From Muribaculaceae bacterium (GTDB lineage Bacteria; Bacteroidota; Bacteroidia; Bacteroidales; Muribaculaceae): DNA of 64,000 nucleotides. Shown here piece after piece: positions 1-64,000 of this stretch (position 1 is the stretch's first letter; each line of letters begins with the position of its first letter). Location: contig JAFTRI010000006.1 of assembly GCA_017462345.1 (NCBI GenBank), forward strand, positions 1-64,000. The letters are read 5' to 3'. The notes beneath the pieces were generated by a model. The model did no database searches, was not told where the DNA came from, and saw only the letters and a program-made list of their open reading frames with translations. Made by a program: the position numbers and the translations under genes.

Positions 1-240
1 CTCTGACTCCATCATCGGTTTCAGAGCCGTTTTTATACCTTTTTGAGGTAAAAAATGCGATTTTTTGCAAGTTTTTGTACCTCGGGTTTTGATATTCAAG
101 AAATTACACTTACTTTTACATTCCAAAATGGAGGTACAAGGTGAAAAGTGTGTTGAAAATCACTAACTTACACATTCTCAACAACTTGCCGAATGAGTGG
201 TTGTGCCTTTTAGAGTACTAAATAACTGATTGATAATCAA
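1..240. other. AT-rich left edge without a recognisable gene
   Basis: No reading frame of any length is convincing here on either strand. Two small inverted repeats are visible: TACCT at 36-40 with AGGTA at 46-50, and TTGTACCTC at 75-83 with GAGGTACAA at 131-139, separated by 47 bases. The first 26 bases also contain CTCTGA/TCAGAG arms. The stretch lies just past the end of a decayed IS30-type transposase, so it may be remnant insertion-sequence end DNA, but I cannot identify terminal repeats. Confidence 0.4.
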
Positions 241-369
241 CTACACTTTCTGCATCGAATAGTGATTGTCCGTAAAATATACAGATACACCAAGATTTTT
301 AATCCATTCATGCTCGGAAAACCCGCTGCCATTGTCGGTTGTAATAGTTTTCAGCATATTTCCTTTTAT
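241..369 (-). pseudogene. IS30-family transposase remnant (C-terminal catalytic part)
   Basis: Read on the minus strand, this segment gives a short peptide with KTITTDNGSGFSEHEW followed by VYFTDN and a degenerate MQKV ending at a stop. IS30-type DDE transposases carry the block 'TITTDNGSEF..HE......VYFADPYSSWQKG', so the second catalytic Asp region is recognisable. The later DPYSSWQKG part is eroded to DNHYSMQKV, and both the N-terminal two thirds and the region with the catalytic Glu are missing. It sits immediately downstream of the large helicase gene in a different frame. It is a relic and cannot be active. Confidence 0.6.
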
Positions 370-434
370 TGATGTCTGATAAAATCGGCACTCTTTCCAA
401 ATTCTTATGCCTATCCAATTTGACATGGGGCAAC

Positions 435-3400
435 TTACTTTTTCAAACTTAAATCCACAAGCAATACGGCATGTTCCTTTTCTTCTTTCGGTGCATCTTT
501 CGGTCGCCATGCAACAATAAAACGAATAGAAACATCCGATACAAAATAATTCTTTTCTTTCCAATTGCATAGTTCACCCATTATCTTCTGTGATAATTGA
601 CATACTGGCCTTTTAGTTTTTGCATCATTTAAGTAACCATTGTCATAGTGAAGTTTTTGTCCTGCACGCAATGATAGTACCTCCTTTTTACGGGATTTGA
701 AGTAGCCTAAATTCACATCTCTATGAGAGAGTTGAAGAACAATCCTGTTGGGCATTTCGTAAACAGTATGATCAATGCTTTTTCTAATAATGCTTGATTT
801 ATCAAACAAAGTGCTGTTAGTATGTATAAATAGTCGTTGCTTAGTACGAGTTATACCCACATAATATCGGCGAAGCAGTTCATCGGTCAATTGCCGTGGA
901 TCGGAGATAAGCATATATACATCATCAAACTCCATTCCTTTTGATTTATGTATAGTTGAAACTACCACATCGGCATTTTGCAAATCACAAAAATCTTCGG
1001 CCGATGACTCAAATATATACTCTTTGAAGTCGGTCAAATACTTTGCTTTATTAGTCTCTTCAAATAACTTGACGCATTGCTGTAAATAACAAAGACTTGC
1101 CGAGTCGGCATAGGCTGAGTATGTCCGATGCTTCGAATTCTCCCAAACTTCATCTGCAATGAGAGGAGTATGAGTATCAGACTCAATACATTTTAAAAAG
1201 AATCTCACTTCTGCCATATTCCAGAAGCGGAAACCATCCATGCTTTGAATCAGTTTACTCTTTAGGTTGTACTTTCTCAAAAGTGCCACCATAATCACAG
1301 CCTCTTCATTAGTCTGAGTCAGAACACACATAGTGCCACATCCACGATGCTTCATCAAATCATCAACGAGGGGTTGATACATATAGGCAGATACATGTTG
1401 TGTCACACTCACACTTCCTGCATCTTGACTCATAGATACGATTGGCGTGCTTTTCATTCTGCTTTCTATCAAGCAAGCAAAAGTGTTTGCATATTTGACA
1501 ACATGTTGCGAGCTACGGTAATTCTCTGTCATCTCAACAAAACGTCCATTAGACTCCTTGAGTAATTTGGCCATAAACTTCGAATCAGCCCCACGAAACT
1601 CAAAAATATTTTGATCATCATCACCAACAGCAATTACACGCATCTCCTCGTTTGCTGTCATCAATGCACGTACTAACGCATACTCTTCTACGCTCATATC
1701 CTGAGCCTCGTCAATAACAAGGACAGTCTTTGCTATGCGGTTTGGTTCCACCTCTCCATCATTTATCATTTGCGCTGCGCGTGATACTACATCTTTTGCA
1801 TCATCCAGATTCCCTATTCTGCCGAGCAAATCAAAGCAATATGAATGGAACGTCTTTATTTCTACAAAGTGAGCAGCATTACCAATCAAGCTCATAAGTC
1901 GTTGCTTGAACTCAGTGGCAGCAGCGCGTGAAAAAGTCAACATCAGTAATTGCTCATGTTTTACATCTTCAAGCAACAGCAATGATGCCAATTTATGTAC
2001 TAACACCCTCGTTTTTCCACTTCCGGGACCAGCTGCGACAACAATGCATCGTGACTCTTTGTCAGAAATTATCTCCATTTGCTTATCTGAAAGCGAGCCA
2101 AATAGCTGTTCGTATTTTCCAGGTGTAACATTGCGTTCTATTTCTCGAACACGATCACCTTTGAAATATTTTGCAACAAAATGCTTGTAGTCCATTTGGA
2201 AATAGTCTTGTACATATTGTAGAGCCGCATTATAATCCTTTACCATCAGATTGGCATATTCTCCTACAATATGAACTTGCTGAATCTTCTGCTTATAGAA
2301 TTCATTTAGCATACGGTAATCTTCCTGTTTATAACGCAACCGATTGTCTTTGATGCGACGGATATCCATAGCATTATAGAGAACAAGAAAGCCTCCCTCT
2401 AATTTTAAAGCACCAATTTTGGATAGATATAGCAATGCCTCCTCAACATCCTCAAGTTGCACATCTTGCAATGAGCCAAAGAGGTTTGAGGCCTTTCTGA
2501 TATCATTAAGCAATTCAACAATGGAAAACTGCACACCTTTCTTTTTTTCCTCCTCACCCGTTGCAGATAATGTCTGTTTAAATAACCATTCGACAGCGAA
2601 TTGACAAATTACCACACGCTTTTCAAATCGTTTGATAATGGTATCCAAATCGGATTGACGAACGACCTCTATATTGTGTGCGGCATCCTCTTTCTTCCGA
2701 GTATAACCCTTTATTGTGAGAAAGTAGAGCAATGTGCGGATATTTTTTTCTGTCGCCGATGTTATTCCCTCTTTCTGAGCATTGTCATTCAACTGTTTGC
2801 ACGAAATTCTAAGGACATCATCAGGTATATTATTGAGTATGTACCGCTCCAATTTTATGAACTGTTCCAATAATCGTTTGGACTTATGTTCAGACTCTCC
2901 GGCATCATTCAAATATGCCGAAATATCCTTTGTGTCAGCCAGTATACCCTCCTGACGCATACGTTCAACAACTGACACCACTTCGGCTTTCTTTAAGCCG
3001 AGAATATCTGCCAAATAATCAACACGAGATTCTGCTACATCATCTTGAGCTTTGGCAATATGTTTCTGGGAAATAAGTGATTTGATAACACGGACTGCAT
3101 TCTCAACCTCCTTATTTTCGAATAATACCGATTCAGTAATACGTCTACGTGCTTCATCTACATTCTTCACTGTAATACCAGTAGCATATACATGTGGAAC
3201 ATTATTGCCACGTTCCAAATAACCAGCTTGTTCCAAAGCAGCCAAAGCAGTACGAACACGCGTCTCAATATCGGATACCGAGTCGTCCCAACCCGCTTTT
3301 CTTGCTATCTCCAATGCAGAACAACATGCGCGTGAACGATGCTTTGTCATCACTTTAACAGCTTTCCAGACTTGCTGAATTTCACTGATACTCAGCTTTG

Positions 3401-5294
3401 TCTGATTTAGCAGAATAAAGTGCTTGTCTAAGTCGGAGTCGCCATACAACACAAAGCATCTTGCTTGTAACTCCGGGTCTCGGCCGGCTCGACCAGCCTC
3501 CTGCACATAGTTCTCTAACGAATCAGAAATATCATAATGCACTACCAACCCCACGTCTTTTTTATCGACACCCATACCAAAGGCTGATGTGGCAACAATA
3601 ATACGCACCTGATCAGCCATAAAAGCATCCTGATTGGCAATTTTCTCATCAGCATCCATTCGGCCATTGAAAGGCAACGCATTATAACCATCACGTGAAA
3701 GTTTCTCAGCCAGCAGTTTCGTTCTTTTCGTTCTCGACACATAGACTATAGTGGGGCACGATGATTCAGCTATCAACGAACGCAACTTTGCATACTTATC
3801 TTCGTCCGTATCGGTGTGAATAACAGAATAACGCAGATTAGTTCGCGAAGCAGTAGACGCAAATAGTTGAAAGTCGAGATTAAGCGTCTGTTTAAAATAA
3901 TCGCAAATATCCTGTACAACCTTTTGCTTAGCAGTAGCTGTAAAACACGAAACTGGTAGCGGTGTAACAAGTTTCTTCTTTTTCTGATATTCGCCTATAA
4001 ACTTACCAATATAAAGATAATCAACACGAAAATCTTGTCCCCAAGATGAAAAACAATGAGCTTCATCTATCACAAAACGCACTACATGCCGTGCCAATAA
4101 AATCTTCTCGACAGTCTTCGAGCGAAGCATTTCGGGTGCGATATATAGAAGTGAAGCATCGCCATCTAAAACACGCTGAATAGCAAGAGAACGGCTAATC
4201 GGGTCAAGCAGTCCATTTATAGTTACAGCATCTGCAATACCCCTCTCAGCAAGATTGTCAACTTGATCCTTCATAAGCGATTGCAACGGAGAAATTACTA
4301 CTGTCAGTCCATGCACAGAACGCCCTTCCATTAAAGCGGGCAACTGAAATGTAAGCGATTTACCTCCACCGGTAGGGAATATGGCAAGTAACGATTTACC
4401 CTCTATAGCAGCACATACAGACCTTTCTTGCAAAGGCTCATCTTCGTATGTACGAAACTGGTCATAACCAAAATATTGCTTTAAGTTATAATGGGCATCG
4501 AGCTCTTTAGTACAATAACTACAACTATAAAGGCATTTTGTATGCCGTAAAAGCCTAACCACATACTCCACATTTGGGAAGTTACATAACACCCATGCAG
4601 GAGTGATAGACCTACGGTCCGTTGTATCTATCAAAGATAGAGCATACGCTAATTCACATGGATATTGTACAATTATATTTTCAATGTCTGCATGTTCACA
4701 AATTTTGCCATGATAAGTAGAACGTATCAAATTAGCCAAATCATCCTCCGTATTTGCTTTCGCTTCAACCAAATTCAGGAATCCGTCAAACTCGACTATA
4801 CCCTGTAATAGTGTAGTGAAAACAGTCTTTTTTACTTCCGACAGACTATTCCAACGAGCCACCTCGTCCATCAGCAAGTCTTGAGCCTTCTCACAGTCAT
4901 TAACCGGATTGTTCATCTGCTCGCTGATTAATTTATCATCCTTCAAAAGACGGTGATACGGTTTTTCGGGAAACAGCAATGGAGAAACATAAAGTGTATC
5001 AACTAACATCCATTGATGAATATCTTTCTCAAAAACATACTTCGCATCATGGTGAATTATATTATGTCCACAGACGAAGTCCACACCTTTCAGAAATTTC
5101 AGGAGCTCTCCCCTATTGGCTGAGTGCAAAACCGCTTTATCCCACCTAATCGCACCAATATCATGAATACGATGATCCTTAACACCCACCTCTACATCGA
5201 TAAAAGCATAGCGGGAAGCATCACGGGATACCGGTTTTGTTGAATTATTTCCAGTATCACTGATTGATTTTATAATTTTATCCCAAAGAGACAT
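435..5294 (-). CDS. Fused exonuclease-like / RecQ / UvrD-type DNA helicase
   Basis: A 1619-residue protein with three enzymatic parts. Residues about 28-180 resemble a DnaQ-type 3'-5' exonuclease: FIDVEVG for the first acidic motif and CGHNIIHHDAKYV for the second. A RecQ-like SF2 helicase follows, with Walker A PTGGGKS near residue 310, box DEAH followed by CFSSWGQDFR near 415, and the VQEAGRAGRD motif VI. From about residue 1070 there is a complete UvrD/PcrA-like SF1 helicase: GPGSGKT, VIDEAQD, GDDDQNIFEFRGA, TENYRSS, STIHKSKGMEF and YVGITRTKQRL. Proteins of this kind are annotated as RecQ family helicases in Bacteroidales; a role in recombination or repair is inferred. The ATG at 5294 precedes MSLWDK. 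The gene is visibly more AT-rich than the genes to its right and abuts an IS30 relic, which hints at transfer. Whether the exonuclease part is active is open, since the later acidic motifs are not clear to me. Confidence 0.85.
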   Translation of the reverse strand: MSLWDKIIKSISDTGNNSTKPVSRDASRYAFIDVEVGVKDHRIHDIGAIRWDKAVLHSANRGELLKFLKGVDFVCGHNIIHHDAKYVFEKDIHQWMLVDTLYVSPLLFPEKPYHRLLKDDKLISEQMNNPVNDCEKAQDLLMDEVARWNSLSEVKKTVFTTLLQGIVEFDGFLNLVEAKANTEDDLANLIRSTYHGKICEHADIENIIVQYPCELAYALSLIDTTDRRSITPAWVLCNFPNVEYVVRLLRHTKCLYSCSYCTKELDAHYNLKQYFGYDQFRTYEDEPLQERSVCAAIEGKSLLAIFPTGGGKSLTFQLPALMEGRSVHGLTVVISPLQSLMKDQVDNLAERGIADAVTINGLLDPISRSLAIQRVLDGDASLLYIAPEMLRSKTVEKILLARHVVRFVIDEAHCFSSWGQDFRVDYLYIGKFIGEYQKKKKLVTPLPVSCFTATAKQKVVQDICDYFKQTLNLDFQLFASTASRTNLRYSVIHTDTDEDKYAKLRSLIAESSCPTIVYVSRTKRTKLLAEKLSRDGYNALPFNGRMDADEKIANQDAFMADQVRIIVATSAFGMGVDKKDVGLVVHYDISDSLENYVQEAGRAGRDPELQARCFVLYGDSDLDKHFILLNQTKLSISEIQQVWKAVKVMTKHRSRACCSALEIARKAGWDDSVSDIETRVRTALAALEQAGYLERGNNVPHVYATGITVKNVDEARRRITESVLFENKEVENAVRVIKSLISQKHIAKAQDDVAESRVDYLADILGLKKAEVVSVVERMRQEGILADTKDISAYLNDAGESEHKSKRLLEQFIKLERYILNNIPDDVLRISCKQLNDNAQKEGITSATEKNIRTLLYFLTIKGYTRKKEDAAHNIEVVRQSDLDTIIKRFEKRVVICQFAVEWLFKQTLSATGEEEKKKGVQFSIVELLNDIRKASNLFGSLQDVQLEDVEEALLYLSKIGALKLEGGFLVLYNAMDIRRIKDNRLRYKQEDYRMLNEFYKQKIQQVHIVGEYANLMVKDYNAALQYVQDYFQMDYKHFVAKYFKGDRVREIERNVTPGKYEQLFGSLSDKQMEIISDKESRCIVVAAGPGSGKTRVLVHKLASLLLLEDVKHEQLLMLTFSRAAATEFKQRLMSLIGNAAHFVEIKTFHSYCFDLLGRIGNLDDAKDVVSRAAQMINDGEVEPNRIAKTVLVIDEAQDMSVEEYALVRALMTANEEMRVIAVGDDDQNIFEFRGADSKFMAKLLKESNGRFVEMTENYRSSQHVVKYANTFACLIESRMKSTPIVSMSQDAGSVSVTQHVSAYMYQPLVDDLMKHRGCGTMCVLTQTNEEAVIMVALLRKYNLKSKLIQSMDGFRFWNMAEVRFFLKCIESDTHTPLIADEVWENSKHRTYSAYADSASLCYLQQCVKLFEETNKAKYLTDFKEYIFESSAEDFCDLQNADVVVSTIHKSKGMEFDDVYMLISDPRQLTDELLRRYYVGITRTKQRLFIHTNSTLFDKSSIIRKSIDHTVYEMPNRIVLQLSHRDVNLGYFKSRKKEVLSLRAGQKLHYDNGYLNDAKTKRPVCQLSQKIMGELCNWKEKNYFVSDVSIRFIVAWRPKDAPKEEKEHAVLLVDLSLKK

Positions 5295-5324
5295 ATTTCA
5301 AAAATCTTCTGCATGGGAGCTCTG

Positions 5325-5762
5325 TCAACAGGAATACCGGATATCGGGATTTACGGAGAGCAGCTGCCGGATAAATTCCTGCCGGCGTACCGGAGATATG
5401 ATTAAAGGTATCGTACTTTTCAGTATTTTCTTATCTGTGAATGTAACTGCCAGACGGCCCGAAAGGGATGTTGCCGGAGCTGAAAGCACACTTTTGGTCG
5501 GCTTTACCTCTTTTATCTTGTCTATCGGATACACCGTAGGTATAAAAAATTGATAGACCACCAGTTTATCTCCGTCAATCCTGTAATATATACTGCGTAG
5601 TGCCACGACAAAAAGCGACAGCATTACAACCGAGATAACCACCGCGACCACACCTCTGTCTATCAAAAGATGAATTACACAACAAGCCGCAACTATCGCC
5701 ACAATGAGCCACGTAGAGCCATCCCACAGTGAACCGTACCTTGTCCCGCCAAATTTTCCCAT
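5325..5762 (-). CDS. Small membrane protein with bacterial PH-like domain
   Basis: A 145-residue protein with two hydrophobic segments near residues 18-35 and 37-55. A soluble part of about 85 residues then begins YRIDGDKLVVYQFFIPTVYPIDKIKEV and continues RLAVTFTDKK and LIISPVRRQEFIRQLLSVNPDI. This layout (membrane hairpin, beta-rich bPH fold, and the closing 'ISP..(..)F...L...NP' signature) matches the bacterial PH/DUF1200-type family. Function is unknown. It lies 31 bases downstream of the metallopeptidase gene on the same strand and may be its last operon member; the helicase gene begins 30 bases further on. Confidence 0.65.
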   Translation of the reverse strand: MGKFGGTRYGSLWDGSTWLIVAIVAACCVIHLLIDRGVVAVVISVVMLSLFVVALRSIYYRIDGDKLVVYQFFIPTVYPIDKIKEVKPTKSVLSAPATSLSGRLAVTFTDKKILKSTIPLIISPVRRQEFIRQLLSVNPDIRYSC

Positions 5763-5793
5763 TTATGATAACAATATTACAGATTTAACCATA

Positions 5794-7818
5794 TCATTCG
5801 AATATTGCCGCTACTGCATTAAGGATAGGGTCGGTACTGACATCCGCTCCTACCGCCTGCTGCATCCATTGGTTGGGAGTCAGACGTCCCAACCGGTATA
5901 TACGCATCAGTTCAGAGGCAAAATCCTTTTTATCGGCATATTTTGCGAGATGCTCCTCCAATTGGAACTCTACAATGTGTCCGAACGGATAATTAGGCAG
6001 ATACATCGGAGAATTCACCATGTGGGAATAGCAGGCAAGTATCGGCGAATCTTTTTCACCCAAGACCGGACTGTAATACTGATTCCACACCTCTTTCGCA
6101 ATCGCCACAGTGGCGTCTCGCAGCTGTGCGGCAGAAGCATCGGGATGAGCATACAGCCACTGCCACATGCGCATATCCACAAGTGAGACCCCCATTATTT
6201 CATACAACCCCCAGAAAATATCCAGCGTTGTGTTATCATCCATCTTCCGTTCATAACCAAGAAGCTGCAGATCGCGTTTCTGGAACACAAAAGCCAGTGC
6301 CTCGGTGAAACCGGTATTAGGCACCCCGTGCAATGTATAGTAATCAATATCGTATAAATCGATGGTCTGCTCCACATTGTGCCCGAACTCATGCACCGCG
6401 ATATTATATCCCTTGTAATCCATCCCGTCAGCTCCGATACGGGTACGCAGCAATGAATTTTCCCAACGTCCTGCAGCACCCCATGCATGACCTGAGCCAC
6501 GTGCTCCCTGCACAGTTATCTTGTCGGCAATAAAACAGGCTTCCGACTCGGTAAACCCAAGTTCACCAAGCATTCTCGGCATATCTTTCTCAAAAGCCTC
6601 CGGATCGGGATATTTACTACGTGTCAATCCGGTAAGTTCCTCCTCCGAAACCGAACTACGGCTCTTGAATCCGTCATACCAGATATCATACGGGCGCAAA
6701 TCACGACCCAAATCCCGCTTTATGACATCTGCCACCTTCCTAACCAATGGTGATGATATAAGATTTACAAACAGAGTTTCAATCTCTTGCGGAGCCACCT
6801 CCATTCCTCCCTCAAAATTACGTATGATACCTGTAGGCTGTTGCGGTTCATATTCATCGATTTTCAGCATTACCCTAAAATGAGCCAATATCCTTTCATA
6901 CCTGCACGTGTCCTCCGGTACAAGCCTGACCTCCTCGCCATCTTTCCACGTCCGGTTACTGAAAGGAGCCCAGTCATAACCGGCATTATTAATAACCCCT
7001 TTCGGGATTGTGCCGTTTACGATATGCTCCATAACACGATAAATCATTTCCTGCTTCTCATGGGCATAGGGAACATCCGCATAGTTTGCCTTTATCTCAT
7101 CACGCAGATTCCAATGGGAAAGCAGCGTCATCCCCTCAGGGAACAATCGGCGTCCGTCTTCCCCGAGCAGATGCCCCATCATGATATTATAGCTCGCTAT
7201 ATAATTTTCGGCATCGGCATTTGCCTGTCCCGCGTCTTTATTGAGTTGTGACGGGACGCGCGACGTAAACATGTCTCCCATTCGCGCATACGCCCACTCA
7301 ATCCTGTCCCATCCTTCTCCTAACCTGTTCTTCTCTGCGAGCGTGTAGTTCGGGAAATTAAGAATCGTGATAAATGCAACCTTATTTTCGTACAGGTCAT
7401 TCCACAGATGGGAATACGGGCTGAACGCGCTCATTATGTAGTCTATATTGGTCGGTTCGGGTCCCGCCAATATCGTAGGCAGGCTCAACTGTACGGCAAC
7501 CTGATTGGAAGTACCCAAAAGCACCTCGTACGCAGTACACAACTTCAAGAAAAGCTGATGACGGGCAAGCGAATCAGCCATATAATTTTCCTTCACAAAA
7601 CACCTGAAATCGTCCTCAGACCCATCTTCGGAATGCCACAGCGATGCAGTCTGTTCCACTCCTTTCCTCATCAGCGACATATCTCCCGCCGGGTTCAGGG
7701 CAGACAATTCTTTTACCACCGCATCAACCGTAGCACCGCTTATTGCTCCCGGTTCAGCATTTCCTGCAATCGAAACCGTCATAAACATTGAAACTATAAT
7801 TACACTCAGTTTTTTCAT
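5794..7818 (-). CDS. Secreted HExxH metallopeptidase-like protein
   Basis: A 674-residue protein with an N-terminal signal peptide (KKLSVIIVSMFMTVSIAGNA). The key motif is HEFGH at about residues 476-480 within NIAVHEFGHNVEQ. It is followed roughly 25 residues later by GFTEALAF, whose Glu is placed to be the third zinc ligand, as in gluzincin peptidases (HExxH plus distal Glu). The long helical flanks are reminiscent of M3/M2-type peptidases, but I do not recognise the exact family. Export to periplasm or surface is inferred from the signal peptide. It is followed on the same strand by the PH-domain protein and preceded, 17 bases away, by the YiiX-like lipoprotein, so a shared transcript is likely. 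Substrate is unknown. Confidence 0.7.
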   Translation of the reverse strand: MKKLSVIIVSMFMTVSIAGNAEPGAISGATVDAVVKELSALNPAGDMSLMRKGVEQTASLWHSEDGSEDDFRCFVKENYMADSLARHQLFLKLCTAYEVLLGTSNQVAVQLSLPTILAGPEPTNIDYIMSAFSPYSHLWNDLYENKVAFITILNFPNYTLAEKNRLGEGWDRIEWAYARMGDMFTSRVPSQLNKDAGQANADAENYIASYNIMMGHLLGEDGRRLFPEGMTLLSHWNLRDEIKANYADVPYAHEKQEMIYRVMEHIVNGTIPKGVINNAGYDWAPFSNRTWKDGEEVRLVPEDTCRYERILAHFRVMLKIDEYEPQQPTGIIRNFEGGMEVAPQEIETLFVNLISSPLVRKVADVIKRDLGRDLRPYDIWYDGFKSRSSVSEEELTGLTRSKYPDPEAFEKDMPRMLGELGFTESEACFIADKITVQGARGSGHAWGAAGRWENSLLRTRIGADGMDYKGYNIAVHEFGHNVEQTIDLYDIDYYTLHGVPNTGFTEALAFVFQKRDLQLLGYERKMDDNTTLDIFWGLYEIMGVSLVDMRMWQWLYAHPDASAAQLRDATVAIAKEVWNQYYSPVLGEKDSPILACYSHMVNSPMYLPNYPFGHIVEFQLEEHLAKYADKKDFASELMRIYRLGRLTPNQWMQQAVGADVSTDPILNAVAAIFE

Positions 7819-7835
7819 TACTCAACAATTATCCA

Positions 7836-8483
7836 TTAAAAATATCTATGCACTTCCGTCAAGACCGGCTCCCTTGCCATATCACAAGGATTAGTTCCGG
7901 GAACTCCCTCGGGTACCGGTTCTCCGAGTTTTTCGAATGTTTTAATCCAAAATTCTGGTATTTCGCCATTCCCATCCCTGAAATTCATCGGAGAGGCAGT
8001 AAATAAAGGGACACCGGTTTCATCACGAAAAGCCTCATACACAAGCTCCGAACAATACATTTTCCCATTATCCGGGAGGTATGACCAGTCATATTCCTCC
8101 CCGATATGCGAATAAGCCGACTCGATTACCCTTTCTACCGGGAATCCTGTATTCAAGCGTTTTACCACTACTCCCGGACATCCGTTAACTCTCCGGGATT
8201 CAGCCAGGAACTCATCAAGTCCTGTCAAGACGACACCTTTCTCGCTTGATGCCTCAAGAGCATATATTTTGCCGTCTTTTTTTGTAGCAATAGCAACATG
8301 CACATATCTCAACGAGTCCTTTCCCGCTGTCACATCGGCTATTGCCGCCGAAAAATCCGATGTCCCCTCCACCTGAAAAAGGAGGTCGCCTTCTTCCGGC
8401 TCGAAACCGGGTCTTCCGCAGGATACCGGCAATACCGCTAATACGGCAATAATAACTTCAAGTACTTTTGACACGCCTTGCAC
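7836..8483 (-). CDS. YiiX/NlpC-P60-like cysteine hydrolase, lipoprotein
   Basis: A 215-residue protein with a lipoprotein signal ending LPVSC (Cys22). The body has the permuted papain-like arrangement of YiiX/YebB proteins: EEGDLLFQ at the start of the domain, a His in RYVHVAIATKKDGKIYALEA, and the putative nucleophile Cys in MYCSELVYEAF. In that superfamily the Cys and His form the catalytic pair of an amidase or peptidase. The start codon is GTG at 8483 and shares one base with the TAG stop of the upstream flavin reductase, which argues for translational coupling; an in-frame GTG at 8474 is an alternative. The substrate is unknown. Confidence 0.72.
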   Translation of the reverse strand: MQGVSKVLEVIIAVLAVLPVSCGRPGFEPEEGDLLFQVEGTSDFSAAIADVTAGKDSLRYVHVAIATKKDGKIYALEASSEKGVVLTGLDEFLAESRRVNGCPGVVVKRLNTGFPVERVIESAYSHIGEEYDWSYLPDNGKMYCSELVYEAFRDETGVPLFTASPMNFRDGNGEIPEFWIKTFEKLGEPVPEGVPGTNPCDMAREPVLTEVHRYF

Positions 8484-9043
8484 TATTTCAGTTTCTTTCC
8501 ATCGGAAAAGGCCTCACCCACTTTCTCCCCTATCACACGATAGGCATGATTACTGGGGTCATAAGTAATTGGGCGCAATTTTTCCACGTCTATTTTTCCG
8601 TCAGCCGTAATCACAGCCTCATCAACCGAGACATTGACAATTTTTCCTGTCATAAAACAAGTCTCCTTATCGTATGAGACCAGTTCACACTCCAATGCCA
8701 TTGGCAGATTTTCAATTATAGGAGCATTTACATGGGACGATTTCACGGTTGTAAAACCAGCCTTGGACACCTTGTCGGCAATTTTATTACCTGACACGAT
8801 CCCCACATAGTCACACGGGACGGCTGTATCAGCAGTAGCCATGCCCACCGTGAATGCCCGTGTCTTGAGAATGTTTTGCGTTGTCTTGTGCACTTCCGAG
8901 ATACACATCCCTACCATATTGTCAGTATAAATGCCACCCCATGCCGCATTCATTGCATTTGGCACACCATTATCATCATACGCAGCCACAATAAACACCG
9001 GCATCGGATAGAGCCATGTCTTCACTCCAAAATCTTTTCTCAT
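8483..9043 (-). CDS. Flavin reductase family protein
   Basis: A 186-residue protein of the flavin-reductase-like, FMN-binding split-barrel family. The N-terminal half shows PMPVFIVAAYDDNGVPNAMNAAWGG, the usual loop that contacts FMN. TQNILKTRAFTVGM and CDYVGIVSGNKIADK follow, both typical of this family. The ATG at 9043 (MRKDFG) was chosen over an in-frame TTG two codons upstream. The gene is first in a minus-strand group with the cysteine hydrolase and metallopeptidase, and a TATATTTG promoter element lies about 50 bases upstream. A distinct second member of the family is present at 32827-33348. Confidence 0.85.
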   Translation of the reverse strand: MRKDFGVKTWLYPMPVFIVAAYDDNGVPNAMNAAWGGIYTDNMVGMCISEVHKTTQNILKTRAFTVGMATADTAVPCDYVGIVSGNKIADKVSKAGFTTVKSSHVNAPIIENLPMALECELVSYDKETCFMTGKIVNVSVDEAVITADGKIDVEKLRPITYDPSNHAYRVIGEKVGEAFSDGKKLK

Positions 9044-9090
9044 AGCCAATATCTTTTTATAATTATAGATTTTTCAGTTATTGATTTACG

Positions 9091-9098
9091 CAAATATA
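9091..9098 (-). promoter_or_regulatory. Candidate -7 element for the flavin reductase group
   Basis: The minus strand reads TATATTTG, a full match to the Bacteroidota TAnnTTTG consensus, about 48 bases before the ATG at 9043. A convincing -33 TTG at the usual 19-21 base spacing is not visible. Confidence 0.45.
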
Positions 9099-9150
9099 GT
9101 CATTTATTCCGAACCGTAATTAAGCCTCCGGCAATTTCATTGTTTTGTAT

Positions 9151-9158
9151 TACTTTTG
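9151..9158 (+). promoter_or_regulatory. Candidate -7 element for the SpoU methyltransferase
   Basis: TACTTTTG fits TAnnTTTG and lies 28 bases before the ATG at 9187. It is divergent from the flavin reductase promoter in the same intergenic region. No clear -33 element. Confidence 0.35.
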
Positions 9159-9186
9159 CCTTACCGTTTACAAGCAATACACGATT

Positions 9187-9987
9187 ATGGCAATTATCGA
9201 AATAACATCACTGACACACCCCGGAGTGGAAATATTCTCCACCCTTACCGAAGCACAATTACGCAACCGTATTGAGCCGGACAAGGGTATTTTCATTGCC
9301 GAAAGCCCCAAAGTCATAAAAGTCGCTATCGATGCGGGATACGAACCACTGTCGATACTATGCGAGCAACGGCACATCTCCGGTGATGCAGCCCCGATTA
9401 TCAGCCGTTGCGGAAATATTCCGGTATATACCGGCAAGCGTGAATTACTTGCGGCTCTCACAGGCTATACACTCACACGCGGGGTTCTATGTGCAATGCG
9501 GCGACCGGCTGACCGCAGCGTCGAATCAGTATGCATTAACGCACAGCGCATTGTCGTTATCGACGGAGTAGTCGACACGACCAATATCGGCGCCATATTC
9601 CGCTCGGCGGCCGCACTCGGTATCGACAGTGTCCTGCTCACTCCGTCATCATGTGACCCGCTGAACCGTCGTGCCATCAGAGTGTCCATGGGTTCGGTAT
9701 TTCTTCTCCCCTGGGCATGGCTCGACAAGCCTATAGATTCGCTTCGCAATTACGGATTCAGTACTGTCGCAATGGCTCTCGCCGATAACGCCATATCCAT
9801 CGATGACCCGGTACTGGCAACTGAGCCTCGCCTCGCCATCGTAATGGGGACAGAGGGAGACGGACTTGCCGACAAGACCATAAACAGTGCCGACTATGTT
9901 GTGCGCATTCCAATGAGCCACGGAGTCGACTCCCTTAACGTTGCAGCCGCCTCGGCTGTCGCATTCTGGCAACTTCGCTTGCGTTAG
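9187..9987 (+). CDS. TrmH/SpoU family RNA 2'-O-methyltransferase
   Basis: A 266-residue SPOUT-class enzyme that should transfer a methyl group from S-adenosylmethionine to a ribose 2'-OH in tRNA or rRNA. The conserved blocks are VVDTTNIGAIFRSAAALGID (motif 1, containing the N-x-G-x-x-x-R signature), IVMGTEGDGL (motif 2) and VRIPMSHGVDSLNVAAASAVA (motif 3). The last two form the knotted cofactor site. An N-terminal substrate-binding region with IEPDKGIFIAESPKVI precedes them. The ATG at 9187 fits a normal family start; an upstream in-frame ATG at 9145 would add 14 residues ahead of the promoter-like TACTTTTG and was rejected. Which RNA is modified cannot be told from sequence. Confidence 0.85.
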   Translation: MAIIEITSLTHPGVEIFSTLTEAQLRNRIEPDKGIFIAESPKVIKVAIDAGYEPLSILCEQRHISGDAAPIISRCGNIPVYTGKRELLAALTGYTLTRGVLCAMRRPADRSVESVCINAQRIVVIDGVVDTTNIGAIFRSAAALGIDSVLLTPSSCDPLNRRAIRVSMGSVFLLPWAWLDKPIDSLRNYGFSTVAMALADNAISIDDPVLATEPRLAIVMGTEGDGLADKTINSADYVVRIPMSHGVDSLNVAAASAVAFWQLRLR

Positions 9988-11343
9988 TTACATCACTTTA
10001 CAGGAATAGTCCCCTATCCTTACAATTCCCTGACGCCCGTGAAAAGGAATCTCCGTACAGGTTTCCGTCAGTACCATATTACGCACTATCTTTCCGTCAA
10101 ACGAATATATCCGACACACAACAGGAAGGTTCACACGCTCCGGAACAGTTACCACAATATTACCGGCGCTTCTGACTACCTTATATCCGTAACCTGTTAA
10201 CATCCCACTTGCCGGAGTAATCCCCGCCGACGGCAATCCCTCCGTTTCAATAAATTCAGTAAAATGGTTCCAACCATTCGCGCTCCTATACAATTGCGCA
10301 GTTCCGGCAGGAACATATACAGGGACATCGGAACGCACACCAAGGAACGGATCTTTTCCACATCCTGACGGAATCGGTGAACAGGAATATATTTTCTGAA
10401 CACTATCCCATCTTCCACATGCTCCTGAACCGATATATTTCAATGACGCGGGAAAAGTCACAGAATCCAATGCACACATATTAAAGGCATCATTTCCGAT
10501 TTCTGTCACGCCCTCCGGAATATCGGCTCTTTTCAATCCGGTACAACAATAGGCAAAAGCATCTGGCAAACGCGTCACACCGCATGGGACGCGTATCTCC
10601 TTCAATTCCGGATTATAAGCAAAACAAAATATTCCGAGTCTGGTACATGTTTCCGGAATCTCAACCATGCCCAATCCGGAAGCCTGAAATGCCGAAATAC
10701 CGATACTGTCAAGACCAGCAACCATTTCGCACTCCTCTATACCGGTTTCGCCAAAAGCATAATCCCCTATCGTCTTAACCGTTGCAGGCAACCTCAATGA
10801 CCTTATGCTCGAACACTGGTAAAAGCATTGTCCAGGAATCTTTGTTACCCCTTCGGGGATAACCAGCGTATCAAGTTCGAGCCAATGGCAATCCTTAAAG
10901 CTGCACACACCGAACTTCCGTATAGAAGACGGGATATTAATGCGTTCTATTTTAGTATGCACAAAAGCATTCGCACCTATTTCCTCGATATCATCAGGCA
11001 ACATTATCCTACGAATACCCAAGTAGACAAGCCCGTCCGTCTCCCAAAACTGCCTATCGGCATCCCATAAAGCCGAATCAGGTATTTTACGCCCCTCAAC
11101 CTGTGCATGCTCAAGATTCAGTACCGTCAACCGGCCTTCAAATGCACATTTCCACATGATTTTGAAATCGGCGGTATTAACCGGTCCGCTCACTACCAGA
11201 GAATCAATTTCTCTCCAGCGTTCTCCCAATACCGACTCCAGTTGCCCGTAACCCTGCACTACGGCATTGAACGCCACATTCTGCGACAACGCAAACACAT
11301 TGCTCAGCACAAATACGGCAATCGGCAAAAAACATCTTTTCAT
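9988..11343 (-). CDS. Secreted BspA-like leucine-rich-repeat protein
   Basis: A 451-residue protein with a signal peptide (KRCFLPIAVFVLSNVFALSQ) followed by BspA/LRR_5-type repeats. The repeating pattern is 'I..ya F......l..v.iP.sv..Ig..aF', seen for example in DDIEEIGANAFVHTKIERIN and in SLRLPATVKTIGDYAFGET. The last 70 residues (RSAGNIVVTVPER, CRIYSFDGKIVRN, GIVRIGDYSCKVM) have the beta-rich form of a T9SS-type sorting domain, so export by the T9SS encoded at 46.8-53.7 kb is likely. Such proteins usually mediate adhesion. The gene is convergent with the SpoU methyltransferase, the two stops being adjacent. Confidence 0.8.
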   Translation of the reverse strand: MKRCFLPIAVFVLSNVFALSQNVAFNAVVQGYGQLESVLGERWREIDSLVVSGPVNTADFKIMWKCAFEGRLTVLNLEHAQVEGRKIPDSALWDADRQFWETDGLVYLGIRRIMLPDDIEEIGANAFVHTKIERINIPSSIRKFGVCSFKDCHWLELDTLVIPEGVTKIPGQCFYQCSSIRSLRLPATVKTIGDYAFGETGIEECEMVAGLDSIGISAFQASGLGMVEIPETCTRLGIFCFAYNPELKEIRVPCGVTRLPDAFAYCCTGLKRADIPEGVTEIGNDAFNMCALDSVTFPASLKYIGSGACGRWDSVQKIYSCSPIPSGCGKDPFLGVRSDVPVYVPAGTAQLYRSANGWNHFTEFIETEGLPSAGITPASGMLTGYGYKVVRSAGNIVVTVPERVNLPVVCRIYSFDGKIVRNMVLTETCTEIPFHGRQGIVRIGDYSCKVM

Positions 11344-11374
11344 AACACTTCGGGTTCATTTACCAATAATAGCA

Positions 11375-11382
11375 CAAATATA
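11375..11382 (-). promoter_or_regulatory. Candidate -7 element for the LRR protein
   Basis: The minus strand reads TATATTTG, matching TAnnTTTG, 32 bases before the ATG at 11343. A run of eight C residues lies further upstream around 11401-11409. Confidence 0.4.
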
Positions 11383-11433
11383 GTAATTCGTCGCAGAATC
11401 ACCCCCCCCAATTAGTTAAATAATATTAACAAC

Positions 11434-12108
11434 CTATACCCTGTATCTGATCCAAACCGTGTTATCCCCAACAACGCTTACATCTCTGAACTTCAACTTT
11501 GTAGCAGGACGATTACTATCGTCAATGCCATCAAATACCGATGTCATACCTTTCCTGCCGTCAACTCCTGGCGCAATCATGAGACTGACCTCATCGAGTA
11601 AACCCTCCTGTAGGAATGCACCGTTGATATGCCCTCCTCCCGTAACAGCCATTCGCTCCACACCAAAATACCCACAGAGCATCTCCATTGCCCTATGCAA
11701 GTTTATACGTCCCTTGCCTGTTGCAATCCATGATATGCCCTGAGCAGTCAGTACATCAAGATATTCGGCAGAACAATCCTCTGACACAACAACCAATAAC
11801 GACTGCCCGTCAAAACCGCTTGCCGGCCATCGCAACATTCCTCGCGTATCCACTGCGACACAATATTTACCTGATTGACACGCAACATAAAAAGACTCTT
11901 TACCTATCGGAGTTACATCATTGGGTATAAACGGTTCGGAATCGGCATAATGCATTTGCATAGTCACACGTCCCATAAGCATTGACGGGCATTCCAACTG
12001 CTCAAGGGCTTCATAATATTCATCACCTGATTCAATCTGCTCGGTCATGTCGCAATCAATACGCCCATCTACCAAAACCATCATGTGGCATATAATGTAC
12101 GGTCTCAT
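11434..12108 (-). CDS. RibD C-terminal/dihydrofolate reductase-like protein
   Basis: A 224-residue protein with the fold signature of the RibD C-terminal reductase domain. The N-terminal strand MRPYIICHMMVLVDGRID is followed by CPSMLMGRVTMQ and, late in the chain, AVTGGGHINGAFLQEGLLDEVSLMIAPG. In this family the GGG loop contacts NADPH. There is no deaminase domain, so it is a stand-alone reductase of unknown substrate rather than a complete riboflavin RibD. The ATG at 12108 is a natural start, with a TATATTTG promoter element about 45 bases upstream. Confidence 0.75.
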   Translation of the reverse strand: MRPYIICHMMVLVDGRIDCDMTEQIESGDEYYEALEQLECPSMLMGRVTMQMHYADSEPFIPNDVTPIGKESFYVACQSGKYCVAVDTRGMLRWPASGFDGQSLLVVVSEDCSAEYLDVLTAQGISWIATGKGRINLHRAMEMLCGYFGVERMAVTGGGHINGAFLQEGLLDEVSLMIAPGVDGRKGMTSVFDGIDDSNRPATKLKFRDVSVVGDNTVWIRYRV

Positions 12109-12152
12109 ATTCTTGATTTTTATGCAAATAAAATTATTTACTCCAAATTATA

Positions 12153-12160
12153 CAAATATA
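12153..12160 (-). promoter_or_regulatory. Candidate -7 element for the RibD-like gene
   Basis: The minus strand reads TATATTTG, 45 bases before the ATG at 12108. The surrounding divergent region (12109-12366) is AT-rich and shows no other feature. Confidence 0.35.
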
Positions 12161-12338
12161 TTATAACCCACGCCTTTTTCTTCTATTTATTAGGGAGGCG
12201 AATCATTCAAAAAATGCATGCCAGCAGCAAAAGGGCAAACATACGAGCCAATAGAAGCCCGAACAGGTTATTTTCGAAGCTTTTTTAAATTATTCAATAA
12301 AATTTTGAACCGCTCCATAATTATTGTGGCAAAAAAGC

Positions 12339-12346
12339 TAATTTTG
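12339..12346 (+). promoter_or_regulatory. Candidate -7 element for the hydrogenase operon
   Basis: TAATTTTG matches TAnnTTTG and lies 21 bases before the hydrogenase ATG at 12367. The -33 box at standard spacing is not evident. Confidence 0.4.
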
Positions 12347-12366
12347 TGGAATAAACAACCAAATCC

Positions 12367-13803
12367 ATGGCTTTTAGAAATAACGTAATGATAGTCCGCC
12401 AACGATTGTTGACCCGACTCATCAAACTTTGGAGTGAAAACCAGTTAGTTGAACACATCGACCGTCTTCCCATAGAACTCAGCCCGCGTAAGGCCAAAGT
12501 CTTAGGCCGGTGTTGCATACACAAGGAACGTGCAGTGTGGAAATACAAGTCATTGCCACTGATGGGATTCGACATGAGCGACGAGACCGATGAACTGACA
12601 CCGCTCTCGGAATATGCAAGAAAAGCCCTGGAACGGGAAAGTCCAAAAGATAACATAATGTGCGTAGTAGATGAAGCATGTTCATCATGTGTACGCACCA
12701 ATTATCAGATCACCAACCTGTGTCGCGGATGCGTGGCGCGCGCATGTTCCATCAACTGCCCCAAGGATGCAATCGAATTTGACACGGAAACAAGCCAAGG
12801 CCGCATAAACCAATCGAAATGTATCAGCTGCGGAAAGTGTTTCAACAGCTGTCCCTACCATGCTATCGTCCACATCCCCATTCCATGTGAGGAATCGTGT
12901 CCTGTCGGAGCAATCACCAAAGACGAATTCGGTGTCGAGCATATCGACGAAGCCAAGTGTATATACTGCGGTAAATGCCTTAACAGCTGCCCGTTCGGTG
13001 CAATATTCGAGATATCCCAGGTATTTGACATTCTTCAGAGCATCAAACGCGGTGAGCAGGTTGTCGCGCTTGTAGCCCCGGCAATCCTGTCCCAATATAA
13101 AGTTCCGGCCAATCAGGTATATAGCGCAATCAAATCCATCGGTTTCTCCGATGTAGTCGAAGTGGCTCAAGGAGCCGTGGTAACAACCTGCAAGGAAAGC
13201 GAGGAACTGAAAGAGAAGCTCGACGAGGGGCAACCGTTCATGACAACGTCATGTTGTCCCGCCTATATAGAGATGGCCGACAAGCACGCTCCGGAATTGA
13301 AAAAATACATCTCAAGCACACGTTCACCCATGTACTACACCGCACAGATTGCCCGGGAAAAATACCCCGGTGCCAAACTCGTTTTTGTAGGGCCGTGCAT
13401 AGCCAAGCGCAAAGAAGCCCGCAAGGACAACATGGTCGATTACGTGCTGACATTCGAGGAAATGCAGAGCATATTCGAAGGAATGGACATCTCAATGACC
13501 GACGAGCACGTCTACACTCTGCCCGCAACCATAAAAACCGCCTACGGCTTCGCACAGAATGGAGGAGTAACAGCTGCCGTAAAAGCACATATAAACGGAG
13601 CATTTGACTTTACAGGCCTACAAGTCTCACCACTTGACAAGAAAAATGTCAATCTACTGAGAGCATACGGCAAGACCGGCAAATCCCCTGCCCAATTCAT
13701 CGAGGTGATGGCCTGTGAGGGAGGATGTATCTCAGGGCCGAGCCTGCACACGGCATACGAGACCGGACGCAAGACATTCAATGAAGAACTGTCAAAACGA
13801 TAA
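12367..13803 (+). CDS. [FeFe] hydrogenase, group-B-like, monomeric
   Basis: A 478-residue iron-sulphur protein expected to interconvert protons and H2. The N-terminal third has several [4Fe-4S] motifs: CRGCVARACSINCP, CISCGKCFNSCP and CIYCGKCLNSCP. The catalytic H domain follows with all three signature loops: TSCCPAY (Cys296-297), GPCIAKRKEA (Cys344) and EVMACEGGCISGP (Cys450, Cys454). By analogy with known structures Cys297, 344, 450 and 454 hold the H-cluster and Cys296 shuttles protons. The third loop ends GCISGPS rather than the GCxxGGGQP of classical enzymes, which fits the less-studied group B. No NADH- or flavin-binding subunit is nearby, so ferredoxin is the inferred electron partner. 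Maturases HydE, HydG and HydF follow directly. Confidence 0.9.
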   Translation: MAFRNNVMIVRQRLLTRLIKLWSENQLVEHIDRLPIELSPRKAKVLGRCCIHKERAVWKYKSLPLMGFDMSDETDELTPLSEYARKALERESPKDNIMCVVDEACSSCVRTNYQITNLCRGCVARACSINCPKDAIEFDTETSQGRINQSKCISCGKCFNSCPYHAIVHIPIPCEESCPVGAITKDEFGVEHIDEAKCIYCGKCLNSCPFGAIFEISQVFDILQSIKRGEQVVALVAPAILSQYKVPANQVYSAIKSIGFSDVVEVAQGAVVTTCKESEELKEKLDEGQPFMTTSCCPAYIEMADKHAPELKKYISSTRSPMYYTAQIAREKYPGAKLVFVGPCIAKRKEARKDNMVDYVLTFEEMQSIFEGMDISMTDEHVYTLPATIKTAYGFAQNGGVTAAVKAHINGAFDFTGLQVSPLDKKNVNLLRAYGKTGKSPAQFIEVMACEGGCISGPSLHTAYETGRKTFNEELSKR

Positions 13804-13828
13804 CCGACATATATACCCCATTACGATA

Positions 13829-14896
13829 ATGGCATACCGGTTGGTTGAGGAACTGGCACTGAAACGTAGGCTTGACACTGACAGCTACCGGACGCTGATA
13901 ACAGCATCCGCTAATAACGATGCTGTTTTCGCTCATCTGCGGGACAAGGCAGCCAAGACAGCCATCACAAAATTCGGATACGGGATTTTTATACGCGGGC
14001 TGATCGAAATCAGCAGCTACTGCAGCAATGATTGTCTTTATTGCGGATTACGCCGCAGCAACATTGAAGCCGAAAGATACCGGTTATCAGATGAAGATAT
14101 AATGGAATGCTGTGCGACAGGCTATGACATCGGGTTCAGGACCTTTGTCCTGCAAGGAGGCGAAGATAGGGCTCTGACCGATGACAGGCTCATCCCTATC
14201 GTGTCTAATATCCACGGAAAATGGCCAGAGGCTGCCATAACCCTCTCACTTGGTGAACGGACAGATGACTCTTTCCGCAAACTGTTCCATGCAGGAGCAT
14301 CCCGATACCTTCTTCGTCATGAAGCCGCCGATGAATCACTATACAACAGCCTGCATCCGGTACAGATGTCATGGAGCAACCGCATCAGCTGCATCAACCG
14401 TCTTATCGGTATCGGTTACCAGACCGGGATGGGAATGATCGTAGGTCTTCCCGGACAATCGGTCGACTCGCTCATTAAAGATTTATCGCTAATGGAAAAA
14501 ATACAGCCGCACATGATTGGGATAGGTCCGTTTATTCCCCACCGCCGGACTCCGTTATGCAATAACCGGCCGGGGGACATACGCCTGACCCTTATCATGA
14601 TTGCCATATCACGGCTCATGTTTCCTGATGCGCTGATACCGGCAACCACAGCATTGGCAACCGTATCGTCAACCGGCAGGAAAGAAGGCATCCTATCCGG
14701 AGCCAACGTTGTAATGCCCAACCTTTCACCGGTCTCCACAAGACACAAATACGCCATCTACGACAACAAAGTTTCATCAGCCGCCGAAGCTGCCGAGAAC
14801 ATCAATTTGCTTGAACAGGAACTGAACCGGATAGGTTACCGTATCAACTATTCCCGCGGGGACTACAATACCGACATCAACCATGAACAGATATAA
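13829..14896 (+). CDS. hydE: [FeFe] hydrogenase maturase HydE (radical SAM)
   Basis: A 355-residue radical SAM enzyme needed to assemble the H-cluster diiron subsite. The cluster-binding motif CX3CX2C is at Cys65, Cys69 and Cys72 in YCSNDCLYCGLRR. It is followed by FVLQGGEDRALTD and GLPGQSVDSLIKDL, typical of HydE and the related biotin synthase fold. The ATG at 13829 was chosen; an in-frame ATG further upstream at 13715 lies inside the hydrogenase gene and would add a non-homologous leader. The gene begins 25 bases after the hydrogenase stop and overlaps hydG by 14 bases, so coupled translation is likely. Confidence 0.9.
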   Translation: MAYRLVEELALKRRLDTDSYRTLITASANNDAVFAHLRDKAAKTAITKFGYGIFIRGLIEISSYCSNDCLYCGLRRSNIEAERYRLSDEDIMECCATGYDIGFRTFVLQGGEDRALTDDRLIPIVSNIHGKWPEAAITLSLGERTDDSFRKLFHAGASRYLLRHEAADESLYNSLHPVQMSWSNRISCINRLIGIGYQTGMGMIVGLPGQSVDSLIKDLSLMEKIQPHMIGIGPFIPHRRTPLCNNRPGDIRLTLIMIAISRLMFPDALIPATTALATVSSTGRKEGILSGANVVMPNLSPVSTRHKYAIYDNKVSSAAEAAENINLLEQELNRIGYRINYSRGDYNTDINHEQI

Positions 14897-16310
14897 CCCT
14901 GAATCCAAGACCGCAAGTGAATTTATTCACGATGAAGAGCTCCGACAGACGATAGATTATGCTGTCGCCAACCGTAATAACCGTCCACTCGCTGATGCGA
15001 TTCTCGACAAGGCTGCCGAAGGGCACGGATTGAATCACCGCGAAGCCACCCTACTTCTCGAATGTAATGACGACCGGATTGTTGAACGGATATTCTCCAT
15101 TGCCCGAGACATCAAACGGCGCATATACGGCAACCGCATCGTGATGTTTGCCCCGCTATACCTGTCCAATCACTGCATAAACAGCTGTGTCTATTGTCCT
15201 TATCATGCAAAGAACCGCACAATCCCTCGCCGCAAGCTGTCTCAGGAAGAAATACGCCGTGAAGTCACCGCATTACAGGACATGGGACACAAACGGCTTG
15301 CCCTGGAAGCGGGTGAACATCCTGTACACAATCCCATCGACTACATCCTTGAATCCATCGACACGATTTACTCTACCCATCACCGCAACGGAGCGATAAG
15401 GAGGGTAAATGTCAATATTGCAGCGACTACGACCGAAAATTACCGGCTGCTACGCAATGCCGGAATCGGTACATACATCCTTTTCCAGGAAACCTATTGC
15501 CGGGAGACCTACGAACGGCTGCACCCGTCAGGGCCAAAGAGCGACTGGAGCTATCACACTGAAGCAATGGATCGCGCGATGGAAGGAGGTATCGATGATG
15601 TGGGCATAGGTGCCCTGTTCGGTCTATATGACTACCGTTATGACTTTGCAGGGCTGCTCATGCATGCCGAGCATCTTGAAACAAGGTTCGGAGTAGGACC
15701 CCACACCATCAGTGTCCCACGCATACGCCCGGCCGATGACATAAATCCGCTCGATTTCCCGAATGCTGTCACCGATGAAGTGTTCCGCCGCATTGTTGCC
15801 GTACTGAGACTGGCTGTTCCCTACACCGGCATGATCGTATCGACACGAGAGTCCCGTTTGTCCCGGGAAGAGGTTCTCGATGTAGGGATTTCACAAATAA
15901 GCGGAGGCTCACGCACAAGTGTGGGAGGATATGCCGAGGGGAGGACAGACAATGTCGACAAGTCAGCCCAATTCGACATATCGGACAACCGCACGCTTGA
16001 TGAAGTGGTCGCATGGCTTCTCAAGCTCGGGTACATCCCGAGTTTCTGCACGGCATGTTACCGTGAGGGGCGCACCGGAGACCGGTTCATGTCACTTGCC
16101 AAGGCAGGGAAAATAGGCAACTGCTGTTCCCCCAACGCATTGCTGACCCTTAAAGAGTACATCGAGGACTACGCATCCCCCCTCACCCGGCAACTTGCCG
16201 AAAACACCATAAGACAAGAACTGGAGGGAATACCCTCCGACACAATCAGAGAGATTACAAGCAAACGTCTTGACGAGATAACACTCGGCAGACGCGATTT
16301 CCGATTCTAA
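14883..16310 (+). CDS. hydG: [FeFe] hydrogenase maturase HydG (radical SAM tyrosine lyase)
   Basis: A 475-residue enzyme that cleaves tyrosine to supply CO and cyanide ligands for the hydrogenase H-cluster. The radical SAM motif CX3CX2C is at Cys98, Cys102 and Cys105 (NHCINSCVYCPYH). The C-terminal extension carries the second cluster motif, CTACYREGRTGDRFM followed by GNCCSPNALLT, which separates HydG from the thiazole synthase ThiH. Other family blocks such as LALEAGEHP and QETYCRETYERLHPSGPKS are intact. Length is normal. It overlaps the end of hydE, and hydF follows 12 bases after the stop. Confidence 0.93.
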   Translation: MNRYNPESKTASEFIHDEELRQTIDYAVANRNNRPLADAILDKAAEGHGLNHREATLLLECNDDRIVERIFSIARDIKRRIYGNRIVMFAPLYLSNHCINSCVYCPYHAKNRTIPRRKLSQEEIRREVTALQDMGHKRLALEAGEHPVHNPIDYILESIDTIYSTHHRNGAIRRVNVNIAATTTENYRLLRNAGIGTYILFQETYCRETYERLHPSGPKSDWSYHTEAMDRAMEGGIDDVGIGALFGLYDYRYDFAGLLMHAEHLETRFGVGPHTISVPRIRPADDINPLDFPNAVTDEVFRRIVAVLRLAVPYTGMIVSTRESRLSREEVLDVGISQISGGSRTSVGGYAEGRTDNVDKSAQFDISDNRTLDEVVAWLLKLGYIPSFCTACYREGRTGDRFMSLAKAGKIGNCCSPNALLTLKEYIEDYASPLTRQLAENTIRQELEGIPSDTIREITSKRLDEITLGRRDFRF

Positions 16311-16322
16311 GCCAACTCTGCC

Positions 16323-17510
16323 ATGAGCCATAATACCGACATTCCAGTATCCGAACGTGTACACATCAGTTTTTGGGGCCGCTGCAACAGCGGAAAATCA
16401 TCCCTGATAAATGCACTGACAGGCCAGTCGGTTGCGATTGTCTCCGACATAGCCGGAACAACCACCGACCCGCTCCTGAAAACGATGGAATTACCAGGGG
16501 TCGGAGCAACCGTACTGATTGACACCGCAGGACTCGATGACACCTCGGTTTTGGGTCAACAACGCATCGGGCGCAGCCGTATGATGCTCGACCGGACCGA
16601 CATCGCCATAATCCTGTTTCACGAATGCGACATATCAATCGAAACGGAATTGGCTGACGAGATGAGAAGACGCGGCATTCCTACAGTCTGCGTAATATCC
16701 CGATGTGACATACTGCACGATACGGATTCATTAGAAAAATCCATAACCTCGGCAACCGGAATCAAGCCCTTATGCGTCAGTGCCCTGACCGGAGAAGGGA
16801 CAGCCTCACTTCGTGAAAGAATCGCATCGATGCATAAAACCGAAGACCGGCTGTTGACCTACGGTTTATGTGAACCGGGGGATACCGTATTACTTGTAAT
16901 GCCACAGGACAGGCAAGCACCGAAAGGACGGATAATAAAGCCCCAGATACAGGTGTTACGGGAACTGCTCGACCGGGGCTGCAACGTCTTGTGTTGCACC
17001 ACCGGCACGATGCAACAGGCTCTTACTGCCCTATCCTCCCCGCCACAACTGGTCATTACCGACTCTCAGGCGTTCGCCAGCGTCTACGGACTTACGCCGA
17101 AAGATACCCGGCTAACCTCATTCTCCATTCTGTTCGCCAGATATAAGGGAGACATCAATGAATTCATAAAAGGAGCCCAAGCAATCGACCGTCTCAGCTC
17201 TTCATCCCGCATCCTTATCGCCGAGGCATGTACCCACGTCCCGCAACATGAGGACATAGGCAGAGTAAAACTGCCAAACCTGTTGCGCAGACACTTTGGC
17301 GACAGTATTTCTATCGACATTGTCGGCGGAAACGACTTTCCTGATGATCTATCCGGATATGGCCTGATAATCCACTGCGGAGCGTGCATGTTCAACCGGC
17401 GGCACGTAATGAGCCGCATCAGCCGGGCAAAGGCACAAAATATACCTGTAACCAATTATGGGGTCGCTATAGCCGCCCTGACAGGCATACTTGACAAAGT
17501 GGTCTACTGA
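16323..17510 (+). CDS. hydF: [FeFe] hydrogenase maturation GTPase HydF
   Basis: A 395-residue GTPase and scaffold that carries the H-cluster precursor to the hydrogenase. The GTPase motifs are visible: P-loop GRCNSGKSS, GTTTDP (switch I), DTAGLDD (switch II) and SRCD in place of NKxD. The C-terminal scaffold domain has EACTHVPQHEDIGRVKLPN and the HCGACMFNRR cluster motif, i.e. the CxH...HCxxC ligand set of HydF. It is the last gene of the hydrogenase cassette; its stop codon directly abuts the stop of the convergent gene on the other strand. Confidence 0.92.
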   Translation: MSHNTDIPVSERVHISFWGRCNSGKSSLINALTGQSVAIVSDIAGTTTDPLLKTMELPGVGATVLIDTAGLDDTSVLGQQRIGRSRMMLDRTDIAIILFHECDISIETELADEMRRRGIPTVCVISRCDILHDTDSLEKSITSATGIKPLCVSALTGEGTASLRERIASMHKTEDRLLTYGLCEPGDTVLLVMPQDRQAPKGRIIKPQIQVLRELLDRGCNVLCCTTGTMQQALTALSSPPQLVITDSQAFASVYGLTPKDTRLTSFSILFARYKGDINEFIKGAQAIDRLSSSSRILIAEACTHVPQHEDIGRVKLPNLLRRHFGDSISIDIVGGNDFPDDLSGYGLIIHCGACMFNRRHVMSRISRAKAQNIPVTNYGVAIAALTGILDKVVY

Positions 17511-18065
17511 TCACGAGAGATAAACCCTCTCAAACCTATATCCAAGACGTTTCAGACCGATGGAAACGCCTATGCGGAACATCACCTTACATGTCCGGGC
17601 AAAGAGATGGAAAGCCATCTGAGTCTGCGGATCGGCATTTTCATGACGTATTGCAGCAACCGCCGCCTCCCCACAATTCCTTATGACATTCCCAATCCTG
17701 ACGGCATCACCACTATCCAGCGCCAATCCCAACACATCCTCGACTATGTGGTCATCCATGTTATCAAATCCCTGAGACCCGTAATAAGACTTATATGGGG
17801 CCTGCGAGCATTTCTCCCAATCGGCATCCCATCCATAGGCTATACCCAATCCGAGATATGAAGCCCACGCGACAGAAACAGTCGGATAATCCTTGACTTG
17901 AATCACGGCATCAGCTACATATTCAGGAGCTATCTCCTTCCATTTACCCTCAATATCTTCAGTTGTCAAGATACTGCCTTCAAGCACACCGGCATCAGTT
18001 GCCACCTTTACCAATTCAGTCTGAATCCGATTTTCGAAACCGTCCAAATATTCAATATCCACCAT
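17511..18065 (-). CDS. Conserved protein of unknown function
   Basis: A 184-residue soluble protein without signal peptide or membrane segment. I do not recognise the family. It is acidic and helix-rich, with VADAVIQVKDYPTVSVAWA, a Trp/Tyr-rich stretch (GIAYGWDADWEKC, YKSYYGSQGFDNMDDHI) and a basic C-terminus GLKRLGYRFERVYL. Codon use and spacing look genuine: the ATG at 18065 lies 9 bases after the stop of the RNA helicase upstream on the same strand, so the two are probably co-transcribed. Confidence 0.6.
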   Translation of the reverse strand: MVDIEYLDGFENRIQTELVKVATDAGVLEGSILTTEDIEGKWKEIAPEYVADAVIQVKDYPTVSVAWASYLGLGIAYGWDADWEKCSQAPYKSYYGSQGFDNMDDHIVEDVLGLALDSGDAVRIGNVIRNCGEAAVAAIRHENADPQTQMAFHLFARTCKVMFRIGVSIGLKRLGYRFERVYLS

Positions 18066-18074
18066 AATACTGTC

Positions 18075-19391
18075 CTAATTTTTAATTGCTGTAACACGAA
18101 CCCTACGGTTCTTGATCTTATGCGGAGCAATTGCAGCAAGCACCTCCTTGACCCTGTCGGCAGGAACAGCAACAAGAGCACAATGATCCTTAACGGCAAT
18201 CCGGCCTATCTGCCCACTTTCCAATCCACCTTTATTTACCAAATAGCCCACCACGTCTCCACGCGATATTTTTTCCTTCTTGCCGGCATTGAAATAAAGT
18301 GTAGCCACGCTACTGCTTATAGGTGCGGGATTTTTACCCGTGGGGACATACTCACGCTGCCAGTCCACATACTCAGGGACATTCTCTCCCTCGGCAGTTA
18401 TGACGTACACCGTCCCGTCCGCTCCCATACGCGCAGTGCGCCCATTACGATGTGTCCAGCTTTCAGCCGTGGGAGGAAGATGATAATGAATGACCGTCTG
18501 CACGGCATCTATATCAAGCCCGCGCGAGCCAAGGTCAGTCGCGACAAGCACAGGTGTCGTTCCGTTATTAAGCAGCTCGATGGCTTTTTCCCGATCAGAC
18601 TGCTGAAGCCCCCCATGATATATGCCCACCGGCAATCCCGCCTCCAATAACAGCCCGTGTACCCTCTCGGCACTCTCACGATGATTGACAAAGGTTATCA
18701 CTTTTCCGTCAGGCAGCGAGTTAAGCAGTGAGACAAGGGTCTCAATCTTATCCCGCTCAGGACTTTCCACATGTACCGTATGAAGTCGCCCACGAGACTC
18801 TATTTTAGCAGTAAAATCCATTACGGCAAGGTCTCTCACCGGAAGAAACATGGGAATCTCCTGTAATTTTGTCGCCGACGTCAATATCAAGAATGAAAAA
18901 CGTCCCATGCGGCGCACAATGCGCCTCATCTCGTCATGGAATCCAAGTTCCAGCGACTTGTCATACTCATCAAGCACAAGAGTCCTTACCCGTTCCAACC
19001 CGACGGTTCCACGATTGAGATGATCGAGCAGGCGTCCGGGCGTCGCAACAATTATATCAGGGACAACCGACAAGGATCTTACCTCGTCAAACATCGGATG
19101 TCCGCCATACAAAGCCACAGTCTTATATCCGGTAGCAATTTCATGCACCACCGATGCTATCTGCATCACAAGCTCACGTGACGGGGCTATCACAACAGCC
19201 TGTACATATCCTGCAGCCTCACCAAGAGAGCGCAACACAGGAATTGCAAACGCCACCGTTTTTCCTGAGCCGGTGGGAGACAACAGCAATATTGCCGGAG
19301 ACTTACACCGGTGCATCTGTTCCTGCATTTCATTGAGAGACTCTATTCCAAGCCTCTTACGGATATTTTCAAATATGACGGTTTCTTTCAT
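18075..19391 (-). CDS. DEAD-box RNA helicase with DbpA-like RNA-binding domain
   Basis: A 438-residue ATP-dependent RNA helicase. The motifs are in order: SPTGSGKT (motif I), APSRELVMQ (Ia), TPGRLLD (Ib), VLDEYD (II, Tyr in place of the usual Ala of DEAD), TSATK (III, Thr-Ser-Ala), TFVNHRESAERV (IV), VATDLGSRGLDID (V) and HRNGRTARMG (VI). The last 75 residues (KISRGDVVGYLVNKGGL, IGRIAVKDHCALVAVPADRV) match the DbpA-type RNA-binding domain that targets 23S rRNA, so a role in large-subunit assembly is likely. The ATG at 19391 was preferred to an in-frame GTG two codons earlier. Confidence 0.85.
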   Translation of the reverse strand: MKETVIFENIRKRLGIESLNEMQEQMHRCKSPAILLLSPTGSGKTVAFAIPVLRSLGEAAGYVQAVVIAPSRELVMQIASVVHEIATGYKTVALYGGHPMFDEVRSLSVVPDIIVATPGRLLDHLNRGTVGLERVRTLVLDEYDKSLELGFHDEMRRIVRRMGRFSFLILTSATKLQEIPMFLPVRDLAVMDFTAKIESRGRLHTVHVESPERDKIETLVSLLNSLPDGKVITFVNHRESAERVHGLLLEAGLPVGIYHGGLQQSDREKAIELLNNGTTPVLVATDLGSRGLDIDAVQTVIHYHLPPTAESWTHRNGRTARMGADGTVYVITAEGENVPEYVDWQREYVPTGKNPAPISSSVATLYFNAGKKEKISRGDVVGYLVNKGGLESGQIGRIAVKDHCALVAVPADRVKEVLAAIAPHKIKNRRVRVTAIKN

Positions 19392-19494
19392 CTTCACCTA
19401 AATTGTTTCAGCGGCAATATCACAATAACAATAAAAGAACATAAGGACTGCGATTCATCCTCATGCTCTTTTATCGATGTATCAGATCCGTTTC

Positions 19495-20892
19495 TTAGAA
19501 CTCGGCATTGTTAGGAGTACGCGGGAAGGGTATCACATCACGGATATTGGTCATACCGGTAACAAACAGCAACAACCGTTCAAATCCGAGACCGAAACCG
19601 GCATGAGGCACTGTACCGAAACGGCGGGTATCAAGATACCACCACATGTCCTTCATCGGTATATTAAGTTCCTCGATACGGGTCATAAGTTTGTCATAAT
19701 TCTCCTCACGCACGCTGCCGCCGATAATTTCACCTATCTGCGGGAAAAGCACATCAGTGCCCTGCACCGTCTTGCCGTCATCGTTCTGTTTCATATAGAA
19801 CGCTTTAATTTCCTTAGGATAATCGGTCATGATAACCGGTTTACGGAAGTGTTCCTCCACAAGATAGCGTTCGTGCTCGCTAGCAAGGTCACAACCCCAA
19901 TATACAGGGAACTCGAATTTGTGTCCGCCCGCAACAGCCTCCTCAAGAATCCTTATACCCTCGGTGTACGGCAATCTTACGAAATCAGTGCCGATTACAT
20001 TATTCAGGCGTTCGATCAGTCCCTTGTCAATCATATTATTGAGGAACTCAAGATCATCCTTGCAGTTGTCAAGAGCCCAGCGTATGCAGTACTTTATAAA
20101 TTCCTCCTCAAGATCCATCAGGTCATTGAGGTCGGCAAATGCCACTTCCGGCTCAATCATCCAGAACTCGGCCAAGTGGCGCGGAGTGTTGGAGTTCTCG
20201 GCACGGAATGTAGGGCCGAAAGTATAGATCGAGCCAAGCGCAGTTGCAGCCAACTCTCCTTCAAGCTGTCCCGAGACCGTCAGACTCGCCTGTTTTCCGA
20301 AGAAATCGTCATCATATATAATCGAACCGTTTTCATCCTTTTTGAGGTCATACAGGTTCTTTGTTGTAACCTGGAACATCTGTCCTGCCCCCTCGCAATC
20401 CGATGCCGTGATGATGGGAGTATGGAAATAGAAGAATCCATGTTCGTGGAAGAACTGATGGATTGCAATAGCCATATTGTGACGGATACGGAACACCGCG
20501 CCAAAGGTATTTGTGCGCGGACGCAAATGCGCTTTCTCCCTGAGGAACTCAAACGTATGGCCCTTTTTCTGCAAAGGATAGGTCTCGGGATCGGCAGTGC
20601 CGTATATCTCCAGGGTCTTGGCCTGAATCTCGCAAGTCTGACCTTTTCCCATCGACTCGACAAGAAGTCCTTCGACATGTATTGAAGCTCCGGTAGTGAT
20701 GGGCTTCAACTGCTCGTCACTGAACTGCTCCATATCAAACACTATCTGGATATTCTTTATTGTCGAACCGTCATTGAGGGCAACAAACTGTACATTCTTA
20801 TTGCCGCGACGGGTTCTTACCCAGCCTTTTACACACACTTCCCGACCTATAAGCCCGGGATTGAAAATATCTATGATTTTAGTCCGTTTCAT
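19495..20892 (-). CDS. asnS: Asparagine--tRNA ligase
   Basis: A 465-residue class II aminoacyl-tRNA synthetase that charges tRNA-Asn. The N-terminal OB-fold anticodon-binding domain has [23 protein letters not shown]. The catalytic core has class II motif 2 ([21 protein letters not shown] region) and motif 3 ([20 protein letters not shown]). The ending [14 protein letters not shown] is the classic AsnRS C-terminus. Length is normal. It lies 23 bases downstream of the pseudouridine synthase gene on the same strand and is probably co-transcribed with it. Confidence 0.95.
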
Positions 20893-20915
20893 TACAATTA
20901 CCGTGATAACAATGA

Positions 20916-22397
20916 TTACTCAAATGAACCCATTTTCAAGAAATTAACCTCTTCCTGAGTAAGATAACGCCAACGACCGCGCGGAAGGTTCTTCTTGGTA
21001 AGACCGGCAAAGTACACACGATCAAGCTTAGTCACATGATAGCCAAGCGACTCGAATATACGGCGCACAATGCGGTTACGTCCCGAGTGTATTTCAATTC
21101 CGGCCTGGTTACGGTCGGTCTCGGTAGCATAGCTGATTGCATCGGCATGTATCGGACCGTCTTCAAGCTCTATACCGTCGGCAATCCGCTGCATGTCATC
21201 TTCCGAAATATCCTTGTCACACCACACATGATATATTTTCTTCTTTACATATTTGGGATGGGTCAACTTCGAAGCAAGATCACCATCGTTTGTAAGCAAC
21301 AGCACTCCGGTAGTGTTACGGTCAAGACGGCCAACCGGATATATCCTTTCAGTACATGCACCCTTGACAAGATCCATCACCGTCATACGCCCGTTGGGGT
21401 CATCACTTGTTGTCACGCAATCCTTGGGCTTGTTGAGCAGGATATAGCATTTGCTTTCCAATGCCACAACCTTTTCGTCATATTCAACCACATCATTATG
21501 GGAAATCTTTGTACCGAGCTCGGTCACTACCGTCCCGTTCACCTTTACAAGTCCCTGCTGGATAAATTCATCGGCCTCGCGACGCGAACAGATTCCGGCA
21601 TTGGCCATAAACTTGTTAAGGCGTATCTGCTCATTGGGATCGGGTATAGGCATTTCATACTCAATGCGTTTAGGGCGTGGCACAAAGCTCTTGCCTCTTG
21701 AGGGCATGATGTTATTCCCCTGCTGGCGACGGTTGTTATAACCACCGCGAGGATTGTTATAGCCACCCTGCTGACGGGGATTGCCATAACCGCCCATACG
21801 GTTATTGTTGTATCCGCCCTGCTGATGGTTGGCGTTGTAACCGCCTTGCCTGTTATTGTAACCACCACGGGAATTGTTGTATCCACCTTGCTGACGGGGA
21901 TTGTTATAACCGCCCATGCGGTTATTGTTATACCCTCCACGGTTATTGTTGTATCCGCCCTGCTGACGGGGATTGTTGTAACGTGTATATCCGTTCGGGC
22001 GCGGCTGATAACCTCCCTGCTGTGATGTCCCGAAGTTTTCGCCTGCATCCTCATTCACACCTTCGGCAACAGGCGACGACGAATAATCCTGCCGCTGACG
22101 GGGCTGGTAATTATCATTGTAGCGATTGTTGTTATAACGGTTGTTATAGCCGCCCTGACGCCCATATCCGCCATGGTTGTTGTACCGGTTGTTGTAACCG
22201 CCCTGACGGTTGTTATACTGGCGTGGCTGATAAGGACGCTCGCCATTGAATTCTTCCGATGCCTGCTGTTCCGGCCGGTTATAATCGTCCGGCTGACCGT
22301 AATTCACCTTTTCAAATCGATTCCCCTGTTCTTCAGGACTGACACTACGGTTTTCACCGATTCTCGGTCTCTTGGGTTTCTTTTCATTACTTTCCAT
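20916..22397 (-). CDS. RluB/RsuA-family rRNA pseudouridine synthase with long disordered tail
   Basis: A 493-residue protein. The C-terminal half is a standard RsuA/RluB-type enzyme: S4 RNA-binding domain near residue 252 ([20 protein letters not shown]), catalytic Asp in [18 protein letters not shown] near residue 357, and [17 protein letters not shown]. The N-terminal half, about residues 55-226, is low-complexity sequence rich in Asn, Gly, Tyr, Arg and Gln, built from units such as [17 protein letters not shown]. Such RGG/RGY-like tails are predicted to be disordered and RNA-binding. Some Bacteroidota synthases have them, but this one nearly doubles the usual size of about 240 residues. 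The ATG at 22397 (MESNEKK) was chosen over a GTG four codons upstream. Confidence 0.88.
21718..22235 (-). repeat. Imperfect tandem repeats encoding the Asn/Gly/Tyr-rich tail
   Basis: About 520 bases of degenerate repeats inside the pseudouridine synthase gene. The recurring DNA core is TTGTTATAACC or a variant (encoding GGYNN), alternating with CTGCTGACGGGGATT (encoding NPRQQ). Units vary by synonymous changes and small indels of whole codons, so the frame is kept. This is a coding repeat of the kind that can expand or contract by slippage; it is not a CRISPR array because there are no unique spacers of constant length. Confidence 0.8.
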
Positions 22398-22562
22398 AAA
22401 TGTATCCACTTTTTTTAAGGATTCAGCCTCTCGGCGGTTAATTTCTAATTGATTATGACTTTATAATGTCTAAGGTTGATGTTTTGTTCTTAAATTATAT
22501 TTTTAACTCCCGAATCAAGAGGTCTCCATTATCATCACCGACCCCGTTATTTTTGAACGGTG

Positions 22563-22594
22563 CAAAATTAAACGATTTATTTCGTTACCGCAAC
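22563..22594 (-). promoter_or_regulatory. Promoter for the pseudouridine synthase-asnS transcript
   Basis: On the minus strand GTTG (22594-22591) lies 20 bases before TAATTTTG (22570-22563), which fits the Bacteroidota -33/-7 arrangement. The implied 5' leader before the ATG at 22397 is about 160 bases. It begins with a small hairpin (CCGTT 22544-22548 with AACGG 22556-22560). Confidence 0.55.
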
Positions 22595-22625
22595 AGAATC
22601 GCATGTTTATTTTGCAAATAAAAGC

Positions 22626-22633
22626 TATCTTTG
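22626..22633 (+). promoter_or_regulatory. Candidate -7 element for the alpha-amylase gene
   Basis: TATCTTTG matches TAnnTTTG, 31 bases before the ATG at 22665. The 12 bases AGCTATCTTTGC (22623-22634) recur exactly before the next gene at 25699-25710. Confidence 0.5.
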
Positions 22634-22664
22634 CGATGTTGATTCTAAAGATAAATTCACTGTA

Positions 22665-25598
22665 ATGAAAAAAATACTGACTGCATTGACTGTGTGGATA
22701 CTGGCATCCGTATGGACACAATCCACGGCCGCAACATTTGCCGGTGGCCGGAACGACTTCAGGGATGAGACAATCTATTTTGTGATGACCACCCGTTTCT
22801 ACGACGGAGATCCTGACAACAACACCCAGTGCTGGGACAATCAGGAAAAGAATGCCGGAGACCCTGCGTGGCGCGGGGATTTCAAGGGGCTCATCGAGAA
22901 ACTTGACTACATCAAAGCCTTAGGATTCACCACCGTGTGGATCACACCCGTTGTGGAAAACGCTTCGGGATATGACTACCACGGCTACCACGCATTCAAT
23001 TTCGGCAAGGTCGACCACCGTTACGAAAGCGAAGACGTGTCGTTCCAGACCCTTATCGATGCCGCCCACAGCAAAGGCATGAAAATCATACTTGACATTG
23101 TACTGAACCATACCGGTAATTTCGGGGAAGAGAACCTGTGCCGACTGTTTACCCGCGACTACAGCAAGAATCAGGCGACAATCGACTCCTGCATGCTCCC
23201 TTACACCGTATCACAAGGCGGAAGGCTGCCCGACAACTATACAGCACTCTCCGGGAGCGAACAATATGCCAGGCGTCTTGCCCAAATGAAGAACACCGAC
23301 GGACAGAATCATGACGTGAACAACTATTGGCATCATGTGGGCAACGAGTGGAACTGGGATGATTACTCCCGCTGGTACGGGCAGATTGCCGGAGACTGTG
23401 TCGACCTGAACACCGAGAACCCTTACGTTACCGGCTATCTTGTAAAATGCTACGGGGAATTCATCAAAATGGGTATCGACGGTTTCCGCATCGACACATC
23501 AGGCCATATCTCCCGGCTCACCTTCAACAAGGCATTCATCCCACAATTCACAGAACTTGCCGAGCAATACAAGGACAAGCGCAACGGTGGGCCATTCTTC
23601 ATGTACGGCGAAGTGTGCGCAAGGGAACGCAACGTGACCTACCGCAACCACGAAAACTGCTCGCCCTACTACTACACATGGAAAGAGTCAAAGGATTATG
23701 CATGGGACTACAGCGAGACATCATGGAACGGCATAGTTGTCCCCGAAGGCTCAAAAGGCGGTCACACCAATATCGTATCGACCGACGCCCAGGGAGCCGA
23801 TGACAATGATGACACCTCCCTCCGCGAATCAAGCAACGCATTCCTTAACGGCAACGTTTACCGGACACCCGACCACACCGGACATTCAGGCTTCAACGTA
23901 ATCGATTTCCCCATGCACTGGAACTTCCGGACAGCAGCAGAAGCATTCAGCGTAAGATACGGAGACAAATACTACAACGATGCCACCTATAACGTGGTGT
24001 ATGTAGACTCCCACGACTACGCGCCCGACGGAGCGCCCGAGAGTACACGTTTCAACCAGCCGCAAGACGTCTGGGCCGAGAACCTTTCATTGATGTTCAC
24101 TTTCCGGGGTATCCCGTGCGTCTATTATGGCTCGGAAATAGAATTCCGCAAAGGCTCGGTCATAGACAACGGGCCGAATATAGCCCTACGCGAAACAGGG
24201 CGTGCCTATTTCGGAGGGTACATCAAAGGGGGTATCACCGTAGACGATTTTGCACAATACACCAACGCGAGCGGCAATATCGCCGCAACCCTATCCCACC
24301 CGCTTGCATTGCATATCCAACGGCTCAACAGAATCCGTGCGGCAGTACCGGCATTGCGCAAAGGCCAATACAGTACCGACGGATGCAGCGGTCCATTCGC
24401 ATTCAAGCGTCGCTACACCGACCCGACTACAGATTCATACGTCCTTGTCACCATCAGCGGCACAGCTACATTCACCGGCATAGAGAACGGGACATACACC
24501 GACTGTATCACAGGTGACACAAAGACAGTAACCGACGGGACGCTTACAGCGGCATGTTCCGGGAAAGGGAATCTGCGTGTCTATGTCCTCGACACACCTC
24601 AGACACCCGCTCCCGGCAAAATAGGGAATGACGGAAAATACATCTACTCCACTTCGCCCGCCACTATCGCCCAAGCGTCATACGATGGCACCGAAGAGGA
24701 AGATTCATCCAACAACGGCGGAGGGACAGCTTCCAGTCCAGACGGAGTCCCCGAACCCGATGAACCGGCAGCCCCGTCAATGAGCGAGGGTGAGCAGGCT
24801 GTATTTTTCGAAAACACAGCCTCATGGAGCGGGACAATAAAGTGCTACACGTGGGGCGTAAGCACCACTACAGAATTTGCCGGTTCATGGCCCGGCGAGA
24901 ATTGCATCTATCTCGGCAACAACATCTGGAAATGGACTTATCAGGGGTCAGCCAAAATCCCTGACGGCTCAGGCGTGATATTCAATAACGGCAGCTCCCA
25001 GACAAGTGACATGAAATGGATAAACGGCGGATACTATAACGCAAACGGATATGTCAAGACTATCGAGGGAGCAGGCGAGATCCCCGACACGCCAACCGTG
25101 CCTGAAGAGCCGACGGAATGGACATTCAGGTATGACAACTCCGGCACCGCATGGACTTCGGTCCATACATACGTCTGGGATGCAGGCAATGCCAACAGAC
25201 AATATCTCGGCTCATGGCCCGGGACAGCCATGAGTCTCAACGACGAAGGCTTGTGGGAATTATCGTTCACCACTTCCGACACACTTGTCTCCCCCATGGT
25301 AATCTTCAACAACAGTTCAGGTTCACAGACCCCCGATTTCACGCTGGTCAATCACGGTGTCTACAACTTCAACGGCTACCAATACAACGGGATTAAAAAT
25401 GCCGTACATGAAAATGCCGAAGTGAAAATATTCACGGACAGCGGTGTATTACATATCATTTCCCCTAATGACATCCAGATAATGATCACAAGCGGGGACG
25501 GACGTACAGCAATACGCGAAGCAAATGCCGGACACACGGCAATAAGTGACCTTCCACGCGGTTTCTACATAGTCAACCGGCAGAAAGTAATCCTGTAA
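22665..25598 (+). CDS. Secreted GH13 alpha-amylase with two starch-binding modules and T9SS sorting domain
   Basis: A 977-residue secreted enzyme that should hydrolyse alpha-1,4-glucans. After a signal peptide (KKILTALTVWILASVWTQSTA) comes a GH13 barrel with DIVLNHTG (region I), GFRIDTSGHI with nucleophile Asp277, FFMYGEV with acid/base Glu316, and YVDSHDYAPD with Asp448. Two related modules follow, about residues 712-805 and 819-905. Each contains a W-x(n)-W-P-G core (FAGSWPGENCIYLGN; YLGSWPGTAMSL) and a VIFNN strand, as in CBM26-type starch-binding modules. They are joined by Pro/Glu-rich linkers. The last 60 residues (VKIFTDSGVLHI, IMITSGDGRTAI, LPRGFYIVNRQKVIL) look like a T9SS type A sorting domain, so cell-surface display or release is likely. 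A terminator follows. Confidence 0.9.
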   Translation: MKKILTALTVWILASVWTQSTAATFAGGRNDFRDETIYFVMTTRFYDGDPDNNTQCWDNQEKNAGDPAWRGDFKGLIEKLDYIKALGFTTVWITPVVENASGYDYHGYHAFNFGKVDHRYESEDVSFQTLIDAAHSKGMKIILDIVLNHTGNFGEENLCRLFTRDYSKNQATIDSCMLPYTVSQGGRLPDNYTALSGSEQYARRLAQMKNTDGQNHDVNNYWHHVGNEWNWDDYSRWYGQIAGDCVDLNTENPYVTGYLVKCYGEFIKMGIDGFRIDTSGHISRLTFNKAFIPQFTELAEQYKDKRNGGPFFMYGEVCARERNVTYRNHENCSPYYYTWKESKDYAWDYSETSWNGIVVPEGSKGGHTNIVSTDAQGADDNDDTSLRESSNAFLNGNVYRTPDHTGHSGFNVIDFPMHWNFRTAAEAFSVRYGDKYYNDATYNVVYVDSHDYAPDGAPESTRFNQPQDVWAENLSLMFTFRGIPCVYYGSEIEFRKGSVIDNGPNIALRETGRAYFGGYIKGGITVDDFAQYTNASGNIAATLSHPLALHIQRLNRIRAAVPALRKGQYSTDGCSGPFAFKRRYTDPTTDSYVLVTISGTATFTGIENGTYTDCITGDTKTVTDGTLTAACSGKGNLRVYVLDTPQTPAPGKIGNDGKYIYSTSPATIAQASYDGTEEEDSSNNGGGTASSPDGVPEPDEPAAPSMSEGEQAVFFENTASWSGTIKCYTWGVSTTTEFAGSWPGENCIYLGNNIWKWTYQGSAKIPDGSGVIFNNGSSQTSDMKWINGGYYNANGYVKTIEGAGEIPDTPTVPEEPTEWTFRYDNSGTAWTSVHTYVWDAGNANRQYLGSWPGTAMSLNDEGLWELSFTTSDTLVSPMVIFNNSSGSQTPDFTLVNHGVYNFNGYQYNGIKNAVHENAEVKIFTDSGVLHIISPNDIQIMITSGDGRTAIREANAGHTAISDLPRGFYIVNRQKVIL

Positions 25599-25620
25599 AA
25601 CTCCCTAAGAAAACCGTACA

Positions 25621-25657
25621 ACGGGCTATTACCGCCAAACGGCGGCATCCCGTTTTT
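25621..25657 (+). terminator. Terminator after the alpha-amylase gene
   Basis: ACGGG at 25621-25625 pairs with CCCGT at 25649-25653, enclosing a second stem CCGCC/GGCGG at 25632-25645, followed by a run of T. It lies 23 bases after the stop codon. Confidence 0.7.
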
Positions 25658-25701
25658 ATAATTTTACATGGATATTTAATCTTTTTAGCTTTAAATATAG
25701 C

Positions 25702-25709
25702 TATCTTTG
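25702..25709 (+). promoter_or_regulatory. Candidate -7 element for the GHL10 protein gene
   Basis: TATCTTTG, within AGCTATCTTTGC, 47 bases before the ATG at 25756. The same 12-mer precedes the amylase gene, suggesting parallel expression. Confidence 0.5.
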
Positions 25710-25755
25710 CAGCCACTATCCAATATGTTTATAAACCCTTAGATTTAACATAATT

Positions 25756-28500
25756 ATGACATTCAGACTACTCCGCTCATCATTGTTGGGAATATTGGCC
25801 ACAATCATGGCAATTCCGATGATGCAAGCAGCCGACACTCCGGTCAAACGTGAAATGCGCAGTGCGTGGGTTGCTACCGTGTGGCGTCTTGACTGGCCAC
25901 CGACAGTGATAACATCAACCGGCAACACCTCCCAGATACAACGGCAGAAAGATGCCATGACCGAGCTTCTTGACTCGCTCGCCCTCAACAACATGAACGC
26001 GATCAATTTCCAGGTACGCAGCCGCTGTGACGCGATGTACAAGTCAAGTTACGAGCCGTGGTCAACCGACCTTGTAAGCGAACGCGGCATGGATCCCGGA
26101 TGGGACCCCCTTGAATGGATTGTGGAGGAATGCCACAAACGCGGCATGGAATGCCATGCATGGGTCAACCCCTACCGTTACGAATCAGTCACCAACCAAT
26201 GGGACGATACTCCCAAATGCTACCGCGAAACCAATCCCGAATGGCTTCTGGATGTCAGCGGAGCAAGTATCCTCAACCCCGGGCTACCCGAAGTCACCGA
26301 CCAGATTGTTAAGGTAATCCGTGAAATAGTACAGAACTACGACATCGACGGGGTGCTCTTTGACGACTACTTCTACCTTGGTGGTACGCCGACCGACGAG
26401 ACCGGTGACGGTGTGCAGTACCAGGCTTACAAAGATGCAGGAGGTACATTGTCACAGGGTGACTGGCGCCGCGAGAACGTCAACAACATGGTTCAGGCGG
26501 TCTATGACATGATCCAGGAAGAGAAACCGTGGGTGCGTTTCGGCATATCCCCAGCCGGAGTGGCCTGTACAGTGGTATCACATGCAGCGAAATACGGTAT
26601 CGAGCCTTGTCCGTCGGGCAGTGACTGGCAGTATGACAAAATATACAGTGACCCTGTGGCATGGATAGCCAACCACTCCTTAGACTACATATCACCTCAG
26701 ATATACTGGACTGAGGGATATACGACTGCCGACTACTCACTGATATGTCCGTGGTGGAGCGAGACGGCAGCCCATTTCGGCCGCCACTTCTATTCAAGCC
26801 ACTCCATTTCTTCTCTTCAGGCAACCGATGGAGGATACACCCCCCAATCAATGAGCCTACGCGAGCAATCCTTGCTGAACCCGAAAGCATCAGGGCCCAA
26901 CAGCACATCCTACGAAGAATTTGCCAACCAGATACGCCTCAACCGCAGCAGCTCGCTTGACGGAGCACCGGGATCGATATTCTATTCCTGCAAGTATCTC
27001 TACGATGTATCCCCAAAGTTTGCCCATTATCTGAAAACGACCGTGTTCAACACTCCGTCACTTGTACCTGCCATGACATGGAAAGCCGGCTACAATCCCG
27101 GAAACATCTCGAACCTTAGCCGTAACGGCGCGACACTCACATGGAGCGGATATGACAATGTAAGGTATACCGTCTATGCCGTACCGTCATCGATGCCTGT
27201 CGAGAATTTCGCCAAAGATGCCGAATATCTGCTGGGCACGTCATACTCCACCAGCTTCACCGTACCCGACAACCGACTGAGCGGATATACCTACGCAGTG
27301 TGTGTCCTTGACCGCTACGGCAACGAATACTCCCCGGTGTTCATCGGCGTACCCACCAAGACCATGCCTGCCCCGACATTAGGATACCCCGCCGCGGGAG
27401 CTGATGCCGAAGCTCCATTTGAATTCACATGGAATGCAGTCGACGGAGCATCGTCCTACATCATTGAGATTGCGGAGGACAATGCATTCACCAAGCTGCT
27501 ATATACCCGCCTGTGCAACACCACAGCCTGTTCCACCGACGAGTTTGAAGATATGCCCATTACAGGAACACTGTATTGGCGTGTGCGCGCTTGCGGAAAC
27601 GGCTACAACGACGGAATCTCGGAAATACGTGCATTCCAGCCCGTAACCATGACAATCCTTGAACCGGCAAGCGGCTCCACCGGAGTGACCCTCACCCCCA
27701 CAATCAAGTGGAACATCGCCGACCGTGATGTCTCACTTGAAATCGCAACGTCAAGCGGTTTTGAATCGGGCAAGATGATATATACCACAACCACCACCGG
27801 AGGCTCATTCACTGTACCCGCCAATACCCTTGGCAGCTATACGACCTATTTCGTGCGCCTCGGATATGAGAAAGACGGCATCGCACTATACTCTGATGCA
27901 GTATCATTCACCACCCTTGAGATCATTCCCGATGCTCCGACAGTCCTCTACCCTGTCGAAGGCGGAGATTTCTATTCCGAGGATTTCATCTGGGTTACAC
28001 CCGTAACCGGCATATCCAACATACGTATCGAGATGAGCAGCAGCTCCACATTCGGCCGCACACGGTTTATCGAGGACTGCGCTGCCGGGACATGGTGCAC
28101 ATCGACCAAGTCAGGCGAGCTAAAAGTCGACGGCAAAGCCTTGACCGCAGGACAGATGTACCGCATACGAGTACGCGGCAACTACACCTCGTCAGAAGGC
28201 TCCCAGACAACCGGCTGGTCTCCGGTCGTTACCGCCTACTACCGTGGCGAAGGTGCCGGAATTGAAGCCATCAATACCACTGCGCAAGGAATTTCCGTAA
28301 CCGACGGACAGCTTGTAATCAACCGTTCAGGCAATGTCAAGGTCTCAGCCATCACTCCGACCGGAGCCGAACTCGGCATCATCCATGACGGCATCGTATC
28401 AGGAACCACAACCGTCTCTCTCGATGCACTCGGTAAAGGGATTATCATCCTTGTCATAGAGACCGAGGATGGACGCTCGGCAATAAAGACATCACTCTAA
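25756..28500 (+). CDS. Secreted GHL10-type glycoside hydrolase-like protein with FN3-like domains
   Basis: A 914-residue protein with a signal peptide ending MMQAADT. Residues about 30-400 are a GHL10 (DUF187-type) barrel: KREMRSAWVATVWRLDWPP at the N-terminus, NAINFQVRSRCDAMYKS, MECHAWVNPYR, YDIDGVLFDDYFY (likely acidic active-site strand), VRFGISPAGV and DYISPQIYW. Several beta-sandwich segments resembling fibronectin type III follow (about residues 440-820; e.g. FEFTWNAVDGASSYIIEIAE, TPTIKWNIADRDVSLEIATS). The C-terminus from about residue 838 (GISVTDGQLVINRSGNVKVS to GRSAIKTSL) is sorting-domain-like, making it a probable T9SS client. Such proteins are thought to act on peptidoglycan or other glycans. 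It follows the amylase with its own promoter. Confidence 0.82.
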   Translation: MTFRLLRSSLLGILATIMAIPMMQAADTPVKREMRSAWVATVWRLDWPPTVITSTGNTSQIQRQKDAMTELLDSLALNNMNAINFQVRSRCDAMYKSSYEPWSTDLVSERGMDPGWDPLEWIVEECHKRGMECHAWVNPYRYESVTNQWDDTPKCYRETNPEWLLDVSGASILNPGLPEVTDQIVKVIREIVQNYDIDGVLFDDYFYLGGTPTDETGDGVQYQAYKDAGGTLSQGDWRRENVNNMVQAVYDMIQEEKPWVRFGISPAGVACTVVSHAAKYGIEPCPSGSDWQYDKIYSDPVAWIANHSLDYISPQIYWTEGYTTADYSLICPWWSETAAHFGRHFYSSHSISSLQATDGGYTPQSMSLREQSLLNPKASGPNSTSYEEFANQIRLNRSSSLDGAPGSIFYSCKYLYDVSPKFAHYLKTTVFNTPSLVPAMTWKAGYNPGNISNLSRNGATLTWSGYDNVRYTVYAVPSSMPVENFAKDAEYLLGTSYSTSFTVPDNRLSGYTYAVCVLDRYGNEYSPVFIGVPTKTMPAPTLGYPAAGADAEAPFEFTWNAVDGASSYIIEIAEDNAFTKLLYTRLCNTTACSTDEFEDMPITGTLYWRVRACGNGYNDGISEIRAFQPVTMTILEPASGSTGVTLTPTIKWNIADRDVSLEIATSSGFESGKMIYTTTTTGGSFTVPANTLGSYTTYFVRLGYEKDGIALYSDAVSFTTLEIIPDAPTVLYPVEGGDFYSEDFIWVTPVTGISNIRIEMSSSSTFGRTRFIEDCAAGTWCTSTKSGELKVDGKALTAGQMYRIRVRGNYTSSEGSQTTGWSPVVTAYYRGEGAGIEAINTTAQGISVTDGQLVINRSGNVKVSAITPTGAELGIIHDGIVSGTTTVSLDALGKGIIILVIETEDGRSAIKTSL

Positions 28501-28514
28501 CCCTATTATGCCCT

Positions 28515-28544
28515 CATCTCCCCCTTTTATCCATGGGGGAGGTG
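28515..28544. repeat. Strong intergenic palindrome between the GHL10 gene and the ABC importer
   Basis: CATCTCCCCC at 28515-28524 pairs with GGGGGAGGTG at 28535-28544 (one G-U pair), with a 10-base loop. No T run follows, so it is a poor terminator on the plus strand. G/C-block palindromes of this style recur as dispersed intergenic repeats in many bacterial genomes; only one copy is visible here. Confidence 0.5.
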
Positions 28545-28580
28545 TCCTTAGGGCAGGACGACTGACAGCAGGAGCGTATC

Positions 28581-29717
28581 ATGACAAAGATTCTGACACT
28601 TACAGGGCTACTCGCCCTGCTCGTTTCCATCGGCAGCTGCCGACGCTCAGGTACTTCGGCAACATCCCCTGCCGCCGAAGGGGATACAATCACCCACAAT
28701 GCCTCATTGCTGACCATTGTGGACTACGGTGACTACACCCTCGTTGATGTGACAAACCCATGGGATACATCATCCCTGCTGCAACGGTACATCCTGATAC
28801 CAAGAGATAACGCGAGCGACAACCACCGCGCCTCTTTCCCGGAGGGCATACAGATTACGGTGCCGCTACGCTCCTCCCTGGTCTACTCGTCGGTTCATGC
28901 CGCCGCAATCAAGGATATAGGCGCAGTGGGAGCAATTACCGGTGTGTGTGATGCAGGCTATTACAAGATTCCGGAAATACTTTCAGGCATATCGGCAGGC
29001 CGTATAGCCGATGCCGGACAGTCAATGTCCCCGTCCATAGAAAAAATAATGGCACTCGAACCTGAAGCCATACTCACCTCACCGTTCCAGAACGCCGGGC
29101 ATGGTGCAATAACCCAACTCGGCATACCCATCATCGAATGTGCCGATTACATGGAAAGCACCCCGTTGGGACGTGCCGAATGGATAAAACTATACGGGGA
29201 GCTGTATGGAAACCGGAATGCAGCCGACTCCATTTTCCGCGAAGTATCCGCACGATATGAATCCATAAGGCAATGCGTGTCGCAGGTTACATACAAGCCT
29301 ACCGTAATCAGCGAAATGGTAACCGACGGTGTATGGTACATGCCGGGAGGACACAGCTACATGGCCGGCATGTTCAAGGATGCAGGAGCCTGCTACCCCT
29401 GGAGCGAAAATACTTCAACAGGCTCGTTACAACTTGATTTTGCCACAGTATATGAACACGCAAGCGATGCCGATATATGGCTCATAAAGACATTCGGTAG
29501 AGACCTTACACTTGACGAGCTACGCTCATCCTACCCGCTTCACGCCAGGATGTCGGCATTCTCCCATGGCGGAGTCTACGCCTGTAACACCTCCTCGACA
29601 ACATTCTTTGAAGATTTCCCGTTCCATCCCGACCTGCTGCTTGCCGAGTATGTGAACTTGTTCCATCCCGGGCTGCTGCCTGACTCCACACTAATATATT
29701 TCAGACAAGTAAAATGA
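28581..29717 (+). CDS. ABC transporter substrate-binding lipoprotein (BtuF/FecB type)
   Basis: A 378-residue lipoprotein with signal ending SIGSC (Cys20). It has the two-lobed cluster III binding-protein pattern: VYSSVHAAAIKDIGAVGAI, IEKIMALEPEAILTSPFQN, QLGIPIIECADYMESTPLGRAEWIKLYG, and TVISEMVTDGVWYMPGGHSYM. Family members capture cobalamin, haem or ferric siderophores and feed them to a BtuC/FecD permease. Here the permease and ATPase follow with a 4-base overlap and a 6-base gap. A good Shine-Dalgarno (AGGAG) lies 7 bases before the ATG. No cobalamin riboswitch is seen upstream, so iron-siderophore or haem is as likely as B12. Confidence 0.85.
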   Translation: MTKILTLTGLLALLVSIGSCRRSGTSATSPAAEGDTITHNASLLTIVDYGDYTLVDVTNPWDTSSLLQRYILIPRDNASDNHRASFPEGIQITVPLRSSLVYSSVHAAAIKDIGAVGAITGVCDAGYYKIPEILSGISAGRIADAGQSMSPSIEKIMALEPEAILTSPFQNAGHGAITQLGIPIIECADYMESTPLGRAEWIKLYGELYGNRNAADSIFREVSARYESIRQCVSQVTYKPTVISEMVTDGVWYMPGGHSYMAGMFKDAGACYPWSENTSTGSLQLDFATVYEHASDADIWLIKTFGRDLTLDELRSSYPLHARMSAFSHGGVYACNTSSTTFFEDFPFHPDLLLAEYVNLFHPGLLPDSTLIYFRQVK

Positions 29718-30748
29718 CAGCCGGCATGAAATCACGCAAAGCAATCACACTATGGTCACTCGCCATTGCAATAGTACTGCTGTTCACGGCATGCCTCATC
29801 TTCGGCTCGGTCGATATTCCGTTGAGCGGTGTGACCGACGCGCTGCTGGGCCGTCAGACCGAACGTCACACATGGAGTGTCATTGTCATCGAGTCACGAT
29901 TGCCCATGGCCTGTACCGCCACTCTTGCCGGTGCGGCTCTTGCCGTATCAGGACTGCTGCTACAGACCACATTCGACAATCCGCTTGCAGGGCCGTCGAT
30001 TCTCGGAATATCCGCCGGCTCAAGCCTGGGAGTCGCCATAGTAATGCTCGCACTCGGCGGGACAATCGGCACATCATTCGGCTCTTATTTCAGCGTACTC
30101 GCAGGGGCACTGCTCGGTGCGGCAATAATCATGGTAACACTCCTGGCTTTCTCATCAATGGTAAAGAGTACGGCAATGCTGCTGATAATAGGCATAATGA
30201 TAAGTTATCTGGCGTCTTCGGCAATATCTCTGCTCAATTTTTTCTCCACCCAGGAGGGCGTCCATTCGTTTGTAATATGGGGACTGGGAAACTTTTCGGG
30301 AGTGACACTCGACCGTCTTCCCGTATTCGCATCCCTGACAACAATCGCCATCGCACTGTCCTTTCTCATGGTAAAGCCGCTCAATGCCCTGCTTCTCGGT
30401 GCACGATACGCCGAAAATCTCGGTGTCAACATCCGAGCCACACGCAACCGTCTGCTTATACTGTCGGGGACGCTCACGGCAGTCGTTACCGCATTCTGCG
30501 GACCGATAGGATTTCTCGGGCTGATCGTCCCCCATATCGCCCGCCTTGCCCTGCGGTCATCCAACCATATCGTGCTACTGCCGGCAACCGCCCTCGCCGG
30601 TGCCGCCATAGCCCTGCTCTGCACCCTCATCAGCGTCATCCCGTCCCAATGGGGCATAATCCCCATCAATGCAATAACCCCGGTCATAGGTGTTCCCATA
30701 ATCATATACATCATTCTTAACCGCAAGAAAATACTGTATTTCAACTGA
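29714..30748 (+). CDS. FecCD-family ABC transporter permease
   Basis: A 344-residue polytopic membrane protein of the BtuC/FecCD family. Signature segments include DIPLSGVTDALLG, ESRLPMACTATLAGAALAVSGLLLQTTFDNPLAGPSILGIS (the conserved RLPR-like and GxNPLAxPxxLG block) and FLGLIVPHIARLALRSSNH (the coupling loop to the ATPase). About ten membrane helices are expected. The ATG overlaps the TGA of the binding-protein gene (ATGA), showing translational coupling; the ATPase gene starts 6 bases after its stop. Confidence 0.9.
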   Translation: MTAGMKSRKAITLWSLAIAIVLLFTACLIFGSVDIPLSGVTDALLGRQTERHTWSVIVIESRLPMACTATLAGAALAVSGLLLQTTFDNPLAGPSILGISAGSSLGVAIVMLALGGTIGTSFGSYFSVLAGALLGAAIIMVTLLAFSSMVKSTAMLLIIGIMISYLASSAISLLNFFSTQEGVHSFVIWGLGNFSGVTLDRLPVFASLTTIAIALSFLMVKPLNALLLGARYAENLGVNIRATRNRLLILSGTLTAVVTAFCGPIGFLGLIVPHIARLALRSSNHIVLLPATALAGAAIALLCTLISVIPSQWGIIPINAITPVIGVPIIIYIILNRKKILYFN

Positions 30749-30754
30749 CAATCC

Positions 30755-31753
30755 ATGCAGCATCCCGATGTAATATTATCGACCCGTAATCTCTCGGTAG
30801 GCTACCGTTCAGGAAAATCCGTCACGACAATCCTGCACGGACTTGACCTTACACTGAGACGCGGGGAATTAGTGTGCCTTCTCGGTGCCAACGGCATAGG
30901 AAAATCCACATTGCTTCGCACCCTGTCGGGCGTACAGGCCCCGCTGTCAGGAGAAGTGACCATATCGGGGCGCGACATGACACATTATTCCCCGAAAGAA
31001 CTGTCCCGGCTCATAAGCATAGTATATACCGACCGCACACTCGCCGGGGCTCTCACCGTCAACGAACTGGTATCTCTCGGACGACATCCCTATACAGGCT
31101 TTCTCGGCCGCCTTGATCATAAAGACCGTACAATAATCTCACATTCACTCGATGCCGTAGGCATGAGGCACAAAGCCGACTGCCACGTGGCAACACTATC
31201 GGACGGAGAACGGCAAAAGGTGATGATAGCCCGTGCCCTTGCCCAAGAAGCTCCGGTAATCATCCTTGACGAACCCACGGCTTTTCTCGATGTCGCAAGC
31301 CGCATCGACACCATGAGGCAACTGCACTCACTCGCCTGCGAGCACGGCAAGGCGATACTTCTCTCCTCACATGACATAAACTGTTCGCTCTCAACAGCCG
31401 GACGTCTATGGCTTCTGCGACATGACAGGACTATGTCCGAGGGCGTGACAGAAGACATGATCATGAACGGAGAGCTCGAATCGCTGTTCAGCGACAACCG
31501 CAAAGTCAGTTTCGACCGGACGGCCGGTGATTTCCACGCCGATACCGAATACCTGCACACGGTATCACTCGATTGTGACGACACCATACTCCGGCACTGG
31601 ATAACCAATGCTCTACACCGCAACAAGATCGAGACCGGCAACCACAATTCCCCTATAAACATCACGGCAACATCAGCCACTCACATCACCGTCAACGGAA
31701 TTCCAGCCACCTCGATATCCCAGATGCTGGATATGCTGCATGCGAGATTATAA
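30755..31753 (+). CDS. ABC transporter ATP-binding protein (BtuD/FecE type)
   Basis: A 332-residue ATPase powering the preceding importer. Walker A is GANGIGKST, the signature is LSDGERQKVMIARALAQ, Walker B is VIILDEPTAFLD, and the switch His is in SSHDIN. The core ends near residue 250; a further 80 residues or so (FDRTAGDFHADTEYLHTVSL, NALHRNKIETGN, ATHITVNGIPATSISQML) form an extension not present in typical 250-260-residue BtuD/FecE proteins. Its role is unknown; a regulatory domain is one possibility. No terminator was found directly after it. Confidence 0.9.
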   Translation: MQHPDVILSTRNLSVGYRSGKSVTTILHGLDLTLRRGELVCLLGANGIGKSTLLRTLSGVQAPLSGEVTISGRDMTHYSPKELSRLISIVYTDRTLAGALTVNELVSLGRHPYTGFLGRLDHKDRTIISHSLDAVGMRHKADCHVATLSDGERQKVMIARALAQEAPVIILDEPTAFLDVASRIDTMRQLHSLACEHGKAILLSSHDINCSLSTAGRLWLLRHDRTMSEGVTEDMIMNGELESLFSDNRKVSFDRTAGDFHADTEYLHTVSLDCDDTILRHWITNALHRNKIETGNHNSPINITATSATHITVNGIPATSISQMLDMLHARL

Positions 31754-31882
31754 ATCAACCGTCCGCACCCCGCATAAGTTATTATTTTACACTTTTTACC
31801 CGAAATATTTGACCATTTGACAGCGAATGGCTAATATTGCAATACAATTATTATTTATACTTCAATTTAAAACCTAATCTTT

Positions 31883-32281
31883 ATGAAAATCTTTACTCTT
31901 GCAATCCTTACTCTTCTCACTACAACTCCTTAATGGCGCAAAGCAGGTATGCCCGGCACATATCAAAAGCGGGAGCTTCATTTACTGCCAAGAACCAATC
32001 GTTAAAAACCGGATACTCACCGATATGCTCTAAGATAGTGCCTCTCGATTCCGACGAGTCCGCACCGCTGATGCATCCACGACAGGAGGAAGAATGGCTA
32101 TACGAAGGGGATTGGACGAAAGGCGGGGATAACCAGCATCAACGCCGGCAGTACAGCTACCGGAGAAACTGTCATTTACACCCTGCAAGGCATACGTATC
32201 GACAGTTCCGTTGACAACCTGCAGCCGGGATTGTATATCATAAAGAGCAACGGAAAGACGGGCAAGATATACAAGCGATAA
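31883..32281 (+). pseudogene. Internally deleted T9SS-cargo gene relic
   Basis: A broken secreted-protein gene. ATG at 31883 opens a signal peptide (KIFTLAILTLLTTT) that stops at TAA 31931. The continuation LMAQSRYARHISKAGASF lies in another frame, up to EEEWLYEGDWTKGG near 32128. From 32129 the original frame resumes as ITSINAGSTATGETVIYTLQ, then GLYIIKSNGKTGKIYKR and TAA at 32279-32281. That last part is a classic T9SS C-terminal sorting domain (V.Y.LQG..I....L..GLYIIK..GK..K). Signal and sorting domain survive, while the functional middle, normally hundreds of residues, is gone. At least two frame changes make it non-functional as read. Confidence 0.7.
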
Positions 32282-32298
32282 TCAAAGCCAAAACAATT

Positions 32299-32334
32299 AG
32301 CCCCGGAAACGTGTCGCAAACGGTTTCCGGGGCT
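32299..32334. terminator. Bidirectional-type terminator between relic and thioredoxin gene
   Basis: AGCCCCGGAAAC at 32299-32310 pairs perfectly over 12 bases with GTTTCCGGGGCT at 32323-32334, loop of 12. It sits between two converging genes; short T-rich tracts flank it on both strands. Confidence 0.7.
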
Positions 32335-32363
32335 TGTTATGCAAGAGGGTTTACTGTTGCCTG

Positions 32364-32807
32364 TTACAGATGAGCGTTGATTGCGGCATCAAATTCCTCG
32401 GCTGACATAAGTCCCACATGGCTGTCAACCGTACCGTCAGGCTTTACGTATGTGATCTGAGGTATCGACGACACGCCATATTGCGCAGCGACCTCGGGAC
32501 ACGCCTCAATGTCCACTGAAATAAATTTCACCTTTCCGGCATACTTCTCGGCAGCGGCTTTGAATATAGGGGCGAATTTCTGGCACGGGCCACACCATGT
32601 CGCATTAAAATCGATGATCATAAGCTGCTCCGCATCCTTGGTGTCAAGAGCATCCTCGGTGAGTGTTATCACACTTCCTTCTGCAACAGCTGTTTCAGCT
32701 ACCGCTCCGGCATTGTTCTGAGAGTCGGCACTTTTTCCTGCACATGAGGCAAGACCCAATCCGGCTACAAGCGCCACCCCGGCTAAAAAGACATTAATTT
32801 TCTTCAT
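32364..32807 (-). CDS. Thioredoxin-fold lipoprotein
   Basis: A 147-residue protein with lipoprotein signal ending LASC (Cys22), a short Ala/Glu-rich linker and a complete thioredoxin domain. The active site is WCGPC (Cys72, Cys75) in IIDFNATWCGPCQKF, and the cis-Pro is in VSSIPQITYV. It should reduce or exchange disulphides in the periplasm, membrane-anchored through the lipid. The ATG at 32807 (MKKINVF) gives a proper signal peptide; a TTG three codons upstream was not used. The upstream neighbour on the same strand, a flavin reductase, ends 19 bases away. Confidence 0.88.
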   Translation of the reverse strand: MKKINVFLAGVALVAGLGLASCAGKSADSQNNAGAVAETAVAEGSVITLTEDALDTKDAEQLMIIDFNATWCGPCQKFAPIFKAAAEKYAGKVKFISVDIEACPEVAAQYGVSSIPQITYVKPDGTVDSHVGLMSAEEFDAAINAHL

Positions 32808-32826
32808 AAATGGCAATTAGTTTTTA

Positions 32827-33348
32827 TCAATCTCCTGTTTTAATCCAGGCATGTTTTATCTCGGCAATATAGATGTCATGCAGTCCGCCTCCGGGTTCAT
32901 CGTTATACCACTTTTCGAGAGGCTCCCTGTCAACGAACTTCCCGGGAGACATTGTGTCCTTGAATATCACTTCGCAGTCAAGCACTATACGTGCATGGTC
33001 AAATGTAACCTGACCCGACGGCAATTCCACTGCGGTTAACCCCGGATAGTGCTTCTTGTCAAACGTGCGGCCGCTTTCCTTGCCCATTACAGCCAAGTCC
33101 TTGCGTTTATCCTCCGGAAAGAATGTAAGCGTAAAGCGCCCTGTGCGTTCTATATATCCATGCGTGAAACGTTCGGGACGCACATATACCGTAACCACCG
33201 GACGAGCCCACAAGAATCCCACACCTCCCCAACTGGCAGTCATCATGTTATAGTCACCGGTATTGCCCGATGTTATCAGCATCCAGTCACTGCCAATGAG
33301 TTTTATGAAATTCCCGTTGATTTCCGACGGCTTGATTTCCTGCATCAT
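32827..33348 (-). CDS. Flavin reductase family protein (second copy type)
   Basis: A 173-residue FMN-binding split-barrel protein: NFIKLIGSDWMLITSGNTGDYNMMTASWGGVGFLW, then RFTLTFFPEDKRKDLAVMGKESGR and GLTAVELPSGQVTFDHARIVLDCEVIF. The N-terminal block is the FMN contact region of the family. It differs considerably from the protein at 8483-9043, so the two are not recent duplicates. ATG at 33348 (or 33345, MQEIKP) is preferred to a TTG eight codons earlier. It lies between thioredoxin and malate dehydrogenase, with a terminator separating it from the latter. Confidence 0.85.
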   Translation of the reverse strand: MMQEIKPSEINGNFIKLIGSDWMLITSGNTGDYNMMTASWGGVGFLWARPVVTVYVRPERFTHGYIERTGRFTLTFFPEDKRKDLAVMGKESGRTFDKKHYPGLTAVELPSGQVTFDHARIVLDCEVIFKDTMSPGKFVDREPLEKWYNDEPGGGLHDIYIAEIKHAWIKTGD

Positions 33349-33380
33349 CCTATTACTGTTCTTAATTATCAAAAAGGAAA

Positions 33381-33419
33381 AGGAGCAAACCGTTCCTCTT
33401 TAAGGAAACGCTTGCTCCT
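33381..33419 (-). terminator. Terminator after malate dehydrogenase
   Basis: On the minus strand AGGAGCAAG..GTTTCC pairs with GGAAC..TTGCTCCT around a short AT loop (33381-33419). It is followed by TTTTCCTTTTT. It lies 38 bases beyond the mdh stop and just ahead of the next minus-strand gene. Confidence 0.65.
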
Positions 33420-33457
33420 CTTGTTTTGTTCTATGACGTCATGTCATCAGTTGTAGT

Positions 33458-34384
33458 TTACGCAAGCGCAGCATTGGTCTTGTGGACGGCTTCAGCACTC
33501 TTGGCAAAGAGAGCCTTTTCCTCGTCATTGAGGTCAAACTCAACGATTTTCTCAATACCGTTACGTCCAAGGATACAGGGAACGCCTATGCATATATCCT
33601 TTTCGCCATACTCGCCTTCAAGAAGTGCGCTACAGGTAATCATGCGCTTCTGGTCATGGATTACAGCCGCTGCAACCTGTGCTGCTGCCGCACCGGGAGC
33701 GTACCATGCCGATGTTCCGAGAAGACCGGTGAGTGTTGCACCGCCAACCATTGTGTCGGCTGCCACCTTCTTCAGAGTCTCGGCATCGAGAAGTTCACTC
33801 ACGGGAATACCGCGGTAAGCGGCATAGCGGGTCAACGGAATCATGGTAGTATCACCGTGACCGCCCATTACGATACCCTCGATTTCGTTGGGGTTGGCAT
33901 TGAGTGCCTGGCTCAGGAAATACTTGAAACGCGCGCTGTCGAGTGCCCCGCCCATACCGATGATGCGGTTCTTTGGCAGACCGCTTGTCTTGTGGATAAG
34001 ATAGGTCATGGTGTCCATCGGGTTGGAAACGCACACGATGACAGCATTGGGAGAATATTTGAGAACGCTGTCTGTTACCGACTTCACGATACCTGCGTTC
34101 ACACCGATAAGCTCTTCACGGGTCATACCCGGCTTGCGGGGAATACCTGATGTGATGACTACGACATCGGAATCGGCAGTCTTTTCGTAATCGTTGGTCA
34201 CACCTGTCATGCGGGTGTTAAGACCGAGGATATTTGCAGTCTGCATGATATCCATTGTCTTGCCTTCCGAAAGACCCTCCTTGATGTCGATAAGAACTAC
34301 TTCATCAGCCACTCCGGTGGTCACCAATACATTTGCACATGTTGCGCCTACGTTGCCGGCGCCTACAACAGTTACCTTTGACAT
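33458..34384 (-). CDS. mdh: Malate dehydrogenase
   Basis: A 308-residue NAD-dependent dehydrogenase of the LDH-like MDH type that interconverts malate and oxaloacetate. The Rossmann motif is VVGAGNVGATCANVL. VLIDIKEGLSEGKTMD contains the Asp that selects NAD. The catalytic His is in IVMGGHGDTTMIPLTRYA, and the substrate Arg residues are in SGIPRKPGMTREEL and VSNPMDTMTYL. In these bacteria it serves the reductive branch to succinate and propionate. A good promoter lies 63 bases upstream. Confidence 0.95.
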   Translation of the reverse strand: MSKVTVVGAGNVGATCANVLVTTGVADEVVLIDIKEGLSEGKTMDIMQTANILGLNTRMTGVTNDYEKTADSDVVVITSGIPRKPGMTREELIGVNAGIVKSVTDSVLKYSPNAVIVCVSNPMDTMTYLIHKTSGLPKNRIIGMGGALDSARFKYFLSQALNANPNEIEGIVMGGHGDTTMIPLTRYAAYRGIPVSELLDAETLKKVAADTMVGGATLTGLLGTSAWYAPGAAAAQVAAAVIHDQKRMITCSALLEGEYGEKDICIGVPCILGRNGIEKIVEFDLNDEEKALFAKSAEAVHKTNAALA

Positions 34385-34446
34385 AATTTTGTTTGGTTTA
34401 AGAATATGTTATTTTCTATGTTTGTTCTGTCTGCTTTCCGCTTGCA

Positions 34447-34478
34447 CAAATTTACGCAATTATTTCGTTCCGCTCAAT
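34447..34478 (-). promoter_or_regulatory. Promoter of mdh
   Basis: On the minus strand ATTG (34478-34475) is followed after 20 bases by TAAATTTG (34454-34447), the Bacteroidota -33/-7 pattern, 63 bases before the mdh ATG. Confidence 0.6.
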
Positions 34479-34546
34479 CTTTAACGAAAATTTATATCTA
34501 CAATCGCAGTTTCAGTTTTTCACATCCCGCCACAGCTGTCCAGGTT

Positions 34547-34991
34547 TCAGCATATTCCCGACATCATGCCGTTGAGCCTGACGGCAAAATACCCGCTATC
34601 GGGCAGGACTATCTCGCTGTTGTGCATGAGTACCGACCTGTGGAGCAGGATTCCTCCAAGGCTATAGACCTCCACGACCGTTCCGGGTGCTACTCCGGTC
34701 ACCTCTTTTCCGTAGATAGCATAATACATGGTTACGACGCTATCCGGCAATGACAACGGCGATGACAAACCGTCCGCCTTTTTCCGTGAAGACATAATAG
34801 GGAGGATTTCCTTGCTCCGGGGCGTCCGACAGCATTCTGCTCTCCAATGCCTGGGCATCTGACGGCAGTACCGTCATGGCAATGGCACGGGCGAGCCCGC
34901 GATCCACCGGAGCCGCATTGCCGGATACCGACACGAATACCACCACTGCCAGCACCAATGCATATAACTTTCCACACATCTTCATCTGCAA
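34547..34991 (-). pseudogene. Relic of a secreted C10-peptidase-like T9SS cargo
   Basis: The 5' part (34991-34740) encodes a signal peptide (GKLYALVLAVVVFVSVSGNA) and then the start of a Spi/C10-type propeptide: ARAIAMTVLPSD, YYVFTEKGGRFVIAVV. Streptopain-like proteins continue at this point with VSGDD and a cysteine-protease domain, but here a TAG stop follows. In an overlapping frame (about 34760-34547) the reading continues as VVTMYYAIYGKEVTGVAPGT, VEVYSLGGILLHRSV and ILPDSGYFAVRL-like sequence. That is a T9SS C-terminal sorting domain. The enzymatic middle has been lost and the two ends joined out of frame. Confidence 0.65.
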
Positions 34992-35116
34992 CGCTTCCTT
35001 TCTACAAAGGGAAATCTTTATCTACACAACACAAACACTCTTCACTCCATCAGTATAGAGGATGTATTCAAAACGAGAAATTCTCATATATCCGTCCTTT
35101 AGTCCTTTCTGCCTAA

Positions 35117-35400
35117 AAATGAAAAGGCGTGCAACCACTCTTTACTTGTGACTCATTTAGGTTACCGCCAAGTTACCTTTTCTCCCACAAGCAAAGGACA
35201 GTTCACGCCTGTAGACGCGAACTTAAGCCTGCTTGTTCTTGGAGATTGAATGATTGGCGGTATTCAAATGAGTAAGAACAAGAGCCTGAAGCTCATCAGT
35301 ATGTGTTATTCTGTTTAGTAGAGTGGAGACGTATTTTCGGTTTGAGAATAAATTACTAATCACTTTGTGGATTCGGATTTCTCTCCGGTAATCTCCGATA
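35117..35400 (-). ncRNA. Candidate structured RNA of unknown family
   Basis: This 464-base gap contains nested complementary segments spaced up to 190 bases apart. Listed as plus-strand coordinates, P1 is 35135-35141 with 35320-35326 (plus 35144-35146 with 35317-35319). P2 is 35151-35158 with 35266-35273 (8 pairs). P3 is 35163-35171 with 35254-35262 (9 pairs). P4 is 35181-35185 with 35241-35245. P5 is 35187-35193 with 35230-35236. The apical hairpin is 35201-35208 with 35215-35222. A side hairpin is 35275-35281 with 35306-35312, capped by 35282-35285 with 35291-35294. Two positions pair as G-U only if the minus strand is the transcript (they would be A-C on plus), so minus is favoured. The 3' end runs into TTTTCATTTTT. 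It lies downstream of purN. I see no tmRNA, RNase P or SRP signature. A 5'-side hairpin (35373-35379 with 35390-35398) may also belong. Confidence 0.55.
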
Positions 35401-35455
35401 CAATACTATATTTTCATTTACGCCTCCTTTCTATGAAGTTAGTTTATAATCACTA

Positions 35456-36019
35456 TTATTTAAGTAAATTTTCTATTACCGTCGGGTAATGCGCGTGTTC
35501 AAGAGCGTGGACACGGTTGGCGAGTGTCTCGGGGGTATCGACGGGCTCGACGGGACATTTTGCCTGAAATATGATCTCTCCGCCGTCAATTTCCTTTGTG
35601 ACATAATGTACCGTTATGCCACTTTCCTTTTCACCCGATGCGATTACCGCCTCATGCACATGATGCCCCCACATTCCGGCACCGCCGAATTTAGGCAACA
35701 GCGACGGATGGATATTGACAATCCTGCCGGAAAAAGCCTCGATTATGGGCGCTTCGACCCGGCACAGGAATCCGGCGAGCACGACAAAATCGACCGCCTC
35801 CCGCATAAGGATGTCCACAACCGCACTTCCGTCATTCCACAATTCACGCGGGACGGTCTCGGTCCTTACTCCGAGTGCAGCCATTCGGGAATGGACACCG
35901 GCCTTTTCCCTATTGGAGAGCACTATCGCCACTCTGGCGGCACCGCTACCGGCAAAATAACGGACAATCGCCTCGGCGTTTGAGCCCTCCCCCGATGCAA
36001 GAACGGCAATGTTTTTCAT
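35456..36019 (-). CDS. purN: Phosphoribosylglycinamide formyltransferase
   Basis: A 187-residue enzyme of purine synthesis that formylates GAR using 10-formyl-tetrahydrofolate. KNIAVLASGEGSNAEAI starts the phosphate-binding N-terminus. Catalytic residues lie in VNIHPSLLPKFGGAGMWGHHVHEAV and in GITVHYVTKEIDGGEII (the conserved Asp). Length is normal. It lies 21 bases downstream of purB on the same strand, so the two purine genes are probably one operon. Its stop codon borders the structured-RNA region. Confidence 0.93.
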   Translation of the reverse strand: MKNIAVLASGEGSNAEAIVRYFAGSGAARVAIVLSNREKAGVHSRMAALGVRTETVPRELWNDGSAVVDILMREAVDFVVLAGFLCRVEAPIIEAFSGRIVNIHPSLLPKFGGAGMWGHHVHEAVIASGEKESGITVHYVTKEIDGGEIIFQAKCPVEPVDTPETLANRVHALEHAHYPTVIENLLK

Positions 36020-36040
36020 TGTCTTACTGCACCCTCTCGA

Positions 36041-37384
36041 TTAATAGCCGGTATAGGAATGAGGAGAAAGGCGTTTGAGCTCGGCTTTCACTTCGTCCGA
36101 CACATTAAGCGTGTCAATAAACGCCGCGATACTCTCAGCCGTAACCGTTGAATTTACACGCGTCAGCTCCTTGAGGGTTTCGTAGGGCTTCGGATACCCC
36201 TCGCGGCGCAATATCGTCTGGATTCCCTCAGCGACCACATTCCACATCGAGTCAAGATCGGCACTTATTGCCGCTTCATTAAGAAGCAGCTTGTTGAGCC
36301 CTTTCAGCGTGCTGTGTAAAGCAATGAGCGTATGTGCCATCGGGACACCCACATTACGCAACACCGTAGAGTCGGTAAGATCCCGTTGCAATCGGGATAT
36401 AGGCAGTTTGGTCGACAGATGTCCGAGTATGGCATTGGCAATCCCGAGATTCCCCTCCGAGTTTTCAAAGTCGATGGGGTTGACCTTATGCGGCATTGCC
36501 GATGAACCGACCTCCCCGGCCTTTATTTTTTGCTTGAAATACTCCATTGAGATATATTGCCACATATCCCTGTCAAGGTCAAGGATAACAGTGTTGATAC
36601 GACGCATTGCGTCAAAAAGTGCGGCGAGATTGTCGTAATTCGAGATCTGGGTAGTGTACTCCTCCCGTTCGATTCCGAGTTTCTCACTGAGGAATTTCGC
36701 CCCGAAATTACGCCAGTCGATATTGGGATAAGCCGTCAAATGGGCATTGAAATTACCTGTCGCACCTCCGAACTTTCCGCTTATTGTCACGGCATCGAGT
36801 TGTGCAAGCTGCTGGCGCAGGCGGTAGGAGAACACACGTATCTCCTTGCCGAGCCTTGTAGGCGATGCCGGCTGACCGTGAGTTTTGGCAAGCATCGGCA
36901 ACTCTTTCCATTCATCGGCACGGGCTTCAAGATGCTCTATCAGCTCCACAAGCAACGGGCGGTATTCATTATTGATCGCCTCCTTCACCGACAGAGGCAC
37001 TGAAGTATTATTTATATCCTGAGATGTCAACCCGAAGTGGATGAACTCTTTGTGCGCTTCCAATCCGAGACGGTCAAACTGTTCCTTGATAAAATACTCC
37101 ACAGCCTTCACATCATGATTGGTCACACTCTCGATCTCTTTAATACGGGCAGCATCCTCCACAGTAAAATTACGGTATATGTCACGCAGGCTGTCGAACA
37201 CGCTTGCCTGGACCGTCCCCAACTGTGGCAACGGAAGTTCACACAATGCGATGAAATACTCTATCTCGACACGCACACGGTAGCGTATCAAGGCATATTC
37301 CGAAAAATACTTGTCAAGATTCTCGCACTTGCTGCGATAACGGCCGTCTATTGGCGAAATTGCGGTAAGGGATGTCAGTTCCAT
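36041..37384 (-). CDS. purB: Adenylosuccinate lyase
   Basis: A 447-residue member of the fumarase/aspartase superfamily that cleaves SAICAR and adenylosuccinate in purine synthesis. The superfamily signature is GSSAMPHKVNPIDFENSEGNL. Other conserved blocks are TSQDINNTSVPL, LAKTHGQPASPTRLGKE and VTNHDVKAVEYFIK. The start MELTSLTAISPIDGRYRSK is standard for the family. A TAATTTTG element lies about 95 bases upstream. Confidence 0.95.
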   Translation of the reverse strand: MELTSLTAISPIDGRYRSKCENLDKYFSEYALIRYRVRVEIEYFIALCELPLPQLGTVQASVFDSLRDIYRNFTVEDAARIKEIESVTNHDVKAVEYFIKEQFDRLGLEAHKEFIHFGLTSQDINNTSVPLSVKEAINNEYRPLLVELIEHLEARADEWKELPMLAKTHGQPASPTRLGKEIRVFSYRLRQQLAQLDAVTISGKFGGATGNFNAHLTAYPNIDWRNFGAKFLSEKLGIEREEYTTQISNYDNLAALFDAMRRINTVILDLDRDMWQYISMEYFKQKIKAGEVGSSAMPHKVNPIDFENSEGNLGIANAILGHLSTKLPISRLQRDLTDSTVLRNVGVPMAHTLIALHSTLKGLNKLLLNEAAISADLDSMWNVVAEGIQTILRREGYPKPYETLKELTRVNSTVTAESIAAFIDTLNVSDEVKAELKRLSPHSYTGY

Positions 37385-37477
37385 ATCGTTTTGTTATATA
37401 ATTTCTTTAATAGGTCATAATTAGCTTCACTACTGTAAATTAACGACTTAGCACAGCCAGCCGATAATTCTACAACA

Positions 37478-37485
37478 CAAAATTA
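37478..37485 (-). promoter_or_regulatory. Candidate -7 element for purB-purN
   Basis: The minus strand reads TAATTTTG, 93 bases before the purB ATG. It is divergent from the tRNA promoter; no clear -33 element. Confidence 0.4.
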
Positions 37486-37527
37486 CGAATCTTTGCTGAT
37501 TTTTATATGCGATTTTGTCATTTTTTG

Positions 37528-37558
37528 TTTGGTAGTTCAAAAAAACTTCGTACCTTTG
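37528..37558 (+). promoter_or_regulatory. Promoter of the tRNA-Val pair
   Basis: TTTG at 37528-37531, then 19 bases, then TACCTTTG at 37551-37558. This is the cleanest match to the Bacteroidota -33/-7 consensus in the window, 21 bases ahead of the first tRNA. Confidence 0.7.
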
Positions 37559-37579
37559 CATCGCTTTCGCAGAGAAATC

Positions 37580-37654
37580 GGGCGTTTAGCTCAGCTGGTT
37601 CAGAGCATCTGCCTTACAAGCAGAGGGTCGGCGGTTCGAATCCGTCAACGCCCA
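37580..37654 (+). tRNA. tRNA-Val (anticodon TAC), copy 1
   Basis: A 75-base cloverleaf: acceptor GGGCGTT with AACGCCC and discriminator A; D-arm TAGCTCAGCTGGTTCAGAGC; anticodon stem TCTGC/GCAGA with loop CTTACAA, so the anticodon is TAC (valine); T-arm GGCGGTTCGAATCCGTC. No CCA is encoded. Confidence 0.95.
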
Positions 37655-37721
37655 CAATAAATTTCTCCAAGTGTTGCCACAGCGGTGCAACGGGTTCTGC
37701 GGAAGCAAGACACCTTATTCA

Positions 37722-37796
37722 GGGCGTTTAGCTCAGCTGGTTCAGAGCATCTGCCTTACAAGCAGAGGGTCGGCGGTTCGAATCCGTCAACGCCCA
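37722..37796 (+). tRNA. tRNA-Val (anticodon TAC), copy 2
   Basis: Identical over all 75 bases to the copy at 37580-37654, including the loop CTTACAA. The 67-base spacer between copies has no separate promoter, so the two are presumably processed from one transcript ending at the terminator at 37806-37835. Confidence 0.95.
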
Positions 37797-37805
37797 CTTT
37801 CCGAA

Positions 37806-37835
37806 AACAAGCGGTCATTGATCGCTTGTTTTTTA
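37806..37835 (+). terminator. Terminator after the tRNA-Val pair
   Basis: AACAAGCG at 37806-37813 pairs with CGCTTGTT at 37823-37830 and runs into TTTTTTATT. Confidence 0.75.
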
Positions 37836-37924
37836 TTCCCGCTGTCCACATCCATGCCCAGCTCCGGACTTATGGACGTTTATCGGACTATATTGGCCCG
37901 GAAATACACACCATGCCACCAAAC

Positions 37925-37962
37925 AAAAAAAACAGTCCCGAATATGTTACAACCCAGGACTG
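37925..37962 (-). terminator. Terminator after fabF
   Basis: On the minus strand CAGTCC (37962-37957) pairs with GGACTG (37938-37933). Eight T residues follow (plus-strand A run 37925-37932). It lies 28 bases past the fabF stop. Confidence 0.65.
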
Positions 37963-37989
37963 CCTCATATAAGTAGTGAAACTTACTGC

Positions 37990-39255
37990 TTATTCAGTAT
38001 ATTTCTTGACTATAACAGTTGCATTGTGACCGCCAAACCCGAACGAGTTGGACAATGCAGCATTAACCGTACGTTCCTGAGCCTTGTTGAAAGTAAAGTT
38101 CAGATTGTAGTCGATATTCTCGTCATCGTCCCCCTCCTCATGATTAATGGTGGGAGGAACAATACCGTCCTGAACAGTCTTCACACAGAACATAGCCTCC
38201 ATCGCACCGGTAGCACCGAGAAGGTGACCGGTCATCGATTTGGTCGAACTGATATTCAACTTGTAGGCATGTTCGCCGAACACGTCCACAATAGCCTTGA
38301 CTTCAGAAACGTCACCCACAGGCGTGGATGTACCGTGAACATTGATATAGTCAATATCCTCAGGCTTCATTCCGGCATCCTCAAGAGCATTCTTCATCGC
38401 GAGAATTGCCCCGAGACCTTCGGGATGAGTAGCCGTCAGGTGATATGCGTCGGCAGAAAGCCCGCCGCCTGCGATTTCTGCATAGATCTTCGCCCCACGC
38501 GCTTTGGCGTGTTCTAGTTCCTCAAGGATGAGGACAACCGAACCTTCACCAATCACGAATCCGTCACGCGACGCACTGAAAGGACGTGACGCCGTTTCAG
38601 GGCTGTCATTGCGCGTCGACAGCGCGTGCATGGAGTTGAAACCTCCCACCCCGGCAGGGTAAACTGCAGCCTCCGCTCCACCGGTCACAATGGCATCGGC
38701 TTTACCGAGACGGATCAGGTTGAATGCATCGATAATCGCATTATTTGATGACGCACAAGCCGACACTACCCCAAAGTTGGGACCATGATAGCCATATTGC
38801 ATTGAGATGTGACCCGATGCAATATCTGCAATCATCTTAGGAATAAAGAAAGGATTATATTTAGGACCCTGCTCCTGATGAAGGGCATAGTATCCTGCCT
38901 CTTCCTCAAACGTGTGCAGCCCGCCGATTCCGGCAGCGACAATCACGCCCACACGATCCTTATTGAGCGTCTCCACCGATTCAAGCCCGGAATCTTTCAC
39001 GGCCTGCTCAGCAGCAACAAGGGCATACTGGGCATACAAGTCGAGGGTACGGACCTTCTTACGGTCGAAATGATCGGCGGCATTGAAATCCTTTACCTCG
39101 CAAGCGAACCGGGTCTTGAACAATGAAGCGTCAAAGTGAGTAATAGGTCCTGCACCACTCACTCCGGCTACGGCATTCTTCCACGTCGTTTCGACGTCAT
39201 TACCTATAGGAGTGATGGCTCCGAGACCCGTTACTACTACTCTTTTTAATTCCAT
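37990..39255 (-). CDS. fabF: Beta-ketoacyl-ACP synthase II
   Basis: A 421-residue condensing enzyme that extends fatty acids by two carbons from malonyl-ACP. The Cys-His-His triad is visible: Cys in VVSACASSNNAI, His in INVHGTSTPVGD and His in KSMTGHLLGATGAMEAM. The glycine-rich end FGFGGHNATVIVKK is typical. It starts 21 bases after the acpP stop, a common acpP-fabF operon. Confidence 0.95.
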   Translation of the reverse strand: MELKRVVVTGLGAITPIGNDVETTWKNAVAGVSGAGPITHFDASLFKTRFACEVKDFNAADHFDRKKVRTLDLYAQYALVAAEQAVKDSGLESVETLNKDRVGVIVAAGIGGLHTFEEEAGYYALHQEQGPKYNPFFIPKMIADIASGHISMQYGYHGPNFGVVSACASSNNAIIDAFNLIRLGKADAIVTGGAEAAVYPAGVGGFNSMHALSTRNDSPETASRPFSASRDGFVIGEGSVVLILEELEHAKARGAKIYAEIAGGGLSADAYHLTATHPEGLGAILAMKNALEDAGMKPEDIDYINVHGTSTPVGDVSEVKAIVDVFGEHAYKLNISSTKSMTGHLLGATGAMEAMFCVKTVQDGIVPPTINHEEGDDDENIDYNLNFTFNKAQERTVNAALSNSFGFGGHNATVIVKKYTE

Positions 39256-39276
39256 ATAAAAAGGGGAAAGTTTTTC

Positions 39277-39510
39277 TTATTTGTTAGCTTCGATGTAAGA
39301 GATGGCGTCGCCTACAGTTGCGATACCCTCAGCCTTGTCATCGGGAATAGTGATACCGAATTCCTTTTCGAATTCCATGATGAGTTCAACAGTGTCAAGG
39401 CTGTCTGCGCCAAGATCCTTAGTGAATTCAGCAGTTTCTGTTACTTCGTTTTCATCTACGCCAAGTTTGTCTACAATTATAGCTTTAACTCTTGATGCAA
39501 TTTCTGACAT
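39277..39510 (-). CDS. acpP: Acyl carrier protein
   Basis: A 77-residue acidic carrier protein. The Ser in [15 protein letters not shown] is the site of the 4'-phosphopantetheine arm. Size and charge are normal. It is the first gene of the acpP-fabF unit; a TAACTTTG element lies about 80 bases upstream. Confidence 0.96.
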
Positions 39511-39591
39511 AATTGTTAAGTTTTAGATTAATAATTAATTTCGCGATGCAAAGTAAGTAATTTTCGTTCAATTACTAAACTTTTCAAGGCA

Positions 39592-39599
39592 CAAAGTTA
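39592..39599 (-). promoter_or_regulatory. Candidate -7 element for acpP-fabF
   Basis: The minus strand reads TAACTTTG, matching TAnnTTTG, 82 bases before the acpP ATG. A second near-match (TTACTTTG) lies closer to the gene. The remaining sequence to 39782 holds no gene. Confidence 0.4.
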
Positions 39600-39782
39600 C
39601 TAAAAATGTGCAAACCGAATACCGCCACAGCGTCATTTCGCCCTATACACTAACGCATTCTCGTCTGATTCACACCGGCATATACATATTACAATCATGT
39701 TACACACAAACCACGCAATCGACATGTACACCACTACGGCGCACACATCGATTACTTAAATATTCGCATCCGGTCGCCGAGA

Positions 39783-40301
39783 TTATTCACCGGCAAGCGG
39801 AGACGGCTCAGCATACACTCGTGCAGCAAGTTCCTTGTCAAGTGTATATATACCGAACCCGTTATCCCCTATCAGGGTAAACTTGTCTATGAGCTCCTGC
39901 GCGCTTTCTTCCTCCTCAACCTGCTCGTTAACGAACCATGTCAACATTTCGCGCGTAGCGTAATCATGTTCGCTCTCGGCAAGGGCATAGAGTTCATTTA
40001 TAAGAGCTGTAACTTTCTTTTCATGAGTAAGAGTTGCCTTAAATGCATCCAAAGGGGTTGCCCATTCGGTATCTACCGCCTCGATAGGCTTCAGCAGTAC
40101 ACGTGCGCCGCGTGAATACAGATAGTTCATGAATATCTGGGCATGAGCCTGTTCTTCCTTGAACTGTACATTAAACCAGTTTGCAATACCTTTTTTACCG
40201 TCAGCCTCAAAGTTTGCAGCCATTGACAGGTAAAGGTAGGCCGACCAGAACTCGGCATTGATTTGCGCATTGATAGCGGCTTCGATTGTCTTGCTTAGCA
40301 T
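39783..40301 (-). CDS. Ferritin (iron storage)
   Basis: A 172-residue four-helix protein that stores iron as a mineral core. Ferroxidase-site residues occur in NAEFWSAYLYLSMAANFEADGKKGIANWF and FKEEQAHAQIFMNYL, with a later EQVEEEESAQELI. This matches bacterial non-haem ferritin (FtnA type), and there is no haem-binding Met of bacterioferritin in the expected place. Length is normal. A TATTTTTG promoter element lies about 30 bases upstream. Confidence 0.93.
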   Translation of the reverse strand: MLSKTIEAAINAQINAEFWSAYLYLSMAANFEADGKKGIANWFNVQFKEEQAHAQIFMNYLYSRGARVLLKPIEAVDTEWATPLDAFKATLTHEKKVTALINELYALAESEHDYATREMLTWFVNEQVEEEESAQELIDKFTLIGDNGFGIYTLDKELAARVYAEPSPLAGE

Positions 40302-40329
40302 GATGTTGAAATTTTTATTTATGTAACCA

Positions 40330-40337
40330 CAAAAATA
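40330..40337 (-). promoter_or_regulatory. Candidate -7 element for ferritin
   Basis: The minus strand reads TATTTTTG, 29 bases before the ferritin ATG. ATTG 22 bases further upstream (40363-40360) could be the -33 box at slightly long spacing. Confidence 0.45.
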
Positions 40338-40379
40338 GTAATAAATTTCAAACGCCGGACAATAAAACCATCCAATATT

Positions 40380-40853
40380 TTACACTGCCGCAGCAATGGC
40401 CTCATACACAAAATATATACAAAGCACCATTTTCATGAATGTGCCCAGCACAAAGCCTATCAGCGAGCCGATACCCGACTTTAACGCTGTCTGCGCGCCC
40501 CTCTGCCCTATCAGTTCTCCGATAAATGCACCGAGAAAGGGACCGAGTATTATTCCCCACGGCAGCACGAACAAGCCGGCAAAAGTTCCGATAACACATC
40601 CCCATGTCCCCCACTTGCTGCCACCGAAATACCTCGTACCCAACGACGGTATAACATAATCAAGCACTATCGTCACGATCACCAGCGCGCCCCAGACGAG
40701 CAACGACACCGCAGAAAACTCCACAGCATCGGTAAAGTGCAGGCACAACAATCCGCAATAGGAGATAGGCGGGCCGGGAATCATCGGGACTATACACCCC
40801 GCAATCCCTGTCACAAGGCACAGTACAGCCAGCACGACAAGCACGTATTCCAT
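40380..40853 (-). CDS. DUF456 family membrane protein
   Basis: A 157-residue hydrophobic protein with about four membrane segments. It has the DUF456 pattern: start LVVLAVLCLVTGIAGCIVPMIPGPPISYCGLL, then YVIPSLGTRYFGGSKWGTWGCVIGTFAGL and GPFLGAFIGELIGQ. Glycine-zipper repeats near the end (GIGSLIGFVLGTFMKM) suggest tight helix packing. Function is unknown. It lies between the ferritin and the glycogen genes without clear linkage to either. Confidence 0.82.
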   Translation of the reverse strand: MEYVLVVLAVLCLVTGIAGCIVPMIPGPPISYCGLLCLHFTDAVEFSAVSLLVWGALVIVTIVLDYVIPSLGTRYFGGSKWGTWGCVIGTFAGLFVLPWGIILGPFLGAFIGELIGQRGAQTALKSGIGSLIGFVLGTFMKMVLCIYFVYEAIAAAV

Positions 40854-40945
40854 GTTTCCTTTATCCGTTTTCGATTAAAAACGCCGGGACACTCGCTACC
40901 GGATGCTCACCGTGAATGTCCCGACGCAATTGTTATATATCCGAA

Positions 40946-42346
40946 CTACTTCTTGGCGCAACGGCTGCGTGTCCTTTTGGGCTTCGCCGGAGCTTCGCCC
41001 GCCGGCTCTTCCGCTTTCGCCTCACGCAGCTTATGTTCCTCATTGAAATGCTCGATATTCTGACGCATCGACGCGACCTCCTTATTCAATGTCTCTATCT
41101 CGCGCGCCTGATTACGTATTGTCGTAAGCAACGCATTCAGTTCTTCATTTTCAATAGACAACGGATACTGTTCCTCCACACGCACGATAAAGTCAGCCAA
41201 CACGTTCATATAGTTGGTGAATGCCTGGAACGGCGTTTCGTACGGGCTGAAATGCGAGTGTACGGCACCGTCGGCAAGATGTTTCGTACACATATAGAAG
41301 AAATGGTCACTTGCCTGCAGATAATACCAGTCCTGTTTCAGCCTGCGGTCGTCGCATAGACGCACACGCTCGGCAATAGAGTATAACTTGCTGAATGCTT
41401 CATTCTGCAGCTTATTACCAAGCCAGGCCGAGGTATCTCGTGCCTCATCAGCCCAAGAAATCGGAAACGGCACGCTCAGACCGCTTACCGGTTTAAGTTT
41501 GGCAACAGCCTCCGAAGGGGTCCAGAAATCGATACCGCGCTCCGCCGCAAACCGTGGAAGTGCTTCAAGGAACTGGAAAATACCCGTTTCACGCGACTGC
41601 ATTTCACCGAATGTCTCAAGATTCAGGAACAGGTTGACAATCTGCTCCTCATCAGGAGTATTCGCAATCCAGTCGATGTATTTGTCGGCTGTAAGAGGAT
41701 AAGAATCCCATTCGGTATTACTGAAACGGAATGCTATATCGTCAGACAGCTTTGAATTTTTCAGGAGCAGTTTCAATTTAGGTGCAGACTCCGAGGTGTA
41801 GACATAGTTGGGAGACTTCCACCCGAGAATATGTTTCGCGCCTTCGGTAATAGCCCCTTTGTAGCCCATCGCAAGAATCTGCGGGGCGATCTCATCACTA
41901 TAGATCAGCTCGGTGTTGCGGAACACTTTAGGCGTAACCCCGAACAATTCATGCAGTTTGTCACTATGGGCCTTAACCTGCATGGCAAATTCTTCCGGGT
42001 CAGTCAGTGATGACAACGAATGGGCATAAGTCTCGGCGAGGAATTCGACCTTTCCCGTATTGGCAAGTTTTTTCAGCAGATCGACAAACTCAGGGACATA
42101 CTGCTCGCATTGTTCAAGGGCAGTACCGGTAATTGATATCGCACACCGGAATTTACCTTTGCTCTCCTCGATCATGCGCAACAAGCTTTCCGCTGCCGGA
42201 ATATAGCTGCGTTGCGCAATGCGTGTGATTATGTCATCATTGGCGAAATCATCATAATAGTAATGATCATTACCTATATCAAAGAAACGGTATCTTTTTA
42301 ACCTGAACGGTTGATGAATCTGAAAATAAAAACATACAGCTTTCAT
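40946..42346 (-). CDS. GH57-family glycoside hydrolase (alpha-glucan)
   Basis: A 466-residue intracellular GH57 enzyme: KAVCFYFQIHQPFRLKRYRFFDIG at the N-terminus (the His-Gln-Pro motif), KVEFLAETYAHSLSSL, VFRNTELIYSDEIA with the likely catalytic Glu, and LNLETFGEMQSRETGIFQFLEALP. GH57 members act on alpha-1,4 glucans as amylases or 4-alpha-glucanotransferases. There is no signal peptide. The last 35 residues are a charged coiled-coil and Lys/Arg-rich tail (KPKRTRSRCAKK). It is the third gene of a three-gene glycogen cluster with a glycosyltransferase and a debranching enzyme, with gaps of 24 and 16 bases. Confidence 0.88.
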   Translation of the reverse strand: MKAVCFYFQIHQPFRLKRYRFFDIGNDHYYYDDFANDDIITRIAQRSYIPAAESLLRMIEESKGKFRCAISITGTALEQCEQYVPEFVDLLKKLANTGKVEFLAETYAHSLSSLTDPEEFAMQVKAHSDKLHELFGVTPKVFRNTELIYSDEIAPQILAMGYKGAITEGAKHILGWKSPNYVYTSESAPKLKLLLKNSKLSDDIAFRFSNTEWDSYPLTADKYIDWIANTPDEEQIVNLFLNLETFGEMQSRETGIFQFLEALPRFAAERGIDFWTPSEAVAKLKPVSGLSVPFPISWADEARDTSAWLGNKLQNEAFSKLYSIAERVRLCDDRRLKQDWYYLQASDHFFYMCTKHLADGAVHSHFSPYETPFQAFTNYMNVLADFIVRVEEQYPLSIENEELNALLTTIRNQAREIETLNKEVASMRQNIEHFNEEHKLREAKAEEPAGEAPAKPKRTRSRCAKK

Positions 42347-42370
42347 GGAATGTGAATTTTATGCGTTTGT

Positions 42371-43633
42371 TCAATTATGGTTTATTACACGGTTATAGAT
42401 GTCGATCACCTTGGCTCCTGCCTTATCCCAGGTTATCTGGTTCACCTCATACAGCCCGTCCTCACGAAGCTGTTCATACATGGCAGGATAGGTAATTATC
42501 GAATAAATGGCATCGGCCATAGCATCGATATCCCAATAATCGGTTTTTATGACATTGTCAAGAATCTCGGCACAGCCCGACTGCTTGGATATAATCGACG
42601 GGACGCCCATCTGCATCGCCTCCAAAGGAGATATTCCGAACGGTTCTGACACCGACGGCATTATGTACACGTCCGAAGCCTTCAGCATTTCGTACACCTG
42701 TTTCCCTTTCTGGAAACCGGGGAAATGGAAACGGTCAGCGATACCCCGTTCTGCCGCAAGCTGAATCATCTTATCCATCATATCTCCGCTACCGGCCATC
42801 ACGAAACGCACATTATGATTGTTTTTCAGCACCTTGGCAGCAGCCTCGACAAAATATTCAGGACCTTTCTGCATAGTGATACGGCCAAGGAATGTCACGA
42901 CTTTCTCCTTTGCCCTCGGAACTTCCACATTAAGCAACTCAGGACTCAGCGGGTTCACGGCATTATGCACCGTCGTGACTTTAGCCGGATCTATACCATA
43001 TTTTTCTATGACAGTTGTACGCGTAAGGTTACTTACAGTGATTATGTGGTCGGCATGGAGCATACCGTCCCGCTCTATATTGAACACCGTGGGGTTCACG
43101 TTACCGCGCGAACGGTCAAAGTCGGTTGCATGCACATGTATTACAAGAGGCTTTCCGGTAACCTGCTTTGCATGTATCCCGGCAGGATAAGTGAGCCAGT
43201 CATGAGAATGAATCACATCAAACTCTTCTGCCCGTGCAATGACACCGGCCACAATCGAATAGTTGTTGATTTCCTCAAGAAGATTATCAGGATAGCGACC
43301 GGAAAATTCAATACATCCGAGATCATTGGTCCTCATATAGTTGAAATCGGCATATATATTCGATCTCAACCTATAGTACAAGTCAGGGTGCATGACATTA
43401 CCGATACGGCTTTCAACATACTCGCGGCTCACATCACGCCATGCGACAGGGACTTGTGACGCACCTATAATCTTGGCAAAGCTCTTGTCTTCGTCTCCGA
43501 ATGGTTTGGGAATAACAAACGTAATATCCATATTGCCACATTCCCACATTCCCTTAGTGAGACCGTAGCTGGCGGTTCCTAATCCGCCCAGGATATGTGG
43601 CGGGAACTCCCACCCGAACATTAATGCTTTCAT
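42371..43633 (-). CDS. Glycosyltransferase, glycogen-synthase-like (GT4/GT5 type)
   Basis: A 420-residue GT-B enzyme. KALMFGWEFPPHILGGLGTASYGLTKGM is the N-terminal sugar-acceptor signature of glycogen and starch synthase-like proteins. FDVIHSHDWLTYPAGIHAK, VTFLGRITMQKGPEYFVEAA and VSEPFGISPLEAMQMGVPSI (the EX7E motif) follow. Its position between a debranching enzyme and a GH57 hydrolase makes glycogen chain synthesis the most likely role. The ATG at 43633 was chosen over a TTG two codons earlier. Confidence 0.85.
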   Translation of the reverse strand: MKALMFGWEFPPHILGGLGTASYGLTKGMWECGNMDITFVIPKPFGDEDKSFAKIIGASQVPVAWRDVSREYVESRIGNVMHPDLYYRLRSNIYADFNYMRTNDLGCIEFSGRYPDNLLEEINNYSIVAGVIARAEEFDVIHSHDWLTYPAGIHAKQVTGKPLVIHVHATDFDRSRGNVNPTVFNIERDGMLHADHIITVSNLTRTTVIEKYGIDPAKVTTVHNAVNPLSPELLNVEVPRAKEKVVTFLGRITMQKGPEYFVEAAAKVLKNNHNVRFVMAGSGDMMDKMIQLAAERGIADRFHFPGFQKGKQVYEMLKASDVYIMPSVSEPFGISPLEAMQMGVPSIISKQSGCAEILDNVIKTDYWDIDAMADAIYSIITYPAMYEQLREDGLYEVNQITWDKAGAKVIDIYNRVINHN

Positions 43634-43649
43634 GGACAATATGAAATAA

Positions 43650-45593
43650 CTACATGTTTAACTTCTTGAGTGTACGCAACGTGCGAAGGACTTCGGCCAC
43701 GTTTGTCGCATGGCTTATCGCTCCGCGTCCGGTAAATGGCGGATTACCGTCATATAGCTGCGACAGCGAGCCTATACATCCTTGCGACATCTCATCCTCA
43801 AAGCCTATGAGCATACGGTCAATATAGGAGATCCCGCTCATACCGAATACCTTGAGATAGGCATCGGCATAGAACCCTATGAGCCACGGACGAGCCGGAC
43901 CCGAATGCAACGTCACCTCACGTTCTTCAGGCGAACCCACATAAAACGGGCGATAGCCATAACTCTTCGGGGAGAGGGTGCGCAGGCCTTTGGGTGTCAA
44001 CAGCTCCCTTGTAACCACATCAAGCACGCCCTTGCGCTGGCGGCGGTCAAGCGGAGAATAGTCAAGGCCTATCGCTATCGCCATATTGGGGCGAACTGAC
44101 GGATCGGCGTATGTACCGTTCACATAATCGTAAAGATAACCGTAATCATTCAGGAATGTATCAACAAAGGCAGGTTTCAACAGACCGGCACTCTTCAGCC
44201 AGCGTTCGCGGCGCAATTCCATTTCCGGCACATTCTCCCCAAGCATTGCGGCAAACATAAGCGCATTGTACCACAACGCGTTGAATTCAACAAGATAGCC
44301 TGTGCGCGGAATCACCGGAGTACCGTTAAAATTGGAATTCATCCATGATACCGGCCGTGATGCGCCCATGGTTGCAACCAGACCGTTGGCTTCCGACACC
44401 AGATTAGGATGTCCTCCATCCAATATATAATCCACGATGCCGGCCACAACAGACAAATATCGGGAACGTGCCTCCTCGACACTTGTCGATTTGGCATACT
44501 GCTGTATCGCCCAGACAGCCCACAACGGAATGTCAGGCAAATCTATACCATGGATACGGCGACTCTCCTGTCCTGTCCTCATGAAATGCCCAAGAGCGGC
44601 AAGTGCCGTCTCCATCATACTCTCAAAATCTTCCTTATGGTCGATGGCAAGCGTTGCACCGGGCAATGCCATGAACGTGTTGCGGGCGAGCACCGTTCCC
44701 CAAGGATACCCAGAGATAAGGAAATCACCGTCATGGTCTTTCAGATAGCACTGTTTTGCCGCATTTTTCAGACAATTGAAAAAACTTGACCGGCATGTAC
44801 GGTGAGCGATCTCATTCTGGTACATTTTATTGAGGGAACGCGTCGGGACTTTGGATATTCCGGCCGAGAATATTATCGACTCACCCTTCTTGATGGGAAT
44901 TTCAAAATATCCCGGCACCCACAGGTCTTCGGTATAAGGAATACCCCGTTCGAGATCCTTCACATATTCGATGCCGTTATACCAATGCGGGTCATAGTGC
45001 CATGCAGGCTTGTGGCTGAACTGCATATACAACGTCGGGAATCCCTTATACAGACAGCATGAGATGCCATTTGGCGCCTCATCACAGTCTCCGTTCAGGT
45101 TTCCGTTTGCCATACACAGCCCGTTAGCGTCACGGAATGCAAGGAACGGACGGAACTGGAGTGTTGTCGGTGAGTGAGCCTCGACAAGAGTATAGCGTAT
45201 AAGTAGACGGTTTTCGTGAGAGATGAACATTTTCTCCTTGGTCAATATCACACCGCCCACCCTATAAGTTATACGTGGAACGTTTTCACAATCAAATTCC
45301 CGGATATATTTGTGCCCGTTAGGACTGTACACCCCACCCGTATAGCGATGGATTCCCAGATTGAACGGAGCACCGTGCTGTATCACAGTTTCATCAAGGG
45401 ATGACAGCAACACATGCGGCTTGTTATCCATTTCCGGTATAGGAATCACAAGAAGTCCGTGCTGCTTGCGGGTATTACACCCCACAACAGTCGTACAATG
45501 ATAAGCCCCCGATTGATTAGTCCTCAGAATTTCCTTTGGCAAGGATTGTTCAAGGTTAATCATGAGGTTTTTATCAAATTTAAGATAACTCAT
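43650..45593 (-). CDS. Glycogen debranching enzyme (amylo-alpha-1,6-glucosidase type)
   Basis: A 647-residue cytosolic enzyme. The N-terminal domain (SGAYHCTTVVGCNTRKQHGLLV, HGAPFNLGIHRYTGGVYSPNGHKYI) belongs to the bacterial/archaeal debranching enzyme family. The C-terminal (alpha/alpha)6 barrel has SGYPWGTVLARNTFMALPG, GIDLPDIPLWAVWAIQ, VEFNALWYNALMFA and LHSGPARPWLIGFYADAYL. The family removes alpha-1,6 branch stubs. It is first in the minus-strand glycogen cluster. A clear promoter was not found in the 120 bases upstream. Confidence 0.9.
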   Translation of the reverse strand: MSYLKFDKNLMINLEQSLPKEILRTNQSGAYHCTTVVGCNTRKQHGLLVIPIPEMDNKPHVLLSSLDETVIQHGAPFNLGIHRYTGGVYSPNGHKYIREFDCENVPRITYRVGGVILTKEKMFISHENRLLIRYTLVEAHSPTTLQFRPFLAFRDANGLCMANGNLNGDCDEAPNGISCCLYKGFPTLYMQFSHKPAWHYDPHWYNGIEYVKDLERGIPYTEDLWVPGYFEIPIKKGESIIFSAGISKVPTRSLNKMYQNEIAHRTCRSSFFNCLKNAAKQCYLKDHDGDFLISGYPWGTVLARNTFMALPGATLAIDHKEDFESMMETALAALGHFMRTGQESRRIHGIDLPDIPLWAVWAIQQYAKSTSVEEARSRYLSVVAGIVDYILDGGHPNLVSEANGLVATMGASRPVSWMNSNFNGTPVIPRTGYLVEFNALWYNALMFAAMLGENVPEMELRRERWLKSAGLLKPAFVDTFLNDYGYLYDYVNGTYADPSVRPNMAIAIGLDYSPLDRRQRKGVLDVVTRELLTPKGLRTLSPKSYGYRPFYVGSPEEREVTLHSGPARPWLIGFYADAYLKVFGMSGISYIDRMLIGFEDEMSQGCIGSLSQLYDGNPPFTGRGAISHATNVAEVLRTLRTLKKLNM

Positions 45594-45713
45594 TGTTTAA
45601 GTATGTATAAATGTTAGATTTAGAGTTGTGTTCGGTATTATTACTACGAATGTCGTGTTTAATTTCGGAATAAACAAATTTTTAATAAAAAATATGATTT
45701 ATTTCGATTTTGT

Positions 45714-46685
45714 TCACTGAAATATGCGGCACAGTGTCGTTTTCACATCCCTGAAAAAGCAACTCAGCGGAGTGATTATAGGGCGGAATTCCGGCGCATT
45801 CTCCGGAGTGAATATGCCCAATGACTGGCGATGGCACTTCACCTCCATCATATCGTCCATAACCACCGGCTCGCCATCAAGATGTGCGGGTCCGCCCTCC
45901 GCCCTGCATATAACGGCCGACGGTGCCCGGAACGAATGAATCATGACATTGCGGTCTATATAGCCGGTAAACAGATCAACCCCGACGCGAGCCATATCAA
46001 ACGGATTTCCTGCATGAATTATCGTAATATCCAACAATCCGTCAGCAATATTGGCCTTCGGAGCGATATAGGCATTGTTACCGTACTGGGATGCGTTGCA
46101 GCATGCAACGATAAATGCCTTCTCGGTAAGCGTCTTTCCGTTAGCGCTTATCGTGTACACCTGCGGATTGTATCTTGCATACTCGGCCAAGGCACTCTTG
46201 ACATACATGAATTCACCACGACGGCCCTGACGGGAAAACGCATCGCTTACTGTCGCATCAAACCCGACACCGAATGTACAGAAGAACGGACGCCCGTTTA
46301 CCGTCCCGTAATCACAGTTCACGACATACCCCTTCGCTATGACATCAATTGCCGGTTTCGGTTCCAATGGAATATTCAGATGACGGGCAAGACCGTTACC
46401 GGAGCCCGAAGGTATAATCCCGAGCGGGACATTGGTATTACACAGGGCTGAAGCGGTTTCATTGATCGTGCCGTCACCCCCTGCCGCAATAACAGCGTCA
46501 TAGCACTGCACCACCGCCATTCGTGCCAAGCGGGTTGCATCTCCTGCGCCCGCCGTAAACCGTGTTTCCACCGACACGCCGGCATCAGATAATCGCCGTG
46601 TAACCGTATCGGCAAGACCGCGCTTGTTCCACGTGCCGGAAACAGGATTAACTATCAACAGATACCGTTTGTCACTCATTGCCAT
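45714..46685 (-). CDS. YegS/BmrU-family lipid kinase
   Basis: A 323-residue diacylglycerol-kinase-like protein, expected to phosphorylate a membrane lipid. The nucleotide-binding signature is IAAGGDGTINETASAL followed by GIIPSGSGNGLARHLNIPL. The beta-rich C-terminal domain ends in the ACCNASQYGNNAYIAPKANIADGLLDI block. Start at 46685 or the Met two codons later (46679) are equally possible. A TATCTTTG promoter element lies 14-20 bases upstream. Confidence 0.88.
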   Translation of the reverse strand: MAMSDKRYLLIVNPVSGTWNKRGLADTVTRRLSDAGVSVETRFTAGAGDATRLARMAVVQCYDAVIAAGGDGTINETASALCNTNVPLGIIPSGSGNGLARHLNIPLEPKPAIDVIAKGYVVNCDYGTVNGRPFFCTFGVGFDATVSDAFSRQGRRGEFMYVKSALAEYARYNPQVYTISANGKTLTEKAFIVACCNASQYGNNAYIAPKANIADGLLDITIIHAGNPFDMARVGVDLFTGYIDRNVMIHSFRAPSAVICRAEGGPAHLDGEPVVMDDMMEVKCHRQSLGIFTPENAPEFRPIITPLSCFFRDVKTTLCRIFQ

Positions 46686-46698
46686 ACTATAATAATTG

Positions 46699-46706
46699 CA
46701 AAGATA
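46699..46706 (-). promoter_or_regulatory. Candidate -7 element for the lipid kinase
   Basis: The minus strand reads TATCTTTG, 14 bases before the first ATG, implying a very short leader. It lies in the divergent region with the T9SS operon. Confidence 0.45.
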
Positions 46707-46791
46707 ACTTAACTGTTTGACATTTTAATTCCTGCCGGCATATTTTTCACCACGGGTGCAATAATCCCGCAGGCGGTCCGTTAAAATATTG

Positions 46792-47523
46792 ATGAACAAG
46801 ATGCGACACATAATCATCCTGCTACTGACTTCAATCGTGGCGACAGTCTCAAGTGTAAGCCTCTCCGCCCAGCATTTGAACGACAAGGTGTTGAACCGTC
46901 CGTACACCGACATGCGCCGATGGCATCTCGGATTCTCCGTGGGTGTACACACTCAGGATTTACGCTTTGCCCACAACGGCTATGTAACCGAAAACGGCGA
47001 GACCTGGTTCATGGAACAGCCCTCATTCTCTCCCGGTTTCTGTGTAAACGGGCTGTTTGCCTTACGCCTGAACGACTATTTCAGCGTCAGACTGTCCCCG
47101 GGAATGTATTTCGGCAACCGTGTCGTAAAGATGATAGACACGTCAAGCGGCGAGACGACGCAACAGGATGTAAAAAGCGCACATGTAGTATTCCCTCTCG
47201 ATCTGAAGTTCGCGAGCATGCGCTACCGCAACGTGCGCCCGTACATCGTCGGAGGAGTAATGCCGGCATTCGATGTGGCAAAAAAGCGCAGTGACTACCT
47301 CAAGCTCAAATCGACCGATGTATACCTCACAATAGGATTCGGTTGTGACTTCTATCTGCCGTATTTCAAGCTGATCCCCGAAATAAAATTCTGTTTCGGG
47401 CTATCGGACATCCTCCAGCACGACCGTCCTGACCTTGTCGATGATCCGGCAAAACTGAAATACACCCAATCTCTCAGCAAAGCCACGTCCCAGATGGTAG
47501 TATTGTCCTTCTACTTTGAATAG
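46792..47523 (+). CDS. porT: PorT/SprT-like outer-membrane beta-barrel protein
   Basis: A 243-residue protein with a signal peptide (HIIILLLTSIVATVSSVSLSA) and a pattern of alternating strands ending in an aromatic residue (MVVLSFYFE), typical of a small outer-membrane barrel. Sequence such as RRWHLGFSVGVHTQDLRF, FSVRLSPGMYFGNR, YRNVRPYIVGGVMPAFDVA and IPEIKFCFGLSDIL fits the PorT family, a T9SS accessory protein. It begins a run of seven plus-strand genes that includes the T9SS core. The ATG at 46792 is used; a TTG one codon earlier is in frame. Confidence 0.82.
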   Translation: MNKMRHIIILLLTSIVATVSSVSLSAQHLNDKVLNRPYTDMRRWHLGFSVGVHTQDLRFAHNGYVTENGETWFMEQPSFSPGFCVNGLFALRLNDYFSVRLSPGMYFGNRVVKMIDTSSGETTQQDVKSAHVVFPLDLKFASMRYRNVRPYIVGGVMPAFDVAKKRSDYLKLKSTDVYLTIGFGCDFYLPYFKLIPEIKFCFGLSDILQHDRPDLVDDPAKLKYTQSLSKATSQMVVLSFYFE

Positions 47524-47534
47524 AGACATTCCCA

Positions 47535-48521
47535 ATGAAAAATAAGCTATTACACATATCAACCCTCATTATCGCCATGCTTTCACTGGCCATAACCGCT
47601 AACGCCCAGGTAGATGCCCAGTTCTCGCAATATTATGAGGTTCCCACCTACTACAATCCCGGCGCGATAGGCGCCACTGACTTCCTGCGAATACGGGGAG
47701 GCACAAGAATGCAATGGGTCGGCATCCCAAAAGCCCCCAAGACATTCCTTATCACGGGAGACATGCCGTTAAAGCTCTTCAACAAGCGTTTCGGCATAGG
47801 TCTGCTGCTCCAGCAGGAAAGCATGGGGCTGTACAAGAACATGAGCCTCGGAATACAGCTCGGCTACAAGTTCAAGTTGCTCAAAGGGGAATTTACGGCC
47901 GGATTCCAGTTCGGGATGATCGACGAATCGTTCAAGGGCTCTGAAGTATATATACCCGAAAACAACGACTACCACGACACCAACGATGACGCGATCCCAA
48001 AGAACGACATACGCGGTACGGCATTTGACATGGCACTTGGAGTACAATACGTGCATAAACATTTCTGGGCAGGCATCTCATGTACCCACATCACCTCACC
48101 CACCATTACCATGAATGCCGAATCGGGCGAGGGCGGTGAGGAAAAAAACTACGAATTCCAAGCCGGGCGGACACTATATTTTATGGCAGGCAGCAATATT
48201 CGGCTCAAAAATACGTTATTTGAAATAATGCCGTCGGTATTGGTCAAGAGTGACTTCACCTTTACAACGGCGGAAATAACGGGGCGAGTACGCTACAACC
48301 GTTTTCTGACTGCCGGAATCGGCTACCGATACGATGACGCGATAATAGCGACCGTCGGGGCTGAATTCAAAGGTTTTTTTCTCGGCTACAGCTACGATTA
48401 CCCGACATCCGCAATATCACAGGCAAGCAGCGGAAGCCATGAAATCTTCGCCGGCTACAGCCTGAAACTTGATTTTTCGGAAAAGAACAAGAATAAACAC
48501 AAGAGTATACGCATAATGTAA
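47535..48521 (+). CDS. porP: PorP/SprF-family T9SS outer-membrane protein
   Basis: A 328-residue beta-barrel protein with a signal peptide ending ITANAQ. The conserved start of the mature protein is VDAQFSQYYEVPTYYNPGAIG, diagnostic for PorP/SprF. Later YVHKHFWAGISCTHIT, ITGRVRYNRFLTAGIGYRYDDAI and FFLGYSYDYPTS also match. PorP/SprF proteins work with T9SS in delivery and anchoring of cargo. It lies 11 bases after porT and directly before gldK. Confidence 0.92.
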   Translation: MKNKLLHISTLIIAMLSLAITANAQVDAQFSQYYEVPTYYNPGAIGATDFLRIRGGTRMQWVGIPKAPKTFLITGDMPLKLFNKRFGIGLLLQQESMGLYKNMSLGIQLGYKFKLLKGEFTAGFQFGMIDESFKGSEVYIPENNDYHDTNDDAIPKNDIRGTAFDMALGVQYVHKHFWAGISCTHITSPTITMNAESGEGGEEKNYEFQAGRTLYFMAGSNIRLKNTLFEIMPSVLVKSDFTFTTAEITGRVRYNRFLTAGIGYRYDDAIIATVGAEFKGFFLGYSYDYPTSAISQASSGSHEIFAGYSLKLDFSEKNKNKHKSIRIM

Positions 48522-48522
48522 T

Positions 48523-49962
48523 ATGAAAAAAGTATCGAATTATCTTATTTCAATCGCCATAGCAGCCATTGTATCATCATGCGCAATGGGTGGCCGTTCC
48601 TCGGCAGGAGGTGAAGTCACCGGTGTCAGTGGCACTGCATGGGCCGAGCCGACACCCTACGGAATGGTACTCGTATCCCGCGGCTCAATGGAAGTCGGAG
48701 TACAGAAACCCGACAGCGTATGGAATCTTCAAGCCGATGCAAGAGGCATTTCGGTTGAATCATTCTGGATGGACGAGACAGAAATCACCAACTCCAAATA
48801 CAAGCAATTCGTATTTTGGGTACGTGACTCAATCATCCGCGAACGCCTTGCCGATCCGGCCTACGGAGGAAACGAAGAATTCAAGATCGAAGAGGACAAA
48901 GAGGGCAATCCGGTCAAGCCCTATCTCAACTGGAGCAAAGCCATTCCCTGGCGTAATCCGAACGAGGATGAAGCCCGTGCCATAGAAAGCCTCTACCGCA
49001 CCAATCCGATTACAGGCGCCCGCGAACTCGATCCCACCCAGCTCAACTATCGCTACGAGGTGTTCAACCACACTGAGGCAGCCAAGCGCAAACACCGTCT
49101 TGACCCAACCCGTCGGGAATACAACACTGACCGCCCGGTGCCAACTGAAGTACCAATCATATCCAAAGATACAGCCTACTTCAACGATGAAGGCGAGATA
49201 ATACGCGAAACAGTGACACGCGGACTGACCGGGGACTACGATTTCCTCAACACCTATATTGTCAATATATACCCCGACACGACCGCATGGATAAACGACT
49301 TTGACAACGCCTACAATGAACCGTACACCCGCCTGTACTTCTCACATGGCGGCTACAACGACTATCCCGTAGTCGGAGTAAGCTGGGAACAGGCAAACGC
49401 ATTTGCCAACTGGCGTACCGAATTCCTCCGCCGTGCCCTCGGCCGTGAAGGCGTTTATGTCGAACCTTACCGACTGCCGACAGAAGCCGAATGGGAATAT
49501 GCGGCTCGAGCCGGTGTCAACGAGAACATGTACCCGTGGGAAGGAGATCTCCCCCTGTCGGAAGACCAAGGATGTTTCTATGCCAACTTCAAGCCCAACG
49601 AAGGCAATTACATAAAGGACGGGCATCTGATAACATCACGTGTCGGCACTTATTCGCCAAATGATTTCGGACTGTATGACATGGCAGGTAACGTCAGCGA
49701 ATGGACATCCACCGCCTATACCGAAAGTGTAGGGAAACTCACCAACGACCTCAATCCCGAATACCGTTACAACGCTGCCAAAGAAGACCCGTACAAGATG
49801 AAACGCAAGATTGTGCGTGGCGGTTCATGGAAAGATGTCGCCCATAATGTACGAAGCGACCTGCGCATGTGGGAATACCAGAACGAGCAGCGTTCCTATA
49901 TCGGATTCCGCTGTGTACGCACTCAGATAGGGTTTGCCCGTGGGCAGAAATCAAAAAAATAA
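48523..49962 (+). CDS. gldK: T9SS ring lipoprotein GldK/PorK
   Basis: A 479-residue outer-membrane lipoprotein (lipobox Cys20, VSSC) with the formylglycine-enzyme-like (SUMF1) fold: ESFWMDETEITNSKYKQFVFW, VVGVSWEQANAFANWR, RLPTEAEWEYAARAG, GLYDMAGNVSEWTS and IVRGGSWKDVAHNVRS. In T9SS, PorK/GldK forms a periplasmic ring with PorN/GldN and is not an enzyme. It starts 1 base after the porP stop. Confidence 0.94.
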   Translation: MKKVSNYLISIAIAAIVSSCAMGGRSSAGGEVTGVSGTAWAEPTPYGMVLVSRGSMEVGVQKPDSVWNLQADARGISVESFWMDETEITNSKYKQFVFWVRDSIIRERLADPAYGGNEEFKIEEDKEGNPVKPYLNWSKAIPWRNPNEDEARAIESLYRTNPITGARELDPTQLNYRYEVFNHTEAAKRKHRLDPTRREYNTDRPVPTEVPIISKDTAYFNDEGEIIRETVTRGLTGDYDFLNTYIVNIYPDTTAWINDFDNAYNEPYTRLYFSHGGYNDYPVVGVSWEQANAFANWRTEFLRRALGREGVYVEPYRLPTEAEWEYAARAGVNENMYPWEGDLPLSEDQGCFYANFKPNEGNYIKDGHLITSRVGTYSPNDFGLYDMAGNVSEWTSTAYTESVGKLTNDLNPEYRYNAAKEDPYKMKRKIVRGGSWKDVAHNVRSDLRMWEYQNEQRSYIGFRCVRTQIGFARGQKSKK

Positions 49963-49995
49963 TTACGAACAATAAAGTATATTTCTCTTCAAGCA

Positions 49996-50991
49996 ATGGG
50001 AAAAATAAAGAAATATAAGAACAGTATCGAGCGATTCCTCTCAGGCGAGAGCGGACAGCGTTTCTTCAATTTCGCCTACAGTATCGGTGCCGCAGTTGTA
50101 ATATGGGGTGCCTTGTTCAAGATCCTTCACCTTCCAGGCGGCAACACACTGTTGTCAATCGGTATGGGTACTGAAGTATTGATGTTCCTCTTGACGGCAT
50201 TTGACCGTCCCCCAAAAGAATACCACTGGGAGGAGGTATTCCCCGTTTTGGCATCCAAAGACCCCGAGGACCGTCCTGAATTCAACGGAGGCGGAGGTAT
50301 CGTCATCGGAGGCAATGGCACTATGGCAACCGGTAAGTCATCAGGAGTCAAGGTATCGGCGGCGGAAGCACGCAACGCTGCCGGCATCCCCGCAGGGATA
50401 AACCTCAGCGAGGATGACACCCGCTCATTATCGGAAAGCATCGCCAAGATGTCAGCCGCATCAGAGCAGCTTTCGCGCATGGCCGAACTTACCACTGCCA
50501 CACAGCAGTATCTCGCCCAGATGGAAGCAATATCGGAAGAGATGAGACATCTGCGTGACACCACCGAATCGCTGAACAAGGTTTCCGACGTGTTGCTCGA
50601 ATCCTACCGTGCAATAACCGAGAACTCCGACAATATCACCCGCAGTTCAACAGGCTACGTGGAGCAGATGCAGGATCTCAACCGCAACATCGGCGGGCTG
50701 AACACCATCTACGAGATCCAGCTAAAGAGCGTGTCCTCGCAGCTTGAATCCATCGACCGTGTGAACCGCGGTATCAAAGACATCCGTGACATGTACGAAA
50801 AGAGTTCGGCTCAAAGCGCGCGCTATTTCGAAGAAACCGAAAAAATGGCCCGTTACATGCAGCAACTCAACTCTGTGTATGAAAAGATGATCACCGCAAT
50901 GACCATCAACATGTACCGGCCCATGATGGGTGGAGACATTCCCGGAGTAGCCCAGCCCCAACAACAGGAGTCACCAACACAGAACAGCTAA
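49996..50991 (+). CDS. gldL: T9SS inner-membrane motor protein GldL/PorL
   Basis: A 331-residue protein with two N-terminal membrane helices: FFNFAYSIGAAVVIWGALF and LLSIGMGTEVLMFLLTAF, separated by KILHLPGG. The second helix carries the conserved Glu used in proton-driven rotation (TEVLMF). A long, mainly helical cytoplasmic tail (about residues 130-310, repeated LSRMAELTTATQQYLAQM-type heptads) follows. GldL with GldM forms the motor that powers secretion and gliding. Confidence 0.93.
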   Translation: MGKIKKYKNSIERFLSGESGQRFFNFAYSIGAAVVIWGALFKILHLPGGNTLLSIGMGTEVLMFLLTAFDRPPKEYHWEEVFPVLASKDPEDRPEFNGGGGIVIGGNGTMATGKSSGVKVSAAEARNAAGIPAGINLSEDDTRSLSESIAKMSAASEQLSRMAELTTATQQYLAQMEAISEEMRHLRDTTESLNKVSDVLLESYRAITENSDNITRSSTGYVEQMQDLNRNIGGLNTIYEIQLKSVSSQLESIDRVNRGIKDIRDMYEKSSAQSARYFEETEKMARYMQQLNSVYEKMITAMTINMYRPMMGGDIPGVAQPQQQESPTQNS

Positions 50992-51013
50992 CCGAATAAT
51001 TCGCAAAGAATAA

Positions 51014-52579
51014 ATGGGATCTAACAACACACGGCTTTCACCACGTCAGAAGATGATAAACCTCATGTATATCGTCCTGACCGCAATGCTTGCCCTCAAC
51101 GTGTCAAGCGATGTCCTTGACGGCTTCACCCAGGTCGAGGACGGGCTTAACCGTTCAAACGACAACGTGGCACAACGCAATGACGCATTGTATGGCCGAT
51201 TGGAAGCCTTCAACATACAGAACCCCGACAAAGGCGGAGTATGGTTTGACAAAGCCACTGAAGTGCGCCAAGTAACCGCCAGGCTCTATAATCTTGTCGA
51301 CTCCCTTAAAACCGCCATCGTAGTCAAGGCCGACGGTGAAGATGCCGACATAAGAGAAATCAACCACCGCGATGACCTTGAAGCCGCAGCGGTGGTAATG
51401 CTGAACCCGACGACACGCCAAGGGGAAAAACTGCGTAAAGCTATCGACGGTTACCGCCTGTACATCTCATCACTGATGACCGACACAGTCAAGCGGGCCA
51501 ACATCGAGGACGCCTTATCCACAGCTTCAGTTGACCGTAAAGGCACAATCGGGGCACAGTCATGGGAAGAGTCAAAGTTTGACAACCAGCCTGTTGTCGC
51601 AGCCGTAACACTGATGGCCAAACTACAGAATGACATACGCTATGCGGAAGGCGAGGCACTGTCAACCCTTCTTGCCAATGTCGATGCCGGAGATGTGCGT
51701 GTCAACGAGCTTAACGCATTCGTAATCCCACAATCACGAAACGTGATGCGCGGCAGCAAATATTCGGCAAACATTGTCCTTGCCGCAGTCGACACCACGC
51801 AGCGACCCGCAATATTCATCAACGGGAACAAGCTGCCCAATGACCGCGGGCTGTATGAGCTGGTAACAGGTTCTACCGGAACGTTTGACTATTCAGGATA
51901 CCTCGAAGTACCCCACGGGGACGGAACGGTAACACGTCATGACTTCTCGTCATCCTACACCGTAATCGAGCCGACAGCGACCGTATCAGCGACAATGATG
52001 AATGTCCTATACGCCGGAATCGACAACCCCATGAGCATTTCAGTGCCGGGAATCCCCTCCAATTCAGTCAGTGCCTCGATGACCAACGGCACACTAACCC
52101 GTAAGGGCGATTCATGGGTGGCTCGCCCGTCAAAGGTAGGGACCGACGCTGTAATCACAGTCACAGCCAACGTTGACGGCCGCCAACAGACCGTATCGAC
52201 AACGACATTCCGTACCCGTAAACTGCCTGATCCCACACCCTACATCGTGTACACCGACAGCAAAGGGAACCAGGACAAATACAAAGGTTCCCGACCTTTT
52301 GCCAAAACGCTGTTATTGCAGACACCGGGTATAGAGGCGGCTATCGACGATGATCTTCTGAACATCAAGTTCACGGTACTTAGTTTCGAGACAGTATTCT
52401 TCGACTCGATGGGCAACGCCATCCCTGAAGTGTCTGACGGAGCCAATTTTTCCCAACGCCAGAAAGATTCCTTCCGCAGATTGTCCCGTGGAAAACGCTT
52501 CTACATATCGCGTGTGAAAGCTATAGGGCCCGACGGCATACAACGCGACCTTGCTCCAATGGAAGTAATTGTCAACTAA
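51014..52579 (+). CDS. gldM: T9SS motor protein GldM/PorM
   Basis: A 521-residue protein with one N-terminal membrane helix (MINLMYIVLTAMLALNVSSDVL) followed by the typical DGFTQVEDGLNRSNDNV. It then has a helical segment and repeated periplasmic beta domains (e.g. VIPQSRNVMRGSKYSANIVLAA, ISVPGIPSNSVSASM, RDLAPMEVIVN at the end). It couples the GldL stator to the PorK/N ring. It starts 22 bases after gldL. Confidence 0.94.
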   Translation: MGSNNTRLSPRQKMINLMYIVLTAMLALNVSSDVLDGFTQVEDGLNRSNDNVAQRNDALYGRLEAFNIQNPDKGGVWFDKATEVRQVTARLYNLVDSLKTAIVVKADGEDADIREINHRDDLEAAAVVMLNPTTRQGEKLRKAIDGYRLYISSLMTDTVKRANIEDALSTASVDRKGTIGAQSWEESKFDNQPVVAAVTLMAKLQNDIRYAEGEALSTLLANVDAGDVRVNELNAFVIPQSRNVMRGSKYSANIVLAAVDTTQRPAIFINGNKLPNDRGLYELVTGSTGTFDYSGYLEVPHGDGTVTRHDFSSSYTVIEPTATVSATMMNVLYAGIDNPMSISVPGIPSNSVSASMTNGTLTRKGDSWVARPSKVGTDAVITVTANVDGRQQTVSTTTFRTRKLPDPTPYIVYTDSKGNQDKYKGSRPFAKTLLLQTPGIEAAIDDDLLNIKFTVLSFETVFFDSMGNAIPEVSDGANFSQRQKDSFRRLSRGKRFYISRVKAIGPDGIQRDLAPMEVIVN

Positions 52580-52617
52580 ATTGAATAAAACCGATTAGTA
52601 TCACATAAGCCAATAAG

Positions 52618-53727
52618 ATGAAAGCTATAAGAAAATATGCAATTGTGGCACTGATAGCCCTCGGAACGGGAGTCTCTGCTGTTGCCCAAGACTCGTCAAG
52701 CAGTAGCGTGGTGCGCCGGCGAGGAGATGCCGACCGTAAGCGCAACGCCCAGCAGAGCAGCCAGGTTACCGACCGTATGCAGTCATTCTATCAGGATCAG
52801 CCAATGAGCGACGCCGATCTCTCCTGGATGAGAGTAATATACCGTCATCTTGACCTCAACAAGGACAAGAATACACCGCTATACTATCCGGAAGACCTTA
52901 TCGACGATCAGGAAAACCTGTTCAGGATCATCATGCGACTGCTGGCCAACAACGAGATAGCGGCATACGAATATCTTGACGGGCGGGAAATATTCACCGA
53001 CCAATACCGGCTGAAAGTGAAAGATATGCTTGACCGTTTCCACATCATTTACACCGATGCCAAGGGTTCAACAGAGAAAAATCCCAAATTCACCATAGAG
53101 GAGAGTGATGTGCCTACCAATGAAGTATTGTCATATTACCTGCTCGAACGATGGGTATTCGATTCAAGAAGCAACCGGATGAAAACCCATGTCGATGCAA
53201 TATGTCCCGTGCTTCACCGCTCGGGAGACTTCGGCGGAGAACCGGTAAAATACCCAATGTTCTGGATAAAATTTGACGCACTGCGCCCTTATCTTGCACA
53301 ACAATACATTTTCATTGACGATGACAACAACCTTGCCAAATACACCTACGATGACTTTTTCCAACTGTCGATGTATGAAGGCGAGATATATAAGACCCGC
53401 AACCTGAAAAACAAGTCGATGATGCAGCTATATCCTGACCCTGATGACATGAAACGTGCCCAGGACAGCATACAAAAGCGTCTTGACACATTTGAAGACA
53501 AGTTGTGGGTACCGTCACGTGAAGAAGTCATAGCCGCACGTGAAGCCCGCGAAAGGGCAGCTGCCGGTGACACCACCAAAATAGAATCACGCGATGAAGC
53601 AAAAGCCAAAAAGGAATCTACCCGCTCTTCACGCAGCAAGCGTGGCAAGAAGCCTGCCAAAGTAAAGGAATCAAAGATCAAAAGCAGTTCCAACACAGCA
53701 GTACGCTCAGTGCGTCGACGCAAATAG
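52618..53727 (+). CDS. gldN: T9SS ring protein GldN/PorN with basic C-terminal tail
   Basis: A 369-residue periplasmic protein with a signal peptide ending VSAVAQ. The GldN core is clear: LSWMRVIYRHLDLNKDKNTPLYYP, LFRIIMRLLANNEIAAYEYLDGREIFTD and YPMFWIKFDALRPYLAQQ. After about residue 310 comes an unusual tail rich in Lys, Arg, Ser and Ala (ESRDEAKAKKESTRSSRSKR, KKPAKVKESKIKSSS, AVRSVRRRK). It binds GldK to form the ring. The core is normal; the basic tail is longer than I would expect for the family. Last gene of the T9SS operon; a terminator follows. Confidence 0.92.
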   Translation: MKAIRKYAIVALIALGTGVSAVAQDSSSSSVVRRRGDADRKRNAQQSSQVTDRMQSFYQDQPMSDADLSWMRVIYRHLDLNKDKNTPLYYPEDLIDDQENLFRIIMRLLANNEIAAYEYLDGREIFTDQYRLKVKDMLDRFHIIYTDAKGSTEKNPKFTIEESDVPTNEVLSYYLLERWVFDSRSNRMKTHVDAICPVLHRSGDFGGEPVKYPMFWIKFDALRPYLAQQYIFIDDDNNLAKYTYDDFFQLSMYEGEIYKTRNLKNKSMMQLYPDPDDMKRAQDSIQKRLDTFEDKLWVPSREEVIAAREARERAAAGDTTKIESRDEAKAKKESTRSSRSKRGKKPAKVKESKIKSSSNTAVRSVRRRK

Positions 53728-53753
53728 CATACGACATAGATTGTCAATAAAAT

Positions 53754-53797
53754 AATCCGCTTGCAGGCATCCATTCCTGTAAGCGGATTTCATTTTA
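53754..53797 (+). terminator. Terminator of the T9SS operon
   Basis: AATCCGCTTGCAGG (53754-53767) pairs with CCTGTAAGCGGATT (53776-53789) with one G-U pair, then TTTCATTTT. It lies 26 bases after gldN. Confidence 0.8.
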
Positions 53798-53852
53798 TAC
53801 CGGGCACATCAAAATAAGTCGCGGGGTATCCGCGTCTTTGCTCCAAAATGAT

Positions 53853-53860
53853 TAATTTTG
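53853..53860 (+). promoter_or_regulatory. Candidate -7 element for metG
   Basis: TAATTTTG, 40 bases before the metG ATG. A small GC palindrome (CGCGG/CCGCG at 53820-53834) lies just upstream. Confidence 0.4.
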
Positions 53861-53899
53861 CAACCGTAAACAGAATCAACCCAACTCACATAAAAGACA

Positions 53900-55942
53900 A
53901 TGGAAAAGAACTTCAAACGAACTCTTGTAACAACTGCCCTGCCATACGCCAACGGACCCGTACACATCGGACATCTTGCCGGTGTCTACGTTCCCGCCGA
54001 CATATACACACGCTATCTGCGCCTGCGCGGAGAAGATGTAATAATGGTGGGCGGAAGCGACGAGCATGGTGTACCCATTACCATAAAAGCAAAGGCCGAG
54101 GGTGTTACACCACAGGACATCGTGGACCGTTACCACAACATCATCAAGGACTCGTTTGAAGAATTCGGGATTTCATTTGATGTATATTCCCGTACCACGT
54201 CGGCGATTCACAAAGAGACGGCAAGCGAGTTTTTCCGCAGACTATATGACAAGGGGGAATTTGTAGAAAAGACATCAATGCAGCTCTACGACGAGGAAGC
54301 CAACCAATTCCTCGCCGACCGGTACGTTACCGGAGAATGCCCTCATTGCCACAATGAACGCGCCTACGGTGACCAGTGTGAGGCATGCGGCACATCCCTG
54401 AACGCAACCGACCTCATCAACCCCAAAAGTGCCATAACAGGAAATACACCCGTATTGAAAGAGACCCGCCACTGGTATCTGCCTCTTGACAAATGGGAGA
54501 ACAATCTACGCAATTGGATTCTCGAAGGTCACAAAGAGTGGAAAACCAATGTTTACGGACAGTGTAAATCATGGCTCGATATGGGACTGCAGCCCCGTGC
54601 GGTAAGCCGTGACCTTGATTGGGGTGTACAGGTTCCGGTTGAAGGAGCCGACGGGAAAGTGCTATACGTATGGTTCGATGCCCCTATCGGCTACATATCC
54701 AATACCAAAGAGCTGCTACCCGATAGCTGGCAACGTTACTGGAAAGATCCTGAATCACGTATCATAAACTTCATCGGCAAGGACAATATTGTATTCCACT
54801 GCATTGTGTTCCCCGCCATGCTGAGCGCATACGGCGACAACTACCAGTTGCCTGATAATGTTCCCGCCAATGAATTCCTTAACCTCGAAGGAGACAAGAT
54901 TTCGACCTCACGCAACTGGGCAGTGTGGCTTCATGAATATCTCCGCGACATGCCCGGCAAGCAGGATGTACTGCGTTATGTCCTGACAGCCAATGCCCCA
55001 GAAACCAAAGACAACGATTTTACCTGGCGGGATTTCCAGGCACGCAACAACAACGAACTTGTCGCAATACTCGGAAACTTCGTCAACCGTGCAATTGTGC
55101 TGACGCACAAATACTTTGGCGGCAGAGTCCCCGCAGCCGGCACAAGGCAGACAGCCGATACCGATGTATTGAAAGAACTTTCGGAGATAAAAGTTTCACT
55201 CAGCGAGAACCTTGACACATTCCATTTCCGCGAAGCATTGAAGGATGCAATGAACATTGCCCGTCTTGGCAATAAATACCTTCAGGAAACAGAGCCCTGG
55301 AAACTTGCCAAGACCGATATGGGACGTGTCGCAACGATTCTGAACACAGCCCTACAGATATGCGCCAATATCGCCATCGCGTTTGAACCGTTCCTGCCAT
55401 TCATGTCGGCAAAACTATGCCGTATGCTCGGGCTTGAGAATCTGAGATGGGACATACTCGGGACTGACGGTATAATGGCAGCAGACGTGACCCTGCAACC
55501 GGCAGAATTGCTGTTCGAGAAAATTGAAGATGAGACTATACAAGCCCAGATAGACCGTCTCGAACGCACTAAGGAAGAAAACAAGATAAACAGCTTTAAA
55601 GCCACTCCTCAGGCTCCTGATGTCGAGTTTGACACATTCATGAAAGCAGACCTGCGTGTGGGTACGGTGCTGGAATGCAAGAAAGTGCCCAAAGCCGACA
55701 AGCTATTGCAATTCCTTATCGATGACGGGCTGGAGAAACGCACAATCGTTTCCGGCATAGCCAAATATTACGCCCCGGAAGATCTTGTGGGAAAACAAGT
55801 GTGCTTCATCGCCAACCTTGCACCACGCAAACTCAAAGGGGTGGTGTCACAAGGGATGATACTTTCAGCCGAGAACGCCGACGGCTCATTGGTTGTCATC
55901 GGTCCGACGGCACCTGTAGTCCCGGGAGCACAAGTAAAATAA
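53900..55942 (+). CDS. metG: Methionine--tRNA ligase with C-terminal tRNA-binding domain
   Basis: A 680-residue class I synthetase that charges initiator and elongator tRNA-Met. Motifs: [14 protein letters not shown] (HIGH), zinc knuckle [18 protein letters not shown], and [10 protein letters not shown] (KMSKS variant KISTS). The last 105 residues ([29 protein letters not shown] onward) are the EMAPII-like tRNA-binding domain that dimerises and binds tRNA. Length matches other Bacteroidota MetG proteins. ansA follows after 24 bases. Confidence 0.95.
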
Positions 55943-55966
55943 AGTTCCTAACGGACATTTGACAAT

Positions 55967-57010
55967 ATGCACAACAATACCCGAAAGCCTCATATCCTGA
56001 TAATATACACCGGCGGGACTATCGGGATGATCGAGAATCCCGAGACACATTCGCTGCAGCCGTTTGATTTCACGCATCTTATCGATAACGTACCCAAGAT
56101 AAAGATGCTTGATTACATAATAGAAAACATCCAGTTCAACCCTCCGATAGATTCATCGGACATGAATCCGGAACACTGGAAGGAAATAGCACGGAACATC
56201 GAAGACAACTTTGACCGGTTTGACGGATTTGTTGTACTGCATGGCACTGACACTATGGCCTATACGGCTTCGGCATTGTCGTTCATGCTTGAAAACCTGC
56301 ATAAGCCTGTAATCATCACCGGCTCGCAGCTACCGATAGGTGAAGTCAGGACCGACGGGGAAGAAAATCTCATCACCGCCTTACAGATTGCAGCCGCCAC
56401 CGGAATAAACGGCGAGCCGATGGTTCAAGAAGTGGCTATACTGTTTGAGAACTACCTGTGGCGCGGCAACCGTTCAACAAAGATGAGTGCCGACAATTTC
56501 AACGCATTCAAGAGCAACAACTACCCCTCACTGGCCAAGATAGGGCTGGATATACACTTCAACGAGGAAGTGTTGTGGCGAGTACAGGCCAAACGTCCAT
56601 TAAAAGTACAATATGAAATGGATCCGGCCGTCATGTTTATAGTCCTTAATCCCGGAATGACCGAGAACGTATTACGTCACCAACTTTCCGTCCCGGGGAT
56701 AAAAGGGATCGTACTGAAGACATTCGGCGCCGGCAACGCCCCTACCCATCCATGGTTTACCGATGCCATACATGAAGCCGTAGAACGGGGAATCGTAATC
56801 GTGAATGTAACGCAATGTGTAAACGGAGGAGTAGACACCAAGCGCTACATGTCGGGGAACCGTCTTGCCGCGACCGGTATCATTTCCGGGCATGACATCA
56901 CCAGCGAAGCCGCCATAACCAAGATGATGTATCTTTTCGGGCTTGGACTATCCACGACCGACGTGCGCCGCTACTTTGAATGTTCCTTGTGCGGAGAAGT
57001 CACCCTATAG
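55967..57010 (+). CDS. ansA: Type I (cytosolic) L-asparaginase
   Basis: A 347-residue enzyme that hydrolyses asparagine to aspartate and ammonia. The two threonine active-site motifs are present: IYTGGTIGMIE near the N-terminus and VVLHGTDTMAYTASALSFML. ITGSQLPIGEVRTDGEENLITAL is also conserved. There is no signal peptide, so it is the cytoplasmic type. It probably shares a transcript with metG; the next gene is convergent. Confidence 0.92.
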   Translation: MHNNTRKPHILIIYTGGTIGMIENPETHSLQPFDFTHLIDNVPKIKMLDYIIENIQFNPPIDSSDMNPEHWKEIARNIEDNFDRFDGFVVLHGTDTMAYTASALSFMLENLHKPVIITGSQLPIGEVRTDGEENLITALQIAAATGINGEPMVQEVAILFENYLWRGNRSTKMSADNFNAFKSNNYPSLAKIGLDIHFNEEVLWRVQAKRPLKVQYEMDPAVMFIVLNPGMTENVLRHQLSVPGIKGIVLKTFGAGNAPTHPWFTDAIHEAVERGIVIVNVTQCVNGGVDTKRYMSGNRLAATGIISGHDITSEAAITKMMYLFGLGLSTTDVRRYFECSLCGEVTL

Positions 57011-57062
57011 CATCAATCCCGTCTCGCCGGCACGCTGATCCACGCAGAGTGGCATCATTGGA

Positions 57063-58451
57063 TCAGAATGCGTTTTCTTCCCCGTGAATAGCATTCAACA
57101 CTGTGCGTACAATAATTTTCAGGTCAAGCATAAAGCCCCAGTTCTCTATGTACCACACATCATACTCGACACGTTTTTCCATCTGCCACAGTTCCTCTGT
57201 CAGTCCACGATAGCCGTTCACCTGCGCCCATCCGGTAATTCCCGGTTTGATAAGATGGCGCACCATATATTTGTCGATCAATTCAGTGTAGTCGTGAGTC
57301 TGTTTCAGCATGTGCGGACGCGGACCCACTACCGACATGTCACCGAGAAAGACATTGATAAATTGCGGTAACTCGTCAATACTGGTCTTGCGCAGGAAAT
57401 TACCGACCTTGGTCTTTCGGGGATCATCTTTCTGAGCCTGCTTTCTGTCGCTGTCGGCATTCACTTTCATCGTACGGAATTTCCAGCAATAGAAATCCCG
57501 CCCACGATACCCGGTGCGCAGTTGTTTGAAAAAGACCGGTCCAGGCGATGAGATTTTTATCGCGATGGCAACGGGGATGAATATTATCGGGGAAAACAAT
57601 AGCACTACCGACGAAAAGAGGACATCGAAAGTCCGCTTCAAGACCTTGTTGGACAATTTCTTTAACGGATTGCGGTGTCCCGACAACACCGGTACAGCCC
57701 CGATTTTATACAGTTCAAAGCCACGGCTCAAATAGCGGCTCAACTGCGGCACATAATAGAACTGCACCACATTATTGTCAGCAATGCGTATCACGGTGCG
57801 CAATGCCTTTTCATTTTCTCCGGAGAGAGTATAATATATCTCGTCTATGTCATTTTCCTTGATAAAGGCATCAAGGTCGTCGATATCTCCAAGATAGTTT
57901 CCCTTGAAATTCTCGCTGCATTTATCATCAAAGCAACCGAGCAGGCTGTATCCGTAGCCGGAATCGGATGTCATCTCCTCCTGCAAGCGCCGTGCAGTAG
58001 CATTTGTCCCGATTATGATGACGCGTGTAGAGTTCCGTCCCCTGCTCCGGTAATATTTTACCAGATGCCTCGATATTATCCAAGACAACGGAAGCAGCAC
58101 AAAACACATCCCGTAAAATATCACAAATGCGATAGTGGGAATATGGCTGATGTTCAGGAACGACAACATCGACAGGAAAAACAGCGCATGCAGTCCCACC
58201 GCCTGAAAAGAGCTGAATACTATCTGGTCAAGGTGCAGCGCCCGCAGACTGCGGATATTGGAAAGCCAGAATACTACCGGAAAATATGACATATTTACCA
58301 ATAGCCATATTGTGCGTGTGTTTACAAGACGGACTTCGGGACATATTATACAGGTGGCGATAAACAGCAGATTTATCAGCAGGAAATCCAATATTACCAA
58401 TATCGGCTGTACATAATGTCCGTACTTCTTTTTCGGATTGTTTGAGGTCAT
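57063..58451 (-). CDS. Undecaprenyl-phosphate sugar phosphotransferase (WbaP/WcaJ type)
   Basis: A 462-residue membrane enzyme that would load the first sugar phosphate on undecaprenyl phosphate to start capsule or exopolysaccharide units. About four N-terminal membrane segments are followed by a CoA-binding-like domain ([17 protein letters not shown]). The catalytic bacterial sugar transferase domain has [69 protein letters not shown] and [14 protein letters not shown]. No other polysaccharide genes are adjacent, so it appears to be a solitary initiating transferase. A terminator follows 46 bases upstream-side of the DUF349 gene. Confidence 0.9.
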
Positions 58452-58488
58452 AAAGGTTTAATTAAAATGTGATGAATGTGATAGTCTT

Positions 58489-58522
58489 AAAAGAGATGGG
58501 ACGGTATATGAATCCCGTCCCA
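58489..58522 (-). terminator. Terminator between the sugar transferase and DUF349 genes
   Basis: On the minus strand TGGGACGG (58522-58515) pairs with CCGTCCCA (58504-58497), followed by TCTCTTTT. It lies just after the DUF349 gene stop. Confidence 0.7.
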
Positions 58523-58533
58523 CCAAGGTATTC

Positions 58534-60384
58534 CTACAGCTTGCTGTCTATAACTTCAATCTTCTTTTCGAGCACATCGAGGTCTTCCTTTATGCGCTGG
58601 ATCTTGCGTTCAACTTCCTTGAACATTGAGTTCCCGGTCTTTGACTTGGCGTTAAAGAAACCGAGGTTATTCTCATAGGTGTGTAACTCGTTACGTTTTT
58701 GCTCGTATGCACGCACCAGACGCTCCCGTTCGCGGTACAACTTATTCTCATCTCCTCCCATCTCGTTGATCGAGTTCTCAAAGTTGGCAAAACGGGCCTT
58801 GGTTTCCCTTATGTCAAACCTGTCATAAAGGTCATTGACAACCTGACGGTACGAGTCATATATCTTGTCTTTGTCACGGAACGGGACATGCCCTATCTGT
58901 TGCCAGCGTCCCATCAATTCTTTCACCGTCTTTACGACATCCTCACGCGAGGAGTCTTCACTGATTGCTTTAAGGGTATCGATTATCTCACGTTTTGCCT
59001 TGAGGTTGGACTGTTCAAGCTGCCGAGTTCCTGATGTGGCTTTCTTTTTCTGTTCAAAGAAATAATCACATGCTGCAAGGAAACGGTTCCACACCGCATC
59101 GCTATGCTTTTTCGCGACAGAACCTATGGTCTTCCATTCTTTCTGCAGGGCAACCATTTCATCAGTTGTCTTTTTCCACTCGGTGCTGTCCTTCAATGCT
59201 TCGGCTTTTTCACACAGGGCAATCTTTTTTTCAAGGTTAGAGGTAAGCTCGTCTTTTATATTCCTGAAAAAATCTGCCTTGAGTGCGAAAAACCGGTCAC
59301 ATGTTTCACGGAACCTTGCAAACAGGGCATTGTTCATTTTCTTGGACGCAAAGCCCAATTTTTTCCAATCCTCCTGAGCGGCTATGATAGCCTTTGTCAT
59401 TTCATCCCATGCCGCATAAGTCTTCAGGGAGTCGAAATCGAAAGCTTCGACACGCTCGCATATTTCGGTCTTGGCAGCCTCGTTATCACGTTCGCGGGCT
59501 TTACGTTCCTCGAAGAATGACTGGTATTTCTTGTTTATCACAGTAGAGGCATCCTTGAACCGTGTCCATATTTCTTCCCGCATCTCCTTTGCCACCGGAC
59601 CCGTCTCGCGCCACTTGTCATGAAGTTCCTGTAACCGCTTGAATGCCACAATAATGTCACTCTCCGCATCAAGTTTTTCAGCCTCAGAGCACAGCAACAG
59701 TTTCACGTCAAGATTTTTCTTGAAATCATAGTCGCGCAAGTCCTTGTTTATCTTTAATTGGTCATAGAAGCGTTCCACTGCATCCTGATAGCTCTTCCAC
59801 TGTTCACTGACCTGAGCGGGCGGCACTTCTCCTACCGACTTGAACTCCTGTTGCAGTTCCTTGAAACGGGGAAACAATTTATTGACATTATCGGTATCAG
59901 ATGACATCTCAACCAGTTCTTCTATTATCGCAGCCTTACGTTCATAGTTTTTCTGACGTTCGGCTTCCTGTTCGGCAGCAAGTGCCGCCTTCTTCTCCTT
60001 GATGACATTAAGCGACTCCTTGAACTGCTCCTCAAGCGCATCAAGTTTAGGAGCGAATGCAGCTTCCTCATTCCCTTTTTCGAGGAATGCGGCTTTTTCC
60101 TGTTCAAGTTCCACCTTACGGATCGCGTAGAACTGCTGTTTGAGACGGGCGACCTCATCACGGGAAACTTCCGAAGCCTCTTTCCCGGCAAGACCGGCAC
60201 AAAGCTCCACGATGCGCTCTTTAGAAACAGGTTCGGCAACCTCATCCGCGCCCGCGTCGTTACGCTCGGACATTTCTACAGTTTCAGCATTCTCTTCATT
60301 CACATTCAAGGCCTCGGGCCCGTCATTCAAGGCTGTATCCTTTCCCGTGTTCTCGGGAGACAAGGATTGTTCACGCAGTTCCAT
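58534..60384 (-). CDS. DUF349-repeat coiled-coil protein
   Basis: A 616-residue, highly charged, helical protein built from repeated DUF349 units, each with a W-x(n)-F/Y core. Examples are FKELQQEFKSVGEVPPAQVSEQWKSYQD, LQELHDKWRETGPVAKEMREEIWTRFKDA, ITAAQ-like EDWKKLGFASKKMNNALFARF, LQKEWKTIGSVAKKHSDAVWNRFL and GRWQQIGHVPFRDKDKIYDSYR. At least five units can be counted. The N-terminal 90 residues are acidic and the C-terminus is coiled coil. Function in Bacteroidota is unknown; relatives have been linked to RNA or ribosome processes only loosely. The 5' leader carries a strong hairpin. Confidence 0.85.
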   Translation of the reverse strand: MELREQSLSPENTGKDTALNDGPEALNVNEENAETVEMSERNDAGADEVAEPVSKERIVELCAGLAGKEASEVSRDEVARLKQQFYAIRKVELEQEKAAFLEKGNEEAAFAPKLDALEEQFKESLNVIKEKKAALAAEQEAERQKNYERKAAIIEELVEMSSDTDNVNKLFPRFKELQQEFKSVGEVPPAQVSEQWKSYQDAVERFYDQLKINKDLRDYDFKKNLDVKLLLCSEAEKLDAESDIIVAFKRLQELHDKWRETGPVAKEMREEIWTRFKDASTVINKKYQSFFEERKARERDNEAAKTEICERVEAFDFDSLKTYAAWDEMTKAIIAAQEDWKKLGFASKKMNNALFARFRETCDRFFALKADFFRNIKDELTSNLEKKIALCEKAEALKDSTEWKKTTDEMVALQKEWKTIGSVAKKHSDAVWNRFLAACDYFFEQKKKATSGTRQLEQSNLKAKREIIDTLKAISEDSSREDVVKTVKELMGRWQQIGHVPFRDKDKIYDSYRQVVNDLYDRFDIRETKARFANFENSINEMGGDENKLYRERERLVRAYEQKRNELHTYENNLGFFNAKSKTGNSMFKEVERKIQRIKEDLDVLEKKIEVIDSKL

Positions 60385-60412
60385 AATATTATCTTTTAGT
60401 TACGTTAAAGCT

Positions 60413-60439
60413 GTCTTTGCGGCACATAACCGCAAAGAC
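60413..60439 (-). promoter_or_regulatory. Perfect 10-base-pair hairpin in the DUF349 gene leader
   Basis: GTCTTTGCGG at 60413-60422 pairs exactly with CCGCAAAGAC at 60430-60439 around a 7-base loop. It lies between the TATATTTG element (60457-60464) and the ATG at 60384, so it would be in the 5' leader; no T run follows on the minus strand. Confidence 0.55.
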
Positions 60440-60456
60440 AACATCTTATGCGGTTT

Positions 60457-60464
60457 CAAATATA
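60457..60464 (-). promoter_or_regulatory. Candidate -7 element for the DUF349 gene
   Basis: The minus strand reads TATATTTG, 73 bases before the ATG and only 26 bases after the stop of the M16 peptidase gene upstream. Confidence 0.4.
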
Positions 60465-60489
60465 GGCAAAAAATTCTATAAAATCAGTT

Positions 60490-61737
60490 TTATTTATAAA
60501 AAAGTGGAGAGTAGACAAGCGTCGAGCACTTTTGCGGGTCTATAACACTGGATACTACACGCCTTACGTCATCAACCGTTGTCTGCCGATAGCGTGAAAC
60601 GGTGTCATTTATATCCTCACCGTGCATCTCGCTCATTGCCAGAGACTGAGCCTTGGACAGGAAATCCATTGTGCTGAACGTAAAATTAGACTCGTAACGG
60701 TTCAGTGCCCGTGTCAGTTCATATCCGGTCAAAGACCCGTCAGCAAGAGCCAATGCCTCCCTTAGCATCGCATCCTCGGCACGTGCAATACCGCTATCGC
60801 CATCCTCTTTTCTCAGTTTTGCAGTCAGCATAAGGAAACCGGGTTCGTCACTGCCGCTTATTGAAGCATCCACTTCGGTAAACAATCCGGTATTCATCAA
60901 CAGGTTACGATAGAATCGTGACGAGCGTCCCGATGCAAGCAGATCGGTAATAATATCACAGGTCACATAGTCGTCGGAAAAGTATCCCGGCATGGGAAAA
61001 GCCTTTATTATCATCGTCTGCGGCACATCACCGGTCACCACTTGGCGGCAGGGGGATTCGGGCATAGGCTCCGGTGCGTATTCACGTTGTGCCACCTCAC
61101 GGCTCGGTATACCTCCCATCCACTTCATGGCAAGGCGGTAGGTCTCGTCAAGCGTTATGCGCCCGGAAACCGAAAGCACTGCATTATTCGGGGCATAATG
61201 ACTGTAAAAGAAATCCCGCACATCATCCATGGTAACACGTTCGATATGCTCGATTGACCGGCCTATAACCGGATTGCGATAAGGGTGTTTACGGTAAAGC
61301 ATCGCACGCAAGAAATGCATCGCATTCCCATAGGGTTTGTTGAGGCACACCTGCTTAAACTCCTCAATCACCACACTGCGCTGTACCTCAAAAGCCTTGT
61401 CACTGAACGCAAGCGCCAGCATACGATCACCCTCAAGCCAGAATGCCGTTTCGGCATTCTGGGCAGGAACCACGTCATAGAAATCGGTATAATCGTTACT
61501 CGTGTAGGCATTGTCGTATCCTCCTGCCGCCTCTATTGCCGCATCAAAGTCAGGAATATTGGCCGAGCCACCGAACATGAGATGCTCAAACAGGTGAGCC
61601 ATACCCGTCAGTTTCGGGTCTTCATCCCGTCCGCCAACATCATACAAGACGTTTAGTGCCACCATTGCGGTGGCACTATCGTAATTATGGACAACACGCA
61701 ACCCGTTGGGCAGCGTAAATCTGTTCACTTCAATCAT
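60490..61737 (-). CDS. M16-family zinc peptidase
   Basis: A 415-residue insulinase/pitrilysin-type peptidase. The inverted zinc motif HXXEH is His48-Glu51-His52 in GMAHLFEHLMFGGS, with distal Glu in VVIEEFKQVCLNKPYG. The second half has the usual inactive domain (PMPGYFSDDYVTCDIITDLL, DASISGSDEPGFLMLTAKL). It has no signal peptide, so the cytoplasm is inferred. Its ATG overlaps the stop of the cyclophilin gene upstream by 4 bases (ATGA). Confidence 0.92.
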   Translation of the reverse strand: MIEVNRFTLPNGLRVVHNYDSATAMVALNVLYDVGGRDEDPKLTGMAHLFEHLMFGGSANIPDFDAAIEAAGGYDNAYTSNDYTDFYDVVPAQNAETAFWLEGDRMLALAFSDKAFEVQRSVVIEEFKQVCLNKPYGNAMHFLRAMLYRKHPYRNPVIGRSIEHIERVTMDDVRDFFYSHYAPNNAVLSVSGRITLDETYRLAMKWMGGIPSREVAQREYAPEPMPESPCRQVVTGDVPQTMIIKAFPMPGYFSDDYVTCDIITDLLASGRSSRFYRNLLMNTGLFTEVDASISGSDEPGFLMLTAKLRKEDGDSGIARAEDAMLREALALADGSLTGYELTRALNRYESNFTFSTMDFLSKAQSLAMSEMHGEDINDTVSRYRQTTVDDVRRVVSSVIDPQKCSTLVYSPLFYK

Positions 61738-62639
61738 TTCACGACTTTAGCACCTATTATCCTGATATCCTCATTGGGACGATCCTGTGCATTAGTGGCT
61801 GCTTTCTCTATTTTTTCCACGACATCCATTCCCGACACGATCTCGCCGAATACGGTGTAATCACCATCAAGATGCGGAGTCCCTCCCACTGTAGAGTAAG
61901 CCTGACGCTGTTCATCGGTAAATGATGCCGGATTCTTGGCCACCTCTGCCTCCATGATTGCGACAAGTTCTTCCTGAAGTTTCTGCAATCCTGCCTGATC
62001 ACGATTGCGACGCATACTCAATATGGCATCGCGCCGTTCTCCTGCAAGACGGTTGAACACACTCTGTTTCTGCCGATTGACAAGCTGCCCCTCCATTTGC
62101 CGGAGCTGTCCGTCGTTATACACTTTTCCTGTCACGATATAGAACTGTGAGCCCGATGAACGCCTTTCGGGATTGACCTGATCGCCTTGCCGTGCAGCCG
62201 CAAGCGCCCCGCGCTTGTGGAAATGAGCAGGGTAGACAATTTCGGCATCGATATTGTATCCCGGACCTCCCGAGCCGAGCATCTTCCCGGACGGAGCATT
62301 CTTCGAATCGGGGTCACCGGCCTGAATCATGAACTCATTGATCACCCTGTGAAAAAGTGTGCCGTTATAGAAACCGTCTTCTACCAGTTTCACAAAATTA
62401 TCACGATGTTTGGGAGTATCGCCATATAACATTACACGAATATCCCCTTCCGATGTGGAGATGTCGACCAACACATTCCCGGTCGACGCATTAGATGTAT
62501 CCATTGTCATTGTGTTACTTTTTACCTCACTCTTTACACTGTCACCACCTTCGCTACCGCTTTCTGACGATGATGCACCCGCGCTGCATGACGTTACCGT
62601 CATGACAAGCGCCGTAAGAAATAATAATGTCTTGCGCAT
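61734..62639 (-). CDS. Cyclophilin-type peptidyl-prolyl isomerase, lipoprotein
   Basis: A 301-residue lipoprotein (Cys18 after VTSC). The cyclophilin core is interrupted by a helical insert. The first part reads VDISTSEGDIRVMLYGDTPKHRDNFVKLVEDGFYNGTLFHRVINEFMIQAGDP and the last HLDGDYTVFGEIVSGMDVVEKI. The insert of about 100 residues (GQLRQMEGQLVNRQKQSVFN and following) is common in Bacteroidota cyclophilins. It should assist folding of periplasmic or surface proteins. Start at ATG 62639 (MRKTLLF) gives the best signal; ATG 62651 is an alternative. Confidence 0.9.
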   Translation of the reverse strand: MRKTLLFLTALVMTVTSCSAGASSSESGSEGGDSVKSEVKSNTMTMDTSNASTGNVLVDISTSEGDIRVMLYGDTPKHRDNFVKLVEDGFYNGTLFHRVINEFMIQAGDPDSKNAPSGKMLGSGGPGYNIDAEIVYPAHFHKRGALAAARQGDQVNPERRSSGSQFYIVTGKVYNDGQLRQMEGQLVNRQKQSVFNRLAGERRDAILSMRRNRDQAGLQKLQEELVAIMEAEVAKNPASFTDEQRQAYSTVGGTPHLDGDYTVFGEIVSGMDVVEKIEKAATNAQDRPNEDIRIIGAKVVK

Positions 62640-62654
62640 GATTAGAAACATGAA

Positions 62655-63029
62655 TTAAATTCCTTTGGGATAAAGCCGCTTGTAAATACGGCGGAAATTG
62701 TCGTCACTCGCATTCAGTTCATCGACATGCCCGACATAGTCCGCTCCCCATATCCCTTGCAGCAGATCACCGATATAACGGTGTTCCCTGTCCTTTTCTA
62801 TTGCCGCCGCAATCAGGCGATTGATAGCCACGGCAAATTTCTCATGGTCAATGGCATAAAGATAGCGTGCCGCACTCACCACGAACTGCCCGTTCTTGTC
62901 AACTGCTATCATATTGTCGACAAGGTCATCGATGATTTCAAAACACGAGTCTATGTGATTGGCAATATATTCGTATGTCAACAGACCGTCAGGATCTTTT
63001 CCCAACTGCTTCTTCAAATCGTCATTCAT
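62655..63029 (-). CDS. Small conserved protein of unknown function
   Basis: A 124-residue acidic, helical protein without signal peptide: YEYIANHIDSCFEIIDDLVDNMIAVDKNGQF, then AARYLYAIDHEKFAVAINRLIAAAIEKDREHR, and a C-terminus NFRRIYKRLYPKGI. I do not recognise it. It is the first gene of a three-gene unit with the cyclophilin and M16 peptidase, its stop lying only 3-15 bases before the cyclophilin start. Confidence 0.6.
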   Translation of the reverse strand: MNDDLKKQLGKDPDGLLTYEYIANHIDSCFEIIDDLVDNMIAVDKNGQFVVSAARYLYAIDHEKFAVAINRLIAAAIEKDREHRYIGDLLQGIWGADYVGHVDELNASDDNFRRIYKRLYPKGI

Positions 63030-63089
63030 ATTTTCCCGTTAATTAGGATTTGTCCGGCAAAGATACGTTTTTTAGGGCACAATGCAATA

Positions 63090-63929
63090 CTACCGTCCGC
63101 TAAACCGTTCATTGAAATACATGAGTTGGTACAGGATTGAGTTATTCCAATACTTCTGTGTGTGATTACCCGGACGGGATATATAGTCATGAGGGATGCC
63201 ATGTTTCAGCAATGCCTGATGCAGTTCCTCGTTTTTCCCGGCAAAGAAATCATCACAACCGCAATCAAATATGATATTAATCTGTCCCGGTTTCAATGCA
63301 GGCACAAGATTTATGACCGTATGCTGTTCCCAGCGTTCTTTATTGGACTCGTATTCGCCGAGACGTTTTGCCATCTTCCACTTCGACGGGAAAGGAATGA
63401 TATTGACTCCTCCGCTGGTACTGCCTGCCGAGCCGAACACATCGGAATGACGCATTCCCAGCCACAGACCGCCGTGACCGCCCATGCTGAGCCCTGTTAC
63501 GGCACGCCCCGCAGCCTCGGCTCTCGTCCGGTAACTGGAATCGATATACGGGACAAGTTCCTTGATTATAAAAGACTCCATCTGCATTTCAGGATCGACC
63601 GGCGAGTCCCAATACCAGCTGTCACGCCCGTCGGGACACACGAATATCATCCCGTACTGTGATGCAAGCCTGTCAAGGTCAGGGCGTATGGTGACCCACG
63701 ACGAATAATCGCCGCCATAGCCATTGAGCAGATACACCACAGGATAACGCGCGGTGTCGTTTTTTTCAAAATACTGTTCGGGCAACACGACCGTGACACG
63801 CATCGGCGACACGACACAGGTTGCCGGTACACTGACAGTATCGACCTGTGCCATAGCCTTGCTGCCGGCAGCGGCCGAAAATGCCAATATATGGCAGACA
63901 ACGGACATCAATAACACTCTTAATCTCAT
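63090..63929 (-). CDS. Secreted alpha/beta-hydrolase esterase
   Basis: A 279-residue protein with a signal peptide ending SKAMAQ and an esterase-D-like alpha/beta-hydrolase fold. The nucleophile is Ser in GLSMGGHGGLW near residue 147, the Asp is in IIFDCGCDDFFAGKNEE, and the His is in ISRPGNHTQKYWNN. YPVVYLLNGYGGDYSSW forms the oxyanion region. Family members include acetyl-xylan and feruloyl esterases and S-formylglutathione hydrolase; the signal peptide points to a polysaccharide or peptidoglycan ester rather than glutathione. ATG 63929 (MRLRVL) was chosen over a TTG two codons earlier. Confidence 0.85.
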   Translation of the reverse strand: MRLRVLLMSVVCHILAFSAAAGSKAMAQVDTVSVPATCVVSPMRVTVVLPEQYFEKNDTARYPVVYLLNGYGGDYSSWVTIRPDLDRLASQYGMIFVCPDGRDSWYWDSPVDPEMQMESFIIKELVPYIDSSYRTRAEAAGRAVTGLSMGGHGGLWLGMRHSDVFGSAGSTSGGVNIIPFPSKWKMAKRLGEYESNKERWEQHTVINLVPALKPGQINIIFDCGCDDFFAGKNEELHQALLKHGIPHDYISRPGNHTQKYWNNSILYQLMYFNERFSGR

Positions 63930-64000
63930 AGTCAATCAATTTTAGGATAGCACGAAGATAGGAAAAGATTGTGAATTAAGGGGGATTTTTGTTGTGTTTT

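Follow-up and report, generated by a model that had tools for sequence, protein, structure and literature searches.

The minus strand of the window (the whole 64,000-nucleotide stretch of Muribaculaceae DNA that was analysed) carries one copy of a real, widespread family of structured RNAs that is found across several phyla, and which is apparently unlisted in Rfam 15 and in the open-licence literature. The sequences of the family point to two mutually exclusive folds, both of which are conserved and whose pairing sets are backed by covariation; modelled on these pairings, the RNA appears to have a choice of two shapes, one being a terminator ('off') and the other an 'on' structure. It is probably a riboswitch-like attenuator, and we consider it likely that it acts in cis, as a 5' leader whose attenuation governs how far the next gene is transcribed.

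Distribution of the family and the copy in the window

A DNA search found matches in 7/61 genomes, the window's own genome included. Covariance model R1, built from six copies, matched in 32/148 genomes (with the top 18 candidates scored per genome), and model R2, built from 38 copies, matched in at least 37 of 296 genomes sampled from the phylum, the other 259 having none (top nine candidates scored in each); as so few candidates were scored per genome, absences in both surveys are weak. The own genome holds at least 13 copies, comprising 12 places detected by R2 (E ≤ 0.001) and one detected by R1 (C20:70338). Within about 60 nt after a full copy in this genome (L223, C27:44075) lies a fragment like part of another copy, GGCATCTGAAAAATCGCCAATTT, and at a different locus (L066) a second, weak R2 match at 669-792 precedes the main one by some 0.5 kb. 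A strict pattern was found in at least 120 stretches of named genomes, 80 of which were listed. Judged by record title, 69 of those listed look to be from Bacteroidota; five of the other 11 belong to deltaproteobacterial or Desulfobulbaceae/Thermodesulfobacteriota MAGs, and one each to Ignavibacteria, Kapaibacterium, Lentisphaeria, Kiritimatiellae, a Clostridium MAG and Glaciecola amylolytica. The MAG-based phyla could reflect mis-binning; the Glaciecola chromosome is complete. R2 confirmed the RNA in 17/17 genomes chosen from the pattern listing, as expected for genomes picked for a pattern match, and placed 13 copies in Bacteroides muris and seven in the Ignavibacteria MAG. In the viral collection only one stretch carried the strict pattern, whilst one copy used as a query matched nothing in the phage collection and gave two short Serratia plasmid matches in the plasmid collection.

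The loci compared below were pooled from 64 of the 71 places listed for R1 (two reverse-strand matches and five copies from genome G052 being left out) and the 80 listed of the at least 120 pattern stretches; three repeats were dropped to give 141 rows, and removal of five duplicate places left 136 distinct loci. In all of the tests the related copies are non-independent, and the control pairs of the swap test described below serve as the guard against this.

The window copy occupies 35117..35294 (minus strand), with its 5' end near 35294 and the end of its U-run at 35117, as delimited by R1, R2 and the z-score of the fold. Minus-strand folding of 35117-35400 gave a z-score of -5.53, which 0/200 shuffles equalled, vs -2.28 on the plus strand, where 4/200 shuffles were as good; the minus-strand core (35122-35300) gave -5.29. 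R1 matches the copy at 35122-35298 (E 8.8e-27, the copy being within its training set), and R2, for which the copy was outside the training set, matches at 35122-35294 (E 6.7e-7). The copy possesses all the structural parts of the family. An earlier note, made from the sequence of the window, had recognised a structured RNA on the minus strand that bears no hallmark of a known family and has a U-rich 3' end. The orientation and the end (35117-35125) are correct, no Rfam family reaches gathering score in the gap, and two stems that it named (35151-35158/35266-35273 and 35163-35171/35254-35262) are exact complements within the same arm of the minus-strand MFE fold. Of the gap that the note covered, 35117-35400, the conserved RNA takes up 35117-35294 (about 178 nt), and 35295-35400 lies mostly outside it, except for about 35299-35314. 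The note had also suggested that the RNA could be of this lineage, which the copies in several phyla contradict. The covariance-model search and comparison of homologues that the note proposed revealed covariation and returned no Rfam 15 match at gathering score.

Upstream of the RNA lies a gene that the earlier note named purN (35456..36019, minus strand; Pfam Formyl_trans_N, E 2.6e-41), and this adjacency looks incidental, the inspected loci showing other neighbours by eye. The gene after the RNA is split into two ORFs in different frames within 34547-34991 (minus strand) and looks broken. The first, 34740..34991, has a signal-peptide-like start by eye and a sub-threshold Pfam match to Inhibitor_I69 (Spi-inhibitor; E 0.0012), and apparently represents the start, now broken, of a gene led by the RNA; the second, 34547-34858, matched nothing in Pfam at E 0.1 or better. 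Ahead of the window copy there is no recognisable promoter box, including the TAnnTTTG box, which we take to be the Bacteroidetes -7 promoter element. This copy looks weak; it may be decaying, or may be read through from purN, and its function is doubtful. The weight of the finding rests on the family and not on the window copy. Elsewhere in the window, tandem tRNA genes with identical scores are found at 37580-37654 and 37722-37796 (plus strand).

Conserved pairings and alternative folds

The elements of the RNA are arranged from 5' to 3' as S1, P5a, hpI (with P5b in its loop), Q5, S2, S3, Q3, hpII (with P3b in its loop), P3a, S4 and the U-run, and all coordinates that follow are for the minus strand of the window. 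S1 (35274..35294), with the 5' hairpin GAGC...GCUC, is the alternative partner of S2 (35214..35240), as indicated by the swap test and RNAalifold, and S2 pairs with either S1 or S3. S3 (35186..35209) pairs with S2 as the antiterminator or with S4 (35126..35150), the 3' arm of the terminator hairpin, as the terminator. The 3' half of the window RNA (-36.3 kcal/mol) is a long, nearly continuous hairpin, which is followed by the U-rich terminator tail UUUUCAUUU (35117..35125). The junction arm has P5a (35264..35273) as its outer strand, the partner of which is P3a (35151..35159), as indicated by the swap test and by positional pair counts in 78 loci. The side hairpin hpI (35248..35265; GAAU-ACCGCCAAUC-AUUC) holds P5b at 35254-35262 and has modest support; hpII (35160..35177; GGU-AACUUGGCGGUA-ACC), which is supported by covariation, holds P3b at 35163-35171, complementary to P5b. 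Between them, Q5 (AUCUCC, 35241..35246) pairs with Q3 (GGGAGA, 35181..35186) in the window fold, and the corresponding segments of other copies are complementary by eye.

The pairings were assessed by an alignment-free swap test, in which each copy's own duplex is compared with those formed by swapped partners, using 71 of the 80 pattern loci (seven without a run of four T and two exact repeats being left out). Own partners prevailed for S2:S3 in 71/71 loci, for S3:S4 and P5a:P3a in 70/71 each and for S1:S2 in 61/71; the control pairs S1:S3, S2:S4 and S1:S4 gave 23/71, 39/71 and 40/71. S2 and S3 hence each have two conserved partners, as is characteristic of a terminator coupled to an antiterminator. 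Two further stems from the earlier note fared less well. Its closing stem (35135-35141 with 35320-35326) can pair in the window copy, but the counterpart is not conserved, the sequence upstream of the RNA favouring its own S4 over swapped ones in 30/56 loci; its side hairpin (35275-35281 with 35306-35312) is not supported, its strand 35275-35281 being in S1, of which the conserved partner is S2.

In alignment A3, 93.4% of 2148 cells pair, both sides change in 30/32 modelled pairs and covariation is 0.502 vs 0.053-0.089 when slid; like A6, A3 is fitted to a model (R1) and includes training copies, and it also takes in some reverse-strand matches. The third pair of hpII, which lies outside the model, is U-A in 71 rows of A6, C-G in 17 and U-G in three; of the four off-pattern rows (4/95), two keep G-U, one (L193) reads CGU...ACG and one fits nothing. 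The P5b:P3b cells are Watson-Crick in 707 of 739, with one G-U and 31 other, and G-U is found in 143/740 S2:S3 cells. In the 80 pattern loci P5b, P3b and the flanking GAAA/GGUG hardly vary, because these loci were selected by P5b/P3b sequence. The weakest element of the structure is hpI: its full four-pair stem, formed by the bases flanking P5b, is present in 55/95 rows, compared with a mean of 39.7 and a maximum of 50 over 200 swaps.

RNAalifold on the six copies of alignment A2 returned the terminator conformer unprompted, with S1 paired to S2, and folding of single sequences yields the long arm. Two shapes fit the pairings, a simple nested arm or a four-way junction in which the side loops kiss, and which of them forms is a matter of inference. 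Over 71 loci the whole fold has a mean energy of -67.2 kcal/mol vs -54.9 for the halves, and is thus 12.3 kcal/mol more stable (secondary structure only, with no kissing term), so that some factor, or kinetic control, would be required for termination. In the window copy the energies are -65.5 kcal/mol for the whole and -24.3 and -36.3 for the halves, leaving the two states about 5 kcal/mol apart. A run of four T is absent from 7/78 distinct pattern loci (105 nt being scanned after the junction), and the junction has few conserved unpaired bases, fewer than is typical for an aptamer. A general pairing of S4 with a segment S5 past the U-run was dropped (68/118 loci); in one class of loci, the AAG class, segments after the U-run that are complementary to S4 are enriched (19/66 in the best tenth), and such a segment, e.g. 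GGGACU in L028, L057 and L123, is perhaps a lock for the read-through state.

Sequences upstream and genes downstream

Ahead of the RNA, the motif ACATN (where N is A, T or C) occurs within 25 nt of the first hairpin in 72/120 loci, compared with 8/120 for a control window. In the window copy this region is the conserved, apparently unpaired stretch ACAGAAUAA-ACACAUAC (35299..35314, minus strand), the class motif of which was read by eye as ACAGAAAUAA...ACAUA. The TAnnTTTG box peaks 60-80 nt before the RNA, where 38 of 76 occurrences over 130 nt are located (118 loci). In the AAG class, an AUG followed by zero to two codons and a stop is found in 48/71 loci, vs 14.9 in shuffles (sd 3.6; the highest of 100 being 24), and an in-frame stop lies within three codon slots of 53/71 ATGs, with 13 and 13 in the other frames. 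GCCUAUG and ACAUAU had been considered as promoter parts and were dropped, the frame test indicating the mini-ORF instead. The window copy is a member of the GAGC class, which is without the mini-ORF (4/42 vs 3.5 in shuffles) and carries ACAGAAAUAA in its place.

The nearest downstream ORF (minimum 60 aa) is co-directional with the RNA in 114/128 loci, and the upstream gene in 67/124, as counted among the 136 distinct loci; the remaining 14/128 downstream ORFs are oppositely oriented, and some of these exceptions look spurious by eye. Of 115 same-strand ORFs near the RNA end, 69 are signal-peptide-like by a simple rule, 19 encode small helix-turn-helix (HTH) proteins and 27 are neither, although one of the latter (L148) is also HTH by eye; amongst upstream genes (minimum 100 aa), which served as the control, 9/101 have signal-peptide-like starts. 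The targets are mostly surface or secreted proteins together with small XRE-like DNA-binding proteins. A Pfam scan, which covered 103 of the 115 downstream proteins, identified 74 families, led by leucine-rich repeats (BspA type, LRR_8), WG repeats and T9SS sorting tails with four members each; such diversity gives no clue to a ligand. The HTH proteins were mostly missed by Pfam, with HTH_26 in 2/103 and no match for L002 or L017; their start codons often lie directly at the U-run.

Proposed attenuation, rival readings and known RNAs

In the first of two proposed conformers, S1 would pair with S2 and leave S3 free for S4, and the S3:S4 hairpin with the U-run would act as an intrinsic terminator to keep the gene off. 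In the second, S2 would pair with S3 and the flanks would close a four-way junction (P5a:P3a, hpI, Q5:Q3, hpII) that may be locked by the complementary loops of hpI and hpII (P5b:P3b); S4 would then be free, no terminator would form and the gene would be on. We infer the switching in cells, the default conformer and the trigger alike. As our best guess, the junction and kissing domain would be recognised, in the manner of a riboswitch, by a bound protein or a diffusible signal; ribosomes close to the 5' end may provide an input as well in the class that has the start-stop mini-ORF.

A purely ribosome-gated attenuator, in which a ribosome at the AUG-stop mini-ORF chooses between S1:S2 and S2:S3, would account for the enrichment and frame bias of the mini-ORF in the AAG class (48/71 and 53/71), but this is unlikely: the mini-ORF is missing from the class of the window copy, and a ribosome at its AUG, 26-59 nt ahead of the first hairpin, would probably leave S1 uncovered. 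Less probable still is that the family consists of multicopy trans-acting sRNAs, the terminated RNA of about 180 nt being the product and loop P5b or P3b pairing with targets or with other copies. Its own U-run terminator, the abundance of paralogues (13 copies in B. muris) and a P5b:P3b pairing that is nearly free of G-U (1/739) and differs among copies within one genome, as for address-like loops, would all suit such an RNA; set against these are the strong co-orientation with the next gene, the theme among those genes, the HTH-group start codons that are often at the U-run, and the different build described for the Bacteroides FopS sRNAs.

That the copies are a mobile palindromic DNA element (a MITE or an attC-like single-strand site) with no RNA function is very improbable. 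Many dispersed copies, a long imperfect palindrome and the weak matches of the reverse strand to the model in some copies are what such an element would show, but divergent copies retain compensations, G-U is abundant in S2:S3, the RNA is polarised towards the next gene and ends in a terminator, and the strict pattern is all but missing from the viral collection (one stretch); no arrays were noticed by eye in the loci inspected. The 6S-like RNA that the earlier note had offered can practically be dismissed. The long imperfect arm and the length of about 180 nt recall 6S RNA, but the family counts 13 or more members in the own genome, sits as a leader ahead of co-directional genes and has conserved terminator/antiterminator alternatives, and RF00013 had no match in that genome, in a search whose control matched in 5/14 genomes. 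RF01685 likewise had no match in the own genome, a result that is uninformative since its control search matched nowhere, and neither model matched in the window.

Attenuation in cis, the preferred reading, invites comparison with known leaders. Purine, lysine and cobalamin riboswitches are 5' leaders with loop-loop contacts, and the present RNA shares with them the leader position, a junction whose side loops are predicted to kiss and a putative intrinsic terminator as output, but differs in a loop pair that is strictly complementary and freely drifting, and in its very diverse targets. Attenuators of the trp type use alternative 1:2, 2:3 and 3:4 pairing; the alternative-pairing logic and U-run terminator are alike, whereas no leader peptide enriched for a single amino acid was seen in the present RNA, which has the P5:P3 junction arm in addition. 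The mini-ORF, with zero to two varied codons after its AUG in one class only, is not enriched in a sensed residue. T-box and classic amino-acid attenuator assignments were dropped, the loop sequences drifting freely and no residue-rich leader ORF being seen; 6S, tmRNA, RNase P and SRP RNA were dropped for want of an Rfam match in the gap.

None of the 41 copies that were scanned against Rfam 15 (the window copy and 12, 8 and 20 further loci) had a match on the RNA that reached gathering score, and in the window gap up to E 10 only a Caenorhabditis snoRNA and a microRNA family appeared, at E 1.5 and 8.7, i.e. by chance. An overlap with ctRNA_p42d in L218 (25.8 bits vs 50; E 0.25) is likewise at chance level. 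DUF805b (RF02914, a cis-regulatory motif of about 35 nt), which lies between the RNA and the gene in L070 (E 1.4e-4, below gathering score), is a separate short motif; its sub-threshold matches near gene starts are at 1453-1491 in L070 and 2698-2732 in L030, and L030 also has a Group II intron domain match at 208-283.

Among RNAs of the same bacterial group, FopS is described as a single-stranded 5' stretch with one terminator hairpin (9/14 intergenic sRNAs; PMC11697453). FopS and GibS resemble the present family as multicopy Bacteroidaceae RNAs ending in an intrinsic terminator (PMC11697453); the present RNA is, unlike FopS, an elaborate leader ahead of genes, a distinction drawn from the published description of FopS. 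Flavo-1, Bacteroidales-1, Bacteroides-1 and GUCCY-hairpin are computed Bacteroidetes RNA motifs (PMC2864571). The first three, which are numbered in Rfam, have no match to the scanned copies, and GUCCY-hairpin, which has no Rfam number, falls outside that comparison. Flavobacterium psychrophilum has 64 structured 5' regions, some without an Rfam match, and some of these may be members of the family. The 6S RNA of Bacteroides is described separately, and prior work was also drawn from PMC2965389, PMC11109978, PMC8632094, PMC9723704 and PMC7366714. No mention of the RNA was found in search listings from an open-licence library.

It is also possible, if on balance doubtful, that a signal-sensing leader class spanning several phyla directs an entire programme of the cell surface: kissing loops, strictly Watson-Crick and specific to each copy, would lock the four-way junction and tip the switch, the mini-ORF would be a second, ribosome-based input in one class, and the loop pairs may also serve as addresses between leaders of the same genome. 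If the reading as a cis-acting attenuator holds, a leader RNA that some gut Bacteroidota carry in a dozen copies or more has been overlooked, and many genes for surface proteins, secreted proteins and small regulators would be under one kind of control, providing a testable handle on envelope switching in these bacteria. A conserved leader would also be joined by a start-stop mini-ORF of bacterial origin, and nature would have supplied a collection of complementary loop pairs whose evolution passes through hardly any G-U intermediates.
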